From: Alphaproteobacteria bacterium
Lineage (GTDB): Bacteria > Pseudomonadota > Alphaproteobacteria > Micropepsales > Micropepsaceae
Length of the DNA: 64,000 nt
Reading direction: 5' to 3'
Assembly: GCA_947474565.1 (NCBI GenBank)
Contig: CANJIS010000003.1
Location: forward strand, 1-64,000
This document shows, one piece after another, positions 1-64,000 of this stretch (the first letter of the stretch is position 1; each line of letters opens with the position of its first letter). The notes under the pieces were generated by a model. It was not told the origin of the DNA. It did no database searches and saw nothing but the letters and a program-made list of their open reading frames with translations. The position numbers were made by a program, and so were the translations under genes.

Positions 1-59
1 ATAATCTCGGCCTCGCGCAGCTTACCGATAATCTCCTCAGGCCCGTGTCTCTTGCCCAT
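1..59 (-). CDS. IS3-family transposase OrfA, N-terminal fragment (truncated by window edge)
   Basis: Reverse strand reads ATGGGCAAGAGACACGGGCCTGAGGAGATTATCGGTAAGCTGCGCGAGGCCGAGATTAT = MGKRHGPEEIIGKLREAEI, typical start of IS3-family OrfA; GGAGAAGG just upstream of the ATG. Confidence 0.75.
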   Translation of the reverse strand, partial: MGKRHGPEEIIGKLREAEI

Positions 60-122
60 TTTCCTTCTCCTTCAGCGTCCAGACTAAAATAGTCGATGGA
101 CCACTCTGAAGGGGGCAGATCA
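1..122 (-). mobile_element. Probable end of an IS3-family insertion sequence
   Basis: OrfA start plus about 60 bp of leader reaching tgatctgcccccttcag (reverse strand), a plausible IS terminus; exact terminus and target duplication not determinable here. Confidence 0.4.
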
Positions 123-248
123 ATCGGCTTGAAACCACCCGTTTTGCCGCCAGAAACTGACGCAGAATAGGTTTTGTGGCCGACAAGGCTTTGAAACTTC
201 GCGGCTATTTTGGGGAGCTGGAGAATGCCACTTGGAGAGCAAACTGGG

Positions 249-322
249 TGGCTGGGGGACTAGGATTCGAACCTAGACAGGCAGAGTCAGAGTCTGCAGT
301 CCTACCATTAGACGATCCCCCA
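249..322 (-). tRNA. tRNA-Gln (CTG anticodon)
   Basis: Reverse strand TGGGGGATCGTCTAATGGTAGGACTGCAGACTCTGACTCTGCCTGTCTAGGTTCGAATCCTAGTCCCCCAGCCA; acceptor TGGGGGA/TCCCCCA, anticodon stem GCAGA/TCTGC with loop CTCTGAC, T arm GGTTCGAATCC, encoded CCA. Confidence 0.95.
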
Positions 323-474
323 CCAAGGGCCCTGGGCCCGCGGGAGAGCCCGTTTAGACCAGCAGCGGGCCGCTTTCAAGCGCGCCAACTCCTTAAAATC
401 AGGGGTTTTTTGTTCTCTCTCCCAATCGCTTGCGAACCTGTTAGTTTCCGCCCCCATTCCAGAGGTTTGGTCCC

Positions 475-1464
475 GTGCACGGCCGCTCCACCGGCAGAAA
501 GACCTACCCCGTCAATCCCGCCCATCCGGCGCTGGCGGTGCTCGATCTTGGCACCAACAATTGCCGTCTCCTGATCGCGCGCCCGGCGGGGCCCGAACGC
601 TTCCGCGCGGTGGATTCCTTCTCCCGGATTGTGCGGCTGGGTGAGGGGGTGGCCACCACCGGCATGATCTCCGAGGCCGCCATGGAGCGCACGGTCGCGG
701 CCTTGAAAATCTGCGCCGACCACATTCAAAAAAGCGGTGCCACCCAGGTGCGGGCCATCGCCACCCAGGCGGCTCGGCTGGCTGGCAACGCCGATATCCT
801 GATCGCCCGCGCCCGCGACGAAGCCGGTATCACCCTCAACGTGATTTCTGCGGAAGAGGAAGCCGATCTTGCCGCCCTGGGCTGTGCCCCCCTGGTGGGG
901 CGTAAGTATAAGGGCGCGCTGATCTTCGACATTGGCGGCGGCTCCACGGAAATCATTCATCTGCGCCGCGGGCCCTGGGGGCTGGAAAAGAAGTTCACCG
1001 CTTCGCTGCCCTTCGGTGTCGTGACGCTGTCGGAAACCTATGGCGCCAGCGCACAAAGCCGTCAGGGTTTCGAAACCATGCAAGCCGTGATGCGCGAGCA
1101 ATTTGCGCCCTATGCCGGCCATCCCTATGACGCAGACCATGAACATCTGCTGGGCACCTCTGGCACTGTCACCACCCTGGCGGCGCTGGCGCTCAAGCTG
1201 CCGCGCTATAGCCGGGCGCGGGTGGATGGCAGCTGGCACGAAGTCCGCCAGATTCTGAAAGTGGTGGACCGCACCGCTGGTATGGATGTGAAGGCCTTGT
1301 CGCGGCTCGGCCCGGTGGGACCGGAACGCGCCGACCTGATGCTGGCGGGCGCCGCCATCTTCGCTGCCATCTGTGCGCTATGGCCCAGCCGTATGCTACG
1401 GGTGGCGGATCGCGGTTTGCGCGAAGGGATGTTGCGCCAGTTGCGCGAGGAGTTGGGTCTTTGA
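475..1464 (+). CDS. Ppx/GppA family phosphatase
   Basis: 329 aa; DLGTNNCRLLIARP and FDIGGGSTEI sugar-kinase/actin-fold phosphate motifs; next to rlmE. Confidence 0.88.
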   Translation: MHGRSTGRKTYPVNPAHPALAVLDLGTNNCRLLIARPAGPERFRAVDSFSRIVRLGEGVATTGMISEAAMERTVAALKICADHIQKSGATQVRAIATQAARLAGNADILIARARDEAGITLNVISAEEEADLAALGCAPLVGRKYKGALIFDIGGGSTEIIHLRRGPWGLEKKFTASLPFGVVTLSETYGASAQSRQGFETMQAVMREQFAPYAGHPYDADHEHLLGTSGTVTTLAALALKLPRYSRARVDGSWHEVRQILKVVDRTAGMDVKALSRLGPVGPERADLMLAGAAIFAAICALWPSRMLRVADRGLREGMLRQLREELGL

Positions 1465-2123
1465 CTGCCAAGCCGCCGGGCCGCGTTAAACTGAAGAAAA
1501 AGCACACCCAGTCATCGAAGCTATGGCTGGAGCGGCAGCTCAACGATCCCTATGTCAAAGCCGCCAAACAGGAAGGCTGGCGCAGCCGTGCCGCTTTCAA
1601 GCTGATTGAGCTGGATAAGAAATTCCACTTCCTGCGCAAAGGTGTCCGCGTGATGGATCTGGGCTCGGCGCCCGGCGGCTGGAGCCAGGTCGCCGCCAAA
1701 GCCGGCGCCGTGGTGGCCGCCGCCGATGTCCTCAGTATGGAAGACGTGCCCGGCGTCACGTTTTTCCAGGCCGATCTCACCGACGCCGGGACCCCTGCTT
1801 TGTTGCAAGACGCGCTGGGCGGGCCCGCCGATCTGGTGATGAGTGACATGGCCGCGCCCACCACGGGGCACCGTGAGACCGATCACATCCGTACACAGGC
1901 GCTGGTGGAAATTGCGCTGGAGGTCGCCGAAGAGTCGCTCAGACCCGGCGGCGCCTTTATTGCCAAAGTGTTTCAGGGCGGCGCGACTGGCGAATTGCTG
2001 ACGCGGATCAAAAAATCCTTCACCACGGTGAAGCACGTCAAGCCGCCGGCCAGCCGCGCGGATTCGGTGGAGCTGTATCTGGTGGCAGTCGATTTCAAAA
2101 AAACAAAGGCCCCCGTCCGTTAA
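1461..2123 (+). CDS. rlmE: 23S rRNA (uridine-2'-O)-methyltransferase RlmE/FtsJ
   Basis: VMDLGSAPGGWSQVAA SAM motif and MSDMAAPTTGHRETDH; TTG start at 1461 overlapping the previous stop preferred over the ATG at 1380 in the track. Confidence 0.9.
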   Translation: MTAKPPGRVKLKKKHTQSSKLWLERQLNDPYVKAAKQEGWRSRAAFKLIELDKKFHFLRKGVRVMDLGSAPGGWSQVAAKAGAVVAAADVLSMEDVPGVTFFQADLTDAGTPALLQDALGGPADLVMSDMAAPTTGHRETDHIRTQALVEIALEVAEESLRPGGAFIAKVFQGGATGELLTRIKKSFTTVKHVKPPASRADSVELYLVAVDFKKTKAPVR

Positions 2124-2135
2124 GACGAGGGCCTT
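2106..2135 (+). terminator. Intrinsic-terminator-like hairpin at end of rlmE
   Basis: aaggcccccgtc / gacgagggcctt arms (11 of 12 paired) with the stop codon in the loop. Confidence 0.5.
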
Positions 2136-2153
2136 CGCAGATACGAACGCGAA

Positions 2154-2633
2154 TTACATTGCTTCGTGCAGGCTGATGGAGCCGATGCCGGCCGCCACGT
2201 TCAAACCCTTGCTGCCTTCAAGGCTGACCGGCTGCAGAGCGAACGACTTGTCGAAGCCGCCAACCAGGGCATTGGCGCCGACGCCAAGGCCGGCCGTAAC
2301 CTGAGCCGAACCGCCGACATAGTCGCCCGCCAGGGCGCCCTTGCGCATGTCAGAGGTGGGCGCGAACACGCCCCAGACCAGCACGCCGCCTTCGGTGTAA
2401 CCGATATCAACGCCGAACTTGGCGATCGAGCCGGTATAATGCTCGGTACGGCCATTGCCGCGATAGGTGCAGTGCAGGTCCTTGGAAGAACCGAACACAA
2501 AGCCCCAGCCGCTGGCGACATTGCAGGTCAGGTCACCGACGCGCACGCCATGGGGCGCGGCATCGGCAGCGCTCGCGAAAGCAAGACCGGCCACCGCAAC
2601 AGCCGCACCAATCATCAAATGAAACTTCGTCAT
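2154..2633 (-). CDS. DUF992 domain-containing secreted protein
   Basis: 159 aa; signal peptide MTKFHLMIGAAVAVAGLAFASAADA; GDLTCNVASGWGFVFGSSKDLHCTY pattern of DUF992 proteins. Confidence 0.8.
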   Translation of the reverse strand: MTKFHLMIGAAVAVAGLAFASAADAAPHGVRVGDLTCNVASGWGFVFGSSKDLHCTYRGNGRTEHYTGSIAKFGVDIGYTEGGVLVWGVFAPTSDMRKGALAGDYVGGSAQVTAGLGVGANALVGGFDKSFALQPVSLEGSKGLNVAAGIGSISLHEAM

Positions 2634-2653
2634 ATCTGTCTCCTTGGGGATAA

Positions 2654-4327
<1,674 letters not shown>

Positions 4328-4341
4328 ACCCCAATTCCACC

Positions 4342-4364
4342 ATGGGCGGGCTTGACCCGCCCAT
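4342..4364. repeat. Intergenic palindrome atgggcggg-cttga-cccgcccat between convergent genes
   Basis: Perfect 9-bp arms with 5-nt loop between guaB and the convergent membrane-protein gene. Confidence 0.7.
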
Positions 4365-4369
4365 CCAAC

Positions 4370-5752
4370 TTATTCCTTCACATCCACCACGGCGTATTGA
4401 TCGCCATAAACGCGATGCCAGCCGGGCATCGTATCCATTATCTGCGCAACGGGGCCGGGCGGCAGGATGCTCCAGGCAATATGCCAGCGCGCCAGCACAT
4501 CGCTCAACGTTTGCCGGTCCGGCTGCATCATGCGGTCGTAATCCGCCAGGAAGGCATCGCCATACATATCGGTACGGCCATCCACGAACACTTTCACGCC
4601 CGAAAAGATCAGATAGCCGCCGAAATCATAAGCATTGAGGACCGGCTGGCTGCGCAAACCCGCCGGCACGTGTCCTAGCGCCGTCATGGGCGTGACGAAA
4701 TCATCGCCGCGGGCGGTTGGAATGGACAGGCGCACCACGATCAACAGCGCCAACAAGCCCGCGCCCACCGGCAACAACCAACCAGGAACGCTGCGCCGTT
4801 CGTCCGGATAGGTGCGCCGCAACCCTTCGGCCACCAGCATGGCGACGACAATGCCGAAAATCATCTGGTGGCGCACATGCGACAGCGCCAGCCACGCCAG
4901 CCCCAGCAAAATCAAAATCCGCAGCGGCGACAGACGCAGCTTGCGCGTCACGCCCAGCCACACCAATCCCGCCAATGCGATCAGGAAAGGCGAGGGCGTT
5001 GTCAGGCTGGTCGGCCCCCATTCGCCGACATTGCGCAGGCTGCCCAGCATCAGAAGCGTGAAAGGAAAGAAAAGGCCATCAAGACCCTGGGGCGTAATCG
5101 CTGCTGCAAGCACCGCAACGATCAGGAACAGGCCCCAGCCTTTCCAGGCCGCCCGATCCGCGATCATCGCTTCCAGCGCGAATGCCGCCGCCAGCGCCAG
5201 CCCGAAGGCGAAGCTGCCATGCAGATTGGCCCAGGCCAGCATCACGCCACCCAGCCACAGGCGCGGGCTTCGTGCCTCGGATCTCGCCTTCAACAATTCC
5301 GCGGTCCACAGCGCCAGCAGCGGCAGCGCCAGCAAATGCGGCCGCGCCAACAGACTGCCGGAAATACAGGCCAGCCCCATCAGGCTCACCAGCAGGGCCG
5401 GCAGCGCCGCGATCCGGCCGCGTACATGGCCCGCAACTGCCGCCGCCGCCGCACCTGCCGCCAGTCCGAACAGCAGATGCTCGCCACTCCAGCCATCCAG
5501 CCGGAACAAGCCTGCCATCACCACTTCGGACAGCCATTCATGGGCGTCCCAGGGCTCGCCGAAAAACGTGAAAGAGAACACGTCGCTTTTCAGCACCGCG
5601 TGCGTGTCCAGCATCCACTGGCCCGCGGCCAGGTGCCACCAGCTGTCGCCGTCATGGAAAATCTGGGGCGCGAAAGCGGCGACGGCAAAGCCAATCAGAT
5701 CCGCGAACAGGGCGAAGATCCGGGCCGGAGAACAGGGAATCGTGGGCATCAA
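4370..5752 (-). CDS. Multi-pass membrane protein of unknown function (glycosyltransferase-like membrane architecture)
   Basis: 460 aa with many hydrophobic helices; C-terminal VFVDGRTDMYGDAFLADYDRM soluble part. Confidence 0.7.
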   Translation of the reverse strand: MMPTIPCSPARIFALFADLIGFAVAAFAPQIFHDGDSWWHLAAGQWMLDTHAVLKSDVFSFTFFGEPWDAHEWLSEVVMAGLFRLDGWSGEHLLFGLAAGAAAAAVAGHVRGRIAALPALLVSLMGLACISGSLLARPHLLALPLLALWTAELLKARSEARSPRLWLGGVMLAWANLHGSFAFGLALAAAFALEAMIADRAAWKGWGLFLIVAVLAAAITPQGLDGLFFPFTLLMLGSLRNVGEWGPTSLTTPSPFLIALAGLVWLGVTRKLRLSPLRILILLGLAWLALSHVRHQMIFGIVVAMLVAEGLRRTYPDERRSVPGWLLPVGAGLLALLIVVRLSIPTARGDDFVTPMTALGHVPAGLRSQPVLNAYDFGGYLIFSGVKVFVDGRTDMYGDAFLADYDRMMQPDRQTLSDVLARWHIAWSILPPGPVAQIMDTMPGWHRVYGDQYAVVDVKE

Positions 5753-5811
5753 TCCTCGCGTCGCGCCATCATACTCTATAGAAGGCCAAGTCTAACTTTT
5801 GAGTTTCTCGC

Positions 5812-6987
5812 ATGACGCCTTCTGCCCGCCTCCAGGCGGCCATCGACATCGTGGAAGGGCTGGGCGCTTCGGCGCAGCCGGCCGACCGCTATATAAAAGA
5901 GTGGTTCACCACCCGCCGCTTTGCCGGCTCGGGCGACCGCCGCGCTGTCGGCGAGATGGTGTTTCGGGTGCTTCGCCACCGCGCCTCGCTGGCTTGGCGG
6001 ATGCAAAGCGAAAGCCCCCGCGCCCTGTTGACTGCGGCACTGCTGGCCGATGACATCAATCCGGAAAGCCTGTTCACCGGCGGCTATGGTCCCGCGCCGC
6101 TCACCAACGAAGAACAAGCCGTCATCGCCGCAACGCCCGCACCCGCACCGTCCTGGGTCAAGGGCGAATATCCCCAGTGGCTGGAAAGTGAACTCACCCG
6201 CCGCTTCGGCGACGCGCTGGCCGATGAGATGCATGCGTTCGCCACGCGCGCGCCTGTGGATTTGCGCGTCAACAGTTTGAAAGCGGCGCGCGACGATGTC
6301 CTGGCCGCGCTGAAGATCGATGGTTTCGACGCACAGGCCATCGGCACCCTCGGCATTCGCTGTCCGCCCGGTACGCGCAATCTCGACAAGCATGCGCTGT
6401 TTCTGTCCGGCGCTTTTGAAATTCAGGATCTCGCCGCGCAAACCTCTGTCGAATTGGCGGCGGTCAAACCTGGCATGCGGGTGCTGGATCTGGCGGCCGG
6501 CGCGGGCGGCAAATCGCTGGCGCTGGCGGCGGCGATGCAAAACACAGGTGAGATCATCGCCAGCGATACGCGCGGCGCAGCTTTGGCCGAACTGGAAAAG
6601 CGCGCCAAGCGGGCCGGGGCGGACATCATCCGCGCCCATGTATTGGGCGACCTGCCCACGGGCCCCTTCGATCTGGTTTTTCTGGATGCGCCCTGCAGCG
6701 GCTCCGGCACCTGGCGCCGCCAGCCAGAGTTGAAATGGCGCCTCACACCGGGGCGGCTGTCTGTCCTGGCCGCGACCCAGGACCAGCTTCTGGAACAGGC
6801 GGGTGCATTGGCCGGAACCGCCATGATTTATGCCACCTGTTCCATTCTGCCTCAGGAAAATGAGGACCGGGTGGCGGGCTTCCTAGCCCGAAACCCCGGT
6901 TTTCGGCGTGTCAGGCCGGATTTTCAGGCCTCTCCGGCGGCCAGCGGAATGGACGGATTTTATGCCGCTTTCCTCACCCGCAACTGA
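5812..6987 (+). CDS. RsmB/NOP family class I SAM-dependent RNA methyltransferase
   Basis: VLDLAAGAGGKSLALAAAM and DAPCSGSGTWRRQPELKW, MIYATCSILPQENEDRV m5C methyltransferase motifs. Confidence 0.9.
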   Translation: MTPSARLQAAIDIVEGLGASAQPADRYIKEWFTTRRFAGSGDRRAVGEMVFRVLRHRASLAWRMQSESPRALLTAALLADDINPESLFTGGYGPAPLTNEEQAVIAATPAPAPSWVKGEYPQWLESELTRRFGDALADEMHAFATRAPVDLRVNSLKAARDDVLAALKIDGFDAQAIGTLGIRCPPGTRNLDKHALFLSGAFEIQDLAAQTSVELAAVKPGMRVLDLAAGAGGKSLALAAAMQNTGEIIASDTRGAALAELEKRAKRAGADIIRAHVLGDLPTGPFDLVFLDAPCSGSGTWRRQPELKWRLTPGRLSVLAATQDQLLEQAGALAGTAMIYATCSILPQENEDRVAGFLARNPGFRRVRPDFQASPAASGMDGFYAAFLTRN

Positions 6988-7026
6988 CGCATGACACCTA
7001 CCCGTGGAATTGACTAAAGTCCGGCC

Positions 7027-7470
7027 ATGGGAGCGTTTCGCGATTCCGGGTTTTGCCTTGTCCTGGCGGCATCTTTGCTGCCGGCCGCAGCGGCTTTTGC
7101 CGCCACCTCGGCCAAAGCGCCAACCAAGCCCGCCCCCAAACCAGCCGCCGCCACCGTGGCGCCGCCGCTCGATGCCAATGTTTTGATGACCCAGGCCCGC
7201 CAGGCGCAAACCCGTGGCGAAGCCGAACTCGCGGTGCGCCTGGCACAGGCGGCCATCGTGGTCGCGCCCGCCCGTCCCGACACCTATGTCACCCTGGGCG
7301 ACATGTATATCGCCCAGAACGAGCCTGACTCCGCCCGCAGCTATTACAACGCGGCGCTGTCCATTGATCCCTTCGATGCCGGCGCCAAACAGGCGGTTGC
7401 CGCGCTCGACCGTGGCGCCACCGACCAGCGCGCCGCCAATGTCCAGGGATCGCAGACCGGCACCCCATGA
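7027..7470 (+). CDS. Small secreted tetratricopeptide-repeat protein
   Basis: 147 aa; N-terminal signal/Ala-Pro-rich region followed by TPR-like helices; ATGA overlap with guaA. Confidence 0.7.
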
Positions 7471-9002
7471 GCGTACTGGTCATTGATTTTGGTAGTCAGG
7501 TCACACAGCTGATCGCCCGCCGCGTGCGTGAGGCCGGCGTGTATTGCGAGATCGTGCCTTTCAACAAGGCCGAAGCCGCACTCGCTAAGAAACCCAAAGC
7601 CATCATTCTCTCCGGCGGTCCTGCTTCGGTCTATGAGAATGATTCGCCGCGCGCGCCAGAGGCCGTGTTCACGGCGGGCGTGCCGGTGCTGGGCATTTGC
7701 TATGGCGAAATGACCATGTCGGTCCAGTTGGGCGGCAAGGTCGAAAGCCATGCCAACAAGGAATTCGGCCGCGCCGATATTCATGTGAAGCACGCGTCGC
7801 CGCTGCTGGAAGGCTTGGCGGAATCCGGCAGCGAACCGGTGTGGATGAGCCATGGCGACAAGATCACCGCCATTCCGCAAGGCTTTATCGCAGTGGCGAC
7901 CTCGGAAAGCTCGCCCTACGCCGTAATCGCGGATGAGAAGCGCCGCTTCTATGGCGTGCAATTCCATCCCGAAGTGGTGCACACCCCGCGCGGCGCCACA
8001 CTGCTATCCAATTTCGTGCGCAACATCGCCGGTATCCAGCCGGAATGGAACATGCACGCCTTCCGCGCCGCCGCGGTGGAAAAAATCCGCAGCCAAGTGG
8101 GCACGGGCAGAGTGATTTGCGGCTTGTCGGGCGGCGTGGATTCCTCCGTCGCCGCTGTCCTGATCCATGAGGCCATCGGCAGCCAACTCACCTGCATCTT
8201 CGTGGATACCGGCCTGATGCGCGCCGGCGAGTCCGGGGAAGTGGTGAGCCTGTTCCGCAATCACTACAACATCCCGCTGATCCACGCCGAGGCCAAGGAG
8301 ATGTTCTTGGGGAGGCTGGCCGGTGTCAGCGATCCGGAAAAGAAGCGCAAGATTATCGGTGCCGCCTTCATCGACGTCTTCGACAAGGAAAGCCAGAAGG
8401 TTGGCGGCGCGGAATTCCTCGCCCAGGGCACGCTCTATCCCGACGTGATCGAAAGCATCTCCGCCACGGGCGGCCCCTCCGTCACCATCAAGAGCCATCA
8501 CAATGTCGGCGGCCTGCCGGACTATATGAAGCTCAAGCTGGTTGAGCCCCTTCGCGAACTCTTCAAAGATGAAGTCCGCGCCCTGGGCCGTGAGCTGGGC
8601 TTGCCGCCCGCCTTTGTCGGCCGCCACCCCTTCCCGGGTCCGGGCCTCGCCATCCGCATTCCGGGTGAGATCACCGACGAAAAACTGGAAATCCTGCGCA
8701 AGGCCGACACCATCTATCTCGATGAAATCCGCAAGGCCGGGCTTTACGATCAGATCTGGCAGGCCTTCGCGGTGCTGCTGCCGGTCAAGACCGTGGGCGT
8801 GATGGGCGATGGCCGCACCTATGACCATGTCTGCGCCTTGCGCGCCGTCACCTCGTCCGACGGCATGACCGCCGATTATTTCCCCTTCGACCACAACTTC
8901 CTGGGCCGCGCCGCCACCCGCATCGTCAACGAAGTGCGCGGCATCAACCGGGTTGTCTACGACATCACCAGCAAGCCGCCGGGTACGATAGAGTGGGAGT
9001 GA
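7467..9002 (+). CDS. guaA: GMP synthase (glutamine-hydrolysing)
   Basis: [38 protein letters not shown]-loop, [12 protein letters not shown]-terminus. Confidence 0.97.
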
Positions 9003-9310
9003 GTGTGGGCGGGCAGTCTGCGCCCCATGTTCTCATTATCTATGAGGTGGCCGATTACGCCGCCTGGAAGATTGTCTTTGATGACGCCGCCGCCATTCGC
9101 CGCGAAGCCGGCGAACTCTCCTATCAGCTTCTGAAATCCGAAGCCGACGCCAACCGCATTGTCCATTTCTCCCGCTGGCGTTCGCTGACGGCGGCGCGGG
9201 CATTTTTTGAATCGCCCCGGCTGGAGGAAATCCGCCGCCAGGCCGGCGTGAAGGTGCCGGAATTCCTTTATCTGGAAGCGCTGGAAACCGGCGTCCTGGA
9301 GCAGGAGTAA
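8993..9310 (+). CDS. Antibiotic biosynthesis monooxygenase-like (dimeric alpha-beta barrel) protein
   Basis: 105 aa; [51 protein letters not shown]; overlaps guaA stop, exact start uncertain. Confidence 0.65.
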
Positions 9311-9363
9311 ACCGCTCGCAGGCGGAGTTTTCGCACAAACTGGAATGATTGCAGAGCAGCCTC

Positions 9364-10986
9364 ATGATTCGTCTCGACAACATCAGCAAGCAGAACGGCC
9401 ATCAACTTCTGTTCATTGACGCCTCGATGGGCATCCAGAAAGGCGAGAAGGCCGGGCTGGTCGGTCCCAATGGCGCCGGCAAGAGCACCCTGTTCCGCAT
9501 GGTTGCAGGCCAGGACCGGCCCGATGACGGCCAGGTCTCGGTCGAGAATGGCTGGACCATCGGCTATTTCAGCCAGGATGTCGGCGAAATGTCGGGCCAG
9601 AGCGCCGTCGCGGCGGTAATGGATGGTGTCGGGCCCGCCAGTGCGCTGGCCGCCGAAATGGCCCAGCTTGAGGCCGCGATGGTCGATCCCGATCAGGCCG
9701 CCAATATGGACGCGCTGGTCGAGCGTTATGGCGAAGTCCAGGCGCATTTTGAGGAACTGGACGGCTATGCGCTGGATGCACGGGCGCGCGAGGTTCTTGC
9801 GGGGCTCAGTTTCAGCCAGGAACGCATGGACGGCGATGTCGGCCTTCTCTCGGGCGGCTGGAAGATGCGCGTGGCGCTCGCCCGCATTCTGGTGATGCGC
9901 CCCGATGCCATGCTGCTGGACGAGCCCAGCAACCATCTGGACCTGGAAAGCCTGATCTGGCTGGAGGAATTCCTCAAAAACTATGACGGGGCGTTGCTGA
10001 TGACCTCGCATGACCGCGCCTTCATGAACCGCATTGTCGGCAAGATCGTGGAGATCGATGGCGGTTCGCTCACCACCTATTCGGGCGATTACGATTTCTA
10101 CGAGCAGCAGCGCGCCCTGACCGAGAAGCAGCGCCAAGCGCAGTTCGACCGCCAGCAGGCGATGATGGCCAAGGAAATCAAGTTCATCGAACGGTTCAAG
10201 GCGCGTGCCTCGCACGCCGCCCAGGTCCAAAGCCGCGTCAAGAAACTGGACAAGATCGAAAAGATCGAGCTGCCCCGGCGCCGTCAGGCCGTGCAGTTCG
10301 AATTCCGCACCCCGCCGCGCTCGGGCGATGATGTGGCCGGCTTCAAGAATGTTCACAAGGCGTATGGCAGCCAGACCATCTATGCCGGGCTCGATTTTCA
10401 GGTCCGCCGCAAGGAACGCTGGTGCATCCTGGGCGCCAACGGTGCCGGTAAATCCACGCTCCTGAAACTGGTGGCGGGCGCGACCGAGCCAGATCAGGGC
10501 AAGGTGGTCGTCGGCAGCGCTGTGAAGATGGGCTATTTCGCCCAGCACTCCATGGATTTGCTGGACGGCGACGACACGGTTTTCGAGTCCCTGGACAAAT
10601 CATTCCCGCAAGCCGGGCAGGGCCCGCTGCGCACCTTGGCCGGCTGCTTCGGCTTCTCCGGCGACGATATCGAGAAAAGCTGCCGCGTGTTGTCCGGCGG
10701 CGAAAAGGCGCGCCTGGTCATGGCCAAAATGTTGTACGACCCGCCGAATTTCCTGGTGCTGGATGAGCCCACCAACCATCTGGATATGGCGACCAAGGAA
10801 ATGCTGGTCGCTTCCCTGGCGGAATTCGAAGGCACCATGCTGTTTGTTTCGCATGACCGCCACTTTCTGGCGGCGTTGTCCAACCGCGTGCTGGAACTGG
10901 CGCCCGACGGCATCCATCAATATGGCGGCGGCTACACCGAATATGTCGCCCGCACCGGCCACGAAGCCCCGGGCCTTCATCCGTGA
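9364..10986 (+). CDS. ABC-F family ATP-binding protein
   Basis: Two Walker A motifs (GPNGAGKST, GANGAGKST), two signature/Walker B sets (LDEPSNHLD, LDEPTNHLD), no TM segments. Confidence 0.93.
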   Translation: MIRLDNISKQNGHQLLFIDASMGIQKGEKAGLVGPNGAGKSTLFRMVAGQDRPDDGQVSVENGWTIGYFSQDVGEMSGQSAVAAVMDGVGPASALAAEMAQLEAAMVDPDQAANMDALVERYGEVQAHFEELDGYALDARAREVLAGLSFSQERMDGDVGLLSGGWKMRVALARILVMRPDAMLLDEPSNHLDLESLIWLEEFLKNYDGALLMTSHDRAFMNRIVGKIVEIDGGSLTTYSGDYDFYEQQRALTEKQRQAQFDRQQAMMAKEIKFIERFKARASHAAQVQSRVKKLDKIEKIELPRRRQAVQFEFRTPPRSGDDVAGFKNVHKAYGSQTIYAGLDFQVRRKERWCILGANGAGKSTLLKLVAGATEPDQGKVVVGSAVKMGYFAQHSMDLLDGDDTVFESLDKSFPQAGQGPLRTLAGCFGFSGDDIEKSCRVLSGGEKARLVMAKMLYDPPNFLVLDEPTNHLDMATKEMLVASLAEFEGTMLFVSHDRHFLAALSNRVLELAPDGIHQYGGGYTEYVARTGHEAPGLHP

Positions 10987-11023
10987 GCAACGCGCCGAGC
11001 TTGGGCGAGGCGCAGGCGAGCGG
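10982..11023. repeat. Copy D of dispersed intergenic repeat (partial)
   Basis: gtgagcaacgcgccgagcttgggcgaggcgcaggcgagcggc shares cgagcttgggcgag with copy A; fills the gap between two convergent genes. Confidence 0.45.
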
Positions 11024-12051
11024 CTAGCCCAATGCCGCCACCGGCCCTTCCAGCAACGCCATCAGATCGCTGAAATAGCCTTCCGAGCGCGCCGGCTGGT
11101 TGGGGTCCGAGGTGATCGCCACCGCCAAATTCTTCTGCAGATGCGCCGCAATGATCTGGCCGCCATAACCGCGCGCCAGCGCCCAGCCCGTGTCGCTGAG
11201 AAACCAGCCATAGCCATAGGCGAGACCGGAGAAGGGCGAGCGGGTACGCGGCGTCAGCGATGCTTCGATCCAGTTCGCCGGTATCACCTGTCGTCCGCCG
11301 AAGCGGCCCTTGTCGCGCAGCATCACCGCGGTTTTCAGCAGGCGCGGGACGTCAATCCCATTTCATTGCCGCCGAAATAAAAACCCTGCGGGTCGCGCGT
11401 CCAGGGCGGCACATCGATCTTCAACGGCCCGCCCAGCCGTTCCCGCGCCAAAAGACTTTTGCCTGTCACGGTGGCCAGCGCCGCCCCCAGAACATGCGTG
11501 CTGCCGGTGGAATAAATCATCCGCCCGCCCGGCCTGTCGATCATGGGCCGCCGCAGCACATAACTGACCCAGTTGGGCGATTGCACCCAGGCGCCATAAT
11601 TGCGGCCCGATGTAGCGTCGAGGCCCGCACGCAAGGTGACCAAATCTTCCATGGTGATGGCGCCCACGCCCGGTGCGGCGTTGGCCGGGATCAGCTTCGG
11701 CGCAACATCGCCCAGGCGCGCGTCCAGCTTGATCTCGCCGCGCGCGATGGCGCTGCCCAGCAGTAGGGCGACAATGCTCTTGGAGCCGGATTTGATATTG
11801 GCTGGCCGGTCGAGCCCGCCGCCGCGCACAGCCTCCGCCAGCACCACATCATCGCCGTGGCTCACCAGGATGGAATGAAGCTGGCGCAACCCCCGCGCCG
11901 CGCGGCGTACTGCATCCGCGCTCTGGCCGAAAGCAGGCCGGGCAAACGGCAATGCCAGGACGCCCGCGGTAAATCCGCGCCGGGAGAGGAGCAGTGATTT
12001 CATCACCGGGGATTTTACACCAAGGACGCAGTATTCAGTTAGCCATTGCAC
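11024..12051 (-). pseudogene. Serine hydrolase / class C beta-lactamase-family protein, disrupted by a single-base frameshift
   Basis: ORFs 11335..12051 and 11024..11326 (both minus) together make one beta-lactamase-like protein (SKSIVALLLGSAIARGEI; YSTGSTHVLGAAL; GGNEMGLT / LRDKGRFGGRQVIPANWIEASL). Adding one base near 11342-11352 restores ...GNEMGLTPRALLKTAVMLRDKG. Confidence 0.75.
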
Positions 12052-12075
12052 TAAGTATTCGGGTGTGATACTTAG
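12051..12075. promoter_or_regulatory. Putative ArsR operator: inverted repeat CTAAGTAT-N9-ATACTTAG
   Basis: Perfect 8-bp arms 5 bp upstream of the ArsR-family start codon. Confidence 0.6.
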
Positions 12076-12079
12076 CCTT

Positions 12080-12415
12080 ATGGAACACTATCGAGCCCGT
12101 CTGGACGGTCTTTTTCAGGCTCTTTCCGATCCCACCCGCCGGGCCGTGCTTCGGCAATTGAGCAAGGGACCCGCCAGTATTACCAACCTGGCGCAGCCTT
12201 TCGATATGGCCCTGCCGTCCTTCCTGAAACATATCCGGCTGCTGGAAGAGAGCGGCTGGGTTCGCACCCGCAAGGAGGGCCGGGTACGAACCTGCGCCAT
12301 CGAAAAGAAAGCTTTTGCTGAAGCGGATTCCTGGTTGTCGGCGCAGCGCGCCTTGTGGGAAGCGCGCACCGACCGGCTGGAACGGTTCGTTACCAGCGGA
12401 AAGAAAGACCAATGA
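12080..12415 (+). CDS. ArsR family winged-helix transcriptional regulator
   Basis: LFQALSDPTRRAVLRQLSKGPASITNLAQPFDMALPSFLKHIRLLEESGWVRTRKEGRVRTC. Confidence 0.92.
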   Translation: MEHYRARLDGLFQALSDPTRRAVLRQLSKGPASITNLAQPFDMALPSFLKHIRLLEESGWVRTRKEGRVRTCAIEKKAFAEADSWLSAQRALWEARTDRLERFVTSGKKDQ

Positions 12416-12882
12416 ACGGCAATGACCGGACCATATCGCGCATCATCAAGGTGCCCCGCGCCTCTGTCTGGAACGCCTGGGCCAATCCTGGGAACTTTGA
12501 ACAGTGGTGGATTCCCGAACCGTTGAAATGCCGGGTGGTGGACATGGATTTGCGTCCCGGCGGCGCTTTCGTGACTCAGATGAGTGAAGATGGCGCCACC
12601 TACACGCCCCACATGAACGCCTGTTTCCTGGCGGCGGATGCCTTGGAGCGGATTGTTTTCACCAACGCCCTGACCGGCGGCTGGCGGCCGGCGGAAGATT
12701 TCTATCCCGTGCCGATGACGGCGATCATCACCTTGCGCGACCACGCCGGGGGCACGGAATATTCCGCCCGGGTGCTGCACCGGAATGAAGCGGACCGCAA
12801 GACTCACAGCGATATGGGATTTCAGGAGGGCTGGGGCACGGTTCTGGATCAGCTTGCCCGGAAGCTGGAATCGCGGGACTGA
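12412..12882 (+). CDS. SRPBCC (AHSA1-like) domain protein
   Basis: TISRIIKVPRASVWNAWANPGNFEQWWIPEPLKCRVVDMDLRPGGAF; ATGA overlap with the ArsR gene. Confidence 0.9.
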   Translation: MNGNDRTISRIIKVPRASVWNAWANPGNFEQWWIPEPLKCRVVDMDLRPGGAFVTQMSEDGATYTPHMNACFLAADALERIVFTNALTGGWRPAEDFYPVPMTAIITLRDHAGGTEYSARVLHRNEADRKTHSDMGFQEGWGTVLDQLARKLESRD

Positions 12883-12926
12883 TCCGCCGCCTTTGCGGCA
12901 GATTGCTCCTGCATTAGCATCCACCC

Positions 12927-15104
12927 ATGACCAACATGCTTCAACAGGCGGTGGCGCAGCACCAGGCTGGACGGCTCCAGGAAGCCGCCGCGCTCTATAA
13001 GCAGATTCTGCAGGCGCAACCGAACCATTTCGATGCCTTGCATCTTTTGGGCGTGATCTTTTTCCAGGCCGGACAAAACAGCCAGGCGGTGGAGCTGATT
13101 CAGCGCGCCATCGCCATCAATCCCGCTCATCCCGCGCCGCATCTGAATATAGGGTTGGCGTTGAAAGGCCTGGGCCGGGCGCAAGAGGCGCTGGCCAGCT
13201 ACGACAAGGCTATCGCGCTGAAGCCCAATTACCCTGACGCCTTCAACAACCGCGCCGCTGCGCTACAGGATTTGCTCCGGCTGGACGATGCGCTGGCCAG
13301 TTATGACAAGGCTGTGGCGCTCGATCCCGGTTTTGTCGAAGCCTGGAACAATCGCGGCGCCCTGCTGCGCGATCTCAAGCGCGTTGATGAGGCGATGGCC
13401 AGTTACGACCGCGCCCTGGCGCTCAAGCCCGATTTCGCCGCGGTGTGGAGCAATCGCGGCGCCTTGCTGCAGGATCTCAAGCGGCACGACGATGCGCTGG
13501 CATCTTATGACAAGGCGATTGCGCTGGAGCCGAACTATGCCGACGCCTGGAACAATCGCGGCGTGGTGTTCCGCGATACACGGCGGCTGGAAGATGCGCT
13601 GGTCTGTTTCGATCAGGCAATTGCGATCCAGCCGGATTATGCCGATGCCTATGTCAATCGCGCCCCGGTCTTGCGTGACCTGAAACGAATCGACGAGGCG
13701 GCGGCGAGTTATGCGCAGGCTCTCAAGCTGAAGCCCGGCTACGAATTCCTGTCCGGCTATCTTCTGGAAACCAGAATGATGATCTGTGACTGGGATGGGC
13801 TGGAAGACGGGTTTGCCAGTTGCGCCGCCGGCATCCGCGAAGGCAGGCGCATGACGACGCCGTTCCCCTTGCTGGCCATGATCGATGATCCGGCGCTGCA
13901 CCAGATGGCGGCGCAGATTTACACCGATGCCAAATGCCCTGAGAACAATGCGCTGGGCGCGATCCCCAGGCGTAGTGCGGGCGAAAAAATCCGCATCGGT
14001 TATTACTCCGCCGATTTCCATAACCACGCCACCGCTTACCTGATCGCCGAGGCGCTGGAAGCGCATGACCGCAGCCGGTTTGAACTCACCGGCTTCTCCT
14101 TCGGCCCCGACGATCAGGGCGATATGCGCCAGCGCCTCTTTCCCGCCTTCGACAAGTTCATGGACGTTCGGGGCGTCAGCGATGGCGAAATCGCCAAGCT
14201 GTCCCGCGGTCTCGGCATCGATGTTGCGGTAGACTTAAAGGGCCATACGCAGCATTCCCGGCCCGGCATCTTCGCTGTTCGCGCCGCCCCGGTCCAGGCG
14301 CAGTATATCGGCTATCCCGGGACCATGGGCGCGCCTTACATGGATTATGTGATCGCGGATAAAATCGTGATCCCGCCCGGCAGCGAAAGCGATTACCGCG
14401 AAAAAATCCTGCGCCTGCCGCACAGCTACCAGGCCAATGATTCCGGCCGCCGGATTTCCGCCAAAGCCGTAACCCGCCAGGAAGCGGGGCTGCCTGAATC
14501 GGGTTTTGTCTTCTGCAGCTTTAACAACAATTACAAAATCCTGCCTGAGACCTTCGAAAGCTGGATGCACATTCTGAAGGCGGTGGAGGGCAGTGTGTTG
14601 TGGCTGCTGGAAGACAATGCCATCGCCGCCTCCAATCTGCGCAAACACGCGGCCGCTGCGGGTATTGAACCCGCCCGCCTGATTTTTGCCGGGCGTGTGC
14701 TGCTGGATGAGCATCTGGCGCGGCATCGCCTGGCCAATCTGTTCCTCGATACCTGGCCCTATAACGCCCACACCACCGCCAGCGATGCGCTGTGGGCCGG
14801 GCTGCCGGTATTGACCCGCACCGGCCGCGCCTTTGCCGGCAGGGTCGCGGCAAGCTTGTTGGGCGCCATCGGCCTGCCGGAGCTCATCACCAATTCCACG
14901 GCGGACTATGAAGCGCTGGCGATAGATCTGGCGCGAAATCCGGAAAAGCTGTCCGCCCTCCGCAAAAAACTGGACAGCAACAAAACAACCATGCCTTTGT
15001 TTAACGGAAAACTGATCGCGCGGCATCTGGAAGCCGGCTATGCGGCGATGCTTGCCCGCCACCAATCCGGCCTGCCGCCGGATCATATCGAGGTTTCACT
15101 GTGA
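12927..15104 (+). CDS. TPR-repeat O-GlcNAc transferase-like (SPINDLY/OGT family) protein
   Basis: About 8 TPRs then RIGYYSADFHNHATAYLIAEALEAHDRSRFE, QAQYIGYPGTMGAPYMDYVIADKIVIPP, FCSFNNNYKILPETFESWMHIL, LFLDTWPYNAHTTASDALWAGLPVLT of bacterial OGT-like C-terminal domains. Confidence 0.92.
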   Translation: MTNMLQQAVAQHQAGRLQEAAALYKQILQAQPNHFDALHLLGVIFFQAGQNSQAVELIQRAIAINPAHPAPHLNIGLALKGLGRAQEALASYDKAIALKPNYPDAFNNRAAALQDLLRLDDALASYDKAVALDPGFVEAWNNRGALLRDLKRVDEAMASYDRALALKPDFAAVWSNRGALLQDLKRHDDALASYDKAIALEPNYADAWNNRGVVFRDTRRLEDALVCFDQAIAIQPDYADAYVNRAPVLRDLKRIDEAAASYAQALKLKPGYEFLSGYLLETRMMICDWDGLEDGFASCAAGIREGRRMTTPFPLLAMIDDPALHQMAAQIYTDAKCPENNALGAIPRRSAGEKIRIGYYSADFHNHATAYLIAEALEAHDRSRFELTGFSFGPDDQGDMRQRLFPAFDKFMDVRGVSDGEIAKLSRGLGIDVAVDLKGHTQHSRPGIFAVRAAPVQAQYIGYPGTMGAPYMDYVIADKIVIPPGSESDYREKILRLPHSYQANDSGRRISAKAVTRQEAGLPESGFVFCSFNNNYKILPETFESWMHILKAVEGSVLWLLEDNAIAASNLRKHAAAAGIEPARLIFAGRVLLDEHLARHRLANLFLDTWPYNAHTTASDALWAGLPVLTRTGRAFAGRVAASLLGAIGLPELITNSTADYEALAIDLARNPEKLSALRKKLDSNKTTMPLFNGKLIARHLEAGYAAMLARHQSGLPPDHIEVSL
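13185..13730 (+). repeat. In-frame 102-bp tandem repeat array encoding near-identical 34-aa TPR units
   Basis: Recurring (L)ASYDKAIALKPNYADAWNNRGAxLRDLKRxDDA units, visible in DNA as repeated aatcgcggcg...gatctcaagcg blocks. Confidence 0.85.
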
Positions 15105-15445
15105 CAGTCATTTACGGCATCAAGAATTGCGACACGATGAAAAAGGCCTTCACCTGGCTGGACAAGCACAAGGTCGCATACAGCTTCCATGATTATAAGA
15201 AGGAAGGCATTGACCGCGCCCGGCTGGAAAAATGGGTGAAGGCCCAGGGCTGGGAAATCATCCTCAATCGCGCAGGCATCACCTTCAAAAAGCTGCCGGA
15301 TCAGGACAAAGAAGGCATCACCGAAAAGAAGGCCATCGCCCTGATGCTGGCGCAGCCGTCCATGATCAAGCGGCCGGTAATCGAGAAAGGCGCCAGGCTC
15401 CTGGTCGGGTTCAAGCCGGACGATTACGCAAAGGCTTTCGCATGA
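15101..15445 (+). CDS. ArsC/Spx-family (YffB-like) thioredoxin-fold protein
   Basis: MTVIYGIKNCDTMKKAFTWLDKHKVAYSFHDYKKEGIDRARLEKWV. Confidence 0.9.
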   Translation: MTVIYGIKNCDTMKKAFTWLDKHKVAYSFHDYKKEGIDRARLEKWVKAQGWEIILNRAGITFKKLPDQDKEGITEKKAIALMLAQPSMIKRPVIEKGARLLVGFKPDDYAKAFA

Positions 15446-16224
15446 GTATTTACATCGGCGTCGGCGGGTGGGTCTTTGACGAGTGGCGGGACAATTTCTA
15501 CCCGAAAGGCCTCAGCCAGAAGAAAGAGCTGGAATATGCCAGCCGCCAGCTCACCGCCATCGAGGTCAATGGTACCTATTACGGTTCGCAGAAGCCGGAA
15601 AGTTTCGCCCGCTGGCATGACGAAACGCCAGACGATTTTGTCTTCACCCTGAAGGGGCCGCGGTTCGCCACCAACCGGCGGGTCTTGGCGGAAGCCGGGT
15701 CCTCCATCGAAAAATTCCTGGAAAGCGGCATCACCCGCCTGAAAAAGAAACTCGGTCCCCTCAATTGGCAATTCATGGCGACCAAGAAATTCGATCCGGC
15801 CGATTTCGAAGCTTTCCTCACGCTCCTGCCCAAACGCCATGACGGCGTCCCGCTGCGCCATGCGGTGGAAGTGCGCCATGACAGCTTCGCCAACGCCGAG
15901 TTCGTCACGCTTTGCCGCAACCATGGCGTGGCCATCATTTTCGCGGCCGACAGCGAATTTCCCACCATCCCGGATGTGACGGCAGACTTCGTCTATGCCC
16001 GTCTCATGGGCACGGCGGAAAAGGAAAAACTGGGCTACTCAAAACCCGTGCTGGGAAAATGGGCCGAGCGCGCCCATCAGTGGGAGGCCGGCGAAAGTCC
16101 CAAGCTCAAACTACTGGCCAAGCCCGCGCCGAAAAAGAAGCGCCATGTCTTTATGTTCGTCATCAGCGGCGCCAAAGCGCGCAACCCAGCCGCGGCGATG
16201 ACTATTATTGAAGCGTTGCATTGA
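15442..16224 (+). CDS. DUF72 domain-containing protein
   Basis: MSIYIGVGGWVFDEWRDNFYPKGLSQKKELEYASRQLTAIEVNGTYY; internal ATG 15442 overlaps previous stop. Confidence 0.9.
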   Translation: MSIYIGVGGWVFDEWRDNFYPKGLSQKKELEYASRQLTAIEVNGTYYGSQKPESFARWHDETPDDFVFTLKGPRFATNRRVLAEAGSSIEKFLESGITRLKKKLGPLNWQFMATKKFDPADFEAFLTLLPKRHDGVPLRHAVEVRHDSFANAEFVTLCRNHGVAIIFAADSEFPTIPDVTADFVYARLMGTAEKEKLGYSKPVLGKWAERAHQWEAGESPKLKLLAKPAPKKKRHVFMFVISGAKARNPAAAMTIIEALH

Positions 16225-16432
16225 TCCACAGGGACCGCGTCGCCCCGTGCACCCGTTGTGATCAATCAGCGCCGGGCTACCAGTCCTAGACTCGCCCAGT
16301 GGGCCGCCACCGTCCGTCCGGTTTTGGCTGTTGATGACCGCTTAAACAGCTTGTTCCGGACCCGCGCACTCGCTTGATTGCCCGCCCCGCGCCGCGGTTG
16401 CGCGCGGATTTCAAGGCGGCTTTGAGAAGATT

Positions 16433-17863
16433 ATGGAACAAGACGCCTATCGCCACGTCCCCTACGACATCGACATCGAGCAGGCCCTGCTTGGTTCGAT
16501 CCTGGTGGACAATCAATCGCTGGAACGGGTCGGCGCGCTGCTCAAGCCCGACCATTTCTACGATCCCCTGCATGCGCGCCTGTTCGAAGCCATGGCGCAG
16601 GCGTTCGAGCGCGGCAGTTTTGTCCTCACCCCGCTCACCTTGAATGCCGCCATGAAGGCCGATCCCGGCCTGATCGAAGTTGGCGGTGTCGCCTATCTGT
16701 CGGGCCTGGCCTCGGCGGCGCCCGCCATGCCCAATGTGCGCGATTACGCCCGCATTCTGCATGATCTGGCGGTACGTCGGACCCTGATCCGCATCGGCGA
16801 GGATATCGTCAACACCGCTTATGAGGCGCCCACCGAAAAGGGCCCGGCGATACAAATCCAGGAAGCTGAAAAAGCGCTCTATGCGGTCAGCGAAACCGCC
16901 CGTTATGGCGAAGGCCCCATCGATTTCCATGAATCCCTGCGCCGTGCAGTGGAATCGGCGGAAGCGGCGCAAAAGCGCGGTGGCCGCATTTCCGGCGTCA
17001 CCTCCGGTTTCACCGATGTCGACAATCTTCTGGGCGGTCTGCAACCCTCTGACCTTCTGATCCTCGCCGGCCGTCCCGGCATGGGCAAAACCGCGTTGGG
17101 CACCAACATGGCCTTTCACGCGGCGCAAGCTTACATGCGGGACATTGCGGCGGGCGCGGAAATGCCGCGCGGCGCACCGGTGCTGTTCTTCTCGCTGGAA
17201 ATGGCGGCGCAGCAATTGTCCGCTCGTATTCTGGCCGAGCAGACCGAAATCGAAATGTGGAAAATCCGCAACGGCCGTTTCTCCGAACAGGAATGGGAGA
17301 AATTCGTTCTCACCATGCAGGAGCTTTCCACTCTGCCGCTCTATATCGACGACACCGGCGGCATCTCCATCGCCCAAATCGCGGCCCGTGCCCGCCGCCT
17401 GAAGCGGGAAAAGGGCGTCGGCCTGATCATCATCGACTATCTGCAATTGGTTGAGCCCAGCCGCCGTGCAGAGAACCGGGTGCAGGAAATCACCGAAGTC
17501 ACCAAGGGTCTCAAAACCCTGGCCAAGGAATTGAACGTGCCGGTCCTTGCCCTGTCGCAGCTCTCGCGTGGCGTGGACGCCCGCGACGACAAGCGCCCCA
17601 TCCTGTCGGACTTGCGCGAATCCGGCTCCATCGAACAGGACGCCGACGTGGTGATGTTCGTGTATCGCGAAGAATATTATCTCAAGTCCCGCGAACCCGA
17701 TCCCTCCACGCCCGATCATGCCAAATGGCTTGAGAAGTGCGAGCGTGCCCACCGCCGGGCCGAAGTGCTGGTGGAAAAGCACCGCCATGGCGCCACCAAC
17801 AAGATCGACCTGTATTTCGACGACCGCTTCACCCGCTTCAGCAATCTGGTGGCCGAAGGCTAG
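16433..17863 (+). CDS. dnaB: Replicative DNA helicase
   Basis: PYDIDIEQALLGSILVDNQ, LLILAGRPGMGKTAL Walker A, IIIDYLQL, DARDDKRPILSDLRESGSIEQDADVVMFVYREEYY. Confidence 0.97.
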   Translation: MEQDAYRHVPYDIDIEQALLGSILVDNQSLERVGALLKPDHFYDPLHARLFEAMAQAFERGSFVLTPLTLNAAMKADPGLIEVGGVAYLSGLASAAPAMPNVRDYARILHDLAVRRTLIRIGEDIVNTAYEAPTEKGPAIQIQEAEKALYAVSETARYGEGPIDFHESLRRAVESAEAAQKRGGRISGVTSGFTDVDNLLGGLQPSDLLILAGRPGMGKTALGTNMAFHAAQAYMRDIAAGAEMPRGAPVLFFSLEMAAQQLSARILAEQTEIEMWKIRNGRFSEQEWEKFVLTMQELSTLPLYIDDTGGISIAQIAARARRLKREKGVGLIIIDYLQLVEPSRRAENRVQEITEVTKGLKTLAKELNVPVLALSQLSRGVDARDDKRPILSDLRESGSIEQDADVVMFVYREEYYLKSREPDPSTPDHAKWLEKCERAHRRAEVLVEKHRHGATNKIDLYFDDRFTRFSNLVAEG

Positions 17864-17990
17864 TTCTGCGCTTTCCACCGCTGCTTTTTCGCTGAAAATC
17901 GTCTAAAATGAACAACTTGTCAGGCCTGCCGGTTTACCGGCGGGGCAGGGCGGTTATGATGGCCAGTGATCCCCCTCGGAACCAATCGCC

Positions 17991-18650
17991 TTGGTAACGG
18001 ACGACATTCTGGCCTATCCCGGCTTCCGGACCAGGCGCCGGCTCAGCGACGCGGAACGCCGCCGCCTTGTGGCGCGCGACGGTTTCGCCTGGGCCGTGGT
18101 GGGTTTGATCCACCTGATGATGTTTTTGGGGTTGGTGATCTCGCTGCAGCAGGCGCGCGTCAGGCCCGGCAGGCCCAGCAGCACGGTCGAACAGATTTTC
18201 GACCTCTCGCTGATACGCCGCAACCGCGCCGTGCCGCTCAATCTTGCGCCACCCGAGCCCAACCAGGAACGCGATGTCAGCGCCAAGCCGCTCACCGTCA
18301 TCCCACCCAAGACACCGGTGATCGAAGTGGTGCCGTCCGCGCTCACGGATGGCGATGTGCTGCAAGGCATTGGCCGGTACCTGGCTTGCAGCGCCGGCAT
18401 TTTCGAATATCTCGATCCCCGGCAACAGGCGCGCTGCCAGCACCAGCCCTGGCAGGGCCTGGAATTGCCCAACGGCATGATCGTGCTCAATCCGGGTGCG
18501 CAGATACAACCAGCCCCCTCCGGCGGTCTGCAACTTAGCGGCGCCGACGCCTTGCGGCGCCAGACCCAGCAGGGCGGCTCCAATTGCCCGATCATGGTCA
18601 ACACGCCCTGCCTGGCCGATATGTTCAACGGCGTGCCGGGCCGCCAATGA
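17991..18650 (+). CDS. Hypothetical protein, one predicted TM near N-terminus, cysteine-containing C-terminal half
   Basis: 219 aa between dnaB and alr; TTG start; FAWAVVGLIHLMMFLGLVISL hydrophobic segment. Confidence 0.65.
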   Translation: MVTDDILAYPGFRTRRRLSDAERRRLVARDGFAWAVVGLIHLMMFLGLVISLQQARVRPGRPSSTVEQIFDLSLIRRNRAVPLNLAPPEPNQERDVSAKPLTVIPPKTPVIEVVPSALTDGDVLQGIGRYLACSAGIFEYLDPRQQARCQHQPWQGLELPNGMIVLNPGAQIQPAPSGGLQLSGADALRRQTQQGGSNCPIMVNTPCLADMFNGVPGRQ

Positions 18651-18651
18651 C

Positions 18652-19758
18652 ATGACGGATTTCGAACCCGGCCACTTCGAACCTGCAAGTCTCACCGTGC
18701 GCCTCGGCGCCATCGCGCAGAATTATCGTTTCTTCCAGCGCCTGGCCGGCGCCGCCGCCACCGCCGCGGTGGTGAAGGCCGATGGCTATGGTCTGGGATT
18801 GAAGATGATTGCCCCGGCGCTGGGCGGCGCGGGCGCCGATACATTCTTTGTCGCCCGGCTGTCGGAAGGCATCGCTTTGCGCCCGCTTCTGCCGCAGGCG
18901 CGCATCTATGTGCTGGATGGCGCGCCGCCCGATGCCGTGCCCAGCCTGATCGCCCATCGCCTGACGCCGGTGCTGAGCTCGCTGTCCCAGATCGCGGCCT
19001 GGAGCGCGGCGGGCGGCAAACACGATGCCGCTATCCATATCGACACCGGCATGAACCGGCTGGGTTTGCCACCCGATGAACTCGCCACCCTGGCGGCGGA
19101 ATGGAAAACGCGTCTGGGCGGCATCAATCTGGTGCTGCTGATGAGCCATCTGGCTTGCGCCGACGATCTGGGACCGGACGCGGCGATGAACCGCCGCCAG
19201 CTGGAACGCTTTCGCAGCAGCCTCGCCATGCTGCCGCCAACGCGCGCCAGCCTGGCTGCATCCAGCGGCATCCATCTGGGCAAGGATTATCATTTCGATA
19301 TGGTGCGCCCCGGTATCGGGCTTTATGGCGCCGGACCGAAGGGCCACAAAAACCCCATGAAAAACGTTGCGATTTTGACCGGCCGGGTGCTGCAAGTCCG
19401 CCGAATTGACAAGGGGGACAGCGTTGGTTACGCAGCCACGTTCCACGCAAAAAGGCCAACCATGATCGCCACCGTCGCGCTCGGATATGCCGACGGAATG
19501 CTGCGCGCGGCGTCCAACCGTGGCATGGCGGCGATCAATGGTGCACGCGTGCCGGTGGTGGGCCGTATTTCCATGGACCTCATCACGCTCGATGTCACCG
19601 ACTTGAAGACGCTGCCCCAGCCCGGCGATGAAGCCGAGCTGATGGGCGATACCGTTACCCTGGCCGATGTCGCCGAGGCCGCCGGTACCAACGAATATGA
19701 AATTCTCACCCGGCTCTCGTCCCGCGTGCCGCGCCGCTACACGGATGCCGCCCAATGA
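18652..19758 (+). CDS. alr: Alanine racemase
   Basis: AVVKADGYGLGLKMIAPAL PLP-lysine motif; HIDTGMNRLGL; VRPGIGLYG; ATG 18652 preferred over 18496. Confidence 0.95.
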   Translation: MTDFEPGHFEPASLTVRLGAIAQNYRFFQRLAGAAATAAVVKADGYGLGLKMIAPALGGAGADTFFVARLSEGIALRPLLPQARIYVLDGAPPDAVPSLIAHRLTPVLSSLSQIAAWSAAGGKHDAAIHIDTGMNRLGLPPDELATLAAEWKTRLGGINLVLLMSHLACADDLGPDAAMNRRQLERFRSSLAMLPPTRASLAASSGIHLGKDYHFDMVRPGIGLYGAGPKGHKNPMKNVAILTGRVLQVRRIDKGDSVGYAATFHAKRPTMIATVALGYADGMLRAASNRGMAAINGARVPVVGRISMDLITLDVTDLKTLPQPGDEAELMGDTVTLADVAEAAGTNEYEILTRLSSRVPRRYTDAAQ

Positions 19759-20531
19759 ACATTGTGGCTGGGATCGGGCGTGCGGTACTGGCGCTGCTGG
19801 CCTCTCTGGGCCGGATCGCCGATTTCACCATCCGCTCGGTGACAAGCATCGTCAGCCCGCCGATTTATGGCCGGCTGATTGCGGTCCAGATTCTGCGCAT
19901 CGGCTATTTCTCGCTGCCGGTGGTCGGGCTCACCGCGCTGTCTACTGGTGCGGTCTTGGCGCTGCAGATTTATCTGGGCGGCAACCGCTATGGCGCCGAA
20001 GCCATCGTGCCGCAGATCGTGGTTCTGGGCATCACCCGTGAATTGGGTCCCGTGATCGCCGGCCTGATGGTGGCGGGCCGCGTCGCCGCCGCCATTGCCG
20101 CGGAAATCGGCACCATGAAGGTGACCGAGCAGATCGATGCGCTCACCACCCTGGCCACCAATCCCATCAAATATCTGGTGGTGCCGCGCTTGATCGCGGC
20201 GGTGGTTTCGATGCCCATTCTGACCGCGATCGGCGACTCCATCGGCGTGTTCGGCGGTTATCTGGTCGCCACACAAAATCTGGGTTTCACCGGCTCCATC
20301 TATCTCAAGAACACGGTGGATTTCGCCACCCGCCAGGACATCATGTCCGGTCTGATCAAGGCGTCGGTGTTTGGTTTCATCGTTGCCCTGATGGGCTGCT
20401 ATCACGGCTTCAATTCCAAGGGCGGCGCTCAGGGCGTGGGCGCGGCGACCACCAGCGCGGTGGTGTCGTCCTGCATTCTCATCCTTGCCGCCGACTTTGC
20501 GCTCACGGCCCTTCTGTTCCACACCGCATGA
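19755..20531 (+). CDS. MlaE family lipid ABC transporter permease
   Basis: GAVLALQIYLGGNRYGAEAIVPQIVVLGITRELGPVIAGLMVAGRVAAAIAAEIGTMKVTEQIDAL. Confidence 0.93.
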   Translation: MNIVAGIGRAVLALLASLGRIADFTIRSVTSIVSPPIYGRLIAVQILRIGYFSLPVVGLTALSTGAVLALQIYLGGNRYGAEAIVPQIVVLGITRELGPVIAGLMVAGRVAAAIAAEIGTMKVTEQIDALTTLATNPIKYLVVPRLIAAVVSMPILTAIGDSIGVFGGYLVATQNLGFTGSIYLKNTVDFATRQDIMSGLIKASVFGFIVALMGCYHGFNSKGGAQGVGAATTSAVVSSCILILAADFALTALLFHTA

Positions 20532-20541
20532 GACTTGACCC

Positions 20542-21312
20542 ATGACGGTGGCAAAAATTGAACTGATCGGTGTGAAGAAGCGCTTTGGCAAGAAGCAGGT
20601 GCTGGACGGCATCAATCTGAAAATCGACAAGCAATCCTCCACCGTCATCATCGGCGGCTCCGGCACCGGCAAATCGGTCACTATCAAATGCATTCTGGGC
20701 ATCATCACGCCCGATGAAGGCACCATCCTGATCGACGGCGTGGATGTGACCCACCTTCGCGGCGCGGCCCGTGATGCGGTGATGCGCAAGTTCGGCATGC
20801 TGTTTCAGGGCGCCGCCTTGTTCGACTCGCTCACGGTTTGGGAAAATGTCGCCTTCGGTCTGATCCAGGGCAGGGGCATGAACCGCAACCAGGCCAAGGA
20901 TATCGCCATCCAGAAATTGGCCAAGGTCGGGCTGGGCTCCGATGTGGCGTATCTCTCGCCCGCCGAATTGTCCGGCGGCATGCAAAAGCGCGTCGGCCTG
21001 GCCCGCGCCATCGCCGCCGATCCGGAAATCATTTTCTTTGACGAACCCACCACCGGCCTCGACCCGATCATGGCGGACGTGATCAACGACCTGATCGTCT
21101 CCACGGTGCGCGATGTCGGCGCCACCGCGCTGTCCATCACCCATGACATGGTCAGCTCGCGCAAGATTTCCGACCGCATCGCCATGCTCTATGGCGGCAA
21201 GATCATCTGGGACGGCCCCACCAGCCAGATCAACCAGAGCGGCAATGACTATGTGGACCAGTTCATCCATGGCCGGGCTGAGGGCCCGATCAAAATGGCC
21301 GTGAAAGCCTAG
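20542..21312 (+). CDS. MlaF-like ABC transporter ATP-binding protein
   Basis: GGSGTGKSVTIKCILGIITPDEG, LSGGMQKRVGLARAIAADPEIIFFDEPTTGLDPI. Confidence 0.94.
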   Translation: MTVAKIELIGVKKRFGKKQVLDGINLKIDKQSSTVIIGGSGTGKSVTIKCILGIITPDEGTILIDGVDVTHLRGAARDAVMRKFGMLFQGAALFDSLTVWENVAFGLIQGRGMNRNQAKDIAIQKLAKVGLGSDVAYLSPAELSGGMQKRVGLARAIAADPEIIFFDEPTTGLDPIMADVINDLIVSTVRDVGATALSITHDMVSSRKISDRIAMLYGGKIIWDGPTSQINQSGNDYVDQFIHGRAEGPIKMAVKA

Positions 21313-21362
21313 CCTGCACAGGGCTTGCTAATTCTGTTCTCTTTTTGTACTCATTTGCCATC

Positions 21363-22760
21363 ATGGCCAAATCATCCCCCACCTTCGCCTGCCAGACCTG
21401 TGGCGCGGTTACGCCCAAATGGTCGGGAAAATGCGAAACCTGCGATGGCTGGAACACCATTACCGAAGAAGGCGCGGCGCCGCCGCTGGGGTCTGGTGCG
21501 GCGCGCCGCAGCAAAGGCCGCAAATTTGCGCTCGAGGATCTCAAATCCCTGGACGCCCCGCCGCCCCGCCGTGTCACCGGCATCGCCGAGTTCGACCGCG
21601 TCACCGGCGGCGGCCTGGTGCCAGGCTCCGCGCTGTTGATCGGCGGCGATCCCGGCATCGGCAAATCCACCATCATTCTTCAGGCCCTGGGCGAGTATGT
21701 GAAACAGGGCGGCCACGCCATCTACATCTCCGGCGAAGAAGCCATGGCGCAGGTGCGGATGCGCGCCGCCCGCATGGGTCTGTCCGACGCGCCGCTGATG
21801 CTGGGTGCTGCCACCAATGTCGAAGACATTCTCGCCACGCTTGAGGCCGGCAGGGCTCCCGGCATCATCGCGGTGGATTCTATCCAGACCTTATGGACCG
21901 GGGCTTTGGATGCCGCCCCCGGCACCATTGCCCAGGTCCGCACCGCCAGCTTTGATCTGGTGCGCTACGCCAAGGCCTCCGGCGCGGCGCTGCTTCTGGT
22001 CGGCCATGTCACCAAGGACGGCCAGATCGCCGGCCCCAAGGCGGTGGAGCATCTGGTGGACGCGGTGCTCTATTTTGAAGGTGAGCGCGGTCATCATTTC
22101 CGGGTACTGCGCGCGGTGAAGAATCGTTTTGGCCCCACGGATGAGATCGGCGTATTCGAAATGACCGGCACCGGTCTTTCCCAGGTCGCCAATCCCTCGG
22201 CGCTTTTCCTCGGTGACCGTGACAGCGTCGCGCCCGGCACAGCAGTGTTCGCAGGTCTGGAAGGCACCAGGCCCTTGCTGTGTGAGATTCAGGCGCTGGT
22301 GGCGGCCTCCAGCTTCGGCACGCCACGCCGTGCGGTGGTGGGCTGGGATACCGGCCGCTTGGCCATGATCATGGCGGTGCTGGATGCCCGCGCCGGCGTG
22401 GGAATCGGCAGCTCCGATGTCTATCTCAACGTGGCCGGCGGCATGAAAATCGGGGAACCGGCCGCCGACCTGGCTGCGGCGGCGGCGTTAATCTCTTCTT
22501 TTGGCGGTGAACCTCTGCCCAGGGAGACTGTATTTTTTGGCGAGATATCCCTTTCGGGCGATACCCGTCCCGTGCCCCAGGCCGAACTTCGCCTGAAAGA
22601 GGCGGCCAAGCTGGGTTTTAAGTCGGCCTATATCCCCAAGGGAACCAAGGCCGACGGCGCAGGCCTGAAATTAACGGAAGTAAACACCGTGGCTGATCTT
22701 CTGATCTTCGCCGGAACCGGGCGCGCGAAGAAGAGAGGTATGGTAGAATCGAATCAATGA
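21363..22760 (+). CDS. radA: DNA repair protein RadA
   Basis: Zinc finger CQTCGAVTPKWSGKCETCDGWNT, GGDPGIGKSTI, KNRFGPTDEIGVFEM. Confidence 0.96.
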   Translation: MAKSSPTFACQTCGAVTPKWSGKCETCDGWNTITEEGAAPPLGSGAARRSKGRKFALEDLKSLDAPPPRRVTGIAEFDRVTGGGLVPGSALLIGGDPGIGKSTIILQALGEYVKQGGHAIYISGEEAMAQVRMRAARMGLSDAPLMLGAATNVEDILATLEAGRAPGIIAVDSIQTLWTGALDAAPGTIAQVRTASFDLVRYAKASGAALLLVGHVTKDGQIAGPKAVEHLVDAVLYFEGERGHHFRVLRAVKNRFGPTDEIGVFEMTGTGLSQVANPSALFLGDRDSVAPGTAVFAGLEGTRPLLCEIQALVAASSFGTPRRAVVGWDTGRLAMIMAVLDARAGVGIGSSDVYLNVAGGMKIGEPAADLAAAAALISSFGGEPLPRETVFFGEISLSGDTRPVPQAELRLKEAAKLGFKSAYIPKGTKADGAGLKLTEVNTVADLLIFAGTGRAKKRGMVESNQ

Positions 22761-23433
22761 ACCTGTACTTCACCTTCGTGGACTTCCTGGTGGTGGCGGC
22801 GATCATCGTCTCCGCTGGCTATGCCGCCTATCGCGGCTTCACGAGTGAGACGCTCACCATCTTCGCCTGGGCGGCGGCCGCTTTCGCGACCCTCTATTTC
22901 GGTCCCTGGCTCGTTCCCGTCACCCGCACCATGATCGCCACATACTGGCTGGCTGAAGTGGCCGCTTATGCCGGCGTCTTCCTGGTGGTGTTCATCCCGC
23001 TTTCTTTCATGACCCATCGTTTTTCACAGACCGTCAAAAATTCGCCCATCGGTCCGCTCGACCGCTTTCTGGGAATCGCGTTCGGCGTGGTTCGTGGAAT
23101 GGTGGTGGTGGGCCTTTGCTATATCGCCTTTACCAAGTTTGAGCCGCCCAGAGATCAACCGCGCTGGCTCACCGAGGCCCGTACCTATCCCATCATGCAG
23201 ACGACGGCGCTGGCCCTGCTGTCCGCGGTGCCCAGCCAGACCCCCCGCGAATACATAACACCTGAGACCAGCCGTCATAAAGACAGCCTGGGTGAATTGA
23301 TCCGTCAACAGGATGCAGACGCTGCGGCTTCTGACCGCCACGTTTCCGCCAAAAAGCCCGAAAAAACCTATGGCGCCACCGACCGCCGCGCGCTAGATAG
23401 GCTTTTCGAGACGTCAGGCGGAAGCGGCAGGCC

Positions 23434-23437
<4 letters not shown>
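22757..23437 (+). CDS. cvpA: CvpA family protein
   Basis: TFVDFLVVAAIIVSAGYAAYRGFTSETLTIFAWAAAAFATLYF, four TM helices, immediately upstream of purF. Confidence 0.88.
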
Positions 23438-24918
<1,481 letters not shown>

Positions 24919-24938
24919 TTTTGCCGTCACCGCCAAAC

Positions 24939-25646
24939 ATGACCAAGCCCCTTCAGGATAAAATCATTCTCGTCACCGGCGCTTCGCGCGGCATCGGCCG
25001 CGCCGCCGCCATCGCGCTGGGCGAGGCCGGGGCGCACGTCATCTGCATCGCGCGTACGGTTGGCGGGCTGGAAGAAACCGACGACGCCATTGTGAAGGCA
25101 GGCGGCACCGCGACCCTGGTGCCGTTGAATCTTAAGGATTTCGCGGCCATCGACCGGCTGGGCGCTTCCATTTTCGAACGCTGGGGCAAGCTCGATGGCT
25201 TTTTCGGCAATGCCGGTGTGCTGGGCACGCTTACGCCGCTCACCCATCTGGAGCCGAAGGATTTCGCCGAATTGCTTGACGTGAACATCACGGCCAATTG
25301 GCGGCTGATCCGTTCGCTTGATCCGTTGCTGCGCCTTTCCGATGCCGGACGGGTGCTGTTGATGACCTCGGGCATGGCGCGCAAGCACACGCCCTATTGG
25401 GGCGGTTACGCCATGAGCAAGGCGGCGCTGGAATCCCTGGGCCTGACCTATGCCGCCGAATGTGAAGGCGGCAAGATTAGGGTCAATCTTCTCAATCCTG
25501 GCCCCATCCGTACCGCCATGCGCCGGAAGGCGATGCCGGGCGAGGATCCCGCCACCCTCAAGCGCCCCGAATTGCTGGGGCCGCTGATCGTGGATTTGCT
25601 GTCACCGTCCAACCAGAAAAACGGCGAACGGATCGACTTCCAGTAA
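24939..25646 (+). CDS. SDR family NAD(P)-dependent oxidoreductase
   Basis: ILVTGASRGIGRAAAIALGEAGAHVICIAR, NAGVLG, YAMSKAALESL. Confidence 0.92.
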   Translation: MTKPLQDKIILVTGASRGIGRAAAIALGEAGAHVICIARTVGGLEETDDAIVKAGGTATLVPLNLKDFAAIDRLGASIFERWGKLDGFFGNAGVLGTLTPLTHLEPKDFAELLDVNITANWRLIRSLDPLLRLSDAGRVLLMTSGMARKHTPYWGGYAMSKAALESLGLTYAAECEGGKIRVNLLNPGPIRTAMRRKAMPGEDPATLKRPELLGPLIVDLLSPSNQKNGERIDFQ

Positions 25647-25651
25647 TCCTG

Positions 25652-25686
25652 CGGATCGCCAATTACGGATCGCCAATTACGGATCG
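25652..25686. repeat. 14-bp tandem direct repeat overlapping der stop codon (2.5 copies)
   Basis: cggatcgccaatta cggatcgccaatta cggatcg; second copy ends in the TTA (reverse TAA) of der. Confidence 0.85.
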
Positions 25687-27071
25687 TACGGATTGCGGCT
25701 GTTGCCCCGCATCACCAGCCGGATCGGTGTGCCTTTCAGCCCGAAAGCCTCACGCAGGCCATTTACCAGATAGCGTTGATAGGCCTCGGGCAGGGCGTCC
25801 AGCTGGCTGCCGAACAGCGCGAAGGTGGGCGGCCGGCTTTTGATCTGGGTCATGTAACGGATCTTCATCCGCCGCCCGCTCACGGCCGGAGGGGCGTGGC
25901 GTGACACGGCGCTTTCCAGAAACCGGTTCAAGGCCGCGGTGGGAACGCGGCTGTTCCAGGCTTTGTCGGCAGCGATCACCGCCGGCACCAGCCGGTCCAC
26001 GCCCTGGCCGGTCTTGGCCGATACCGCCACCATCGCCGCGCCAATAACCTGCGGCAACAACCGGTCCAGCTTCTCGCGCAGCTCCGCGATGGCGCCGCCG
26101 CAGTCTTCTCGAATGTCCCATTTGTTGACCGCGAAAACCACGGCGCGGCCTTCGCGCGCAATCAGATCGGCAATCGTCAGGTCCTGTTTCTCGAAGGGCT
26201 GGGTGGCGTCGATCATCACGATCACGCAATCGGCAAAGCGGATCGCTTCCAGGGTAGAGGAGACCGACATGCCTTCCAGCACTTCTCCCGCCACGCGCGC
26301 CTTTTTGCGCAGGCCCGCCGTGTCATGCAGCAGGATATCGCGTTCGCCCGCCTTCCAGGGCGCGACAATGGAATCGCGCGTGAGGCCCGCTTCCGGTCCG
26401 ACGATGGAGCGTTCGTCCCCCAACAGCCGGTTGAACAGGCTAGACTTGCCGACATTGGGTCGTCCCACCAAGGCCAGCCGCAGCGGCCGGTCCGTATAAT
26501 CTTCTTCCCGCTCTTCTTCTTCTTTTTCTTCTGTGTTTTCTTCTGGTTCTTCTTCTTCCCCAGTGTCCGCCGGGACATAAGCATGCGGCGCAATCGGCGC
26601 CAGCACTTCGGCCAGATCGATAAAGCCCAGCGCATGCTCCGCCGACAATTCTATCGGCGCGCCAAAGCCCAGCCCATGCATTTCGCCCAGGTCGGTGCGG
26701 CCTTCGCATTTGTTGGCGGCCAGGATGATTTTCTTTCCGGTCTTGCGCAGGGCCCGGGCAATTTCCTTGTCCGCGTCTGTCAGGCCTTCCCGGGCATCGG
26801 TGATGAACAGCAGCACTTCGGCATCGGCGATGGCGGTAAGCGTCTGTTCCACCATGCGCCCCGTGAGGCTTGTGTCGCCGCCCTTGCCTTCAAAACCGGC
26901 GGTGTCGATGACCCGAAGCTCCAGACCATGGAACACCGCCTCCGCAATGCTGCGGTCGCGGGTGACCCCCGGCGTGTCATGGACAATCGCCAGCCGCCGC
27001 CCGAGCAGGCGATTGAAGATGCTGGATTTTCCGACATTCGGCCGGCCGACAATGGCAATTGTAAGCGGCAT
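25677..27071 (-). CDS. der: Ribosome biogenesis GTPase Der (EngA)
   Basis: Two G domains (GRPNVGKSSIFNRLLG, GRPNVGKSSLFNRLLG) and KH-like C-terminal domain; acidic linker between G domains. Confidence 0.96.
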   Translation of the reverse strand: MPLTIAIVGRPNVGKSSIFNRLLGRRLAIVHDTPGVTRDRSIAEAVFHGLELRVIDTAGFEGKGGDTSLTGRMVEQTLTAIADAEVLLFITDAREGLTDADKEIARALRKTGKKIILAANKCEGRTDLGEMHGLGFGAPIELSAEHALGFIDLAEVLAPIAPHAYVPADTGEEEEPEENTEEKEEEEREEDYTDRPLRLALVGRPNVGKSSLFNRLLGDERSIVGPEAGLTRDSIVAPWKAGERDILLHDTAGLRKKARVAGEVLEGMSVSSTLEAIRFADCVIVMIDATQPFEKQDLTIADLIAREGRAVVFAVNKWDIREDCGGAIAELREKLDRLLPQVIGAAMVAVSAKTGQGVDRLVPAVIAADKAWNSRVPTAALNRFLESAVSRHAPPAVSGRRMKIRYMTQIKSRPPTFALFGSQLDALPEAYQRYLVNGLREAFGLKGTPIRLVMRGNSRNPYDP

Positions 27072-27113
27072 GATGAATCCGGCCTCAAGGTACGAAGCGG
27101 TAGGCCTGAAAGC

Positions 27114-28517
27114 CTACCGCAGGGCCAGCAACGTGGCGTCGTTGGTATAGATATAAACGGTGCCGTCGGCCACCACCGGGGCCACCGAGGTGCCGTCATC
27201 CAGGCTCACCCGGCCCAGCAGATCACCGTTATAGGGCGAGAGCGCCTGCATATAGCCGTCCGATGACATCACCAGCAGCTTGTCGGAAACCAGCAGCGGC
27301 CCGGTCCAGGTGATGGGGTCTTCCAGATTGGTTTCATCTTCCCAATTCGGCAATTGATGCACCCAACGAACCTTGCCTTCCTTGCGGGTCAGGCAAAGCA
27401 AGCGGCTGTCATCGGTGATGACATAGACATAGTCACCTGCTGCCAGCGGCGTCTGGGTGCCGCCGACATCGCGCGACCACACCCGGTCGCCGGTGGAAAG
27501 GTTGATACCCGCCATCACGCCGGAATGGCTGATGGCAAAAACCATGTCGCGGTCAATCACGGGACGGCCGGCAATATCGTCCAACTCGCTGAGGGACGTG
27601 ACCTGGCCCGATTGGGACAGCACATCGCTCCAGGCGACCTGGCCGTTCTGTACCCGCAGCGCGTAAAGCTCACCCGACGTGTAAGGCGCCAGCACGAATT
27701 CGCCGGACACGGCGGCGCTGGTGGATGACATGATCCCGGCCGGTTCGGGAATGCCCTGATGCGACCAGAGCTGGCGGCCATCGGCTTCCGCCAGCGCCAT
27801 GAAATGATTGTCATGGGTGGAAATGAAAACCCGCCCACCGCTCACCACCGGCGCATTGACCATGGGAATGCCGACATCATGGTCCCACACCCGGTTGCCG
27901 TTCTTGGCGTCCAGCGCATAGACGACGCCCCAGCCCGAGGTGACGAACAGCTTGCCCGCGTCATAGGCAAGTCCGCCGCTGCCGCCGCTGGTGGGCACGA
28001 TGGTGTTGGGCGTGCCCAGAAGCCCCCACATCGTCGGCCAGTCGGTGCCGTTTTTGGGTGACAATTCCCGGTCCCACACGCGTTCGCCGTTGCGGGTGTC
28101 AAAGGCGAAAACATGGGATTGCGAATCCATGACATAGGCGCGGCCGCCGGCAATCACCGGCGCAGCAGTCACGCGCGACGCGGCATCCGAACCCTTGCCG
28201 CCATTGGCGTCCCAGATTTGCCGCAAGGGGCCGGGGGCAGCCAGATGATAGGTGGCGTTGGACGGGAAACCGCCCGGCTGGCTCCATTCCGGATTGCGGT
28301 ACGGCGCGGGCAGCACCACTGGCGTACTGGCGATGCTGGCATCGGGCCGGATGCTTTCATCAGTGCCCATCAGCGAAATGCGCGCGCCCTTCAGGGTGGA
28401 TCGCTTGCTGCCGCTGAACCAGCTGCTGACCGTGTTCATGGTGGAACCGCAGCCCGCGAGCGAAATCGCGAGCCCAAGCAGCAATGCGGCAGCGGTGATC
28501 CGTTTCATGGACTTCAC
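27114..28517 (-). CDS. bamB: PQQ-like beta-propeller lipoprotein, outer membrane assembly factor BamB
   Basis: Lipobox LAISLAGCGS, repeated YALDAKNGNRVWDHD beta-propeller blades, neighbour of der. Confidence 0.9.
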   Translation of the reverse strand: MKSMKRITAAALLLGLAISLAGCGSTMNTVSSWFSGSKRSTLKGARISLMGTDESIRPDASIASTPVVLPAPYRNPEWSQPGGFPSNATYHLAAPGPLRQIWDANGGKGSDAASRVTAAPVIAGGRAYVMDSQSHVFAFDTRNGERVWDRELSPKNGTDWPTMWGLLGTPNTIVPTSGGSGGLAYDAGKLFVTSGWGVVYALDAKNGNRVWDHDVGIPMVNAPVVSGGRVFISTHDNHFMALAEADGRQLWSHQGIPEPAGIMSSTSAAVSGEFVLAPYTSGELYALRVQNGQVAWSDVLSQSGQVTSLSELDDIAGRPVIDRDMVFAISHSGVMAGINLSTGDRVWSRDVGGTQTPLAAGDYVYVITDDSRLLCLTRKEGKVRWVHQLPNWEDETNLEDPITWTGPLLVSDKLLVMSSDGYMQALSPYNGDLLGRVSLDDGTSVAPVVADGTVYIYTNDATLLALR

Positions 28518-29224
28518 GGTGCGCTGGCGCCGGGCGGCGTGCCGGGAATGGGCGCCGGTGCGGGCGGCGGCACGGTGCCGAAATTGGCGGCGCCGCCGGC
28601 TTTCAGGAAGGCGGCGAAGGCGCGAGACCGTTCCTTCAAGGGATCGGGCGAAGCGGCATCATTGGCCAGAGCGTCGAACTGGATGGCCGCTGCCTGGGTC
28701 TTGCCCGCCTTGTAATCGCTATAGGCCAGCACTTCGCGCGCCATCTGTCTCCAGGCGCTTTTGTCATTGTTGATCGGCGTCAGCAGGCTTTCCAGATCGG
28801 ACCGCGAAGCGGTATCGGCCTGGATCCAGGCGGCACGCAACCGCGCCACCGCACCGATCGGCCCATTGTCCTTGCCCGCGATGTCCTTGTAGAGCGCCAC
28901 GGCTTCGCTGGTCTTGTTGCCGGAGGCCAGTGCGTTGGCCTTGCTCAACAGCGCCACCTGGGCATAGCCGCTGGGGGCGTCCTTGGTCAGGGCGTCATAG
29001 GCAGCCGCAGCCTGGTTGGGGTCAGCAATTTTCTGCGCCACGGTTAGCGCGGCCGAGGCCTTGTCAGCCTGGCTGCCTTGATAGCGCTCCCAAATCTGAT
29101 AGCCGCCAACGCCCAGGACCGCGAGCACGATCAGCGCGATGACGTATTCGCCATAGCTCTTCCAGAGTTTTTCGAGGCGTTCTTTGCGAACGTCTTCCTC
29201 GACCTCGCGGAAAATATCACTCAC
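28514..29224 (-). CDS. YfgM-like tetratricopeptide membrane protein
   Basis: MSDIFREVEEDVRKERLEKLWKSYGEYVIALIVLAVLGVGGYQIWERYQ, single TM plus TPR-like helices; next to bamB. Confidence 0.88.
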   Translation of the reverse strand: MSDIFREVEEDVRKERLEKLWKSYGEYVIALIVLAVLGVGGYQIWERYQGSQADKASAALTVAQKIADPNQAAAAYDALTKDAPSGYAQVALLSKANALASGNKTSEAVALYKDIAGKDNGPIGAVARLRAAWIQADTASRSDLESLLTPINNDKSAWRQMAREVLAYSDYKAGKTQAAAIQFDALANDAASPDPLKERSRAFAAFLKAGGAANFGTVPPPAPAPIPGTPPGASAP

Positions 29225-29337
29225 GCCTTTTTCCTTTCAGGCCGGCTTCATGCCGAATATCGGGGGCAAGGCTAATTAGCCCGTCAGGCCTGTCCGGCGC
29301 AACGTTTTCCCGGCTAGTCGCCTGATTTTCAGGCCTT

Positions 29338-30162
29338 TTATTGAGCTTTCTTCATCGGATAGACGTTTTCCGCGCCGGGGAAACGCCGCTCCCGGACGTC
29401 GGCGGCATAGTCCTTCACGGCCGCCTCGATCGCCGGGCCCAGATGGGCATATTCCCGCACGAATTTGGGCGGGTTAGGGTTCAGACCCAGCATGTCCTCC
29501 AGCACCAGCACCTGTCCGTCACAGGCCACCGACGCGCCGATGCCGATGGTGGGGATGGCGATCTGCTGGGTGATCTTGGCGGCCAGGGGCTCGGCCATGC
29601 CTTCCAGCACCACCGCGAAGGCGCCGGCTTCGGCCACCGCCTTGGCATCGGCTTCAATCGCAGGCCATTCGGCTTCCGTCCGCCCTGTGGTGCGAAAGCC
29701 GCCCGTCACATGAACCATCTGCGGCGTCAGACCGATATGGCCCATCACCGGCACGCCGCGTTCGGTAAGGTAGCGAATGGTTTGCGCCATGCGGCTGCCG
29801 CCTTCCAGCTTCACGGCAGTGGCGCCGGTTTCCTGGATAATGCGAGCCGCGTTGCGGAAGGCCACCGCAGGGCTTTCCTCATAGCTGCCGAACGGCATGT
29901 CCACCACGACCAGCGCGCGGCTCGATCCGCGCATCACGGCTTTGCCGTGGGTGATCATCATCTCAAGGGTGACACCCAGCGTGTTCTCCAGCCCGTGCAT
30001 CACCATGCCCAGACTGTCGCCGACCAGCATGATGTCCACGTAATTGTCGAGCAGCCGCGCGGTATGGGCGTGGTAGCAGGTGAGGGTGACAACCGGCTTG
30101 GCGTTTTTATGCGCGCGGATTTCCGGAACAGTGACGCGTCGGTTCTGGCTATGGACGGACAT
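29338..30162 (-). CDS. panB: 3-methyl-2-oxobutanoate hydroxymethyltransferase
   Basis: [56 protein letters not shown]; start 30162 inside the longer ORF. Confidence 0.96.
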
Positions 30163-30258
30163 GGGTGGTCTCCCAAAGGCAGCGCCCATTATAGCCATTT
30201 CGCGCCTGCAATAATAACGGATCTGACCGGCAGCGTTGACAGGGCAGACCCATTTAAA

Positions 30259-30270
30259 ATACTTAAGTAT
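30259..30270. promoter_or_regulatory. Putative ArsR operator: palindrome ATACTTAAGTAT abutting start codon
   Basis: Perfect 12-bp palindrome; shares ATACTTA half-site with the 12051-12075 repeat. Confidence 0.55.
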
Positions 30271-30594
30271 ATGCCTAACTATCAGGAAATGGACCGTGCT
30301 TACCAGGCCTTGGGCGACCGCACCCGCCGCGCCATGGTCGAGCGTCTGGTGCAAGGCCCCGCCAGCGTCAGCGAACTGGCCAAGGATCAGCCCATGTCGC
30401 TGCCGGCGGTGATGCTGCATCTGAAGGTGCTGGAAGAATCCGGCCTGGTGAAAAGCCGCAAGCAGGGCCGGGTGCGGACCTGTGAAGTGGTGCCCCAGAT
30501 GCTGTCCGAAGCCGAACGCTGGCTCAGCGAGCGCCGTCAGATGTGGGAACTGAGCCTCGACCGGCTGGGAAAATATCTGGGAGTAGAAAAATGA
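30271..30594 (+). CDS. ArsR family winged-helix transcriptional regulator
   Basis: [73 protein letters not shown]; in-frame ATG at 30271 within the ORF 29341..30594. Confidence 0.92.
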
Positions 30595-31049
30595 GTTCAC
30601 GCTCCGCCGTTCACGGCAGTTTCACCATCACCCGCAACTGGAAGGTGTCGTCCGCCAAGGTCTTCGCCGCCTTCGCGGACGAAGCGGCCAAGGACAAATG
30701 GTTCGGAGGACTGCCCGGCTGGGAAAAGCTCAAAAAGGCTTTTGATTTTCGCGAAGGCGGGCATGAACATCTGTCCGGCCGCCACCCCAACGGCATGGTT
30801 TCGGCCTTCGATTGCGTCTATCGCGACATCATTCCCAATGAACGGATCGTCTATTCCTATGTGATGCATCTGGACGGCAAGAAGATTTCCGTCTCCCAGG
30901 CCTGTATCGAATTCAAGGCGGATGGCGCCGGCACCAAACTGGTGGTGCGCGAAGACGGCATTTTTCTTGACGGTTATGACGATAAGGGCAGCCGGGAGCA
31001 TGGCACCAATTTGCTGATGGATCTGTTGGGCAAAACATTGGAGGCCTGA
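30591..31049 (+). CDS. SRPBCC (AHSA1-like) domain protein
   Basis: [39 protein letters not shown] overlap with ArsR gene. Confidence 0.9.
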
Positions 31050-31051
31050 AA

Positions 31052-31450
31052 ATGACCCAAGATCTGCGCGAAACGGCCAAGAACTATTACCGCGCCTTTG
31101 AACGCCATGACCGCGCTTTCATGGAAAGCCATCTGGCGGCGGATTTCACCTTCACCAGCCCGTTCGATGAGCATATCGACCGCGCCGCCTATTTTCGCCG
31201 CTGCTGGCCGGAAAAGCCCCTGCACCAAAAATTCGACTTTGTGACGGTGATGCAGGACGGCGAACGCGTCTTTGTCGCCTATGACGCCACCATGCGCCTG
31301 CCCAACCCCACCCATCCGCACGCCCGCTTCCGCAATGCCGAACTCATGACCTTCGAAGGCGGCAAGCTGAAAAGCGTGGAAGTGTTTTTCGGTGATCCGC
31401 CGGGCGGCCTGACGCGCCACCAATTCGCGGTTCAATCGGGCGCGGCATAA
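31052..31450 (+). CDS. NTF2/SnoaL-like nuclear transport factor 2 family protein
   Basis: ENYYRAFERHDRAFMESHLAADFTFTSPFDEHIDRAAYFRRCWP-type pattern, 132 aa. Confidence 0.82.
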   Translation: MTQDLRETAKNYYRAFERHDRAFMESHLAADFTFTSPFDEHIDRAAYFRRCWPEKPLHQKFDFVTVMQDGERVFVAYDATMRLPNPTHPHARFRNAELMTFEGGKLKSVEVFFGDPPGGLTRHQFAVQSGAA

Positions 31451-31454
31451 AAAA

Positions 31455-31560
31455 GGCCCGGATCGCGCTGGGGTGAGGAGCGGCGCGCATATGCGCGTGA
31501 GCAGGTCCAGTGGACCTGCGAAAGTGACGAACGCCGCGAGCTTGGGCGAGCGGCCGGGCC
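31455..31560 (+). repeat. Copy A of dispersed palindromic intergenic repeat
   Basis: Ends ggcccgg/ccgggcc are inverted; contains cgcgcatatgcgcg (31484-31497) and gcaggtcca-g-tggacctgc (31501-31519) hairpins, then gacgaacgccgcgagcttgggcgagcggc. Confidence 0.75.
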
Positions 31561-31584
31561 AGCCTCCAGGTTTTCGCTCAAAGA

Positions 31585-31613
31585 AAAAGGCCGGTCTTTC
31601 GACCGGCCTTTTC
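31585..31613 (-). terminator. Terminator hairpin for rplI (bidirectional appearance)
   Basis: aaaaggccggt-ctttcg-accggcctttt with A-tract/T-tract flanks. Confidence 0.85.
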
Positions 31614-31634
31614 TATTGCAGGTTGCTGAGAAAC

Positions 31635-32231
31635 TCAGGCTTCCGCCGGTTCCTCTTCGGTCGGCTCGTCGCCTTCCTTCGGCCCGGCGCCTTCTTCGAA
31701 CAGTTCTTCGGCCGCGATGGCGGCTTCTTCCTGTTCGTTGCGCTCGGCGAGCACGTTTTCACCGCGCGCCTGGCGCTCGGCTTCGTCCTCGCTACGGGCG
31801 ACGTTGATGGTGATGTTCACCTTCACTTCGGGATGCAGCACGACGGGCAGGGTGAACAAACCGATGGCCTTGATCGCCAGCGAAATGTTGACCTGGTGAC
31901 GGTCAATGCTGAAGCCGCCCTTTTCCATCGCGTCCGCGACGTCACGGGGCGTGACCGAGCCATAAAGCTGGCCGCGGTCGCCGGCCTGCCGGATCAGCGT
32001 GAACGACTTGCCGTCCAGCTTCTTGGCGATGGCTTCGGCTTCTTTCTTGCGCTCCAGGTTGCGGGCTTCGAGCTGCGACTTCTGAGTCACGAAATATTCC
32101 CTGTTCGCCTTGGTGGCGCGCAGGGCCTTTTTCTTGGGCAGCAGGAAATTGCGGGCAAAACCGTCCTTGACCCGGACTTCGTCGCCCATCTGGCCAAGCT
32201 TCTCGACCCGTTCAAGCAGAATGACTTGCAT
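31635..32231 (-). CDS. rplI: 50S ribosomal protein L9
   Basis: [40 protein letters not shown]; acidic/Ala-rich C-terminal extension. Confidence 0.97.
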
Positions 32232-32241
32232 TGGCTCCCCC

Positions 32242-32568
32242 TTACTTCACGACATAGGGAAGCAGCGCCATGAAGCGAGCGCGCTTGATCGCGTTCGCCA
32301 GGGTGCGCTGATTCTTGTTGGACACCGCGGTGATGCGGCTGGGCACGATCTTGCCGCGCTCAGAGATGTAACGCTGCAGCAGCTTCACATCCTTGTAGTC
32401 GATCTTTGGCGCATTGGCGCCGGAGAAAGGATCGGTCTTCTTGCGGCGGAAGAAGGGACGGCGTGCGCCATCCTCACGTCCACCTTCGCGGCCGCCTTCA
32501 CGTCCACCTTCACGCCCGCCGCCTTCGCGGCCGCGTCCGCCACCGTCACGATTTCCACCGAAACTCAT
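32242..32568 (-). CDS. rpsR: 30S ribosomal protein S18 with Gly/Arg/Glu-rich N-terminal extension
   Basis: [71 protein letters not shown]. Confidence 0.95.
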
Positions 32569-32930
32569 ATTGCGGCCTCCTCGGTGACAACTTCGCCTTC
32601 CGGCTTGGCGTCGTCACGGCGGTTCTTGTTGGACGAGACGTCGAACTGATCCACCTTCACGGTGAGATAGCGCAGCACGTCTTCATTGATCTTGAGCTGG
32701 CGCTCCAGTTCCACCACCGCAGCCGACGGCGCGTTGATGTTCAGGAGCACGTAATGGCCCTTGCGGTTCTTCTTGATGCGATAGGCAAGTCCACGCAGGC
32801 CCCAATATTCCTGCTTTTCTACTTTGCCGCCTTGGCCTTCGACGATAGTTTTGAGGTGGGTCGCCAGCGCGTCCACCTGTTGCGCGCTGATGTCCTGGCG
32901 CGCGATCAGAAGATGCTCATAAAGAGCCAT
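32565..32930 (-). CDS. rpsF: 30S ribosomal protein S6
   Basis: [22 protein letters not shown]...[32 protein letters not shown]. Confidence 0.96.
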
Positions 32931-33141
32931 GTCCGGTCCTTATTTTCGCCTGCGGAGCAGATCGGGGCGGACACCCGTCACCGCTTCGGCTCATTGGGAC
33001 ACCGGCCATCCGGCATAGGTTCGCAAAGAACCCCCCAACGACCGCAGCCGTTTGAAGGCGCGCGTATAGGTCAAAGGCTGGTCCCCAGCAAGACAAAAGG
33101 GCAGTATGCGGCCGGGGCTTGAAAATAATTCAATAAAAACA

Positions 33142-34428
33142 ATGGCTTTTGTCCAAACCGCGCGCGGTCCGGTGGAGAAGGTGCTGGCCAAGGCCGCCTG
33201 GCGGCTGATCCCGGTCATGTGCCTGATGTATGTCGCCAGCTTCCTGGACCGGGTGAATGTCGGCTTTGCCGCCATCACCATGAACCAGGATCTGGGCTTC
33301 ACCCCTCAAATCTACGGCTTCGGCGCCGGAATCTTCTTCTTCGGCTACTTCTTTTTCGAAGTGCCCTCCAACCTGATGCTGGAGAAGGTGGGCGCCCGCG
33401 CCTGGATGTGCCGCATCATGGTGAGCTGGGGCATCCTCTCCATGGCCTGCGCCTTTGTGCAGGGGCCGCTCTCTTTCTATGTGCTGCGCTTTCTCCTGGG
33501 CGCCGCCGAAGCCGGGCTTTATCCCGGCATGATTCTCTACATGACCTACTGGTTTCCTCAAGGCACCCGCGCCCGCTTTATCGCGCTGTTCCTGGCGGCA
33601 GTGCCGGCCGCCAGTGTGATCGGCGCGCCGCTCTCCGGCCTGCTGTTGGATGTCTCCGGTGGCGCCCTCAAAGGCTGGCAATGGCTGTTCGTGCTGGAAG
33701 GCATTCCGTCGGTGCTGCTGGGCCTGGGCGTTCTGTGGCTGCTGCCGGATGGTCCGGCTTCTGCGGCCTGGCTCACAGCAGAAGAAAAGCAATTGATCGC
33801 GACGCGCCTTGCTTCCGAACCGAAAGGCGAACTGCACGGCTTCTGGGAAATGCTGACCGACAAGCGCATCTGGATTTTTATCATTCCGGATTTTTCCATC
33901 GTTATCGCGCTATACGGCCTCGGCCTGTGGATGCCGCTGATGATCAAGGGGCTCGGCTTCACCAATGTGGAAACCGGCCTGCTGGTGGCGCTGCCGTATG
34001 TGCTGGCGATGGCGGCAATGGTGCTGATGGGATTGTCCAGCGACAGAAAAGGCGAGCGCGTCTTTCATGTCGCGGGCAGCGCGCTGTTGGGCGCGCTCGG
34101 CTTGCTCGCTGCTGCCTTTGTCACCAGCCCGCTGTTGCTGGTCCTGGCCTTCTGTCTTGCCTCGATGGGAATCTATTCGGCGCTGGCGGTGTTCTGGACG
34201 TTGCCCACCGCGATCCTGCGCGGCATGGCGGCGGCAGGCGGCTTGGCGCTGCTCAATTCCTTTTCCAATCTCGGCGGCTATTTCGGTCCCACCTTGATGG
34301 GCTGGGCCAAGCAGCAAAGCGGCAGCTACAGTTTTGGTCTGCAAGTATTGGCCGGGTTTCTTGTGCTTGCCAGCATCAGCGTCATCTTTATTGGCCGCAC
34401 ATTCTTTCCAAAAACGGCCACGCCTTGA
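33142..34428 (+). CDS. MFS transporter (anion:cation symporter-like subfamily)
   Basis: LIPVMCLMYVASFLDRVNVGFAAITMNQDLGFTPQIYGFGAGIFFFGYFFFEVPSNLMLEKVGARAW; 12 TM-like segments. Confidence 0.92.
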   Translation: MAFVQTARGPVEKVLAKAAWRLIPVMCLMYVASFLDRVNVGFAAITMNQDLGFTPQIYGFGAGIFFFGYFFFEVPSNLMLEKVGARAWMCRIMVSWGILSMACAFVQGPLSFYVLRFLLGAAEAGLYPGMILYMTYWFPQGTRARFIALFLAAVPAASVIGAPLSGLLLDVSGGALKGWQWLFVLEGIPSVLLGLGVLWLLPDGPASAAWLTAEEKQLIATRLASEPKGELHGFWEMLTDKRIWIFIIPDFSIVIALYGLGLWMPLMIKGLGFTNVETGLLVALPYVLAMAAMVLMGLSSDRKGERVFHVAGSALLGALGLLAAAFVTSPLLLVLAFCLASMGIYSALAVFWTLPTAILRGMAAAGGLALLNSFSNLGGYFGPTLMGWAKQQSGSYSFGLQVLAGFLVLASISVIFIGRTFFPKTATP

Positions 34429-34462
34429 CTTGGCAACCCGCTCTTGATTTGTCTGCCACCAG

Positions 34463-35404
34463 ATGACTCGCGCATTCCTGTTCCCCGGACAAGGCAGCCA
34501 GGAGATCGGCATGGGCAAGGCCCTGGCCGATGCCTTTGCGCCTGCGCGCTGTATCTTCGAAGAAGTCGATGACGCGCTGTCCCAAAAGCTTTCCCAACTG
34601 ATGTGGGAAGGTCCGGAAAGCGAACTCACGCTCACCGAAAATGCCCAGCCCGCCATCATGGCGGCCTCTCTCGCGGTAATAGCCGTGCTCAAGCAGGAAG
34701 CCGGGCTGGATTTCGCCAAACATGCGCGTCTGGTCGCCGGTCATTCGCTGGGCGAATATTCCGCGCTTGCCGCTGCGGGCGCTTTCACGCTTGCTGATAC
34801 CGCGCGGTTGCTCAAGGCCCGTGGCCGCGCGATGCAATCCGCCGTGCCGGTGGGCGAGGGCGCCATGACGGCCCTGATCGGCGCCGATATTGAAACCGCC
34901 GAAGCGGTGGCGAAAGAATCCGCGCAAGGTGATGTCTGCGTCATCGCCAATGACAATGCGCCCGGCCAGGTCGTTCTCTCCGGCCACAAGGCGGCGATTG
35001 ACCGCGCCGCCGACATCGCCAAAGCCAAAGGCGTCAAGCGCGCCATCCCGCTTTCCGTCTCCGCGCCCTTTCATTGCTCTTTGATGCAGCCCGCCGCCGA
35101 TGCGATGCGTGAGGCGCTGGCCAACGTCACCATCCGCCCGCCCGCCGTTCCGGTGCTGGCCAATGTCACCGCTCAGGAAACCGCCGAACCCGAAACAATC
35201 CGCCGTCTGTTGGTGGAGCAAGTAACGTCCCGGGTGCGTTGGCGCGAAAGCGTGGCTGCTTTAAGATCGCTCGGCGTCGTCACCACGGTGGAAGCCGGCG
35301 GCAACAAGGTACTCACCGGCATGGTCAAGCGCATCGACAAGGAATTGCAAAGCGTCACGCTCGACACCCCCGCCGACATCGAAGCTTTCATGAAGGTGCT
35401 CTGA
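34463..35404 (+). CDS. fabD: Malonyl-CoA-[acyl-carrier-protein] transacylase
   Basis: MTRAFLFPGQGSQEIGMGKAL, VAGHSLGEYSALAAAGAF. Confidence 0.96.
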   Translation: MTRAFLFPGQGSQEIGMGKALADAFAPARCIFEEVDDALSQKLSQLMWEGPESELTLTENAQPAIMAASLAVIAVLKQEAGLDFAKHARLVAGHSLGEYSALAAAGAFTLADTARLLKARGRAMQSAVPVGEGAMTALIGADIETAEAVAKESAQGDVCVIANDNAPGQVVLSGHKAAIDRAADIAKAKGVKRAIPLSVSAPFHCSLMQPAADAMREALANVTIRPPAVPVLANVTAQETAEPETIRRLLVEQVTSRVRWRESVAALRSLGVVTTVEAGGNKVLTGMVKRIDKELQSVTLDTPADIEAFMKVL

Positions 35405-36144
35405 TGTTTGATCTCACCGGCAAGACAGCCCTTATCACTGGCGCCTCCGGCGGCATCGGCGGCGCCATCGCCAAGACGCTGCATGGCCAGGGTGCGACTG
35501 TGGTGCTGTCCGGCACCAAGGTGGAAGCCCTCGAGAAACTCGCCGCAGAGCTGGGCAGCCGCGCCTATACTGCCGCCTGCAATCTTTCCGACATCGCTTC
35601 GATCGAAGCCTTGCCCAAGGCGGCGGAAACCGCGGCCGGCGGCGCCATCGATATCCTGGTCAACAATGCCGGCATCACCAAAGACAATCTCTTCATGCGG
35701 ATGAAGGATGACGAATGGGATCAGGTGCTGGCGGTCAATCTCACCGCCGCCTTCCGCCTGTCGCGCGCCGTGCTGCGCGGCATGATGAAAAAGCGCTGGG
35801 GCCGCATCATCCAGATCACGTCTGTGGTCGGCGCCACCGGCAATCCCGGCCAGGGCAATTACGCCGCCGCCAAGGCGGGCCTGGTGGGCATGAGCAAGTC
35901 CCTGGCGGCCGAGGTCGCCAGCCGGAACATCACCGTCAACGCCATCGCGCCTGGTTTCATCGCCACCGCCATGACCGACGTGCTGACCGATGACCAGAAG
36001 AAGCTCATTTCTCAGCGAATCCCCGCCGGCCGCATGGGTCTGCCGAACGAAATTGCCGCCGCTGTGGCCTATCTGGCCTCGGACGAGGCGGCCTATGTGA
36101 CCGGCGAAACCATCCACATCAATGGCGGAATTTCCATGATTTAA
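35404..36144 (+). CDS. fabG: 3-oxoacyl-[acyl-carrier-protein] reductase
   Basis: ALITGASGGIGGAIAKTLHGQG, NNAGITKDNLFMRMKDDEWDQVLAVNL, NYAAAKAGL. Confidence 0.95.
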   Translation: MFDLTGKTALITGASGGIGGAIAKTLHGQGATVVLSGTKVEALEKLAAELGSRAYTAACNLSDIASIEALPKAAETAAGGAIDILVNNAGITKDNLFMRMKDDEWDQVLAVNLTAAFRLSRAVLRGMMKKRWGRIIQITSVVGATGNPGQGNYAAAKAGLVGMSKSLAAEVASRNITVNAIAPGFIATAMTDVLTDDQKKLISQRIPAGRMGLPNEIAAAVAYLASDEAAYVTGETIHINGGISMI

Positions 36145-36285
36145 TAGTAATATCAGATACTTAACCGCGTTGTAGCGAGCCGGAAGCGATTATGTTACCT
36201 AACCGGCCACCCACAAGGCACCACTGTGGTCCCGGCCGTTTTCCCCTAGTGCCGGCCGAGAAATCTAAGAGAGGCTTTTAAGTCC

Positions 36286-36522
36286 ATGAGCGATACCGCC
36301 GAGCGCGTGAAGAAGATTGTTGTCGAGCATTTGAACGTCGACCCGGACAAGGTCACCGACAATGCGTCTTTCATCGAAGATCTGGGCGCCGACAGCCTTG
36401 ATACCGTCGAACTGGTGATGGCGTTTGAAGAAGAATTCGGCATCGAAATTCCCGATGACGCCGCGGAGTCCATCGTCACCGTAGGCGACGCCGTCAAATA
36501 CATCGACAAAGCCAACGCCTGA
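36286..36522 (+). CDS. acpP: Acyl carrier protein
   Basis: 78 aa; [36 protein letters not shown]. Confidence 0.98.
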
Positions 36523-36530
36523 CCGGCCGT

Positions 36531-37787
36531 ATGCGCCGCGTCGTCGTAACGGGTCTGGGTCTGGTCACGCCGCTGGCTTGCGGGGTTGAACCGACCTGGG
36601 CTGCGCTGCTTGCCGGGAAATCCGGCGCCAGCGCCATCACCAAGTTCAAGACCGAAGACCTGGCGACGAAGATCGCCTGCCAGGTGCCGCGGGGTGATGG
36701 CTCGAACGACACCTTCAATCCCGACCAATGGGTTGATGCCAAGGAACAGCGGCGCATGGATGATTACATCATCTATGGGCTGGCTGCCGCCAAACAGGCG
36801 GTGCGCGATTCCGGCTGGATGCCCGGCACCGAAGAAGAACGGTGCCGCACCGGCGTCCTGATCGGTTCGGGTATCGGCGGCCTGACCGGCATTGAGGAAG
36901 CTTCGATCCTGGTGCATGAAAAAGGTCCGCGGCGCCTGTCGCCCTTTTTCATTCCGGGGCGACTGATCAACCTGGTGTCGGGCTATGTCTCCATCGAGCA
37001 TGGCTATAAGGGTCCCAATCACGCCGTGGTCACGGCTTGCGCCACCGGCGCGCACGCCATCGGCGATGCCGCCCGGCTGATCACGTTTGATGATGCCGAT
37101 GTGATGGTGGCGGGCGGCTCGGAATCGGCGGTCTGCCGTCTAGGCATTGCCGGCTTCAATGCCTGCCGCGCTCTTTCCACCGGTTATAACGACAATCCCA
37201 CCAAGGCCTCGCGTCCTTACGACAAGGACCGGGACGGCTTTGTGATGGGCGAGGGCGCCGGCGTTGTTGTGCTGGAAGAACTCGAACACGCCAAGGCGCG
37301 CGGCGCCAAAATTTATGGCGAAGTGACCGGCTATGGCCTTTCCGGCGACGCCTATCACATCACCGCGCCGTCCGAAGATGGCAATGGCGGTTATCGCGCC
37401 ATGCAGATGGCGCTCAAGCGGGCGGGCCTCGCGGCGTCCGACATCGATTACATCAACGCCCACGGTACTTCGACCATGGCCGACGGCCTTGAGCTGGGTG
37501 CGGTGGAACGCCTGCTCGGCAATGCCGCGCCGGGCAAGCCGATGTCTTCGACCAAATCCTCTATCGGCCATCTGCTGGGCGCGGCGGGGGCGGTGGAAGC
37601 CATTTTCTGCCTGCTCGCCATGCGCGACAGCATCGTGCCGCCCACCCTCAATCTGGAAAATCCCGACGTCACCACCGCCATGGACCTGGTGCCGCTCAAG
37701 GCGCGGGCGCAGAAGGTGGATGTCGCCATGTCCAACAGCTTCGGGTTTGGCGGCACCAACGCCTGCCTCGTTCTCTCCAAAGTGTAA
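36531..37787 (+). CDS. fabF: 3-oxoacyl-[acyl-carrier-protein] synthase II
   Basis: RRVVVTGLGLVTPLACG, VVTACATGAHAIGDA, NAHGTSTMADGLEL, SIGHLLGAAGAVEA. Confidence 0.97.
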   Translation: MRRVVVTGLGLVTPLACGVEPTWAALLAGKSGASAITKFKTEDLATKIACQVPRGDGSNDTFNPDQWVDAKEQRRMDDYIIYGLAAAKQAVRDSGWMPGTEEERCRTGVLIGSGIGGLTGIEEASILVHEKGPRRLSPFFIPGRLINLVSGYVSIEHGYKGPNHAVVTACATGAHAIGDAARLITFDDADVMVAGGSESAVCRLGIAGFNACRALSTGYNDNPTKASRPYDKDRDGFVMGEGAGVVVLEELEHAKARGAKIYGEVTGYGLSGDAYHITAPSEDGNGGYRAMQMALKRAGLAASDIDYINAHGTSTMADGLELGAVERLLGNAAPGKPMSSTKSSIGHLLGAAGAVEAIFCLLAMRDSIVPPTLNLENPDVTTAMDLVPLKARAQKVDVAMSNSFGFGGTNACLVLSKV

Positions 37788-38809
37788 TGCGCAAGGTTCT
37801 GATTATTCTGGCCGTGCTGGGGTTGATTGCCGCCGGTGGGGTAGAATGGATTTTCGCCGCCTGGACGCAACCCGGCCCCAACGCAAACCAGGGCGTGGTG
37901 CTGATCGAACCGGGTACGCGTGTCCGTGTCATTTCCCAGGAACTTCAGTCCGCGGGCCTATTGAAGTCCGCCTGGGTATTTGAAGCTGCTTTGCGTCTGC
38001 ACCGGATGGCCGACAAGTTGAAGGCCAGCGAATATGCCGTGCCGGCGAAATCCTCCATGGCTGATATCGCGGGCATCCTGGCATCGGGAAAATCCATCCA
38101 GCACAAGGTCACCGCCGCCGAGGGCCTTACCTCCAACATGATCTACAAGCTGGTGGTGGCAGACCCCGTTCTGACGGGCGAGGCTGGCCCCGAACCGGCG
38201 GAAGGCACGTTGTTGCCGGAAACCTATCTCTTCACCCGCGGCACGACCCGCGCCGAACTGCTGGAACGGATGAAGAAGGCGCAAACCGAATTTCTTCAGG
38301 CGCAATGGCAAAGCCGCGTTGCGGGGCTGCCCTTTACGACCCCGGCGCAGGCGGTGGTGATGGCCTCGATCGTGGAAAAGGAAACATCCCTGCCGGAGGA
38401 GCGCCGCCACATCGCAGCGGTCTTCATCAACCGGCTGAAGACGGGCATGCGCCTGCAATCGGACCCCACCATCATTTACGGCATCACCAAAGGCTATCCG
38501 CTGGGCCGTGAGATCCGCGCCAGCGAGATCACAGCCGTCACGCCCTACAACACCTATGCCATTGATGGGTTGCCCTCGGCGCCGATCGCCAATCCCGGCA
38601 AGGATTCGCTGGCCGCCGTCCTGGCGCCCGAACAAAGCGATGATCTGTATTTCGTCGCCACGGGCCAGGGCGGCCATGCCTTCGCCGCCACCATCGCCGA
38701 ACACAACAAGAATGTCGTGGCGTATCGCGTTTATCTGCGGCTCAAGGCGCGCGGTGAGCCGGTGATCGCCGCACCGCCAAAACCGCCCGCCCGCCATCGC
38801 CAGATGTGA
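37787..38809 (+). CDS. mltG: Endolytic transglycosylase MltG
   Basis: ASIVEKETSLPEERRHIAAVFINRLKTGMRLQSDPTIIYG, YNTYAIDGLPSAPIANPGKDSLAAVL. Confidence 0.95.
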   Translation: MRKVLIILAVLGLIAAGGVEWIFAAWTQPGPNANQGVVLIEPGTRVRVISQELQSAGLLKSAWVFEAALRLHRMADKLKASEYAVPAKSSMADIAGILASGKSIQHKVTAAEGLTSNMIYKLVVADPVLTGEAGPEPAEGTLLPETYLFTRGTTRAELLERMKKAQTEFLQAQWQSRVAGLPFTTPAQAVVMASIVEKETSLPEERRHIAAVFINRLKTGMRLQSDPTIIYGITKGYPLGREIRASEITAVTPYNTYAIDGLPSAPIANPGKDSLAAVLAPEQSDDLYFVATGQGGHAFAATIAEHNKNVVAYRVYLRLKARGEPVIAAPPKPPARHRQM

Positions 38810-38831
38810 TGCTGACTGTTAGGCTGGCCCG

Positions 38832-39725
38832 ATGAAGAACAATTCCTTTTTCAGCATGACCGGCTTTGCGGAAAGCCAAGGCAGCCATGAAGGCCTGCGC
38901 TGGCGCTGGGAAGCCAAAAGCGTCAATGGCCGCGGGTTGGATATAAGGCTGCGGACTCCGCCGGGATTCGAATCGCTGGAGCAGCCGGCGCGCGTGCTGA
39001 TAACAGAACGTTTTCGCCGGGGCAGCCTGCAAACCTCGCTCACTGTCGAGCAGCAGGACAATGCGCGCGGCCTGCGTGTCGATCCGGCGGCATTGGCGAG
39101 CGCCGTGAAAATAGCGCGCGAGATTGCGGCCGAAACCGGCCTGGAACCCGCCCGGATTGACGGCCTTTTGGCGCTCAAGGGCGTCATCGTTCAGGAAGAG
39201 CAGGCCTTGGCTGATCCCTTGCAGCGCGCCGATCGCGACGCCGCCATTCTCAAAAGCCTGGCCGACGCCCTGGATGCATTGTGCAAGGCGCGGGCAAACG
39301 AAGGCGCCAAGCTGCAGGCGCTCCTCACCGCTCAGATTAATGACGTTGAACGGTTGACCAATGAAGCTGCCAACACGGCCGCCGCGCAGCCTGCTGCCTT
39401 GCGCAAAAAGCTACAGGACCAGATTTCCGACATGCTGGCGGGAACGCTCCCGGAAGAGCGGCTGGCCCAGGAAGCGGCCCTGCTGGCCTCGCGCGCCGAT
39501 ATCCGCGAAGAGCTCGATCGGATGCACGCGCATGTCCAGGATGCCCGCGCGCTCCTCGCCGGCGGCGAAAATGTTGGCCGCAAGCTCGATTTCCTGGCCC
39601 AGGAATTCAATCGTGAGGCCAATACCCTCTGTTCCAAATCCGCCGACATCGCGCTTACCCGCACCGGGCTGGCGCTGAAAGCGGTGATCGACCAGTTCCG
39701 CGAGCAGGCTCAGAATGTCGAATAA
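38832..39725 (+). CDS. YicC family endoribonuclease-like protein
   Basis: SMTGFAESQGSHEGLRWRWEAKSVNGRGLDIRLRTPPGFE; GRKLDFLAQEFNREANTLCSKS. Confidence 0.94.
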   Translation: MKNNSFFSMTGFAESQGSHEGLRWRWEAKSVNGRGLDIRLRTPPGFESLEQPARVLITERFRRGSLQTSLTVEQQDNARGLRVDPAALASAVKIAREIAAETGLEPARIDGLLALKGVIVQEEQALADPLQRADRDAAILKSLADALDALCKARANEGAKLQALLTAQINDVERLTNEAANTAAAQPAALRKKLQDQISDMLAGTLPEERLAQEAALLASRADIREELDRMHAHVQDARALLAGGENVGRKLDFLAQEFNREANTLCSKSADIALTRTGLALKAVIDQFREQAQNVE

Positions 39726-40359
39726 TTCGCTTCCGGAATTGGGGACACGCCGCGGCCTGATGCTGGTGCTCTCTTCACCGTCGGGCGCCGGCAAAACCAC
39801 GCTGTCGCGCATGTTGCTGGCCGCCGACCCGGCCATCGCCATGAGCGTTTCGGCAACCACCCGCGCACCGCGCAAGGGCGAAGTGGAAGGCCAGGATTAT
39901 TTCTTCGTCTCCGCCAACCAGTTTCATGACATGGCCAAGCACGGCGCTTTCCTGGAACACGCCACCGTGTTCGACAATCATTACGGCACCCCGAAGGAGC
40001 CAGTGATGATGGCGCTGGCCAAGGGCCACGACGTGCTGTTCGATATTGACTGGCAGGGCACCCAGCAGCTCCGCCAGCAAGCGGGCGACGATCTGGTCAG
40101 CATCTTCGTGCTGCCGCCCAGCCATGACGAACTGGAGCGCCGCCTGCGCGCCCGCGCCCAGGATGCCGACGATGTGGTGGCCGCCCGTATGGCCCGCGCC
40201 GGCAATGAAATCAGCCATTGGGCGGAATATGATTATGTCGTGGTCAACGACACGCTTGAACACGCCCTGGAAAAAGTCCGCACCATTCTGGCTGCTGAGC
40301 GCATGAAGCGCGGGCGCCAGACCGGCATTCCGGCCTTTGTTTCCAAACTGATCGGCTGA
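39715..40359 (+). CDS. gmk: Guanylate kinase
   Basis: RGLMLVLSSPSGAGKTTLSRMLLAAD, SVSATTRAPRKGEVEGQDYFF. Confidence 0.97.
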   Translation: MSNNSLPELGTRRGLMLVLSSPSGAGKTTLSRMLLAADPAIAMSVSATTRAPRKGEVEGQDYFFVSANQFHDMAKHGAFLEHATVFDNHYGTPKEPVMMALAKGHDVLFDIDWQGTQQLRQQAGDDLVSIFVLPPSHDELERRLRARAQDADDVVAARMARAGNEISHWAEYDYVVVNDTLEHALEKVRTILAAERMKRGRQTGIPAFVSKLIG

Positions 40360-40403
40360 TCCGAATCTGTGCTAAGCTCTCACCATATTGTGTGGGGGAT
40401 TTC

Positions 40404-41177
40404 ATGACCGACAATTCGCGCCGCGCTGTGATCAGCGCCATGCTGGCACTTCTGCCCGGCGAAGCTTTTGCCCAGTTCACCCTGCCCAAAGGGGCCTCCG
40501 GCATTCTGAATGGAATGATAGCCAAGCCCGGCGCCGCCACGTCCGGCACGGGCGCTGCCGGCGCGTCGCTCAGCCAGAACGAAATCGGGCTCGGCCTGAA
40601 GGATGCGCTCAAGGTCGGCGTCCGCAAGGTGATCGGTCAGGTCGGCAAGCCGGACGGGTTTTTCGGCGATCCTTCCATCCGCATTCCCTTGCCGGCTTCT
40701 CTGGACAAGGTTGCCGGCCCGCTTCGGGCCGTCGGCGGCGGCGCTTTGCTGGATGATTTGACGCTCCGGATGAATCGCGGCGCCGAGCAGGCCGCGCCCA
40801 AGGCTTTGGATATTTTCACCGACGCGGCCACGAACATGTCGTTCGATGACGCCCGTGGCATCCTCGCCGGACCCCAGGATTCGGCCACGCAATATTTCCG
40901 CCGCACCACGTCAACCTCTCTCACCAGCGCCTTCACGCCTATTGTGAATACGTCGCTGGCAGGATCGGGGGCGCTTCGGGCGATGAAATCTGTCCAGGAT
41001 CGAGTGACGGGCAGCATGCCAATGCTCGCGCCCATGATCGGTGGCTTCGACATTACTGGCTTTACTGTGGGCAAGGCGCTGGATGGGCTGTTCCACTATC
41101 TGGCGGTGGAAGAAGCCGCCATTCGGACCAACCCCGTCGCCCGCACGACTGACCTGTTGAAAAAAGTTTTCCGTTAA
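40404..41177 (+). CDS. DUF4197 domain-containing protein
   Basis: LSQNEIGLGLKDALKVGVRKVIGQVGKPDGFFGDPSIRIPLPASL; DSATQYFRRTTSTSLTSAFTPIV. Confidence 0.88.
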   Translation: MTDNSRRAVISAMLALLPGEAFAQFTLPKGASGILNGMIAKPGAATSGTGAAGASLSQNEIGLGLKDALKVGVRKVIGQVGKPDGFFGDPSIRIPLPASLDKVAGPLRAVGGGALLDDLTLRMNRGAEQAAPKALDIFTDAATNMSFDDARGILAGPQDSATQYFRRTTSTSLTSAFTPIVNTSLAGSGALRAMKSVQDRVTGSMPMLAPMIGGFDITGFTVGKALDGLFHYLAVEEAAIRTNPVARTTDLLKKVFR

Positions 41178-41185
41178 ACGTTGAA

Positions 41186-41229
41186 TGTCATCCCCGGTGA
41201 GCGCGAAGCGCGAGGGAAGGGGATCCAGG
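41186..41229. repeat. Intergenic inverted repeat tgtcatcccc...gcgcgaagcgcg...ggggatccagg
   Basis: atcccc/ggggat outer arms and cgcg-aag-cgcg inner hairpin between convergent genes. Confidence 0.6.
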
Positions 41230-41231
41230 TA

Positions 41232-42053
41232 TCAGACCAGCGCTCGAGCCAACGCCGCAAATTCTGCGACCGACAATTCTTCGGGCCGGCGCGTAGCCTC
41301 AATTCCCGCTTTTTCCAGCAGCGCCTCACCGCCCAAAGGTTTCAAACTCTGCCGCAACATCTTGCGTCGCTGTCCGAACGCGGTCTCGGTGATCTTTTCC
41401 AGCTTTTTCAGCTCCGCCTCGGCAACCGGCTTGGGCAGCGGCTCCAACCGTACGATGGATGATGTGATCGATGGCGGCGGCACAAAGGCGCGGGCCGACA
41501 CATCGAACATGATTTTGGCTTTGGTCCTCCACCCCGCCAGCACCGACAGCCTGCCATAATGTTCACTGCCCGGTTTGGCGATGATGCGCTCCGCCACTTC
41601 GCGCTGGAACATCAGTGTCAGAGAAGCCCAAAAGGGCGGCCAGCTTTCGCTGCTCAGCCATTTGATCAGAAGCGCAGTCCCGACATTGTAGGGAAGATTC
41701 GCGGCGATATGGGCGCCGGGTGGCAGCAGTTTTTCCTCGTCCAGTTTCATCGCGTCCGCAGAGATTATTTCCAGCCGGCCAGGATACGCGGCGGCGATGT
41801 CTGCCAGCGCCGGCAGGCAGCGATCATCGCGCTCGACTGCAATCACCTTTGCTGCGCCTTCTGCCAGAAGTGCGCGCGTCAATCCCCCTGGGCCCGGCCC
41901 CACTTCATAGATCACCGCGCCGTCCGCACCGGCCGCCCGCGCAATCTTGCGGGTCAGATTGAGATCGAGAAGAAAATTCTGGCCCAGCGATTTCTTGGCG
42001 CGCAAATCATGCGCGGCAATAACGTCACGCAGCGGCGGCAAGGGATCGTTCAA
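41232..42053 (-). CDS. rsmA: 16S rRNA (adenine1518/1519-N6)-dimethyltransferase
   Basis: [40 protein letters not shown]-type motif, [14 protein letters not shown] start. Confidence 0.96.
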
Positions 42054-42979
42054 GATGCAGCCCGGCGATCGGCCATGTCCGCGGCCATTTTGATCGCCGC
42101 CACCATGCTGCGGTGATCGGCCTTGGCCTGACCGGCAATGTCAAAGGCGGTGCCGTGATCGGGTGAGGTGCGCACAATGGGAAGACCCAGGGTGACATTG
42201 ACGCCGTCCCAGAAGCTCAGCGTCTTGATCGGGATCAGGCCCTGGTCGTGATACATGGTCAGCACCGCGTCATACTGCTTGCGGGCTTCGTCATGGAACA
42301 GGGTGTCGGCGGAAAGCGGCCCGATCACCGAAAAGCCTTTTGCCTTCAGGGCTGCGACGGCCGGGGCGATGATGGCTTCTTCCTCGCCGCCCAGAACGCC
42401 GTCTTCTCCGGCATGCGGGTTAAGACCCGCCACCGCCAGGCGCGGTTTGGCGATGCCGAAGTCTCGCGTCAAAGAGGCCAGCATAATCTCCGCCGTTTCT
42501 TCGATCCCGGCACTGGTGATCAGGCTTGGCACCCGCGCCAGCGGCACATGGATCACCAGCGGCACCACGCGCAGCTTGTCGCTGGCCAGCATCATCACGG
42601 CGCGCTTTACGCCTGTGAGCGAGGCCAGAAATTCGGTGTGGCCGGGAAAGCCGAACCCGGCGCCCGCCAGCACCGCCTTGTGGATCGGTGCGGTGACCAA
42701 AGCAGCGGCTTCACCCGCCAGGCAGGCCGCAACCGCGATCTCAATCGCTTCGGTGACCGCTGCTGCATTGGCCGAGCTGGGCTTGCCGGGCGCGGTCTGG
42801 ACGCGCGCTTTGGTGGGAATCGTGGCTGCCTTTTCGGCGGCAAAAATACCAACGTCCCCGACCAGCTTCAAAGGGTGGTTGCCGATCTTGCCACCCAGCG
42901 CCTTGAACGCGCCCAGCGCCACTTCCGGCCCAATCCCGGCCGGCTCGCCCATGGTGATCAGGATTGGAGCTTTATTCAT
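42050..42979 (-). CDS. pdxA: 4-hydroxythreonine-4-phosphate dehydrogenase
   Basis: [53 protein letters not shown]. Confidence 0.96.
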
Positions 42980-43032
42980 GGTCGCGCCGCCGGAAGAAAA
43001 ACCGCTGCACACTTTTTCTGGCGGGCGCTCGG

Positions 43033-44541
43033 CTACCGGACTTCAACATCGGCACCGCGCTTCAGGTCGCGCATAAGGCGCTGCGCCAGGGCCGAAATCT
43101 GCTGGTCGAACAAGGAATTCTGAATCTGTTCGCGCGTCGGCGGAACATAGACCGTCTGGATTTCAACACGCTTGTCGCAGCGCGCGATGATTTCCACCCC
43201 GGCTTCCGACACGATGGGGGCCGTGGCTTCGCCAGATAGGGTTTGTTCCAGCGCCTTCTGAATCTCAGGGCTCAGGTCGCTGGGCTTCATGTTGCCCAGA
43301 TCCATATACACCGAGCCCGTCATCTTTTCGGACAGCGCCTTGAACTGCTCGCAATTCTGGAAATTGTTGCGGATCTGATTGCCGGCATTCAGGCCCTGGC
43401 TGACCAGATCCTGGTTGGGATTCTCGCCGAGCGGCAACAGCAGGCGCGCCAGCGGTATGGAGCCATCGGGATTGGTCGGCGCCGTGGTGGGCGCCGAGAT
43501 CTTGGTGCCCTGCGGCTCCATTCTCTGGCTCAGCTGCAGAATGTAATAACCGCCCGCAGCGCGAACCGGCGGTGAAAGATCGCCCGGCTTCATTTTGACC
43601 AGCGCGGCATTGAGTTCGGTGGAAAGCTGGCCTTCATGCACCCAGCCGATCGAACCGCCCTGGGCGGCGGCGGGATTTTGGCTGTACTGGTGGGCGAGGG
43701 CGCTGAATTGGGCGCCCGCCTTCAACTGATCCACCATGCCCTGCGCGTCCTGCAGCACTTTGGCGTCCTGGTTGGGATTGGTCACCGGCAGGAAAATCTC
43801 ATTGACCAGGAAGTGCGGCTTGCTGGCGCCTTCGGCGAAGCGCCGCATTTCGGCATCCACCTGGGCCGGGCTGATATTCACCAGGTCGGCATACTGATCC
43901 TGCACGGTCTTCTGCCAGGCAATCTGGGCGGTGATCTGCGAGCGCAAAGCCTGCTCGCTGGCGCCGGCGGTAATCAGGATGTTGCGCAGCTGCTGGATGG
44001 TCAGATGGTTCTGCTCCAGCATGCCGTTGACGGCCTTGTCCACTTCCACCGGGCTGACGGTGACGTGCTTCTTCACCGCTTCCTGAAGCTGAATTTTTTC
44101 GTCCTCAAGCCTGTCCAGAGTCTGGTTGCGGATACGCTTCATGTCTTCCGCGGTGGGGTGCAGGCCTGACGTGGCGACGAACAGCTGGATGCGCTGGCGC
44201 AACTCGTAATCGGAAATGGATTCGTCATTCACCGTGGCGGCGATGCCGTCGGTATCTTCGGGCCGCGCCGCGGTCGAGGCATCGATGGTTTTGTCGGGCG
44301 CCAGCGCGGCCACTTCCGTGGCGGGAGCGACGGCAGCGGTCGGTCCAGATACGGGTGGGGCGGGCGCGGCCGCGGCAGAAGGTGCCGCCGCCTCTTTGGC
44401 CGAGGGCGCGGCGGTGACGGCGGCCGAACCGGCTGTGGGCGGGTCATCCTGCGCCCATGCGCCGCCGAACAAGCTGGCCGGGGCAAGCAGGCCAGTCGAG
44501 GCAAGCAACAAAGTGGTGGCGAGGCGCAGCTTCAATTTCAA
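43033..44541 (-). CDS. SurA-like periplasmic peptidyl-prolyl isomerase/chaperone
   Basis: 502 aa; signal peptide, Ala/Pro-rich linker, IAATVNDESISDYELRQRIQLFVATSG SurA-N, GGSIGWVHEGQLSTELNAALVKMKPGDLSPPVRAAGGYYILQL parvulin. Confidence 0.9.
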   Translation of the reverse strand: MKLKLRLATTLLLASTGLLAPASLFGGAWAQDDPPTAGSAAVTAAPSAKEAAAPSAAAAPAPPVSGPTAAVAPATEVAALAPDKTIDASTAARPEDTDGIAATVNDESISDYELRQRIQLFVATSGLHPTAEDMKRIRNQTLDRLEDEKIQLQEAVKKHVTVSPVEVDKAVNGMLEQNHLTIQQLRNILITAGASEQALRSQITAQIAWQKTVQDQYADLVNISPAQVDAEMRRFAEGASKPHFLVNEIFLPVTNPNQDAKVLQDAQGMVDQLKAGAQFSALAHQYSQNPAAAQGGSIGWVHEGQLSTELNAALVKMKPGDLSPPVRAAGGYYILQLSQRMEPQGTKISAPTTAPTNPDGSIPLARLLLPLGENPNQDLVSQGLNAGNQIRNNFQNCEQFKALSEKMTGSVYMDLGNMKPSDLSPEIQKALEQTLSGEATAPIVSEAGVEIIARCDKRVEIQTVYVPPTREQIQNSLFDQQISALAQRLMRDLKRGADVEVR

Positions 44542-44656
44542 TTCCGATAATGGCGGAAGGCGCTCATCGCGAACCGTTCCTAACCCGCTGCAAGAATAAG
44601 GATTTTCTCGTTCCGATCAAGCTTCCGATCTTCCCGGCCCGGAACCTTGGCCAACC

Positions 44657-46882
44657 CTAGGGATGGGCAGTGGAATTGAACACATCCCGGGGGAACAAGC
44701 TGAACGGCTGTACCGGCTGGTCCCCGGTTTTCAGGGTAAAGCGCAGCACGATGGAGGTGGAGGGCGGCACGCCCAGGATGGTGTCGAAGGTGTATTTGCG
44801 GCGATAGGCGACCGCAATCGCCAGGCATTCATCCTCGTAACCCAGGCCATATTCGGTATCGAGCATCTGGCTCAACGCCAGATCGCGCTGGATGGCAACA
44901 AAGGCCTGCCAGTTCCGGTAGATGTTGATATCGGCCTGGGCGCTGACCTGTTCCCGGCTGGGAAGAACCAGGGCGGCGTTGGTGGGCAGCTGCAGGTAGG
45001 CAACCTGCATAGAGGAACGCCCATAGGAGCCGGTAATGTAAATTTCGTGCCGCCGCACCGTGCCGCTGCGCTGATCGAAGTCCATCCGGTCGGTGAAATT
45101 CAAATGCGGGAATTTCACCGTCACCCGTCCTACGATATCCGAAACGGTTCCATTCTGACCGATGACGCTGGCCAGAATCGGATCGGGCTTGAGGCGATAA
45201 GTCTGGCCAAGCAGGCCTTCAATTTCACCCCCGCGGAAAATCGAGTCGGCTTTCAATCCGACATTGGCGCGGGGCCCGCTTTCGATCAGGTCGTAACCGG
45301 GCAGCTGGTTGAAACTGAAGATATTGTTGTCGTTGAACTCCAGGCTGGTGGCGTCTTCGATCGGCAATCCAATCGGGTTGCCGCCGTAAGGCTGGGCAAT
45401 GATCTGCGCCAGGGGCGTGACAATCACCGAGCGTCCATTGGTGCCTTCGCTGATGAAAGGCCAGCGCCAATCCAAAGCGAGATAGGGAATGCCGCGCTGG
45501 AAGTCCTTCGCCACGGTGGCAACGGTGGGGAAGTTCACGCTGTCATTGTTCGTCACATGATAGAAATCGCCACGCGCATCCGCCACCAGGGTCCAAAGCT
45601 GGCCCCCGGCGAAAACGAAAGGCCGCCGCCAATTGAACTCGCCGGTGACGCGGCCGCTGTCGGGTCCCCGGCTGCGGCCCAGCGCTGCGCTGTTCAGATC
45701 GAAGCGGAACTGGCCGCCCAAGAGACTGGTGGAGGGTATGAAGCTGAATTCCAGACGCGGCAGCACGTAAGGAATGGACTGCTGACTGTCGGTGGAACGC
45801 AGGCCCTGGAAATAATAACCGGTGATGGCCAGGCGCGAGCGGCCGAAATTGTCCTCTACGAACAGGTCGTTTACCAGCCGGTCGAGATAGGAAATGTCGT
45901 AGAACCGCATGTAAGCGCGGTTGTTGGTAAGCTGGGCGTCGTAGCCGGTGCGCCATGTATCGCTAATCGCGATGCGGCCGGAGCCGAACAGATGGTCATA
46001 TGTCTGCGCCTGGCCGACCGGCGAGACCAGTCCGCCATCGGGATTGTAGGCGATCGAGCCTTGCAGCCATAAGCCGCTATTGTTCCAGCGCTGGCGATAC
46101 TCACCTTCAATCAGCGAGCCGCCTTTGGTGGAAACTTGCGGCTGCAGTGTGATGTCCCTGTTGGGCCCAAGCGAAATATAGAACGGCACGCGGGCGAAAT
46201 AGCCCATGGTCGAAGAATTGCCGACATCAGGAGCCAGCACGCCGCTGGCATAACGCACGCTGGGGTCCGGCTCGTTCAGGATCGGCGTGTAGAGGACGGG
46301 CACGCCCAGAACATCCAGAGTCGCGTTCTTGAATTGAATGCGGTGCCGCTGCTGATCATAGATCACTTGCTCGGATTTCACCTGCCAGAGCGGCGTGCGC
46401 TTGCCCGGCTGGCTGCAGATCTTGCAGGGGCTGTAGACGGTTTTGTTGGCGATCAAGAAGCGGTTCTGCACGCGCTTGGCGCTGGCCGCCGCCAGCCGTC
46501 CCGTCTTGCCGATCAGGGCGCCGAAACCGTTCAACGCGCCGTCGCGCATGTGATCGGTGAGCACCACCTGGTTGGCGAAAGCGACATTGCCCCGTTCATC
46601 GGTAACGCTGACATGGCCGCTGGCAGTGACTTTATCGCTCTTCTGATCATAGGCGACAGTATCGGCGATCAGAACGCGGCCCTGGTCTGTGATCTCGACA
46701 TGCCCCACGGCGCGCACCGTCTCGCTGTCGCCGTCATAGATGATCTGGTCCGCCTGCAGCAGAATCTGGTCACCAGGCCTTGCGGTCTGTTGCGCTGCGG
46801 GTGTTTGGGCCTGCGAAGGCTGAAGTGGATTAAAGAAGGCCGCCGTTGCAAGCGCAGCGAGCAGCCAGGGACGGCGGCTCAT
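44657..46882 (-). CDS. lptD: LPS-assembly protein LptD
   Basis: N-terminal OstA/LptA-like domain, YSPCKIC, RYASGVLAPDVGNSSTMGYFARVPFYISLGPNRDITLQP; MSRRPWLL start at 46882 overlapping lptG stop. Confidence 0.94.
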   Translation of the reverse strand: MSRRPWLLAALATAAFFNPLQPSQAQTPAAQQTARPGDQILLQADQIIYDGDSETVRAVGHVEITDQGRVLIADTVAYDQKSDKVTASGHVSVTDERGNVAFANQVVLTDHMRDGALNGFGALIGKTGRLAAASAKRVQNRFLIANKTVYSPCKICSQPGKRTPLWQVKSEQVIYDQQRHRIQFKNATLDVLGVPVLYTPILNEPDPSVRYASGVLAPDVGNSSTMGYFARVPFYISLGPNRDITLQPQVSTKGGSLIEGEYRQRWNNSGLWLQGSIAYNPDGGLVSPVGQAQTYDHLFGSGRIAISDTWRTGYDAQLTNNRAYMRFYDISYLDRLVNDLFVEDNFGRSRLAITGYYFQGLRSTDSQQSIPYVLPRLEFSFIPSTSLLGGQFRFDLNSAALGRSRGPDSGRVTGEFNWRRPFVFAGGQLWTLVADARGDFYHVTNNDSVNFPTVATVAKDFQRGIPYLALDWRWPFISEGTNGRSVIVTPLAQIIAQPYGGNPIGLPIEDATSLEFNDNNIFSFNQLPGYDLIESGPRANVGLKADSIFRGGEIEGLLGQTYRLKPDPILASVIGQNGTVSDIVGRVTVKFPHLNFTDRMDFDQRSGTVRRHEIYITGSYGRSSMQVAYLQLPTNAALVLPSREQVSAQADINIYRNWQAFVAIQRDLALSQMLDTEYGLGYEDECLAIAVAYRRKYTFDTILGVPPSTSIVLRFTLKTGDQPVQPFSLFPRDVFNSTAHP

Positions 46883-47970
46883 CCGTCCTCCTGGTTGAAC
46901 ACCAGTGTCATGCCGATAAAGATGGAGGCGATGGCAGGCGCGCTGGCGGCCAGCAAAATGGGCAACGCTCCCGATTGGCCCATCACTCTTGTCATGTCGC
47001 TGAAGAAATAGACGCCGAAGCCGCAAAGAGCGCTGAGCAGAATGATCTTGGCGATGCCGCCTTCGCGCGACGGCCTCAGCGAAAAGCTGGCGGCCATGAA
47101 CACCATGGCTGCGAACAGAACCGGCAACGCATAAAGCGTATAAAGATAAAGCTGATAGCGCGCGGCCGAGAAGCCCGCGGCCTGGGCGGCGCGGATGAAG
47201 CCGGGCAAGTCCCAGAAGGACAGCGTGTCGGGCGCCTGCGAGCTTTCCAGGATCTGCTCCGGCGTCAGCGTTGTCGGCAGCATATATTCGGCATGAAAAA
47301 CCGGCGCACCGGAGGAGCCGGAAACATAAGCCTGATGAAGCGCCCAGGCATTCTCGGTCAATTGCGCCGATTGGGCATCAATCCGTCCCTTGAAGACATC
47401 GCCGCCGGCATAAAGAAAAACAATCACGTCTTCCAGATGCTGGCCCTGGTCTGCAACGCGCAAGGCATGAATGACGGATTGCTGGTTCTCATCGCCCTGG
47501 CGCAGCCACAAACCGTTCTGCGATACGGAAAGCTGCGAAGCCTGGCCTTTGACATAGCGCGCCTCCAGGCCGGCGAATTCGGCGAACATCCGCGCCGACA
47601 GGGGCGTGAACATCGTCACCGCCACCACGCCGGTCAGCACGGCTACCGCCAATGGCGGCAGCATGAAATCCCAGGCCGAAACGCCTGCGGCGCGCGCCGC
47701 CACCAGTTCATGACTGCGCGACAGGCGCACAAATGTGAAAACGCCGCCCAGCAGGATGGCGAATGGCATCATCTTCTGGCCCAGGTCCGGCAATTGCAGC
47801 ATTGCCATGCCGATGACGATCGAGGTGGAGACATTGTGTCCGGCGGTACGGCTCAGCAGGTCCACGATATCGATGGAAAAGGCCAGCACCAGAAACGCGG
47901 CGTAAACCACCGCGACGCCCAGAAGAAATTGCAATGCCAAATAGCGGTAAAGCGTCCAGGACCAGCTCAT
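46879..47970 (-). CDS. lptG: LPS export ABC transporter permease LptG
   Basis: LYRYLALQFLLGVAVVYAAFLVLAFSIDIVDLLSRTAG; YjgP/YjgQ family. Confidence 0.93.
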   Translation of the reverse strand: MSWSWTLYRYLALQFLLGVAVVYAAFLVLAFSIDIVDLLSRTAGHNVSTSIVIGMAMLQLPDLGQKMMPFAILLGGVFTFVRLSRSHELVAARAAGVSAWDFMLPPLAVAVLTGVVAVTMFTPLSARMFAEFAGLEARYVKGQASQLSVSQNGLWLRQGDENQQSVIHALRVADQGQHLEDVIVFLYAGGDVFKGRIDAQSAQLTENAWALHQAYVSGSSGAPVFHAEYMLPTTLTPEQILESSQAPDTLSFWDLPGFIRAAQAAGFSAARYQLYLYTLYALPVLFAAMVFMAASFSLRPSREGGIAKIILLSALCGFGVYFFSDMTRVMGQSGALPILLAASAPAIASIFIGMTLVFNQEDG

Positions 47971-49148
47971 GCCGCCGCTCCCGCAGTGGTACGGCGGGCG
48001 AGCATGGCGGCCGGGCTCCAGCCCATCAGCACCATCCAGGCGAGCAATACGCCGATCAACGGGATCGCATAGAAGAGCGCGAACAAAGACGGATGGCTGG
48101 CGGCCGGCCCGGCCACGCCATAACCGGCAATACGCAACGCTGCCGCAGCCAGGGATGCGCCGGTCAGCCGCATTGCCAGCGCGCCGCGCTGGCGGCGGCC
48201 TCTCAGGATCGCGGCCAGCGCGATCATGGCGAAGGCCAGACAGTAAAGCGGTTGCGCCAGCCGGTTATGGGCTTCCGCCAGCCAACTGTTGCGGATTTCT
48301 TTGGTGATGCCGCGCGTTTCCGGCGGATTGATGAGTTCGTCGAGATAGCGCTCATTGGTTCTGCGCAAGGTGATGCGCGCCAGTCCCGCGAACTGATCCA
48401 GGTTGAAGGAATAGTTCTTGAAGTTGAGCACCGAGAGCTGTGAGCCGCCCGCCGCACTTTGCTCCACCGTGCCGTCATACATGATCAGCCGGCTGCCGCC
48501 TTGTGTCTGCGCCAGCACGCCGCGTTGGGCGATATAGGTAATGGGCCTGATCGCTTCGCGATTGTCATGCACAAGGATGCCGCTGATCTGTCCATTGTTG
48601 TTCATTTGATGGATGAACACGGTGAGGCCTTTGGCGGGCGTCTGGAATTCACCGGCATTGAGCAGCGCCGCGCCGATGTCGGCGCTGATGTCCACCACCT
48701 TGGCGGCCAGCGCCCGCTGGCCCATCGGCATCAACCACAGGGCGCAGATCCAGGTAATCGCCATTACGATCAGCGCGGCCATGAAAACCGGGATGCCCAA
48801 CTGACGCTGGCTGTAACCGGCCGACGCCATCACCACCAGTTCACTGTCGCCATTCAGCCGCGACAGGGTGAACAGCGTGCCGAAGAAAAAGGCGATGGGC
48901 AGAATGATCACCAGCAGCGACGGGATCAGCAGTGAGGTCAGATAGAGAAAAGTGGGAGCCGACTGGCCACGGTTGATCACCAGGTCCAGCAGGCGGGGCA
49001 GCTGGGTGAGCCAGATGACACAGGTCATCAGCAGGGTAAGCAGCGCCACCGGCCCCAGAAGCTGGCCCAGGACATAGAGAGACAGCTGCGGCAGGCCCCG
49101 CCTGCGCTGCTTACCCTTATCCGGCCTTTGTTCGAGCCCGTGGGCCAT
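47967..49148 (-). CDS. lptF: LPS export ABC transporter permease LptF
   Basis: LSRLNGDSELVVMASAGYSQRQLGIPVFMAALIVMAITW; YjgP/YjgQ family. Confidence 0.93.
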   Translation of the reverse strand: MAHGLEQRPDKGKQRRRGLPQLSLYVLGQLLGPVALLTLLMTCVIWLTQLPRLLDLVINRGQSAPTFLYLTSLLIPSLLVIILPIAFFFGTLFTLSRLNGDSELVVMASAGYSQRQLGIPVFMAALIVMAITWICALWLMPMGQRALAAKVVDISADIGAALLNAGEFQTPAKGLTVFIHQMNNNGQISGILVHDNREAIRPITYIAQRGVLAQTQGGSRLIMYDGTVEQSAAGGSQLSVLNFKNYSFNLDQFAGLARITLRRTNERYLDELINPPETRGITKEIRNSWLAEAHNRLAQPLYCLAFAMIALAAILRGRRQRGALAMRLTGASLAAAALRIAGYGVAGPAASHPSLFALFYAIPLIGVLLAWMVLMGWSPAAMLARRTTAGAAA

Positions 49149-49232
49149 GGCCTTTCGCCCATCTTGAGATTCGACCTAAACTAGCATCGCTATTCGGCTT
49201 TCCGCCACTTTTCCCAGGATTGGAGCGATTTC

Positions 49233-50732
49233 ATGCAGATTTCCTTTGCCGCGTCCGGCGCCAAAACCCCATCCGGAAGCTGGGTGGTGGGAGCGACGGA
49301 GGGGGCGGAGCTTCAGGCGGCTGCCGTCCGGGCCGACAAGGCCAGCGGCGGAGTGCTGTCGCGGGGCCTGAAAGTGTCCCGCTTTACGGGAAAATCCGGG
49401 CAGTTTCTGGAAGTGCTGGCGCCCGCTGGCCTGTCGGTATCGCGCATTCTTCTGGTCGGCCTGGGCAAGCCCGAGACGCTGGATGAAAAAGCGCTGGAGA
49501 CCATCGGCGCTCAGATTGCTGCCAGGTTACAGACGCTGGGTGAACGGTCGGCTGTGTTCGATATCGAAGCGTCCAAGGGCGTGAAGGCCAAGGCCGCCGA
49601 GATCGCGGCGCATCTGGCCTTCGGCGCCAAGCTGCGCAGTTACACGTTCGACAAATATCGCACCAAGAATCTGGACGAATACAAAAAGCATCTCGCGCAG
49701 ATTTCCGTGTTGAGCCGCGATGCGGCTGCTGCCACGCGCGCTTACGCCGGTCTGGGCGCAGTGGCGGACGGCATCTTCCTGGCGCGCGATCTGGTCAACG
49801 AGCCGCCGAATATTTTGTATCCGGCAGAGTTCGCCCGCAGGGTCAAGGCGCTCAGCAAGCTTGGATTGAAAGTGGAAGTGCTGGGCGAAGCCGAAATGAA
49901 AAAGCAGGGCTTCGGTGCGCTGCTCGGTGTCGGCCAGGGCTCGGCGCGCGAAAGCCAGCTGGTGGTGATGCAATGGAGTCACGGCAAAAAGAACGCCGCG
50001 CCCATCGCGCTGGTGGGCAAAGGCGTGTGTTTCGATTCCGGCGGCCTGTCGCTCAAGCCGGGCAGTGGCATGATGGGCATGAAGGGTGACATGGGCGGCG
50101 CGGCCGCCGTCACCGGCGCGATGATGGCGCTGGCCAGCCGCAAGGCCAAGGTCAATGCTGTGGGCGTGATCGGGTTGGTGGAGAACATGCCCGATGGCGG
50201 CGCCATCCGTCCTGATGACGTGCTCACCTCATTGTCCGGGCAGACCATCGAAGTTCTCAACACGGATGCGGAAGGACGGTTGGTGTTGGCCGATGCGCTC
50301 ACCTATACCCAGCGCCGCTTCAAGCCCAAATGCCTTATCGATCTGGCGACGCTGACCGGTGCGATTGTTCAAGCGCTGGGCTTTGAGCATGCCGGTGTTT
50401 TTTCCAACGACGACAGGCTGGTGGAACGGCTGATCGATGCCGGGCGCTTCACCGGCGAGCGGGTCTGGCGGCTGCCGCTCGATCCTTTCTATGACAAGAT
50501 GATCCGCTCTAAGATCGCCGATGTGAAGAATATCGGCGGGGCCAATTCCGGATCCATCACGGCGGCACAGTTCCTCAAGCGCTTCATCGAGGACGGCCAG
50601 GTCTGGGCCCATCTGGATATCGCCGGCGTCGCCTGGCAGGACGGCGAACAGAAAGTACAGATTCCCAGCTGGGGCACGGGCTGGGGCGTGCGCTTGCTCA
50701 ATCGCCTCGTAAAAGAAAACTTCGAAACATGA
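49233..50732 (+). CDS. pepA: Leucyl aminopeptidase
   Basis: VGKGVCFDSGGLSLKPGSGMMGMKGDMGGAAAVTGAM, NTDAEGRLVLADALTY. Confidence 0.97.
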   Translation: MQISFAASGAKTPSGSWVVGATEGAELQAAAVRADKASGGVLSRGLKVSRFTGKSGQFLEVLAPAGLSVSRILLVGLGKPETLDEKALETIGAQIAARLQTLGERSAVFDIEASKGVKAKAAEIAAHLAFGAKLRSYTFDKYRTKNLDEYKKHLAQISVLSRDAAAATRAYAGLGAVADGIFLARDLVNEPPNILYPAEFARRVKALSKLGLKVEVLGEAEMKKQGFGALLGVGQGSARESQLVVMQWSHGKKNAAPIALVGKGVCFDSGGLSLKPGSGMMGMKGDMGGAAAVTGAMMALASRKAKVNAVGVIGLVENMPDGGAIRPDDVLTSLSGQTIEVLNTDAEGRLVLADALTYTQRRFKPKCLIDLATLTGAIVQALGFEHAGVFSNDDRLVERLIDAGRFTGERVWRLPLDPFYDKMIRSKIADVKNIGGANSGSITAAQFLKRFIEDGQVWAHLDIAGVAWQDGEQKVQIPSWGTGWGVRLLNRLVKENFET

Positions 50733-51193
50733 CCGAGACTCTTTTCTATCATCTGGAGCGCCGTGCTCTGGAAGATGTGCTGCCCGGCATGGTGGAAAAA
50801 TCGCTGGAGCGCGGCTGGCGTGCGGTCATCCGCACCGATTCCGCGGAACGCTCCGAAGCGCTCGACACACTTCTCTGGACCTATGACGATCAGAGCTTTC
50901 TGGCGCATGCCCAATCCGGCGATGGCGAAGTGGCGCGCCAGCCGGTCTTGATCACTGTGGAAGATGAAAATCCCAATGGCGCGAACATTCTATTCTGTGT
51001 CGGCGGCGCCACGCCGGCCGATTGGAGTGGTTCCGATCTCGCCGCCCTGGCGCGGATCGTGCTTTTGTTCGACGGCCGCGACGATGCCGCGCTGTCGGCG
51101 GCGCGCGAAGCCTGGAAATCCGCCAAGGCTTCAGGGCATGACGTGATCTATTGGAAAGAATCTCCTTCCGGAAAATTCGAAAAGCAGAACTGA
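50729..51193 (+). CDS. holC: DNA polymerase III chi subunit
   Basis: ETLFYHLERRALEDVLPGMVEKSLERGWRAVIRTDSAERSEALDTLLWTYDDQSFLAHA. Confidence 0.94.
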   Translation: MTETLFYHLERRALEDVLPGMVEKSLERGWRAVIRTDSAERSEALDTLLWTYDDQSFLAHAQSGDGEVARQPVLITVEDENPNGANILFCVGGATPADWSGSDLAALARIVLLFDGRDDAALSAAREAWKSAKASGHDVIYWKESPSGKFEKQN

Positions 51194-51195
51194 GC

Positions 51196-51990
51196 ATGGA
51201 CGCGCTATTCAATCCCCTCACCATCGGCATGCTGCTGGTCAATCTGGCCATGGCCTATCATTCCATCCGCACCGGCCAGTCACCGATCTGGCTGATGCTG
51301 CTGGGCTTGATCTCCTTGAGCGGCTTTGTCATTGGCGGCATAGGCTTCTATGGCAACATCGCGCTTTGGGTGGCGTATTTTGCTTTCGCCGTGATCCCGG
51401 ATTTCTGGAACGGTCACGGCATGCGCCAGTTTCGGGGCGGCGTGGCGCGTGCCGCCGATCCCGGCCGCAGTTACCGCCAGAAAAAGCAGCAGGCCGAGCA
51501 AGTGGGTTCGGTGGATGCCAAGCGTGCCCTGGCCGAAGAGTGCGTCAAACGCGGTCTGTTCGCCGACGCGATCGCGCTTTACGAAACCGCCATGCAGGGG
51601 CCGTTGGGCGCGCATGATCCGGTACTGCTCAAGGGGCTTGGCCGCGCCAAGATGCTGTCCGGCGATGGCGCAGCAGCCGAAAAGCTGTTCCTCACCATGA
51701 AAGAAGTGGACCCCGCCGCGTTCGATGCCGACGCCGAACTGGATTACGCCCGCGCCCTGGAAATCCAAGACAAGACCGATCAGGCCATCCGGCAATATGA
51801 ATCCGTGGCGGCGCGTTACCCGGGCGAGGAAGCGCGGTGCCGGTTCGCTTTGCTGCTGGAGCGTCTGGGGCAGGAAGATCGCGCTCAGGCCGTGTTCCGC
51901 GAGATTATCGCCTCGGTGGAAGGCGCGCCTCGCCATTATCGCGCAAGACAGGGCGAGTGGACGAAGATTGCCAAGCAGCATCTGAAATAA
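51196..51990 (+). CDS. Membrane-anchored tetratricopeptide-like protein
   Basis: 265 aa; two or three N-terminal hydrophobic segments then TPR-like helices (RALAEECVKRGLFADAIALYETAMQG); ATG 51196 right after holC. Confidence 0.8.
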   Translation: MDALFNPLTIGMLLVNLAMAYHSIRTGQSPIWLMLLGLISLSGFVIGGIGFYGNIALWVAYFAFAVIPDFWNGHGMRQFRGGVARAADPGRSYRQKKQQAEQVGSVDAKRALAEECVKRGLFADAIALYETAMQGPLGAHDPVLLKGLGRAKMLSGDGAAAEKLFLTMKEVDPAAFDADAELDYARALEIQDKTDQAIRQYESVAARYPGEEARCRFALLLERLGQEDRAQAVFREIIASVEGAPRHYRARQGEWTKIAKQHLK

Positions 51991-52080
51991 GGCTGCCGCT
52001 CGCCTAAGCTCGCGGCGTTCGCCTGCTCTCGCAGGTCCCCTGGACCTGCTCGGGCGCGTTCCGCGCGCCGCGGCTCACTC
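51991..52080 (-). repeat. Copy B of dispersed palindromic intergenic repeat
   Basis: Reverse strand gagtgagccgcggcgcgcggaacgcgcccgagcaggtccaggggacctgcgagagcaggcgaacgccgcgagcttaggcgagcggcagcc aligns along copy A. Confidence 0.75.
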
Positions 52081-53097
52081 TTTTTCTCTTTTGGAGAGGC
52101 GATTCAGCATCGCGCTTTGGCGATGCCATTGCCGGACCGGCACAGCCGGATAGCCGGCCACGGTTTCGCCTGCCGCCACATCGCGCATCACGCCGCTTTT
52201 GCCGGCGATCTTGGCGCCGTCGCCAATGGTCAGATGATCGCTAATGGAAACGCCGCCGCCCACCATCACATAATCGCCCAGCACCGCAGAACCGGCGACG
52301 CCGGCTTGTCCGGCCAGTACGCAATTTTTTCCGATCCGGACGTTGTGACCGATCTGCACCAGGTTATCGATGGCGGTATGATCGCCGATTATCGTGTCGC
52401 CCAGGGCGCCGCGGTCAATGGCGCAATTGTCGCCGATCTCCACGCCGTTGCCGATGACCACACGGCCGATATGCGACAACCGCACCAAGCCTTTGGGGCC
52501 GGGTACAAAGCCGAAGCCTTCACCGCCGATGCTGACATTGGCGGAAATTTTTACAGCGTCACCGATCACGGCATTGCTGATGCTGCAATTGGGTCCGATC
52601 GCGGTTCCCGCACCGATCATGACGCCATCGCCGATCACAACATTGGCGGCGATATGGCAGCCCGCGCCAATCACAACATTCTCACCGATCACCGCGCCGG
52701 TTTCGATGCCGGTGCCGGTGCCGATGCTGGCGCTGGACGCCACGCTGGCGTTCACGTGAACAGAATTTTTGTGCTTGGCCGCAGGATAGAACAGCCGCCC
52801 AAGCTGCGCGAAGGCCAGGCGTGGATTGGCGGCCAGGATCAGCGCGCTGCCATTGTGCGGATAATCGCCAAGCCGGCTGGAGGTAACGACAACTCCGGCA
52901 TGGCTGCGCGCAAATGCGGCGGCGTGCCGGACATCGCAGAAAAGACTGAGATCGTCTTCACCCGCTTTTTCAAGCTCGGCAATGTCATGGACAAGCTGAT
53001 TGGCGCGCTCGGGTTGCGCCAACTGACCACCAACAGAATCCGCTAGAAAAGCCAGGGCAAAAGGCCCTTCAGGGCGGAAAAAACGTCCGTCCGACAT
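52075..53097 (-). CDS. lpxD: UDP-3-O-acylglucosamine N-acyltransferase
   Basis: Left-handed beta-helix hexapeptides (VNASVASSASIGTGTGIETGAVIGENVVIGAGCHI), GGEGFGFVPGPKGLVRLSHIGRVVIG, IGHNVRIGKNCVLAGQAGVAGS. Confidence 0.95.
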   Translation of the reverse strand: MSDGRFFRPEGPFALAFLADSVGGQLAQPERANQLVHDIAELEKAGEDDLSLFCDVRHAAAFARSHAGVVVTSSRLGDYPHNGSALILAANPRLAFAQLGRLFYPAAKHKNSVHVNASVASSASIGTGTGIETGAVIGENVVIGAGCHIAANVVIGDGVMIGAGTAIGPNCSISNAVIGDAVKISANVSIGGEGFGFVPGPKGLVRLSHIGRVVIGNGVEIGDNCAIDRGALGDTIIGDHTAIDNLVQIGHNVRIGKNCVLAGQAGVAGSAVLGDYVMVGGGVSISDHLTIGDGAKIAGKSGVMRDVAAGETVAGYPAVPVRQWHRQSAMLNRLSKREKE

Positions 53098-53183
53098 ACG
53101 CGCCCCCACATGTATGCGCAGACTACCATGGAAAACATTTGCCACGATAGAGCCTACTATTTAAGGCAAATTATTACGTCGCA

Positions 53184-55064
53184 TCAATCAGCCGCCATGG
53201 CGGCATCGTATTCTTCTTGCGACGCCAGCCATTGGCTTTCCGCTGCGCCAAGCTTTCGCGCTGCTTCGGCGCGCTTCTTGGAAACGGCGCTGCCCTTGGC
53301 CGGGTCTCGCGTGAAGAGCAAGGGATCGGCAAGGGTCTTGTCCAGTTTGGCAAGCTCCGCCTGCAGGGCCGCCACCTGGCTTTCCGCCGCATCAATACGA
53401 TCCTTGAGCGGCTTTAAAGATTGCCGCTTGGAAGCCGCATCGCGCCGCGCTTCCTGCTTACTGGATTTGGCTGCTTCCGGCGCCGGACGTGATGGCGCAT
53501 TGTCGCCCGACAGCAGGAAGCGGCGGTAATCGTCAAGGTCGCCTTCGAACGGCACGACCTTGCCATCCGACACCAGCAGCAATGTTTCTGCGGTCGCTTC
53601 GATCAGGCGCCGGTCATGGCTGACCAGGATCACCGCGCCATCGAAATCGTTCAGCGCCGTCAGCAGCTCATTGCGGGCGTCGATGTCGAGATGGTTGGTC
53701 GGTTCGTCCAGGATCAACAGGTTTGGCTTATCCAACGTCGCCAGCGCCAGCATCAGCCGCGCCCGTTCGCCGCCGGACAGTTTGCCGACCTTGGTAAGCT
53801 GCTTGTCGGCTGAAAAACCGAAGCCGCCCAACTGGCCGCGTATCTGTTCCACTGTCAGTTTCGGGCGCAGATGGGAAAGGGTTTCGATCGGCGTGATGGC
53901 GAGGTTGAGCTCTTCCTGCTGATGCTGGGCGAAATAGCCCACCACCAGTTTGCGCGCCGGGGTGAAGTCGCCGCCCATGACTTGAAGCTTGCCGGCCAGC
54001 AATTTTGCCAAGGTGGATTTGCCGTTGCCGTTCTTGCCCAACAGCGCGATGCGGTCTTCCGGATCGAAGCGGAAGGAAAGTCCGGTCAGGATGGGATGGC
54101 CCGGCACATAGCCCACGCTGGCGCGATCCATGGTGATCAGGGGCGGGCTGGCTGCTGTCGCCTGGGGAATGCGGATGGGTGCGACCTGCTCATCCACCGG
54201 CACTTCCGCTACCGCCATCTTAGACAGCATTTTCATGCGGCTTTGCGCCTGGCGCGCCTTGCTGGCCTTGGCCTTGAAGCGGTCGACAAAGGACTGCATA
54301 TGCGCCCGCGCCGCTTCCTGTTTCTTGGCGAAGGCCACATCCAGGGCGCGCTGGGCGGCGCGTGTTGCGACAAACGTGTCGTAGCCGCCGGTGTAGAGTT
54401 TCACCTTGCCCTGCTCCAGATGCAGGATGAATTCGGCAGCCGTGTTGAGCAGGTCGCGGTCATGGCTGACGATCAGCACCGTGCCGCGATAGCGCTGCAG
54501 GAAATTTTCCAGCCACAGCACGCCTTCCAGATCCAGATAGTTGGTGGGTTCGTCCAGCAGCAGCAGGTCGGGCGCCGAAAACAGAATCGCCGCCAGCGCC
54601 ACCCGCATGCGCCAGCCGCCGGAAAATTCGCGGCAGGGCCGGATCTGGTCTTCGGCGGAAAATCCCAGCCCCGCCAAAATCTCGGCGGCGCGGGCCGGAG
54701 CGGTATAGGCATCGATGGCATCCAGGCGTTGATAAATGTCGCCCAGCTTGTGGCCATCCGTTTCATGCTCGGCCTCAGCCAGCAGCTTTGTGCGCTCCGC
54801 GTCGGCTTCCAGCACGGTATCGATCAGGCTGACATCGGTTCCGGGGGCTTCCTGCGCCACCGCGCCCAAGCGCCATGCGCTGGGCCAGCTGACCTGGCCG
54901 TCATCGGGATGAAGATTTCCCATGATGACCTTGAAGAGCGTGGTCTTCCCCGCGCCGTTGCGGCCCACCAGGCCGATGCGCCGTCCGGCAGGCAGGTTGG
55001 CGGTGGCGCCGGACAGGATTTCCCGCCCGGCGATCCGGACCACAATATTGTCAATCGCCAGCAT
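53184..55064 (-). CDS. ABC-F family ATP-binding protein (Uup/YheS-like)
   Basis: GRNGAGKTTLFKVIMGNL, LLDEPTNYLDLEGVLWLENFLQ, LGKNGNGKSTLAKLLAG, LILDEPTNHLDIDARNELL, C-terminal coiled coil. Confidence 0.94.
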   Translation of the reverse strand: MLAIDNIVVRIAGREILSGATANLPAGRRIGLVGRNGAGKTTLFKVIMGNLHPDDGQVSWPSAWRLGAVAQEAPGTDVSLIDTVLEADAERTKLLAEAEHETDGHKLGDIYQRLDAIDAYTAPARAAEILAGLGFSAEDQIRPCREFSGGWRMRVALAAILFSAPDLLLLDEPTNYLDLEGVLWLENFLQRYRGTVLIVSHDRDLLNTAAEFILHLEQGKVKLYTGGYDTFVATRAAQRALDVAFAKKQEAARAHMQSFVDRFKAKASKARQAQSRMKMLSKMAVAEVPVDEQVAPIRIPQATAASPPLITMDRASVGYVPGHPILTGLSFRFDPEDRIALLGKNGNGKSTLAKLLAGKLQVMGGDFTPARKLVVGYFAQHQQEELNLAITPIETLSHLRPKLTVEQIRGQLGGFGFSADKQLTKVGKLSGGERARLMLALATLDKPNLLILDEPTNHLDIDARNELLTALNDFDGAVILVSHDRRLIEATAETLLLVSDGKVVPFEGDLDDYRRFLLSGDNAPSRPAPEAAKSSKQEARRDAASKRQSLKPLKDRIDAAESQVAALQAELAKLDKTLADPLLFTRDPAKGSAVSKKRAEAARKLGAAESQWLASQEEYDAAMAAD

Positions 55065-55117
55065 GGCGGGGCGTATAGCACGCGGCGCAGGGCGCGAAAG
55101 CATGATATTGATGGGGC

Positions 55118-55855
55118 GTGAAACGCTTTGTTCTTATGGCTACCGCTGGGTTTTTGGCCTTGGGCGCACCGGCGATGGCCGAGACGCCATCCAAAACCTG
55201 TGTCGCCAACATCCAGGCGGCGGCCAAAAGCAAACGCGCCCCGCCGGTGCCTTTAGACTGCTGGCGGCTCGGTTACATCAAGCTGGGCATGACCATGGTG
55301 CAGACGCGCACCTATCTGGGTGCGCCTGGCGCCACCAGCGCGTTCACGCTGAATTATCGCCGCCGCAAAGTCGCGGTCACCCGCCAGCTTTATGTTTTTC
55401 CCCGCAATCTGCGCAACTGGCTGAAGCTGGCGCCGTCGCGGCAGCAGGATTTTCATCCCGTTACCCTCAAGCTGGATTTTTCCAAAGGCGTTCTGGTCGC
55501 CATCGGTTTGGATACGGAGGCGCGGGTGACGCCGCCGCCCTGCAAGCCTTCAGCGGCCGGACGGGCCTTTGTCCGTGCCGGCGCAGATTTTCCCTATGGC
55601 CTGCACGGCATGACCCTGGGCGCCCCGATTTCCTCGGTGACAGAACGGTTCGGAAAATTCACCGGCGGCAACCGCACCCAGGATTTTCACATTTACACGC
55701 CGGTGCCGTTGTCGGTGGACGGCAAGGACAAGGTCACCGGTTTTCGCATGGCCAGCGGGCCGCCCTTTGAGAGCGGCGGCGGGGAGCCGGTCATCGTGCC
55801 CACCCTGGACCGGCGCAATTGCTTCGTCACCGGCTATGTCATCAAGCCCAGTTGA
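55118..55855 (+). CDS. Hypothetical secreted protein with two related SmpA/BamE-like segments
   Basis: 245 aa; signal peptide MKRFVLMATAGFLALGAPAMA; YIKLGMTMVQTRTYLGAP and LHGMTLGAPISSVTERFG. Confidence 0.65.
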   Translation: MKRFVLMATAGFLALGAPAMAETPSKTCVANIQAAAKSKRAPPVPLDCWRLGYIKLGMTMVQTRTYLGAPGATSAFTLNYRRRKVAVTRQLYVFPRNLRNWLKLAPSRQQDFHPVTLKLDFSKGVLVAIGLDTEARVTPPPCKPSAAGRAFVRAGADFPYGLHGMTLGAPISSVTERFGKFTGGNRTQDFHIYTPVPLSVDGKDKVTGFRMASGPPFESGGGEPVIVPTLDRRNCFVTGYVIKPS

Positions 55856-55886
55856 TCGGGCCAGTTGACCAGGCCAGTTGACCAGG
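55848..55886. repeat. Three tandem 13-bp units at a stop codon
   Basis: ccagttgatcggg ccagttgaccagg ccagttgaccagg; first unit contains the TGA of the upstream CDS. Confidence 0.85.
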
Positions 55887-55935
55887 TAAGCCGCCTTAAG
55901 GCATAAGCCGCGCGATTTATTAAGGAAAATCTCTC

Positions 55936-56358
55936 ATGGCGAAGTCACGCACCTTTTCGATCATCAAGCCGGATGCGACACGCCGCAACCTGACCGGTCA
56001 GGTCAATGCCGTGATCGAATCCGCTGGTCTGCGCATCGTGGCGCAGAAGCGCATCCGTCTCAGCGACGCGCAGGCGAAGAAGTTCTACGAAGTCCACAAG
56101 GATCGTCCCTTCTACGGTGAACTGGTCAGCCAGATGACCGCCGAGCCGGTGGTGGTGCAGGTGCTGGAAGGCGAAGACGCTGTCGCCGCTTACCGCAAGG
56201 TGATGGGCGCCACCAACCCCAAGGAAGCGGCGGACGGCACGATCCGCAAGCTGTTCGCCCTGTCGATTGGCGAGAACTCGGTGCACGGCTCCGACAGCCC
56301 GGAAAACGCCACCATCGAAATCGCCCAGTTCTTCACGGATGCAGACATCACCGGCTGA
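55936..56358 (+). CDS. ndk: Nucleoside diphosphate kinase
   Basis: [44 protein letters not shown]. Confidence 0.97.
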
Positions 56359-56381
56359 GTTTTCGCTGGCTGAAGTGATAT

Positions 56382-56412
56382 AAGGCTCCCGTCTTTCGGC
56401 GGGAGCCTTTTT
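56382..56412 (+). terminator. Intrinsic terminator of ndk
   Basis: aaggctcccg-tctttcgg-cgggagcctt followed by T-tract. Confidence 0.88.
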
Positions 56413-56415
56413 CAT

Positions 56416-56492
56416 GGTGAGCCGGATTAGCAAAAGGTCCGGTGGACCTTTTGCCCGGCGAACGCCGAGCGCGAAGCGCGAAGGCCGGGACG
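56416..56492 (+). repeat. Copy C of dispersed palindromic intergenic repeat
   Basis: gtgagccggattagcaaaaggtcc-ggt-ggaccttttgcccggcgaacgccgagcgcgaagcgcgaaggccgggacg; 11-bp arms gcaaaaggtcc/ggaccttttgc. Confidence 0.65.
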
Positions 56493-56507
56493 CGAAACGG
56501 AGGAGCC

Positions 56508-57347
56508 ATGAAAGGAAAAACCGTCGTTATTACCGGCGCCACATCGGGCATCGGGGAGATCGCCGCCATTCATCTGGCGAAGCAGGGCGCCCGCATCGTC
56601 TTCACCGCCCGCGACCGCAAGCGCGCCGACGCCACCTTGGCAAAGTTGAACAAGGCCAATGCTGCGGCGTCGCATGCCGTCCATCTTGCCGACCTGTCAC
56701 TGATCGCCGAGCAGAAGCGCGTGGCGGCGGATATTGCGCGCGAGCCCCGCATTGACGTGCTGATCAACAATGCCGGCGCCTTGTTCAACCGGCGGATTGA
56801 GACAAGCGAGGGTCTGGAAATGACCTTCGCGCTCAATCACATGTCCTTTTTCACCATCACCAACATTCTGCTGCCGCGGCTGAAAGAAACGCCGGGCGCG
56901 CGAATTGTTTCGACCTCGTCGCGGGCGCATCGCCGCGGCAAGCTGGATTTTTCAGACCTGCAGTCGCGCAAGGATTTTCAGGGCTTTCGCACTTATAGCA
57001 ATTCCAAGCTCTGCAACATTCTGTTCACCCGCGCCCTGGCCAAAAGACTGGCCGGCACCGGCATCATCGCCAACTGCCTGCATCCGGGTTTCGTCGCCAC
57101 CCGCTTCGGCGACCAGTCCGGCGGATTTCTGCAATATGTGGTGGCCATCGCAAAATCACTGATCGCGATCTCGGAAGAAGACGGCGCCAAGACCATTCTC
57201 CACCTGGCGACGTCGCCAGATGTGACTTCGGTGAGCGGCGAATATTTCAGTGAATGCAAAGTGGAGGTGCCGACGGTCGAGGCGCGCAACGATGCCGATG
57301 CGGAACGGCTGTGGCAGGAGTCCGTGAAGATTGCGGGCGTCGGCTAG
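56508..57347 (+). CDS. SDR family oxidoreductase (retinol-dehydrogenase-like)
   Basis: VVITGATSGIGEIAAIHLAKQGARIVFTARDRKRAD, NNAGALFNRR, TYSNSKLCNILFTRALAKRL; ATG 56508 with aggag upstream. Confidence 0.92.
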   Translation: MKGKTVVITGATSGIGEIAAIHLAKQGARIVFTARDRKRADATLAKLNKANAAASHAVHLADLSLIAEQKRVAADIAREPRIDVLINNAGALFNRRIETSEGLEMTFALNHMSFFTITNILLPRLKETPGARIVSTSSRAHRRGKLDFSDLQSRKDFQGFRTYSNSKLCNILFTRALAKRLAGTGIIANCLHPGFVATRFGDQSGGFLQYVVAIAKSLIAISEEDGAKTILHLATSPDVTSVSGEYFSECKVEVPTVEARNDADAERLWQESVKIAGVG

Positions 57348-57934
57348 GAAAAGACAGCGAAGCCTTTTTCAAGCTTCACTTTGTCTTCGGCCAACAGGCG
57401 CAGCGCTTCGGGATAAAGCTTGTGCTCCACCTCCAGCACCCGCGCCGCCAATAGCTCCGGCGTGTCGGAGGGATGCACCGGCACACTGGCCTGGGCGATC
57501 ACCGGACCGGCATCCAGTTCCGGCACCACAAAATGCACCGAAGCGCCGCTCTGGCGCTCGCCCGCTGCGATCACCCGTTCATGGACCTTGATGCCTTTAT
57601 AAGCGGGCAACAGCGAGGGATGGATATTGATCAATTTTCCTTGCCAGGCGCGGGCAAAACCATCGGACAGAATCCGCATAAAGCCGGCCAGCACGACAAT
57701 CTCGACACCCGCCTGCCGCAAGTCTGCATCCAGCTCCGCGTCGAATTCTTCGCGGGTTTTGCCTTTGTGTGGAATGACGCAGGTGGCGATGCCGGCTTGG
57801 GTAGCGCGTTCCAGGCCGCCGGCGTCTGCTGCATTCGAGATCACTTGGACGATTTTGTAAGAAGAAGATTGCGCTTCGATCAGCGCGCCAAGATTGCTGC
57901 CGCGCCCTGAAATAAGAACGCCCACTTTCTTCAA
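57344..57934 (-). CDS. purN: Phosphoribosylglycinamide formyltransferase
   Basis: [43 protein letters not shown]. Confidence 0.96.
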
Positions 57935-59013
57935 AGTTTAAGCGCCCCGCGATAAACCACTTTGGGTTCTTCGCCGTCATCCGAAGGGATCAGGTTGCCC
58001 AGCCTTACCGCCTTGTCGCCGGAATTCTGGAAAGCCTCGATCACACGGCCGGCATGCTGTTCCGCCACCACCGCAATCAGCCCGATGCCGCAATTGAAGG
58101 TGCGCAGCATTTCCGCTTCGGCAATGCCGCCGGTCTTGGCCAGCCAGCCGAACACCGCGGGCGGCGTCCAGCAATCCAGATTGACCTCCGCATCCAGGCT
58201 GGCGGGCAGGGCGCGGGGAAGGTTTTCGGTGAGGCCGCCGCCGGTGATATGGGCGAAACCCTTGATGCCGCCCACGCGCAACGCTTCCAGCGCGCCGCGA
58301 ACATAAAGCCGCGTCGGCACCAGCAGCGCTTCGCCCAGTTTCTTTTCCGGCGCGAACGGTGCGGGCGCGTCCCAGCCCAGGCCGCTCACCTGCACCACTT
58401 TGCGCACCAGGGAGTAGCCGTTGGAATGAACTCCGCTGGACGCGACGCCGATCAGCACATCACCGGCCTGCATCAGTTCGGTCTTGGGCAGGATGGCATT
58501 GCGCTCAACCGCGCCCACCGAAAAACCCGCCAGATCGAAATCGCCCTTGGCATAGAGGCCGGGCATTTCCGCGGTCTCGCCGCCGATCAGGGCGCAGCCC
58601 GATTCGCGGCAGGCCCGCGCAATGCTTTCCACCACCCGGGCAGCGCCATCCACTTCCAGCTTGCCGGTGGCGTAATAATCCAAAAAGAAAAGCGGCTCGG
58701 CGCCCTGGACGACAATGTCATTGACGCACATGGCGACCAGATCCTGGCCCAGCCCATCGAACAGGCCGGTATCAATGCCCAGCTTGAGCTTGGTGCCGAC
58801 CCCGTCCGTGGCGGCCACCAGCACCGGATCCTTGAATCCGGCGGCGGCCAGATCGAATAGTCCGCCAAATCCGCCCAGATCGGCGTCGGCGCCGGGCCGG
58901 CGAGTCGCTTTGGCGGCAGGGGCGATGCGCGCCACCAGCGCTTCACCGGCGTCGATATCCACGCCTGCGTCTTTATAAGTGAGGTTGTTTTTGGGTGGCT
59001 GTTGGTCGGGCAT
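57931..59013 (-). CDS. purM: Phosphoribosylformylglycinamidine cyclo-ligase
   Basis: [68 protein letters not shown]; start 59013. Confidence 0.97.
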
Positions 59014-59132
59014 GATTTCGCCTCGTTTAATCAGCCTAATAGAACGGCGCAAGTTGCCGTCCCGAAAACCGCACAGGCTTGTTGTCCGCCGTGAAAGAAC
59101 AGATAATCGCACCGCTCCCACAGGCCGTCCGC

Positions 59133-60224
59133 ATGTTCCCGTCTTTAAAGAAAATTCTCCGCTTTTTGGTGCTCGGCCTGACCCTGGCCGGACCGGGGCT
59201 TTTTGGCGGGCCTGCCCCCTTTATTGGGAAGGCATGGGCGGCTGATCCGCCTTTTACGGTTTCGGGGGTCCATGTCGAGGCGTCCGGCACCTCCAGCAGC
59301 GAGGCTTATAATACCGCCCTGGGCGAAGGACGGCCCAAAGCCTGGACGACGTTGTTCCGCCGCCTGACCTTGCAGAAGGATTGGGCGCGCCAGCCGGAAC
59401 TCGATGCCGCCGCCCTGGTTCGGATTTCGCGCGGCTATACCGTCGCCAATGAGCGCCGCTCCACCACCCGCTATGTCGCGGACGTCACTTATTCCTTCAA
59501 TCCCGATGCGGTCGCCCGGCTGTTGCAGGGCGCGGGCATCGCCTACAGCCAAGGCTCGGCACGAAAGATCGTGATTGTGCCGATGTCGCCCAACTTTGCA
59601 TTGAACGCCTGGGCCCAGGCGCTGGCCACGGAATCCAGGACATCCGTAATTCCATTCAGCCTGGCCGAAAATGCTGACGCGGCTACGCTCAAAGACGTCA
59701 ATTTCGATAGCGCGAACTTCAATGATGTTGCTGCCGCCGCCCGGCGCGCCAACGCGCCGGAAGTGGCGCTGGTGCAGGTGGTGAATGCGGCCGGCAAGCT
59801 GGTGGTCAATGTTCGCCGCCTGGGATCCGGCGAAAGCGCCGTCAAAGCCAGCGCGGATGTGCCGCTGGTGGGTGGCAATCCATCCGCCACCTACCCCGCC
59901 GCTGCTGCCGCTGCGATCAACACCATCGAAGACATGTGGAAGAGCCGTGCGGCGATCGATTATCGCCAGCGCGGTCTGCTGACCGTCAATGTGCAAATGC
60001 GTTCGCTGGAACAATGGGGCGCAATCCAGACGGCGCTGGGCGCTGTGAGCAACATCACCAATGTGACGGTGAATGCCATGGATATTGGCTATGCCCAGAT
60101 TTCCATCGCCTATACCGGCAGCTCCGATCAGCTGCGCGAAGTGCTGGGCGGTGCCGGGCTCCAGCTTGCGCCGGTGCGCGGACAAAGCGCCTGGACTTTG
60201 GCGATGAATGGCGGGCCGCCGTGA
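59133..60224 (+). CDS. DUF2066 domain-containing protein
   Basis: [44 protein letters not shown]; between purM and hda-like gene. Confidence 0.88.
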
Positions 60225-60246
60225 TGCGGTCTTCGCGCGCTGCCTG

Positions 60247-60882
60247 ATGCCCGCGCAACTCGTCCTCCCGCTTCCTTCCAATAACGCGATGACGCGCGCC
60301 GAATTCGTCGTCGCGGAAAGCAACAAGCGCGCTTACACGTTTCTGGATTCGTTTCCTGACTGGCCCGCGCCGGCAGCGGCGCTGGTTGGCCCCAGCGCCT
60401 CGGGCAAAACGCATCTGGCGCGCATCTGGGCGGAACGCAGCGGCGCCACCTTGCTCGATGCCCGCGATCTGCCGGCTCCGGTCGAAGGACCTGCCGTGGT
60501 GGAAAATATCGATTCCGCGCCGGGCTTTGCCCATGAACCGGCGCTGTTCGCCATGCTGGAGCGGGGCACACCTCTGCTCCTCACCGGACGGCAAACGCCG
60601 TCATCCTGGGAGGTAACGCTTCCGGATCTGGGCTCGCGCTTTCGCGCACTGCTGGCTTTTGAACTGGGTGCGCCGGACGAAGCCTTGCTGATGGCGCTGG
60701 CGGTCAAGCTGTTCGCTGACCGTCAGGTTCTGGTGCCGGAAAGCGTGGTCACGCATCTGGTGCGGACCCTGGAAAGGTCGCCATCGGCCCTGAGGGATTT
60801 CATCCAGCGGGCCGACACGCGCGCTTTGGAAGAAAAAAAACCGGTAAATCTCAAACTAATACAATCACTTATGGCAGATTGA
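60247..60882 (+). CDS. HdaA/DnaA-like regulatory inactivation protein
   Basis: QLVLPLPSNNAMTRAEFVVAESNKRAYTFLDSFPDWPAPAAALVGPSASGKTHLARIWAERSGA; DnaA AAA+ homology, lid helices. Confidence 0.9.
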   Translation: MPAQLVLPLPSNNAMTRAEFVVAESNKRAYTFLDSFPDWPAPAAALVGPSASGKTHLARIWAERSGATLLDARDLPAPVEGPAVVENIDSAPGFAHEPALFAMLERGTPLLLTGRQTPSSWEVTLPDLGSRFRALLAFELGAPDEALLMALAVKLFADRQVLVPESVVTHLVRTLERSPSALRDFIQRADTRALEEKKPVNLKLIQSLMAD

Positions 60883-60928
60883 CGGTTTTCGTCACGACAC
60901 ATTTATGAATTTGGCCTAAGCTTTCTGC

Positions 60929-63151
60929 ATGTCCATCCAGCCGCATGCCGCCAATGACGCGCCGGTCAGCGCGTCCGCCGATAACCCGCTTTCGACGGGC
61001 GATGTCGTCATCCTGCAGCATCAGGGCGACAACACCAGCTTCGATCCCGGCAGTCCCGCGCGTTTCGTCAATCGCGAGCTTTCCTGGCTGGCCTTCAATC
61101 GCCGGGTGATTGAGGAAGCACAGAATCGCCGTCACCCCTTGTTCGAGCGGGTTCGCTTTCTGTCCATCTCCGCCTCCAACCTGGATGAATTTTATATGGT
61201 GCGCGTGGCCGGCCTGATGGGCATGGTCAATGCCGGTGTGGGTACGCCCAGCGCCGACGGGCTTTCGCCCGCCGAACAGCTTGCCAAGGTGGATGAAACC
61301 GCGCGTGACCTGATTTCCGACCAGCAGAAAGTCTGGTTCACGCTGCACCAGGAACTGCGCAAGGAAAATATCAGCGTGATCACGGGCAGCGAGATCGCGC
61401 CCCATGACCGCGAATTTCTGGATGTCCAGTTCGCCGAACAGATTTTCCCGGTGCTGACGCCGCTGGCGATTGATCCAGCGCACCCGTTTCCCTTCATTCC
61501 CAATCTGGGCTTCACCATCGCCCTGTCGCTGACCAACCGTCGTGACGGCAAGGCGTTTAACGCTCTGATCCCGGTGCCGCCGCAGCTGCGCCGCTTCATC
61601 CGCCTGTCGGACACCGACAGGCATGTGCGCTTTATTCCCCTGGAAGAAGTGATCGCGCTTTATTTCGACAAGCTCTTTCCCGGCCACACGATGCATGGCT
61701 GGGGCATGTTCCGCATCCTGCGCGACAGCGACGTGGAAGTGGAAGAAGAAGCCGAAGACCTGGTGCTGCTGTTCGAGAGTCTGCTCAAGCGCAGGCGCCG
61801 CGGCATCGTCATCCACATGAAATGCAGCAAGTCCATGCCGGAAGGCTTGCGCCATTTCATCGCCAGCCATCTCGACCTGGATGACAGCGAGATTGTGATT
61901 GTCGAAAACCTGATGGGCCTGTCGGATCTTTCCAAGCTGATCCTGACAGAGCGTCCAGAACTGCTGTTCAAGCCTTATATGCCGCGCTTCCCCGAACGCA
62001 TCCGCGACCATGGTGGCGATTGCTTCGCCGCTATCCGCGAAAAGGACCTGATCGTCCATCATCCCTTCGAGAGCTTCGACACTGTGGTGCAGTTCCTGCG
62101 TCAGGCGGCGGCCGATCCCGATGTGGTGGCGATCAAACAGACGCTTTACCGCACCAGTTCCGATAGCCCGATTGTTCAGGCGCTGATTGAGGCTGCGGAA
62201 GCGGGCAAGTCCGTCACCGCCCTGGTGGAGTTGAAGGCCCGTTTCGATGAAGCCGCCAACATCAAATGGGCCCGCGATCTTGAGCGTGCCGGCGTGCAGG
62301 TGGTCTATGGCTTTATCGCCCTCAAGACCCACGCCAAGATCAGCCTGGTGGTGCGGCGCGAGCAGGGGCATCTCAACACCTATGTCCATTTCGGCACCGG
62401 CAACTACCATCCCAATACCGCCAAAATTTACACCGACCTGTCGCTGTTCAGCTGCGATCCGGCGTTGGGGCGTGATGCGGCCCAGGTGTTCAACTTCGTC
62501 ACCGGCTATGCCGAGCCGAATGCGCTGGAACGGCTGGCCATGTCGCCCGTCACCATGCGCGGCAGGCTGGTGGAAGCGATCCAGCAGGAAATCATGCACG
62601 CAAGAGCGGGCAAGCCCGCCGCGATCTGGATAAAGCTCAACTCGCTTGTGGACCCGGCGATGATCGACGGGCTTTACCGCGCCAGCCAGGCCGGTGTGCA
62701 GATCGAGCTGGTGGTGCGCGGCATCTGTTGTCTGCGCCCCGGCGTTCCCGGCCTATCGGAGAACATCAAGGTCAAATCCATTGTTGGCCGCTTCCTGGAG
62801 CATGGCCGCATCATCTGCTTCGGCGCCGGGCACGGCCTGCCGCATAAAGACGCCAAGATTTATATCTCCTCGGCCGACTGGATGCCGCGCAATCTCGACC
62901 GCCGCGTCGAGGTGCTGGTCCCGATCGAAAATCCCACGGTCCATCAACAGGTCCTGGACCAGATCATGGTGGCGCTGCTGAAGGACAGGGCGCAAAGCTG
63001 GTATATGCGGGCGGATGGAACTTACGAACGCGATTCGACCGCTGGGGATGCTGATGCTTTTTCCGCCCACACCTATTTCATGACCAATCCCTCCTTGTCT
63101 GGGCGCGGCCGGGCGCTCAAAATGAACACGCCACCCAAAAGCCGGACCTGA
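60929..63151 (+). CDS. ppk1: Polyphosphate kinase 1
   Basis: [108 protein letters not shown]. Confidence 0.97.
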
Positions 63152-63154
63152 ATT

Positions 63155-64000
63155 TTGGCGGTCGCCACCGAACTGAAAACAGCCGCTTCCCCGCGTGCCG
63201 CTGCAAAGGCGCGCACGCCTGTGGCCATTGTCGATATCGGCTCCAATTCCGTGCGCCTGGTGGTCTATGAAAGCCAGCTGCGCAACGCCGCCACCCTGCA
63301 GAATGAAAAAGCGATCTGCGGCATTGGCCGTGACATGGTTTCCACCGGCCGTCTGCATGCCGAAGGCTGCACCGAGGCGCTGGAAGCGCTGGCGCGCTTT
63401 CGCATCATCGCGGACGGGCTGGGTGTGGAAGCCCGCGAAGCTGTTGCCACCGCCGCAGCGCGCGATGCGGTCAATGGCGCGGAATTCGTCGCCAAGGCGG
63501 AAAAGGCCTGGGGCTCGCCTATAAGAGTGCTGGCGGGGGAAGACGAAGCCCGCATCGCCGCCGAGGGCGTGGTGGCGGGCATTCCCAACGCTGACGGCCT
63601 TGTGGCCGATCTAGGCGGCGGCAGCCTGGACATGGTGACGGTGAAGAATGGCGTCACCGGCCGCGCCTTCACCTTGCCGTTCGGCCCCTTGCGCCTGATG
63701 GATCAGAGCAAAGGCGATCCCGACAAGGCGCGCGATCTGGTGGATAAGGGCTTGAAGGATCTGCCCGGCCTGTCGTCACCGGCCTTGTATGCGGTGGGCG
63801 GCATCTGGCGCAGTTTCGCGCGCGTGGACATGGAAGAGCAGAATTATCCGCTCCATGTGCTGCAGCAATACGTCATTCCGCGCGGCCGGGCTTTGCGCCT
63901 GTGCAAGGTGCTGGCGGGCCTGTCACGCGAGTCTCTGCGCAAGATCAAGGTGGTTTCCAAGCGCCGTGCCGAAGCCTTGCCGTATGGTGCGGTGGTGCTG
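63155..64000 (+). CDS. ppx: Exopolyphosphatase (Ppx/GppA), truncated by window edge; absent from the ORF track
   Basis: TTG start 63155; MAVATELKTAASPRAAAKARTPVAIVDIGSNSVRLVVYESQLRN...VADLGGGSLDMVTVKNGVTG, open to position 64000; downstream of ppk1. Confidence 0.92.
   Translation, partial: MAVATELKTAASPRAAAKARTPVAIVDIGSNSVRLVVYESQLRNAATLQNEKAICGIGRDMVSTGRLHAEGCTEALEALARFRIIADGLGVEAREAVATAAARDAVNGAEFVAKAEKAWGSPIRVLAGEDEARIAAEGVVAGIPNADGLVADLGGGSLDMVTVKNGVTGRAFTLPFGPLRLMDQSKGDPDKARDLVDKGLKDLPGLSSPALYAVGGIWRSFARVDMEEQNYPLHVLQQYVIPRGRALRLCKVLAGLSRESLRKIKVVSKRRAEALPYGAVVL

Follow-up and report, generated by a model that had tools for sequence, protein, structure and literature searches.

A dispersed, REP-like structured repeat in an alphaproteobacterium, with many copies lying on stop codons

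Downstream of a SnoaL-like gene in the alphaproteobacterial genome G000 (2.18 Mb, 39 contigs) lies a palindrome-rich segment, copy A, that recurs in altered form nearby. The stretch of DNA analysed, referred to here as the window, comprises positions 1-64000 of contig C3 (64,000 nt). A first-pass annotation of the window had proposed a REP- or MITE-like element, perhaps a structured RNA, and the question was what kind of element this is and how it came to be dispersed.

The element, its fold and its copies

The sequence quoted for copy A, both of its palindromes and the outer ends ggcccgg/ccgggcc were all present where they had been placed. The repeat is real, but the element proper is narrower than the 31455-31560 originally assigned to it, running from 31473 to 31555 on the forward strand. 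The 7-bp inverted ends (31455-31461 and 31554-31560) were not seen round other copies and are specific to copy A; they are not a family trait, and the MITE-like reading based on them was abandoned. Copy A starts 22 bp past the stop of the SnoaL-like gene (31052-31450), and a convergent gene for ribosomal protein L9 (31635-32231, reverse strand) lies on its far side. Between copy A and the L9 gene there is a terminator-like hairpin, aaaggccggtctttcgaccggcctttt, with a T-rich tail (31588-31615), which places copy A between the stop codon of the SnoaL-like gene and a likely terminator.

The 83-nt element folds as a three-way junction, in which an outer helix (P1) encloses two hairpins (HP1 and HP2), followed by a 3' hairpin (HP3). 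In copy A, all on the forward strand, the 5' strand of P1 is GT-GA-G-GA-GC (31473-31481) and its 3' strand GT-GA-C-GA-AC (31524-31532), HP1 is the gcgcgcatatgcgcg hairpin (31483-31498), HP2 is gcaggtcc-agt-ggacctgc (31501-31519) and HP3 is GCCGC-GA-GC-ttgg-GC-GA-GCGGC (31533-31554). The ab initio MFE fold of copy A is the model structure (z=-3.2). Covariation supports the helices, including 5/5 modelled pairs of HP1 and 7/8 pairs of HP2, and the assignment of P1 and HP3 is also based on the mismatch counts given below.

In 30 aligned copies, standard pairs occupied 97.9% of pair cells, a value biased upward by the fitting of the alignment to the structure, compared with 80.5% in shuffles and 23-41% when the partners were slid. 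Both-sided, compensatory changes were found at 19 of the 25 pairs in this alignment, with a covariation score of 0.421 vs 0.135. Across copies the HP1 stem occurs as CGCGC, TTCGC, CCCGC and TTCATC, and the HP2 stem as GCAGGTCC, GAAATGGTCC, AAATCGGTCC, GAAACGATCC and GAAATAGCCC. This confirmed the reading as a structured repeat, whose hairpins are kept by compensatory change. Of 157 rows, 136 have tandem G.A mismatches (GA opposite GA) in P1 and 144 have them in HP3. On the opposite strand GA/GA would read TC/TC, and the predicted fold of that strand lacks P1. This makes it most likely that the element functions as a single strand, either RNA or ssDNA. An Rfam scan gave no match to the element above the gathering threshold (the window yielded only a tRNA, and the surroundings of copy A only sub-threshold matches); a known RNA family was rejected as no Rfam family reached threshold.

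The related copies noted at first proved to be real. Copy B (51994-52078, reverse strand) is, like copy A, of type Ia. Copy C (56417-56486, forward strand) is a different subtype, type II, without HP1 and with a long HP2, GCAAAAGGTCCGGTGGACCTTTTGC; it follows an NDK gene and a terminator-like hairpin and precedes an SDR gene. The partial copy D (10983-11014, forward strand) is internally deleted, the start of P1 being fused to HP3. Eight copies of type I, A and B among them, were used to build a covariance model (R1), against which the four copies scored 105.7 bits (copy A, E 2.7e-20), 88.4 bits (B), a weak 23.3 bits (C) and 26.6 bits (D).

Scanning the whole genome with R1, as the first-pass annotation had proposed, gave 35 matches at E<=1, 27 of them at E<1e-4, with types II and III under-counted by this model. 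The family is dispersed, and its abundance greatly exceeds what chance would give. By whole-genome pattern search, the core AGGTCCNNTGGACCT was found at 14 places and the reversed pattern at 0; one of the 14 (L004), along with several matches to a looser pattern, was judged by eye not to be a member. Three subtypes were distinguished: type I has HP1, HP2 and HP3, while type II (GCAAAAGGTCC..) and type III (GCCGAAGGTCC..) are both without HP1. The element has been dispersed to many sites, has formed subfamilies and has had its structure maintained through compensatory change. The best pairwise identity among copies inside the genome is only 89%, so dispersal in G000 was not very recent. Two loci on contigs C2 and C1 (L050:1501-1602 and L051:1501-1602) have an identical extended HP2 loop, TCTCGCCACGCTGCCGCTAGCGAGGGA, which is evidence for copying between loci in this genome.

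Some copies have unusual surroundings. At L043:1501-1583 (G000:C1:155970-156052) the element is nested in an apparent CGTC-type alphaproteobacterial REP (TGTC-ATTCCCGGC ... GCGGGAAT-CCA). L149:6887-7111 and L179:421-681 each contain three element matches arrayed head-to-tail. An extra 3' segment, GGAGAGCTG...GCTC, follows HP3 as a potential fourth hairpin (HP4) at the OmpA-like loci L229, L236-L238 and L240 and at L117/L188. This segment is limited to some copies, and an element of full length may measure about 130 nt.

Stop codons and empty sites

Two genes of the window take their stop codon from a copy of the element: an LpxD gene (52075-53022, reverse strand) ends in the TGA of copy B (52075-52077), and an ABC-F gene (9364-10986, forward strand) in that of copy D (10984-10986). 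Gene contexts were then determined for 157 copies from G000, its relatives and named records, using our own codon-usage gene caller (a simple codon model). These copies were gathered by best-match and exact-pattern sampling, with many of the genomes being MAGs, and the counts are not a census.

Of 149 distinct copies, 122 start with GTGA, and in 55 the TGA of the 5' GTGAG is the stop of the upstream gene. The stop falls within -3 to +5 of the first base of the element in 79 of the 149, and in a further 13 a sense gene reads 6-40 nt into the element. With duplicates included, the stop positions form a spike, with 58 copies at +4, 12 at +1 (TA followed by GTGAG) and 4 at +2 (T followed by GAGAG). 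Only 19 copies lie 4-60 nt downstream of a stop, against the 79 docked ones (binomial p about 2e-50, with related copies treated as independent). Within the window, 22 GTGA sites are non-coding and 7 of them overlap a stop; taken alone this null is too weak, and the positional peak is the better test. The last codon before the docked TGA is GGG in 32 of the 55 cases and GAG in 17. This docking on stop codons is a new point, overlooked in the first-pass annotation.

Stop readthrough or recoding was considered and rejected: the HP1 loop and stem differ in length by single bases, which argues that no frame is conserved past the stop.

Empty sites in relatives, which the first-pass annotation had suggested looking for, were found at four genes. 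Orthologues were located via concatenated C-termini and then retrieved, the proteins being named from their sequence rather than by family search. The OmpA-like (protein end FVQG), Ppx-like (ILVG), ferredoxin-like (VAPE) and ABC-permease-like (GLRE) proteins have the same last residue with and without the element. Empty sites end in, for example, GGC-TGA, GGT-TAA, GAA-TAG or GAG-TAG; filled sites almost always end in GGG-TGA or GAG-TGA running on into the element. The shared protein end indicates that insertion occurred without truncation and that the stop was supplied by the element. Many copies thus lie exactly on natural stops, with their own TGA serving as the stop codon and the length of the protein kept. 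Gene truncation through random insertion was rejected at these four genes since the empty orthologues end at the same residue. A pre-existing GTGA target was also rejected, as empty sites carry GGT-TAA, GAA-TAG and similar ends, and the element therefore appears to bring its own GTGA. LpxD and a TolB-like gene gave less informative tests owing to divergence of the C-terminus or the intergenic DNA.

At the OmpA locus, the filled site in G001 and the empty sites in G018 and G036 share their flanks and differ by one insertion of ~130 nt that includes HP4. No clear target-site duplication was seen in this comparison, which is one close pair whose immediate flanks have diverged. On the Ppx and OmpA gene trees, which are short single-gene trees, the presence of the element needs at least four changes each, two of them forced by well-supported branches. 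One and the same OmpA stop is also occupied by different subfamilies in closely related genomes, suggesting that insertion was repeated or that one element was replaced by another.

The strongest competing explanation is that the element is a cis-regulatory RNA that governs translation termination or the processing of the 3' UTR and is retained at stops by selection, its apparent dispersal being due mostly to vertical descent and to gene conversion among copies. The peak at stop codons is as this would predict, the element is kept at orthologous loci across genomes, and compensatory changes occur within one locus (for example L078/L081 and L039/L073). However, presence is patchy at each locus even between close genomes, requiring several gains or losses, the genes that carry the element have no evident shared function, and the same fold is found in antisense and intergenic copies. 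Orientation was also informative. The element is in sense in 81 of 96 co-directional gene pairs, but this bias stems from the docked copies; apart from stops there were 22 sense and 15 antisense copies, which is no orientation bias (p=0.32), and antisense copies have kept their structure as well as docked ones (Mann-Whitney p=0.24). These observations favour a structure kept for mobility over a purely selected cis-regulatory RNA, which is considered unlikely.

Known repeats and the search for a mobiliser

The defining features of a REP are a palindrome and a GT[A/G]G tag at its 5' end (PMC3686654), and two superfamilies, GTAG and CGTC, are known (PMC3733652). The ends of GTAG REPs often supply a TAG stop (PMC3733652). 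TnpA_REP reads one strand through the tag and irregularities in the stem (PMC8266576), and Pseudomonas REPs such as GTGGGAGCGAGCTTGCTCGCGAT have a stem with GA on both sides (PMC3686654). On one reading the present element is a classical REP, moved by a RAYT (a Y1 tyrosine transposase). Like GTAG REPs it is a multicopy, mostly intergenic stem-loop downstream of a tag, and its dispersed palindromes, strand-specific fold with G.A mismatches in the stems, supply of a stop and position at the 3' ends of genes are all as described for that group (PMC3733652, PMC3686654, PMC8266576). Its tag, however, is GTGA, giving the stop TGA, and does not fit GT[A/G]G, and it is an 83-nt three-way junction with a further hairpin whereas a GTAG REP is one 20-40 bp palindrome.

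A cognate transposase was also missing. The RAYT/Y1 partner that the first-pass annotation had suggested seeking was not in the genome: PF01797 had 0 matches in G000, compared with matches in 5 of 14 control genomes, and was absent from the complete, element-rich relatives G009, G015, G030 and G035. Across the genus there was no association, Y1 being present in 4 of 15 element-bearing members and 9 of 26 others. Of the Y1 loci scanned, only one (L099) had an element within 1.5 kb, at 1.1 kb, which is near chance for that density of copies. RAYT was therefore rejected as the mobiliser, and a classical RAYT-driven REP is improbable, more so than the cis-regulatory RNA.

The distribution of the element is patchy. 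Among genomes of the same genus 15 of 37 carry it, and the 24 sampled alongside them from other genera have none; G016, an isolate of the genus, has 18 matches. A sample of 289 taken across the class added one or two copies in two more genera, the copies in G127 being convincing by eye. A weak, outlying copy in another genus, L284 (G168), lies directly beside an apparent tRNA gene. An exact sub-pattern scan of 84,980 genomes gave 107 stretches and, among the 80 matches listed, all had alphaproteobacterial or proteobacterial titles.

CGTC REPs are common in alphaproteobacteria, lie at gene ends and have no dedicated transposase known (PMC3733652), and the element resembles them in all three respects. 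It is unlike their published description in being without the terminal CGTC/TGTC, the 8-9 bp stem starting with AT and the CCA tail, and in having a larger compound fold. MITEs such as YPAL and ERIC are likewise structured, adjacent to genes and expected to be transcribed, but the element is without family-wide terminal inverted repeats. It is an elaborate variant of the REP type, outside both the GTAG and the CGTC superfamilies; an earlier description in the subscription literature is possible.

Mode of spread and possible role at mRNA 3' ends

Rho-independent terminators or a protein-binding dsDNA palindrome, GGTCCNNNGGACC, would fit the HP2 core being among the most conserved parts and the many copies at convergent gene ends, but can be set aside as very improbable, since no T-run follows HP3 (the downstream consensus is G-rich, GG(G/A)), the terminator-like hairpin with its T-rich tail downstream of copy A is a separate structure, a dsDNA site would need no covarying, G.A-bearing P1, HP1 and HP3, and the HP2 core itself varies with compensation.

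The best explanation, with a probability of about 0.68, is a REP-like, non-autonomous palindromic element that has a GTGA tag instead of GTAG or CGTC and is moved in trans by some enzyme. The original reading as a REP-like dispersed structured repeat is borne out by the genome-wide copies, the covariation, the patchy distribution and the empty sites. In the proposed mechanism one strand would form the recognised fold, with 5'-GTGAG opening P1, P1 enclosing HP1 and HP2, and HP3 next. Spread would occur on ssDNA, by an enzyme that works in trans and is specific for structure and strand; this enzyme is presumably no longer, or not recognisably, encoded in G000, and would favour insertion after a GR dinucleotide.

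A docked copy would then form the first part of the transcribed 3' UTR. For E. coli, work cited in PMC5082802 reports that ribosomes stall and trans-translation is triggered where a REP lies within 15 nt of a stop, and that REPs also impede 3' exonucleases. Compared with E. coli REPs near stops as summarised there, the stop codon here sits inside the outermost helix, P1. A terminating ribosome would be expected to melt P1 and then to encounter HP1 and HP2 immediately downstream; the refolded structure could shield the mRNA from 3' exonucleases, slow termination, or both, in the manner of those E. coli REPs. A role at mRNA 3' ends had been raised in the first-pass annotation, and the stop-docked position fits it very well, though the absence of an orientation bias among copies away from stops speaks against it; an effect on termination or mRNA decay may follow, as a possible consequence of docking. 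A more speculative and rather doubtful extension is that the element has insertion specificity for stop codons and, with the stop inside its own outer helix, is unfolded and released by each terminating ribosome. The element would then act as a transposable 3'-UTR switch coupled to termination, with one subfamily repeatedly taking the place of another at the same stops.

Abundant as REPs are, how those without a RAYT spread is an open question, stated as such for CGTC REPs (PMC3733652). The present family is a tractable case, with a large, covarying, strand-specific fold, clear empty stop-codon sites and no Y1 transposase. If docking reflects insertion specificity, a stop-codon-targeting mobilisation system is still to be found; if it reflects selection, the enclosure of the stop in a helix suggests that termination or mRNA decay is being controlled.
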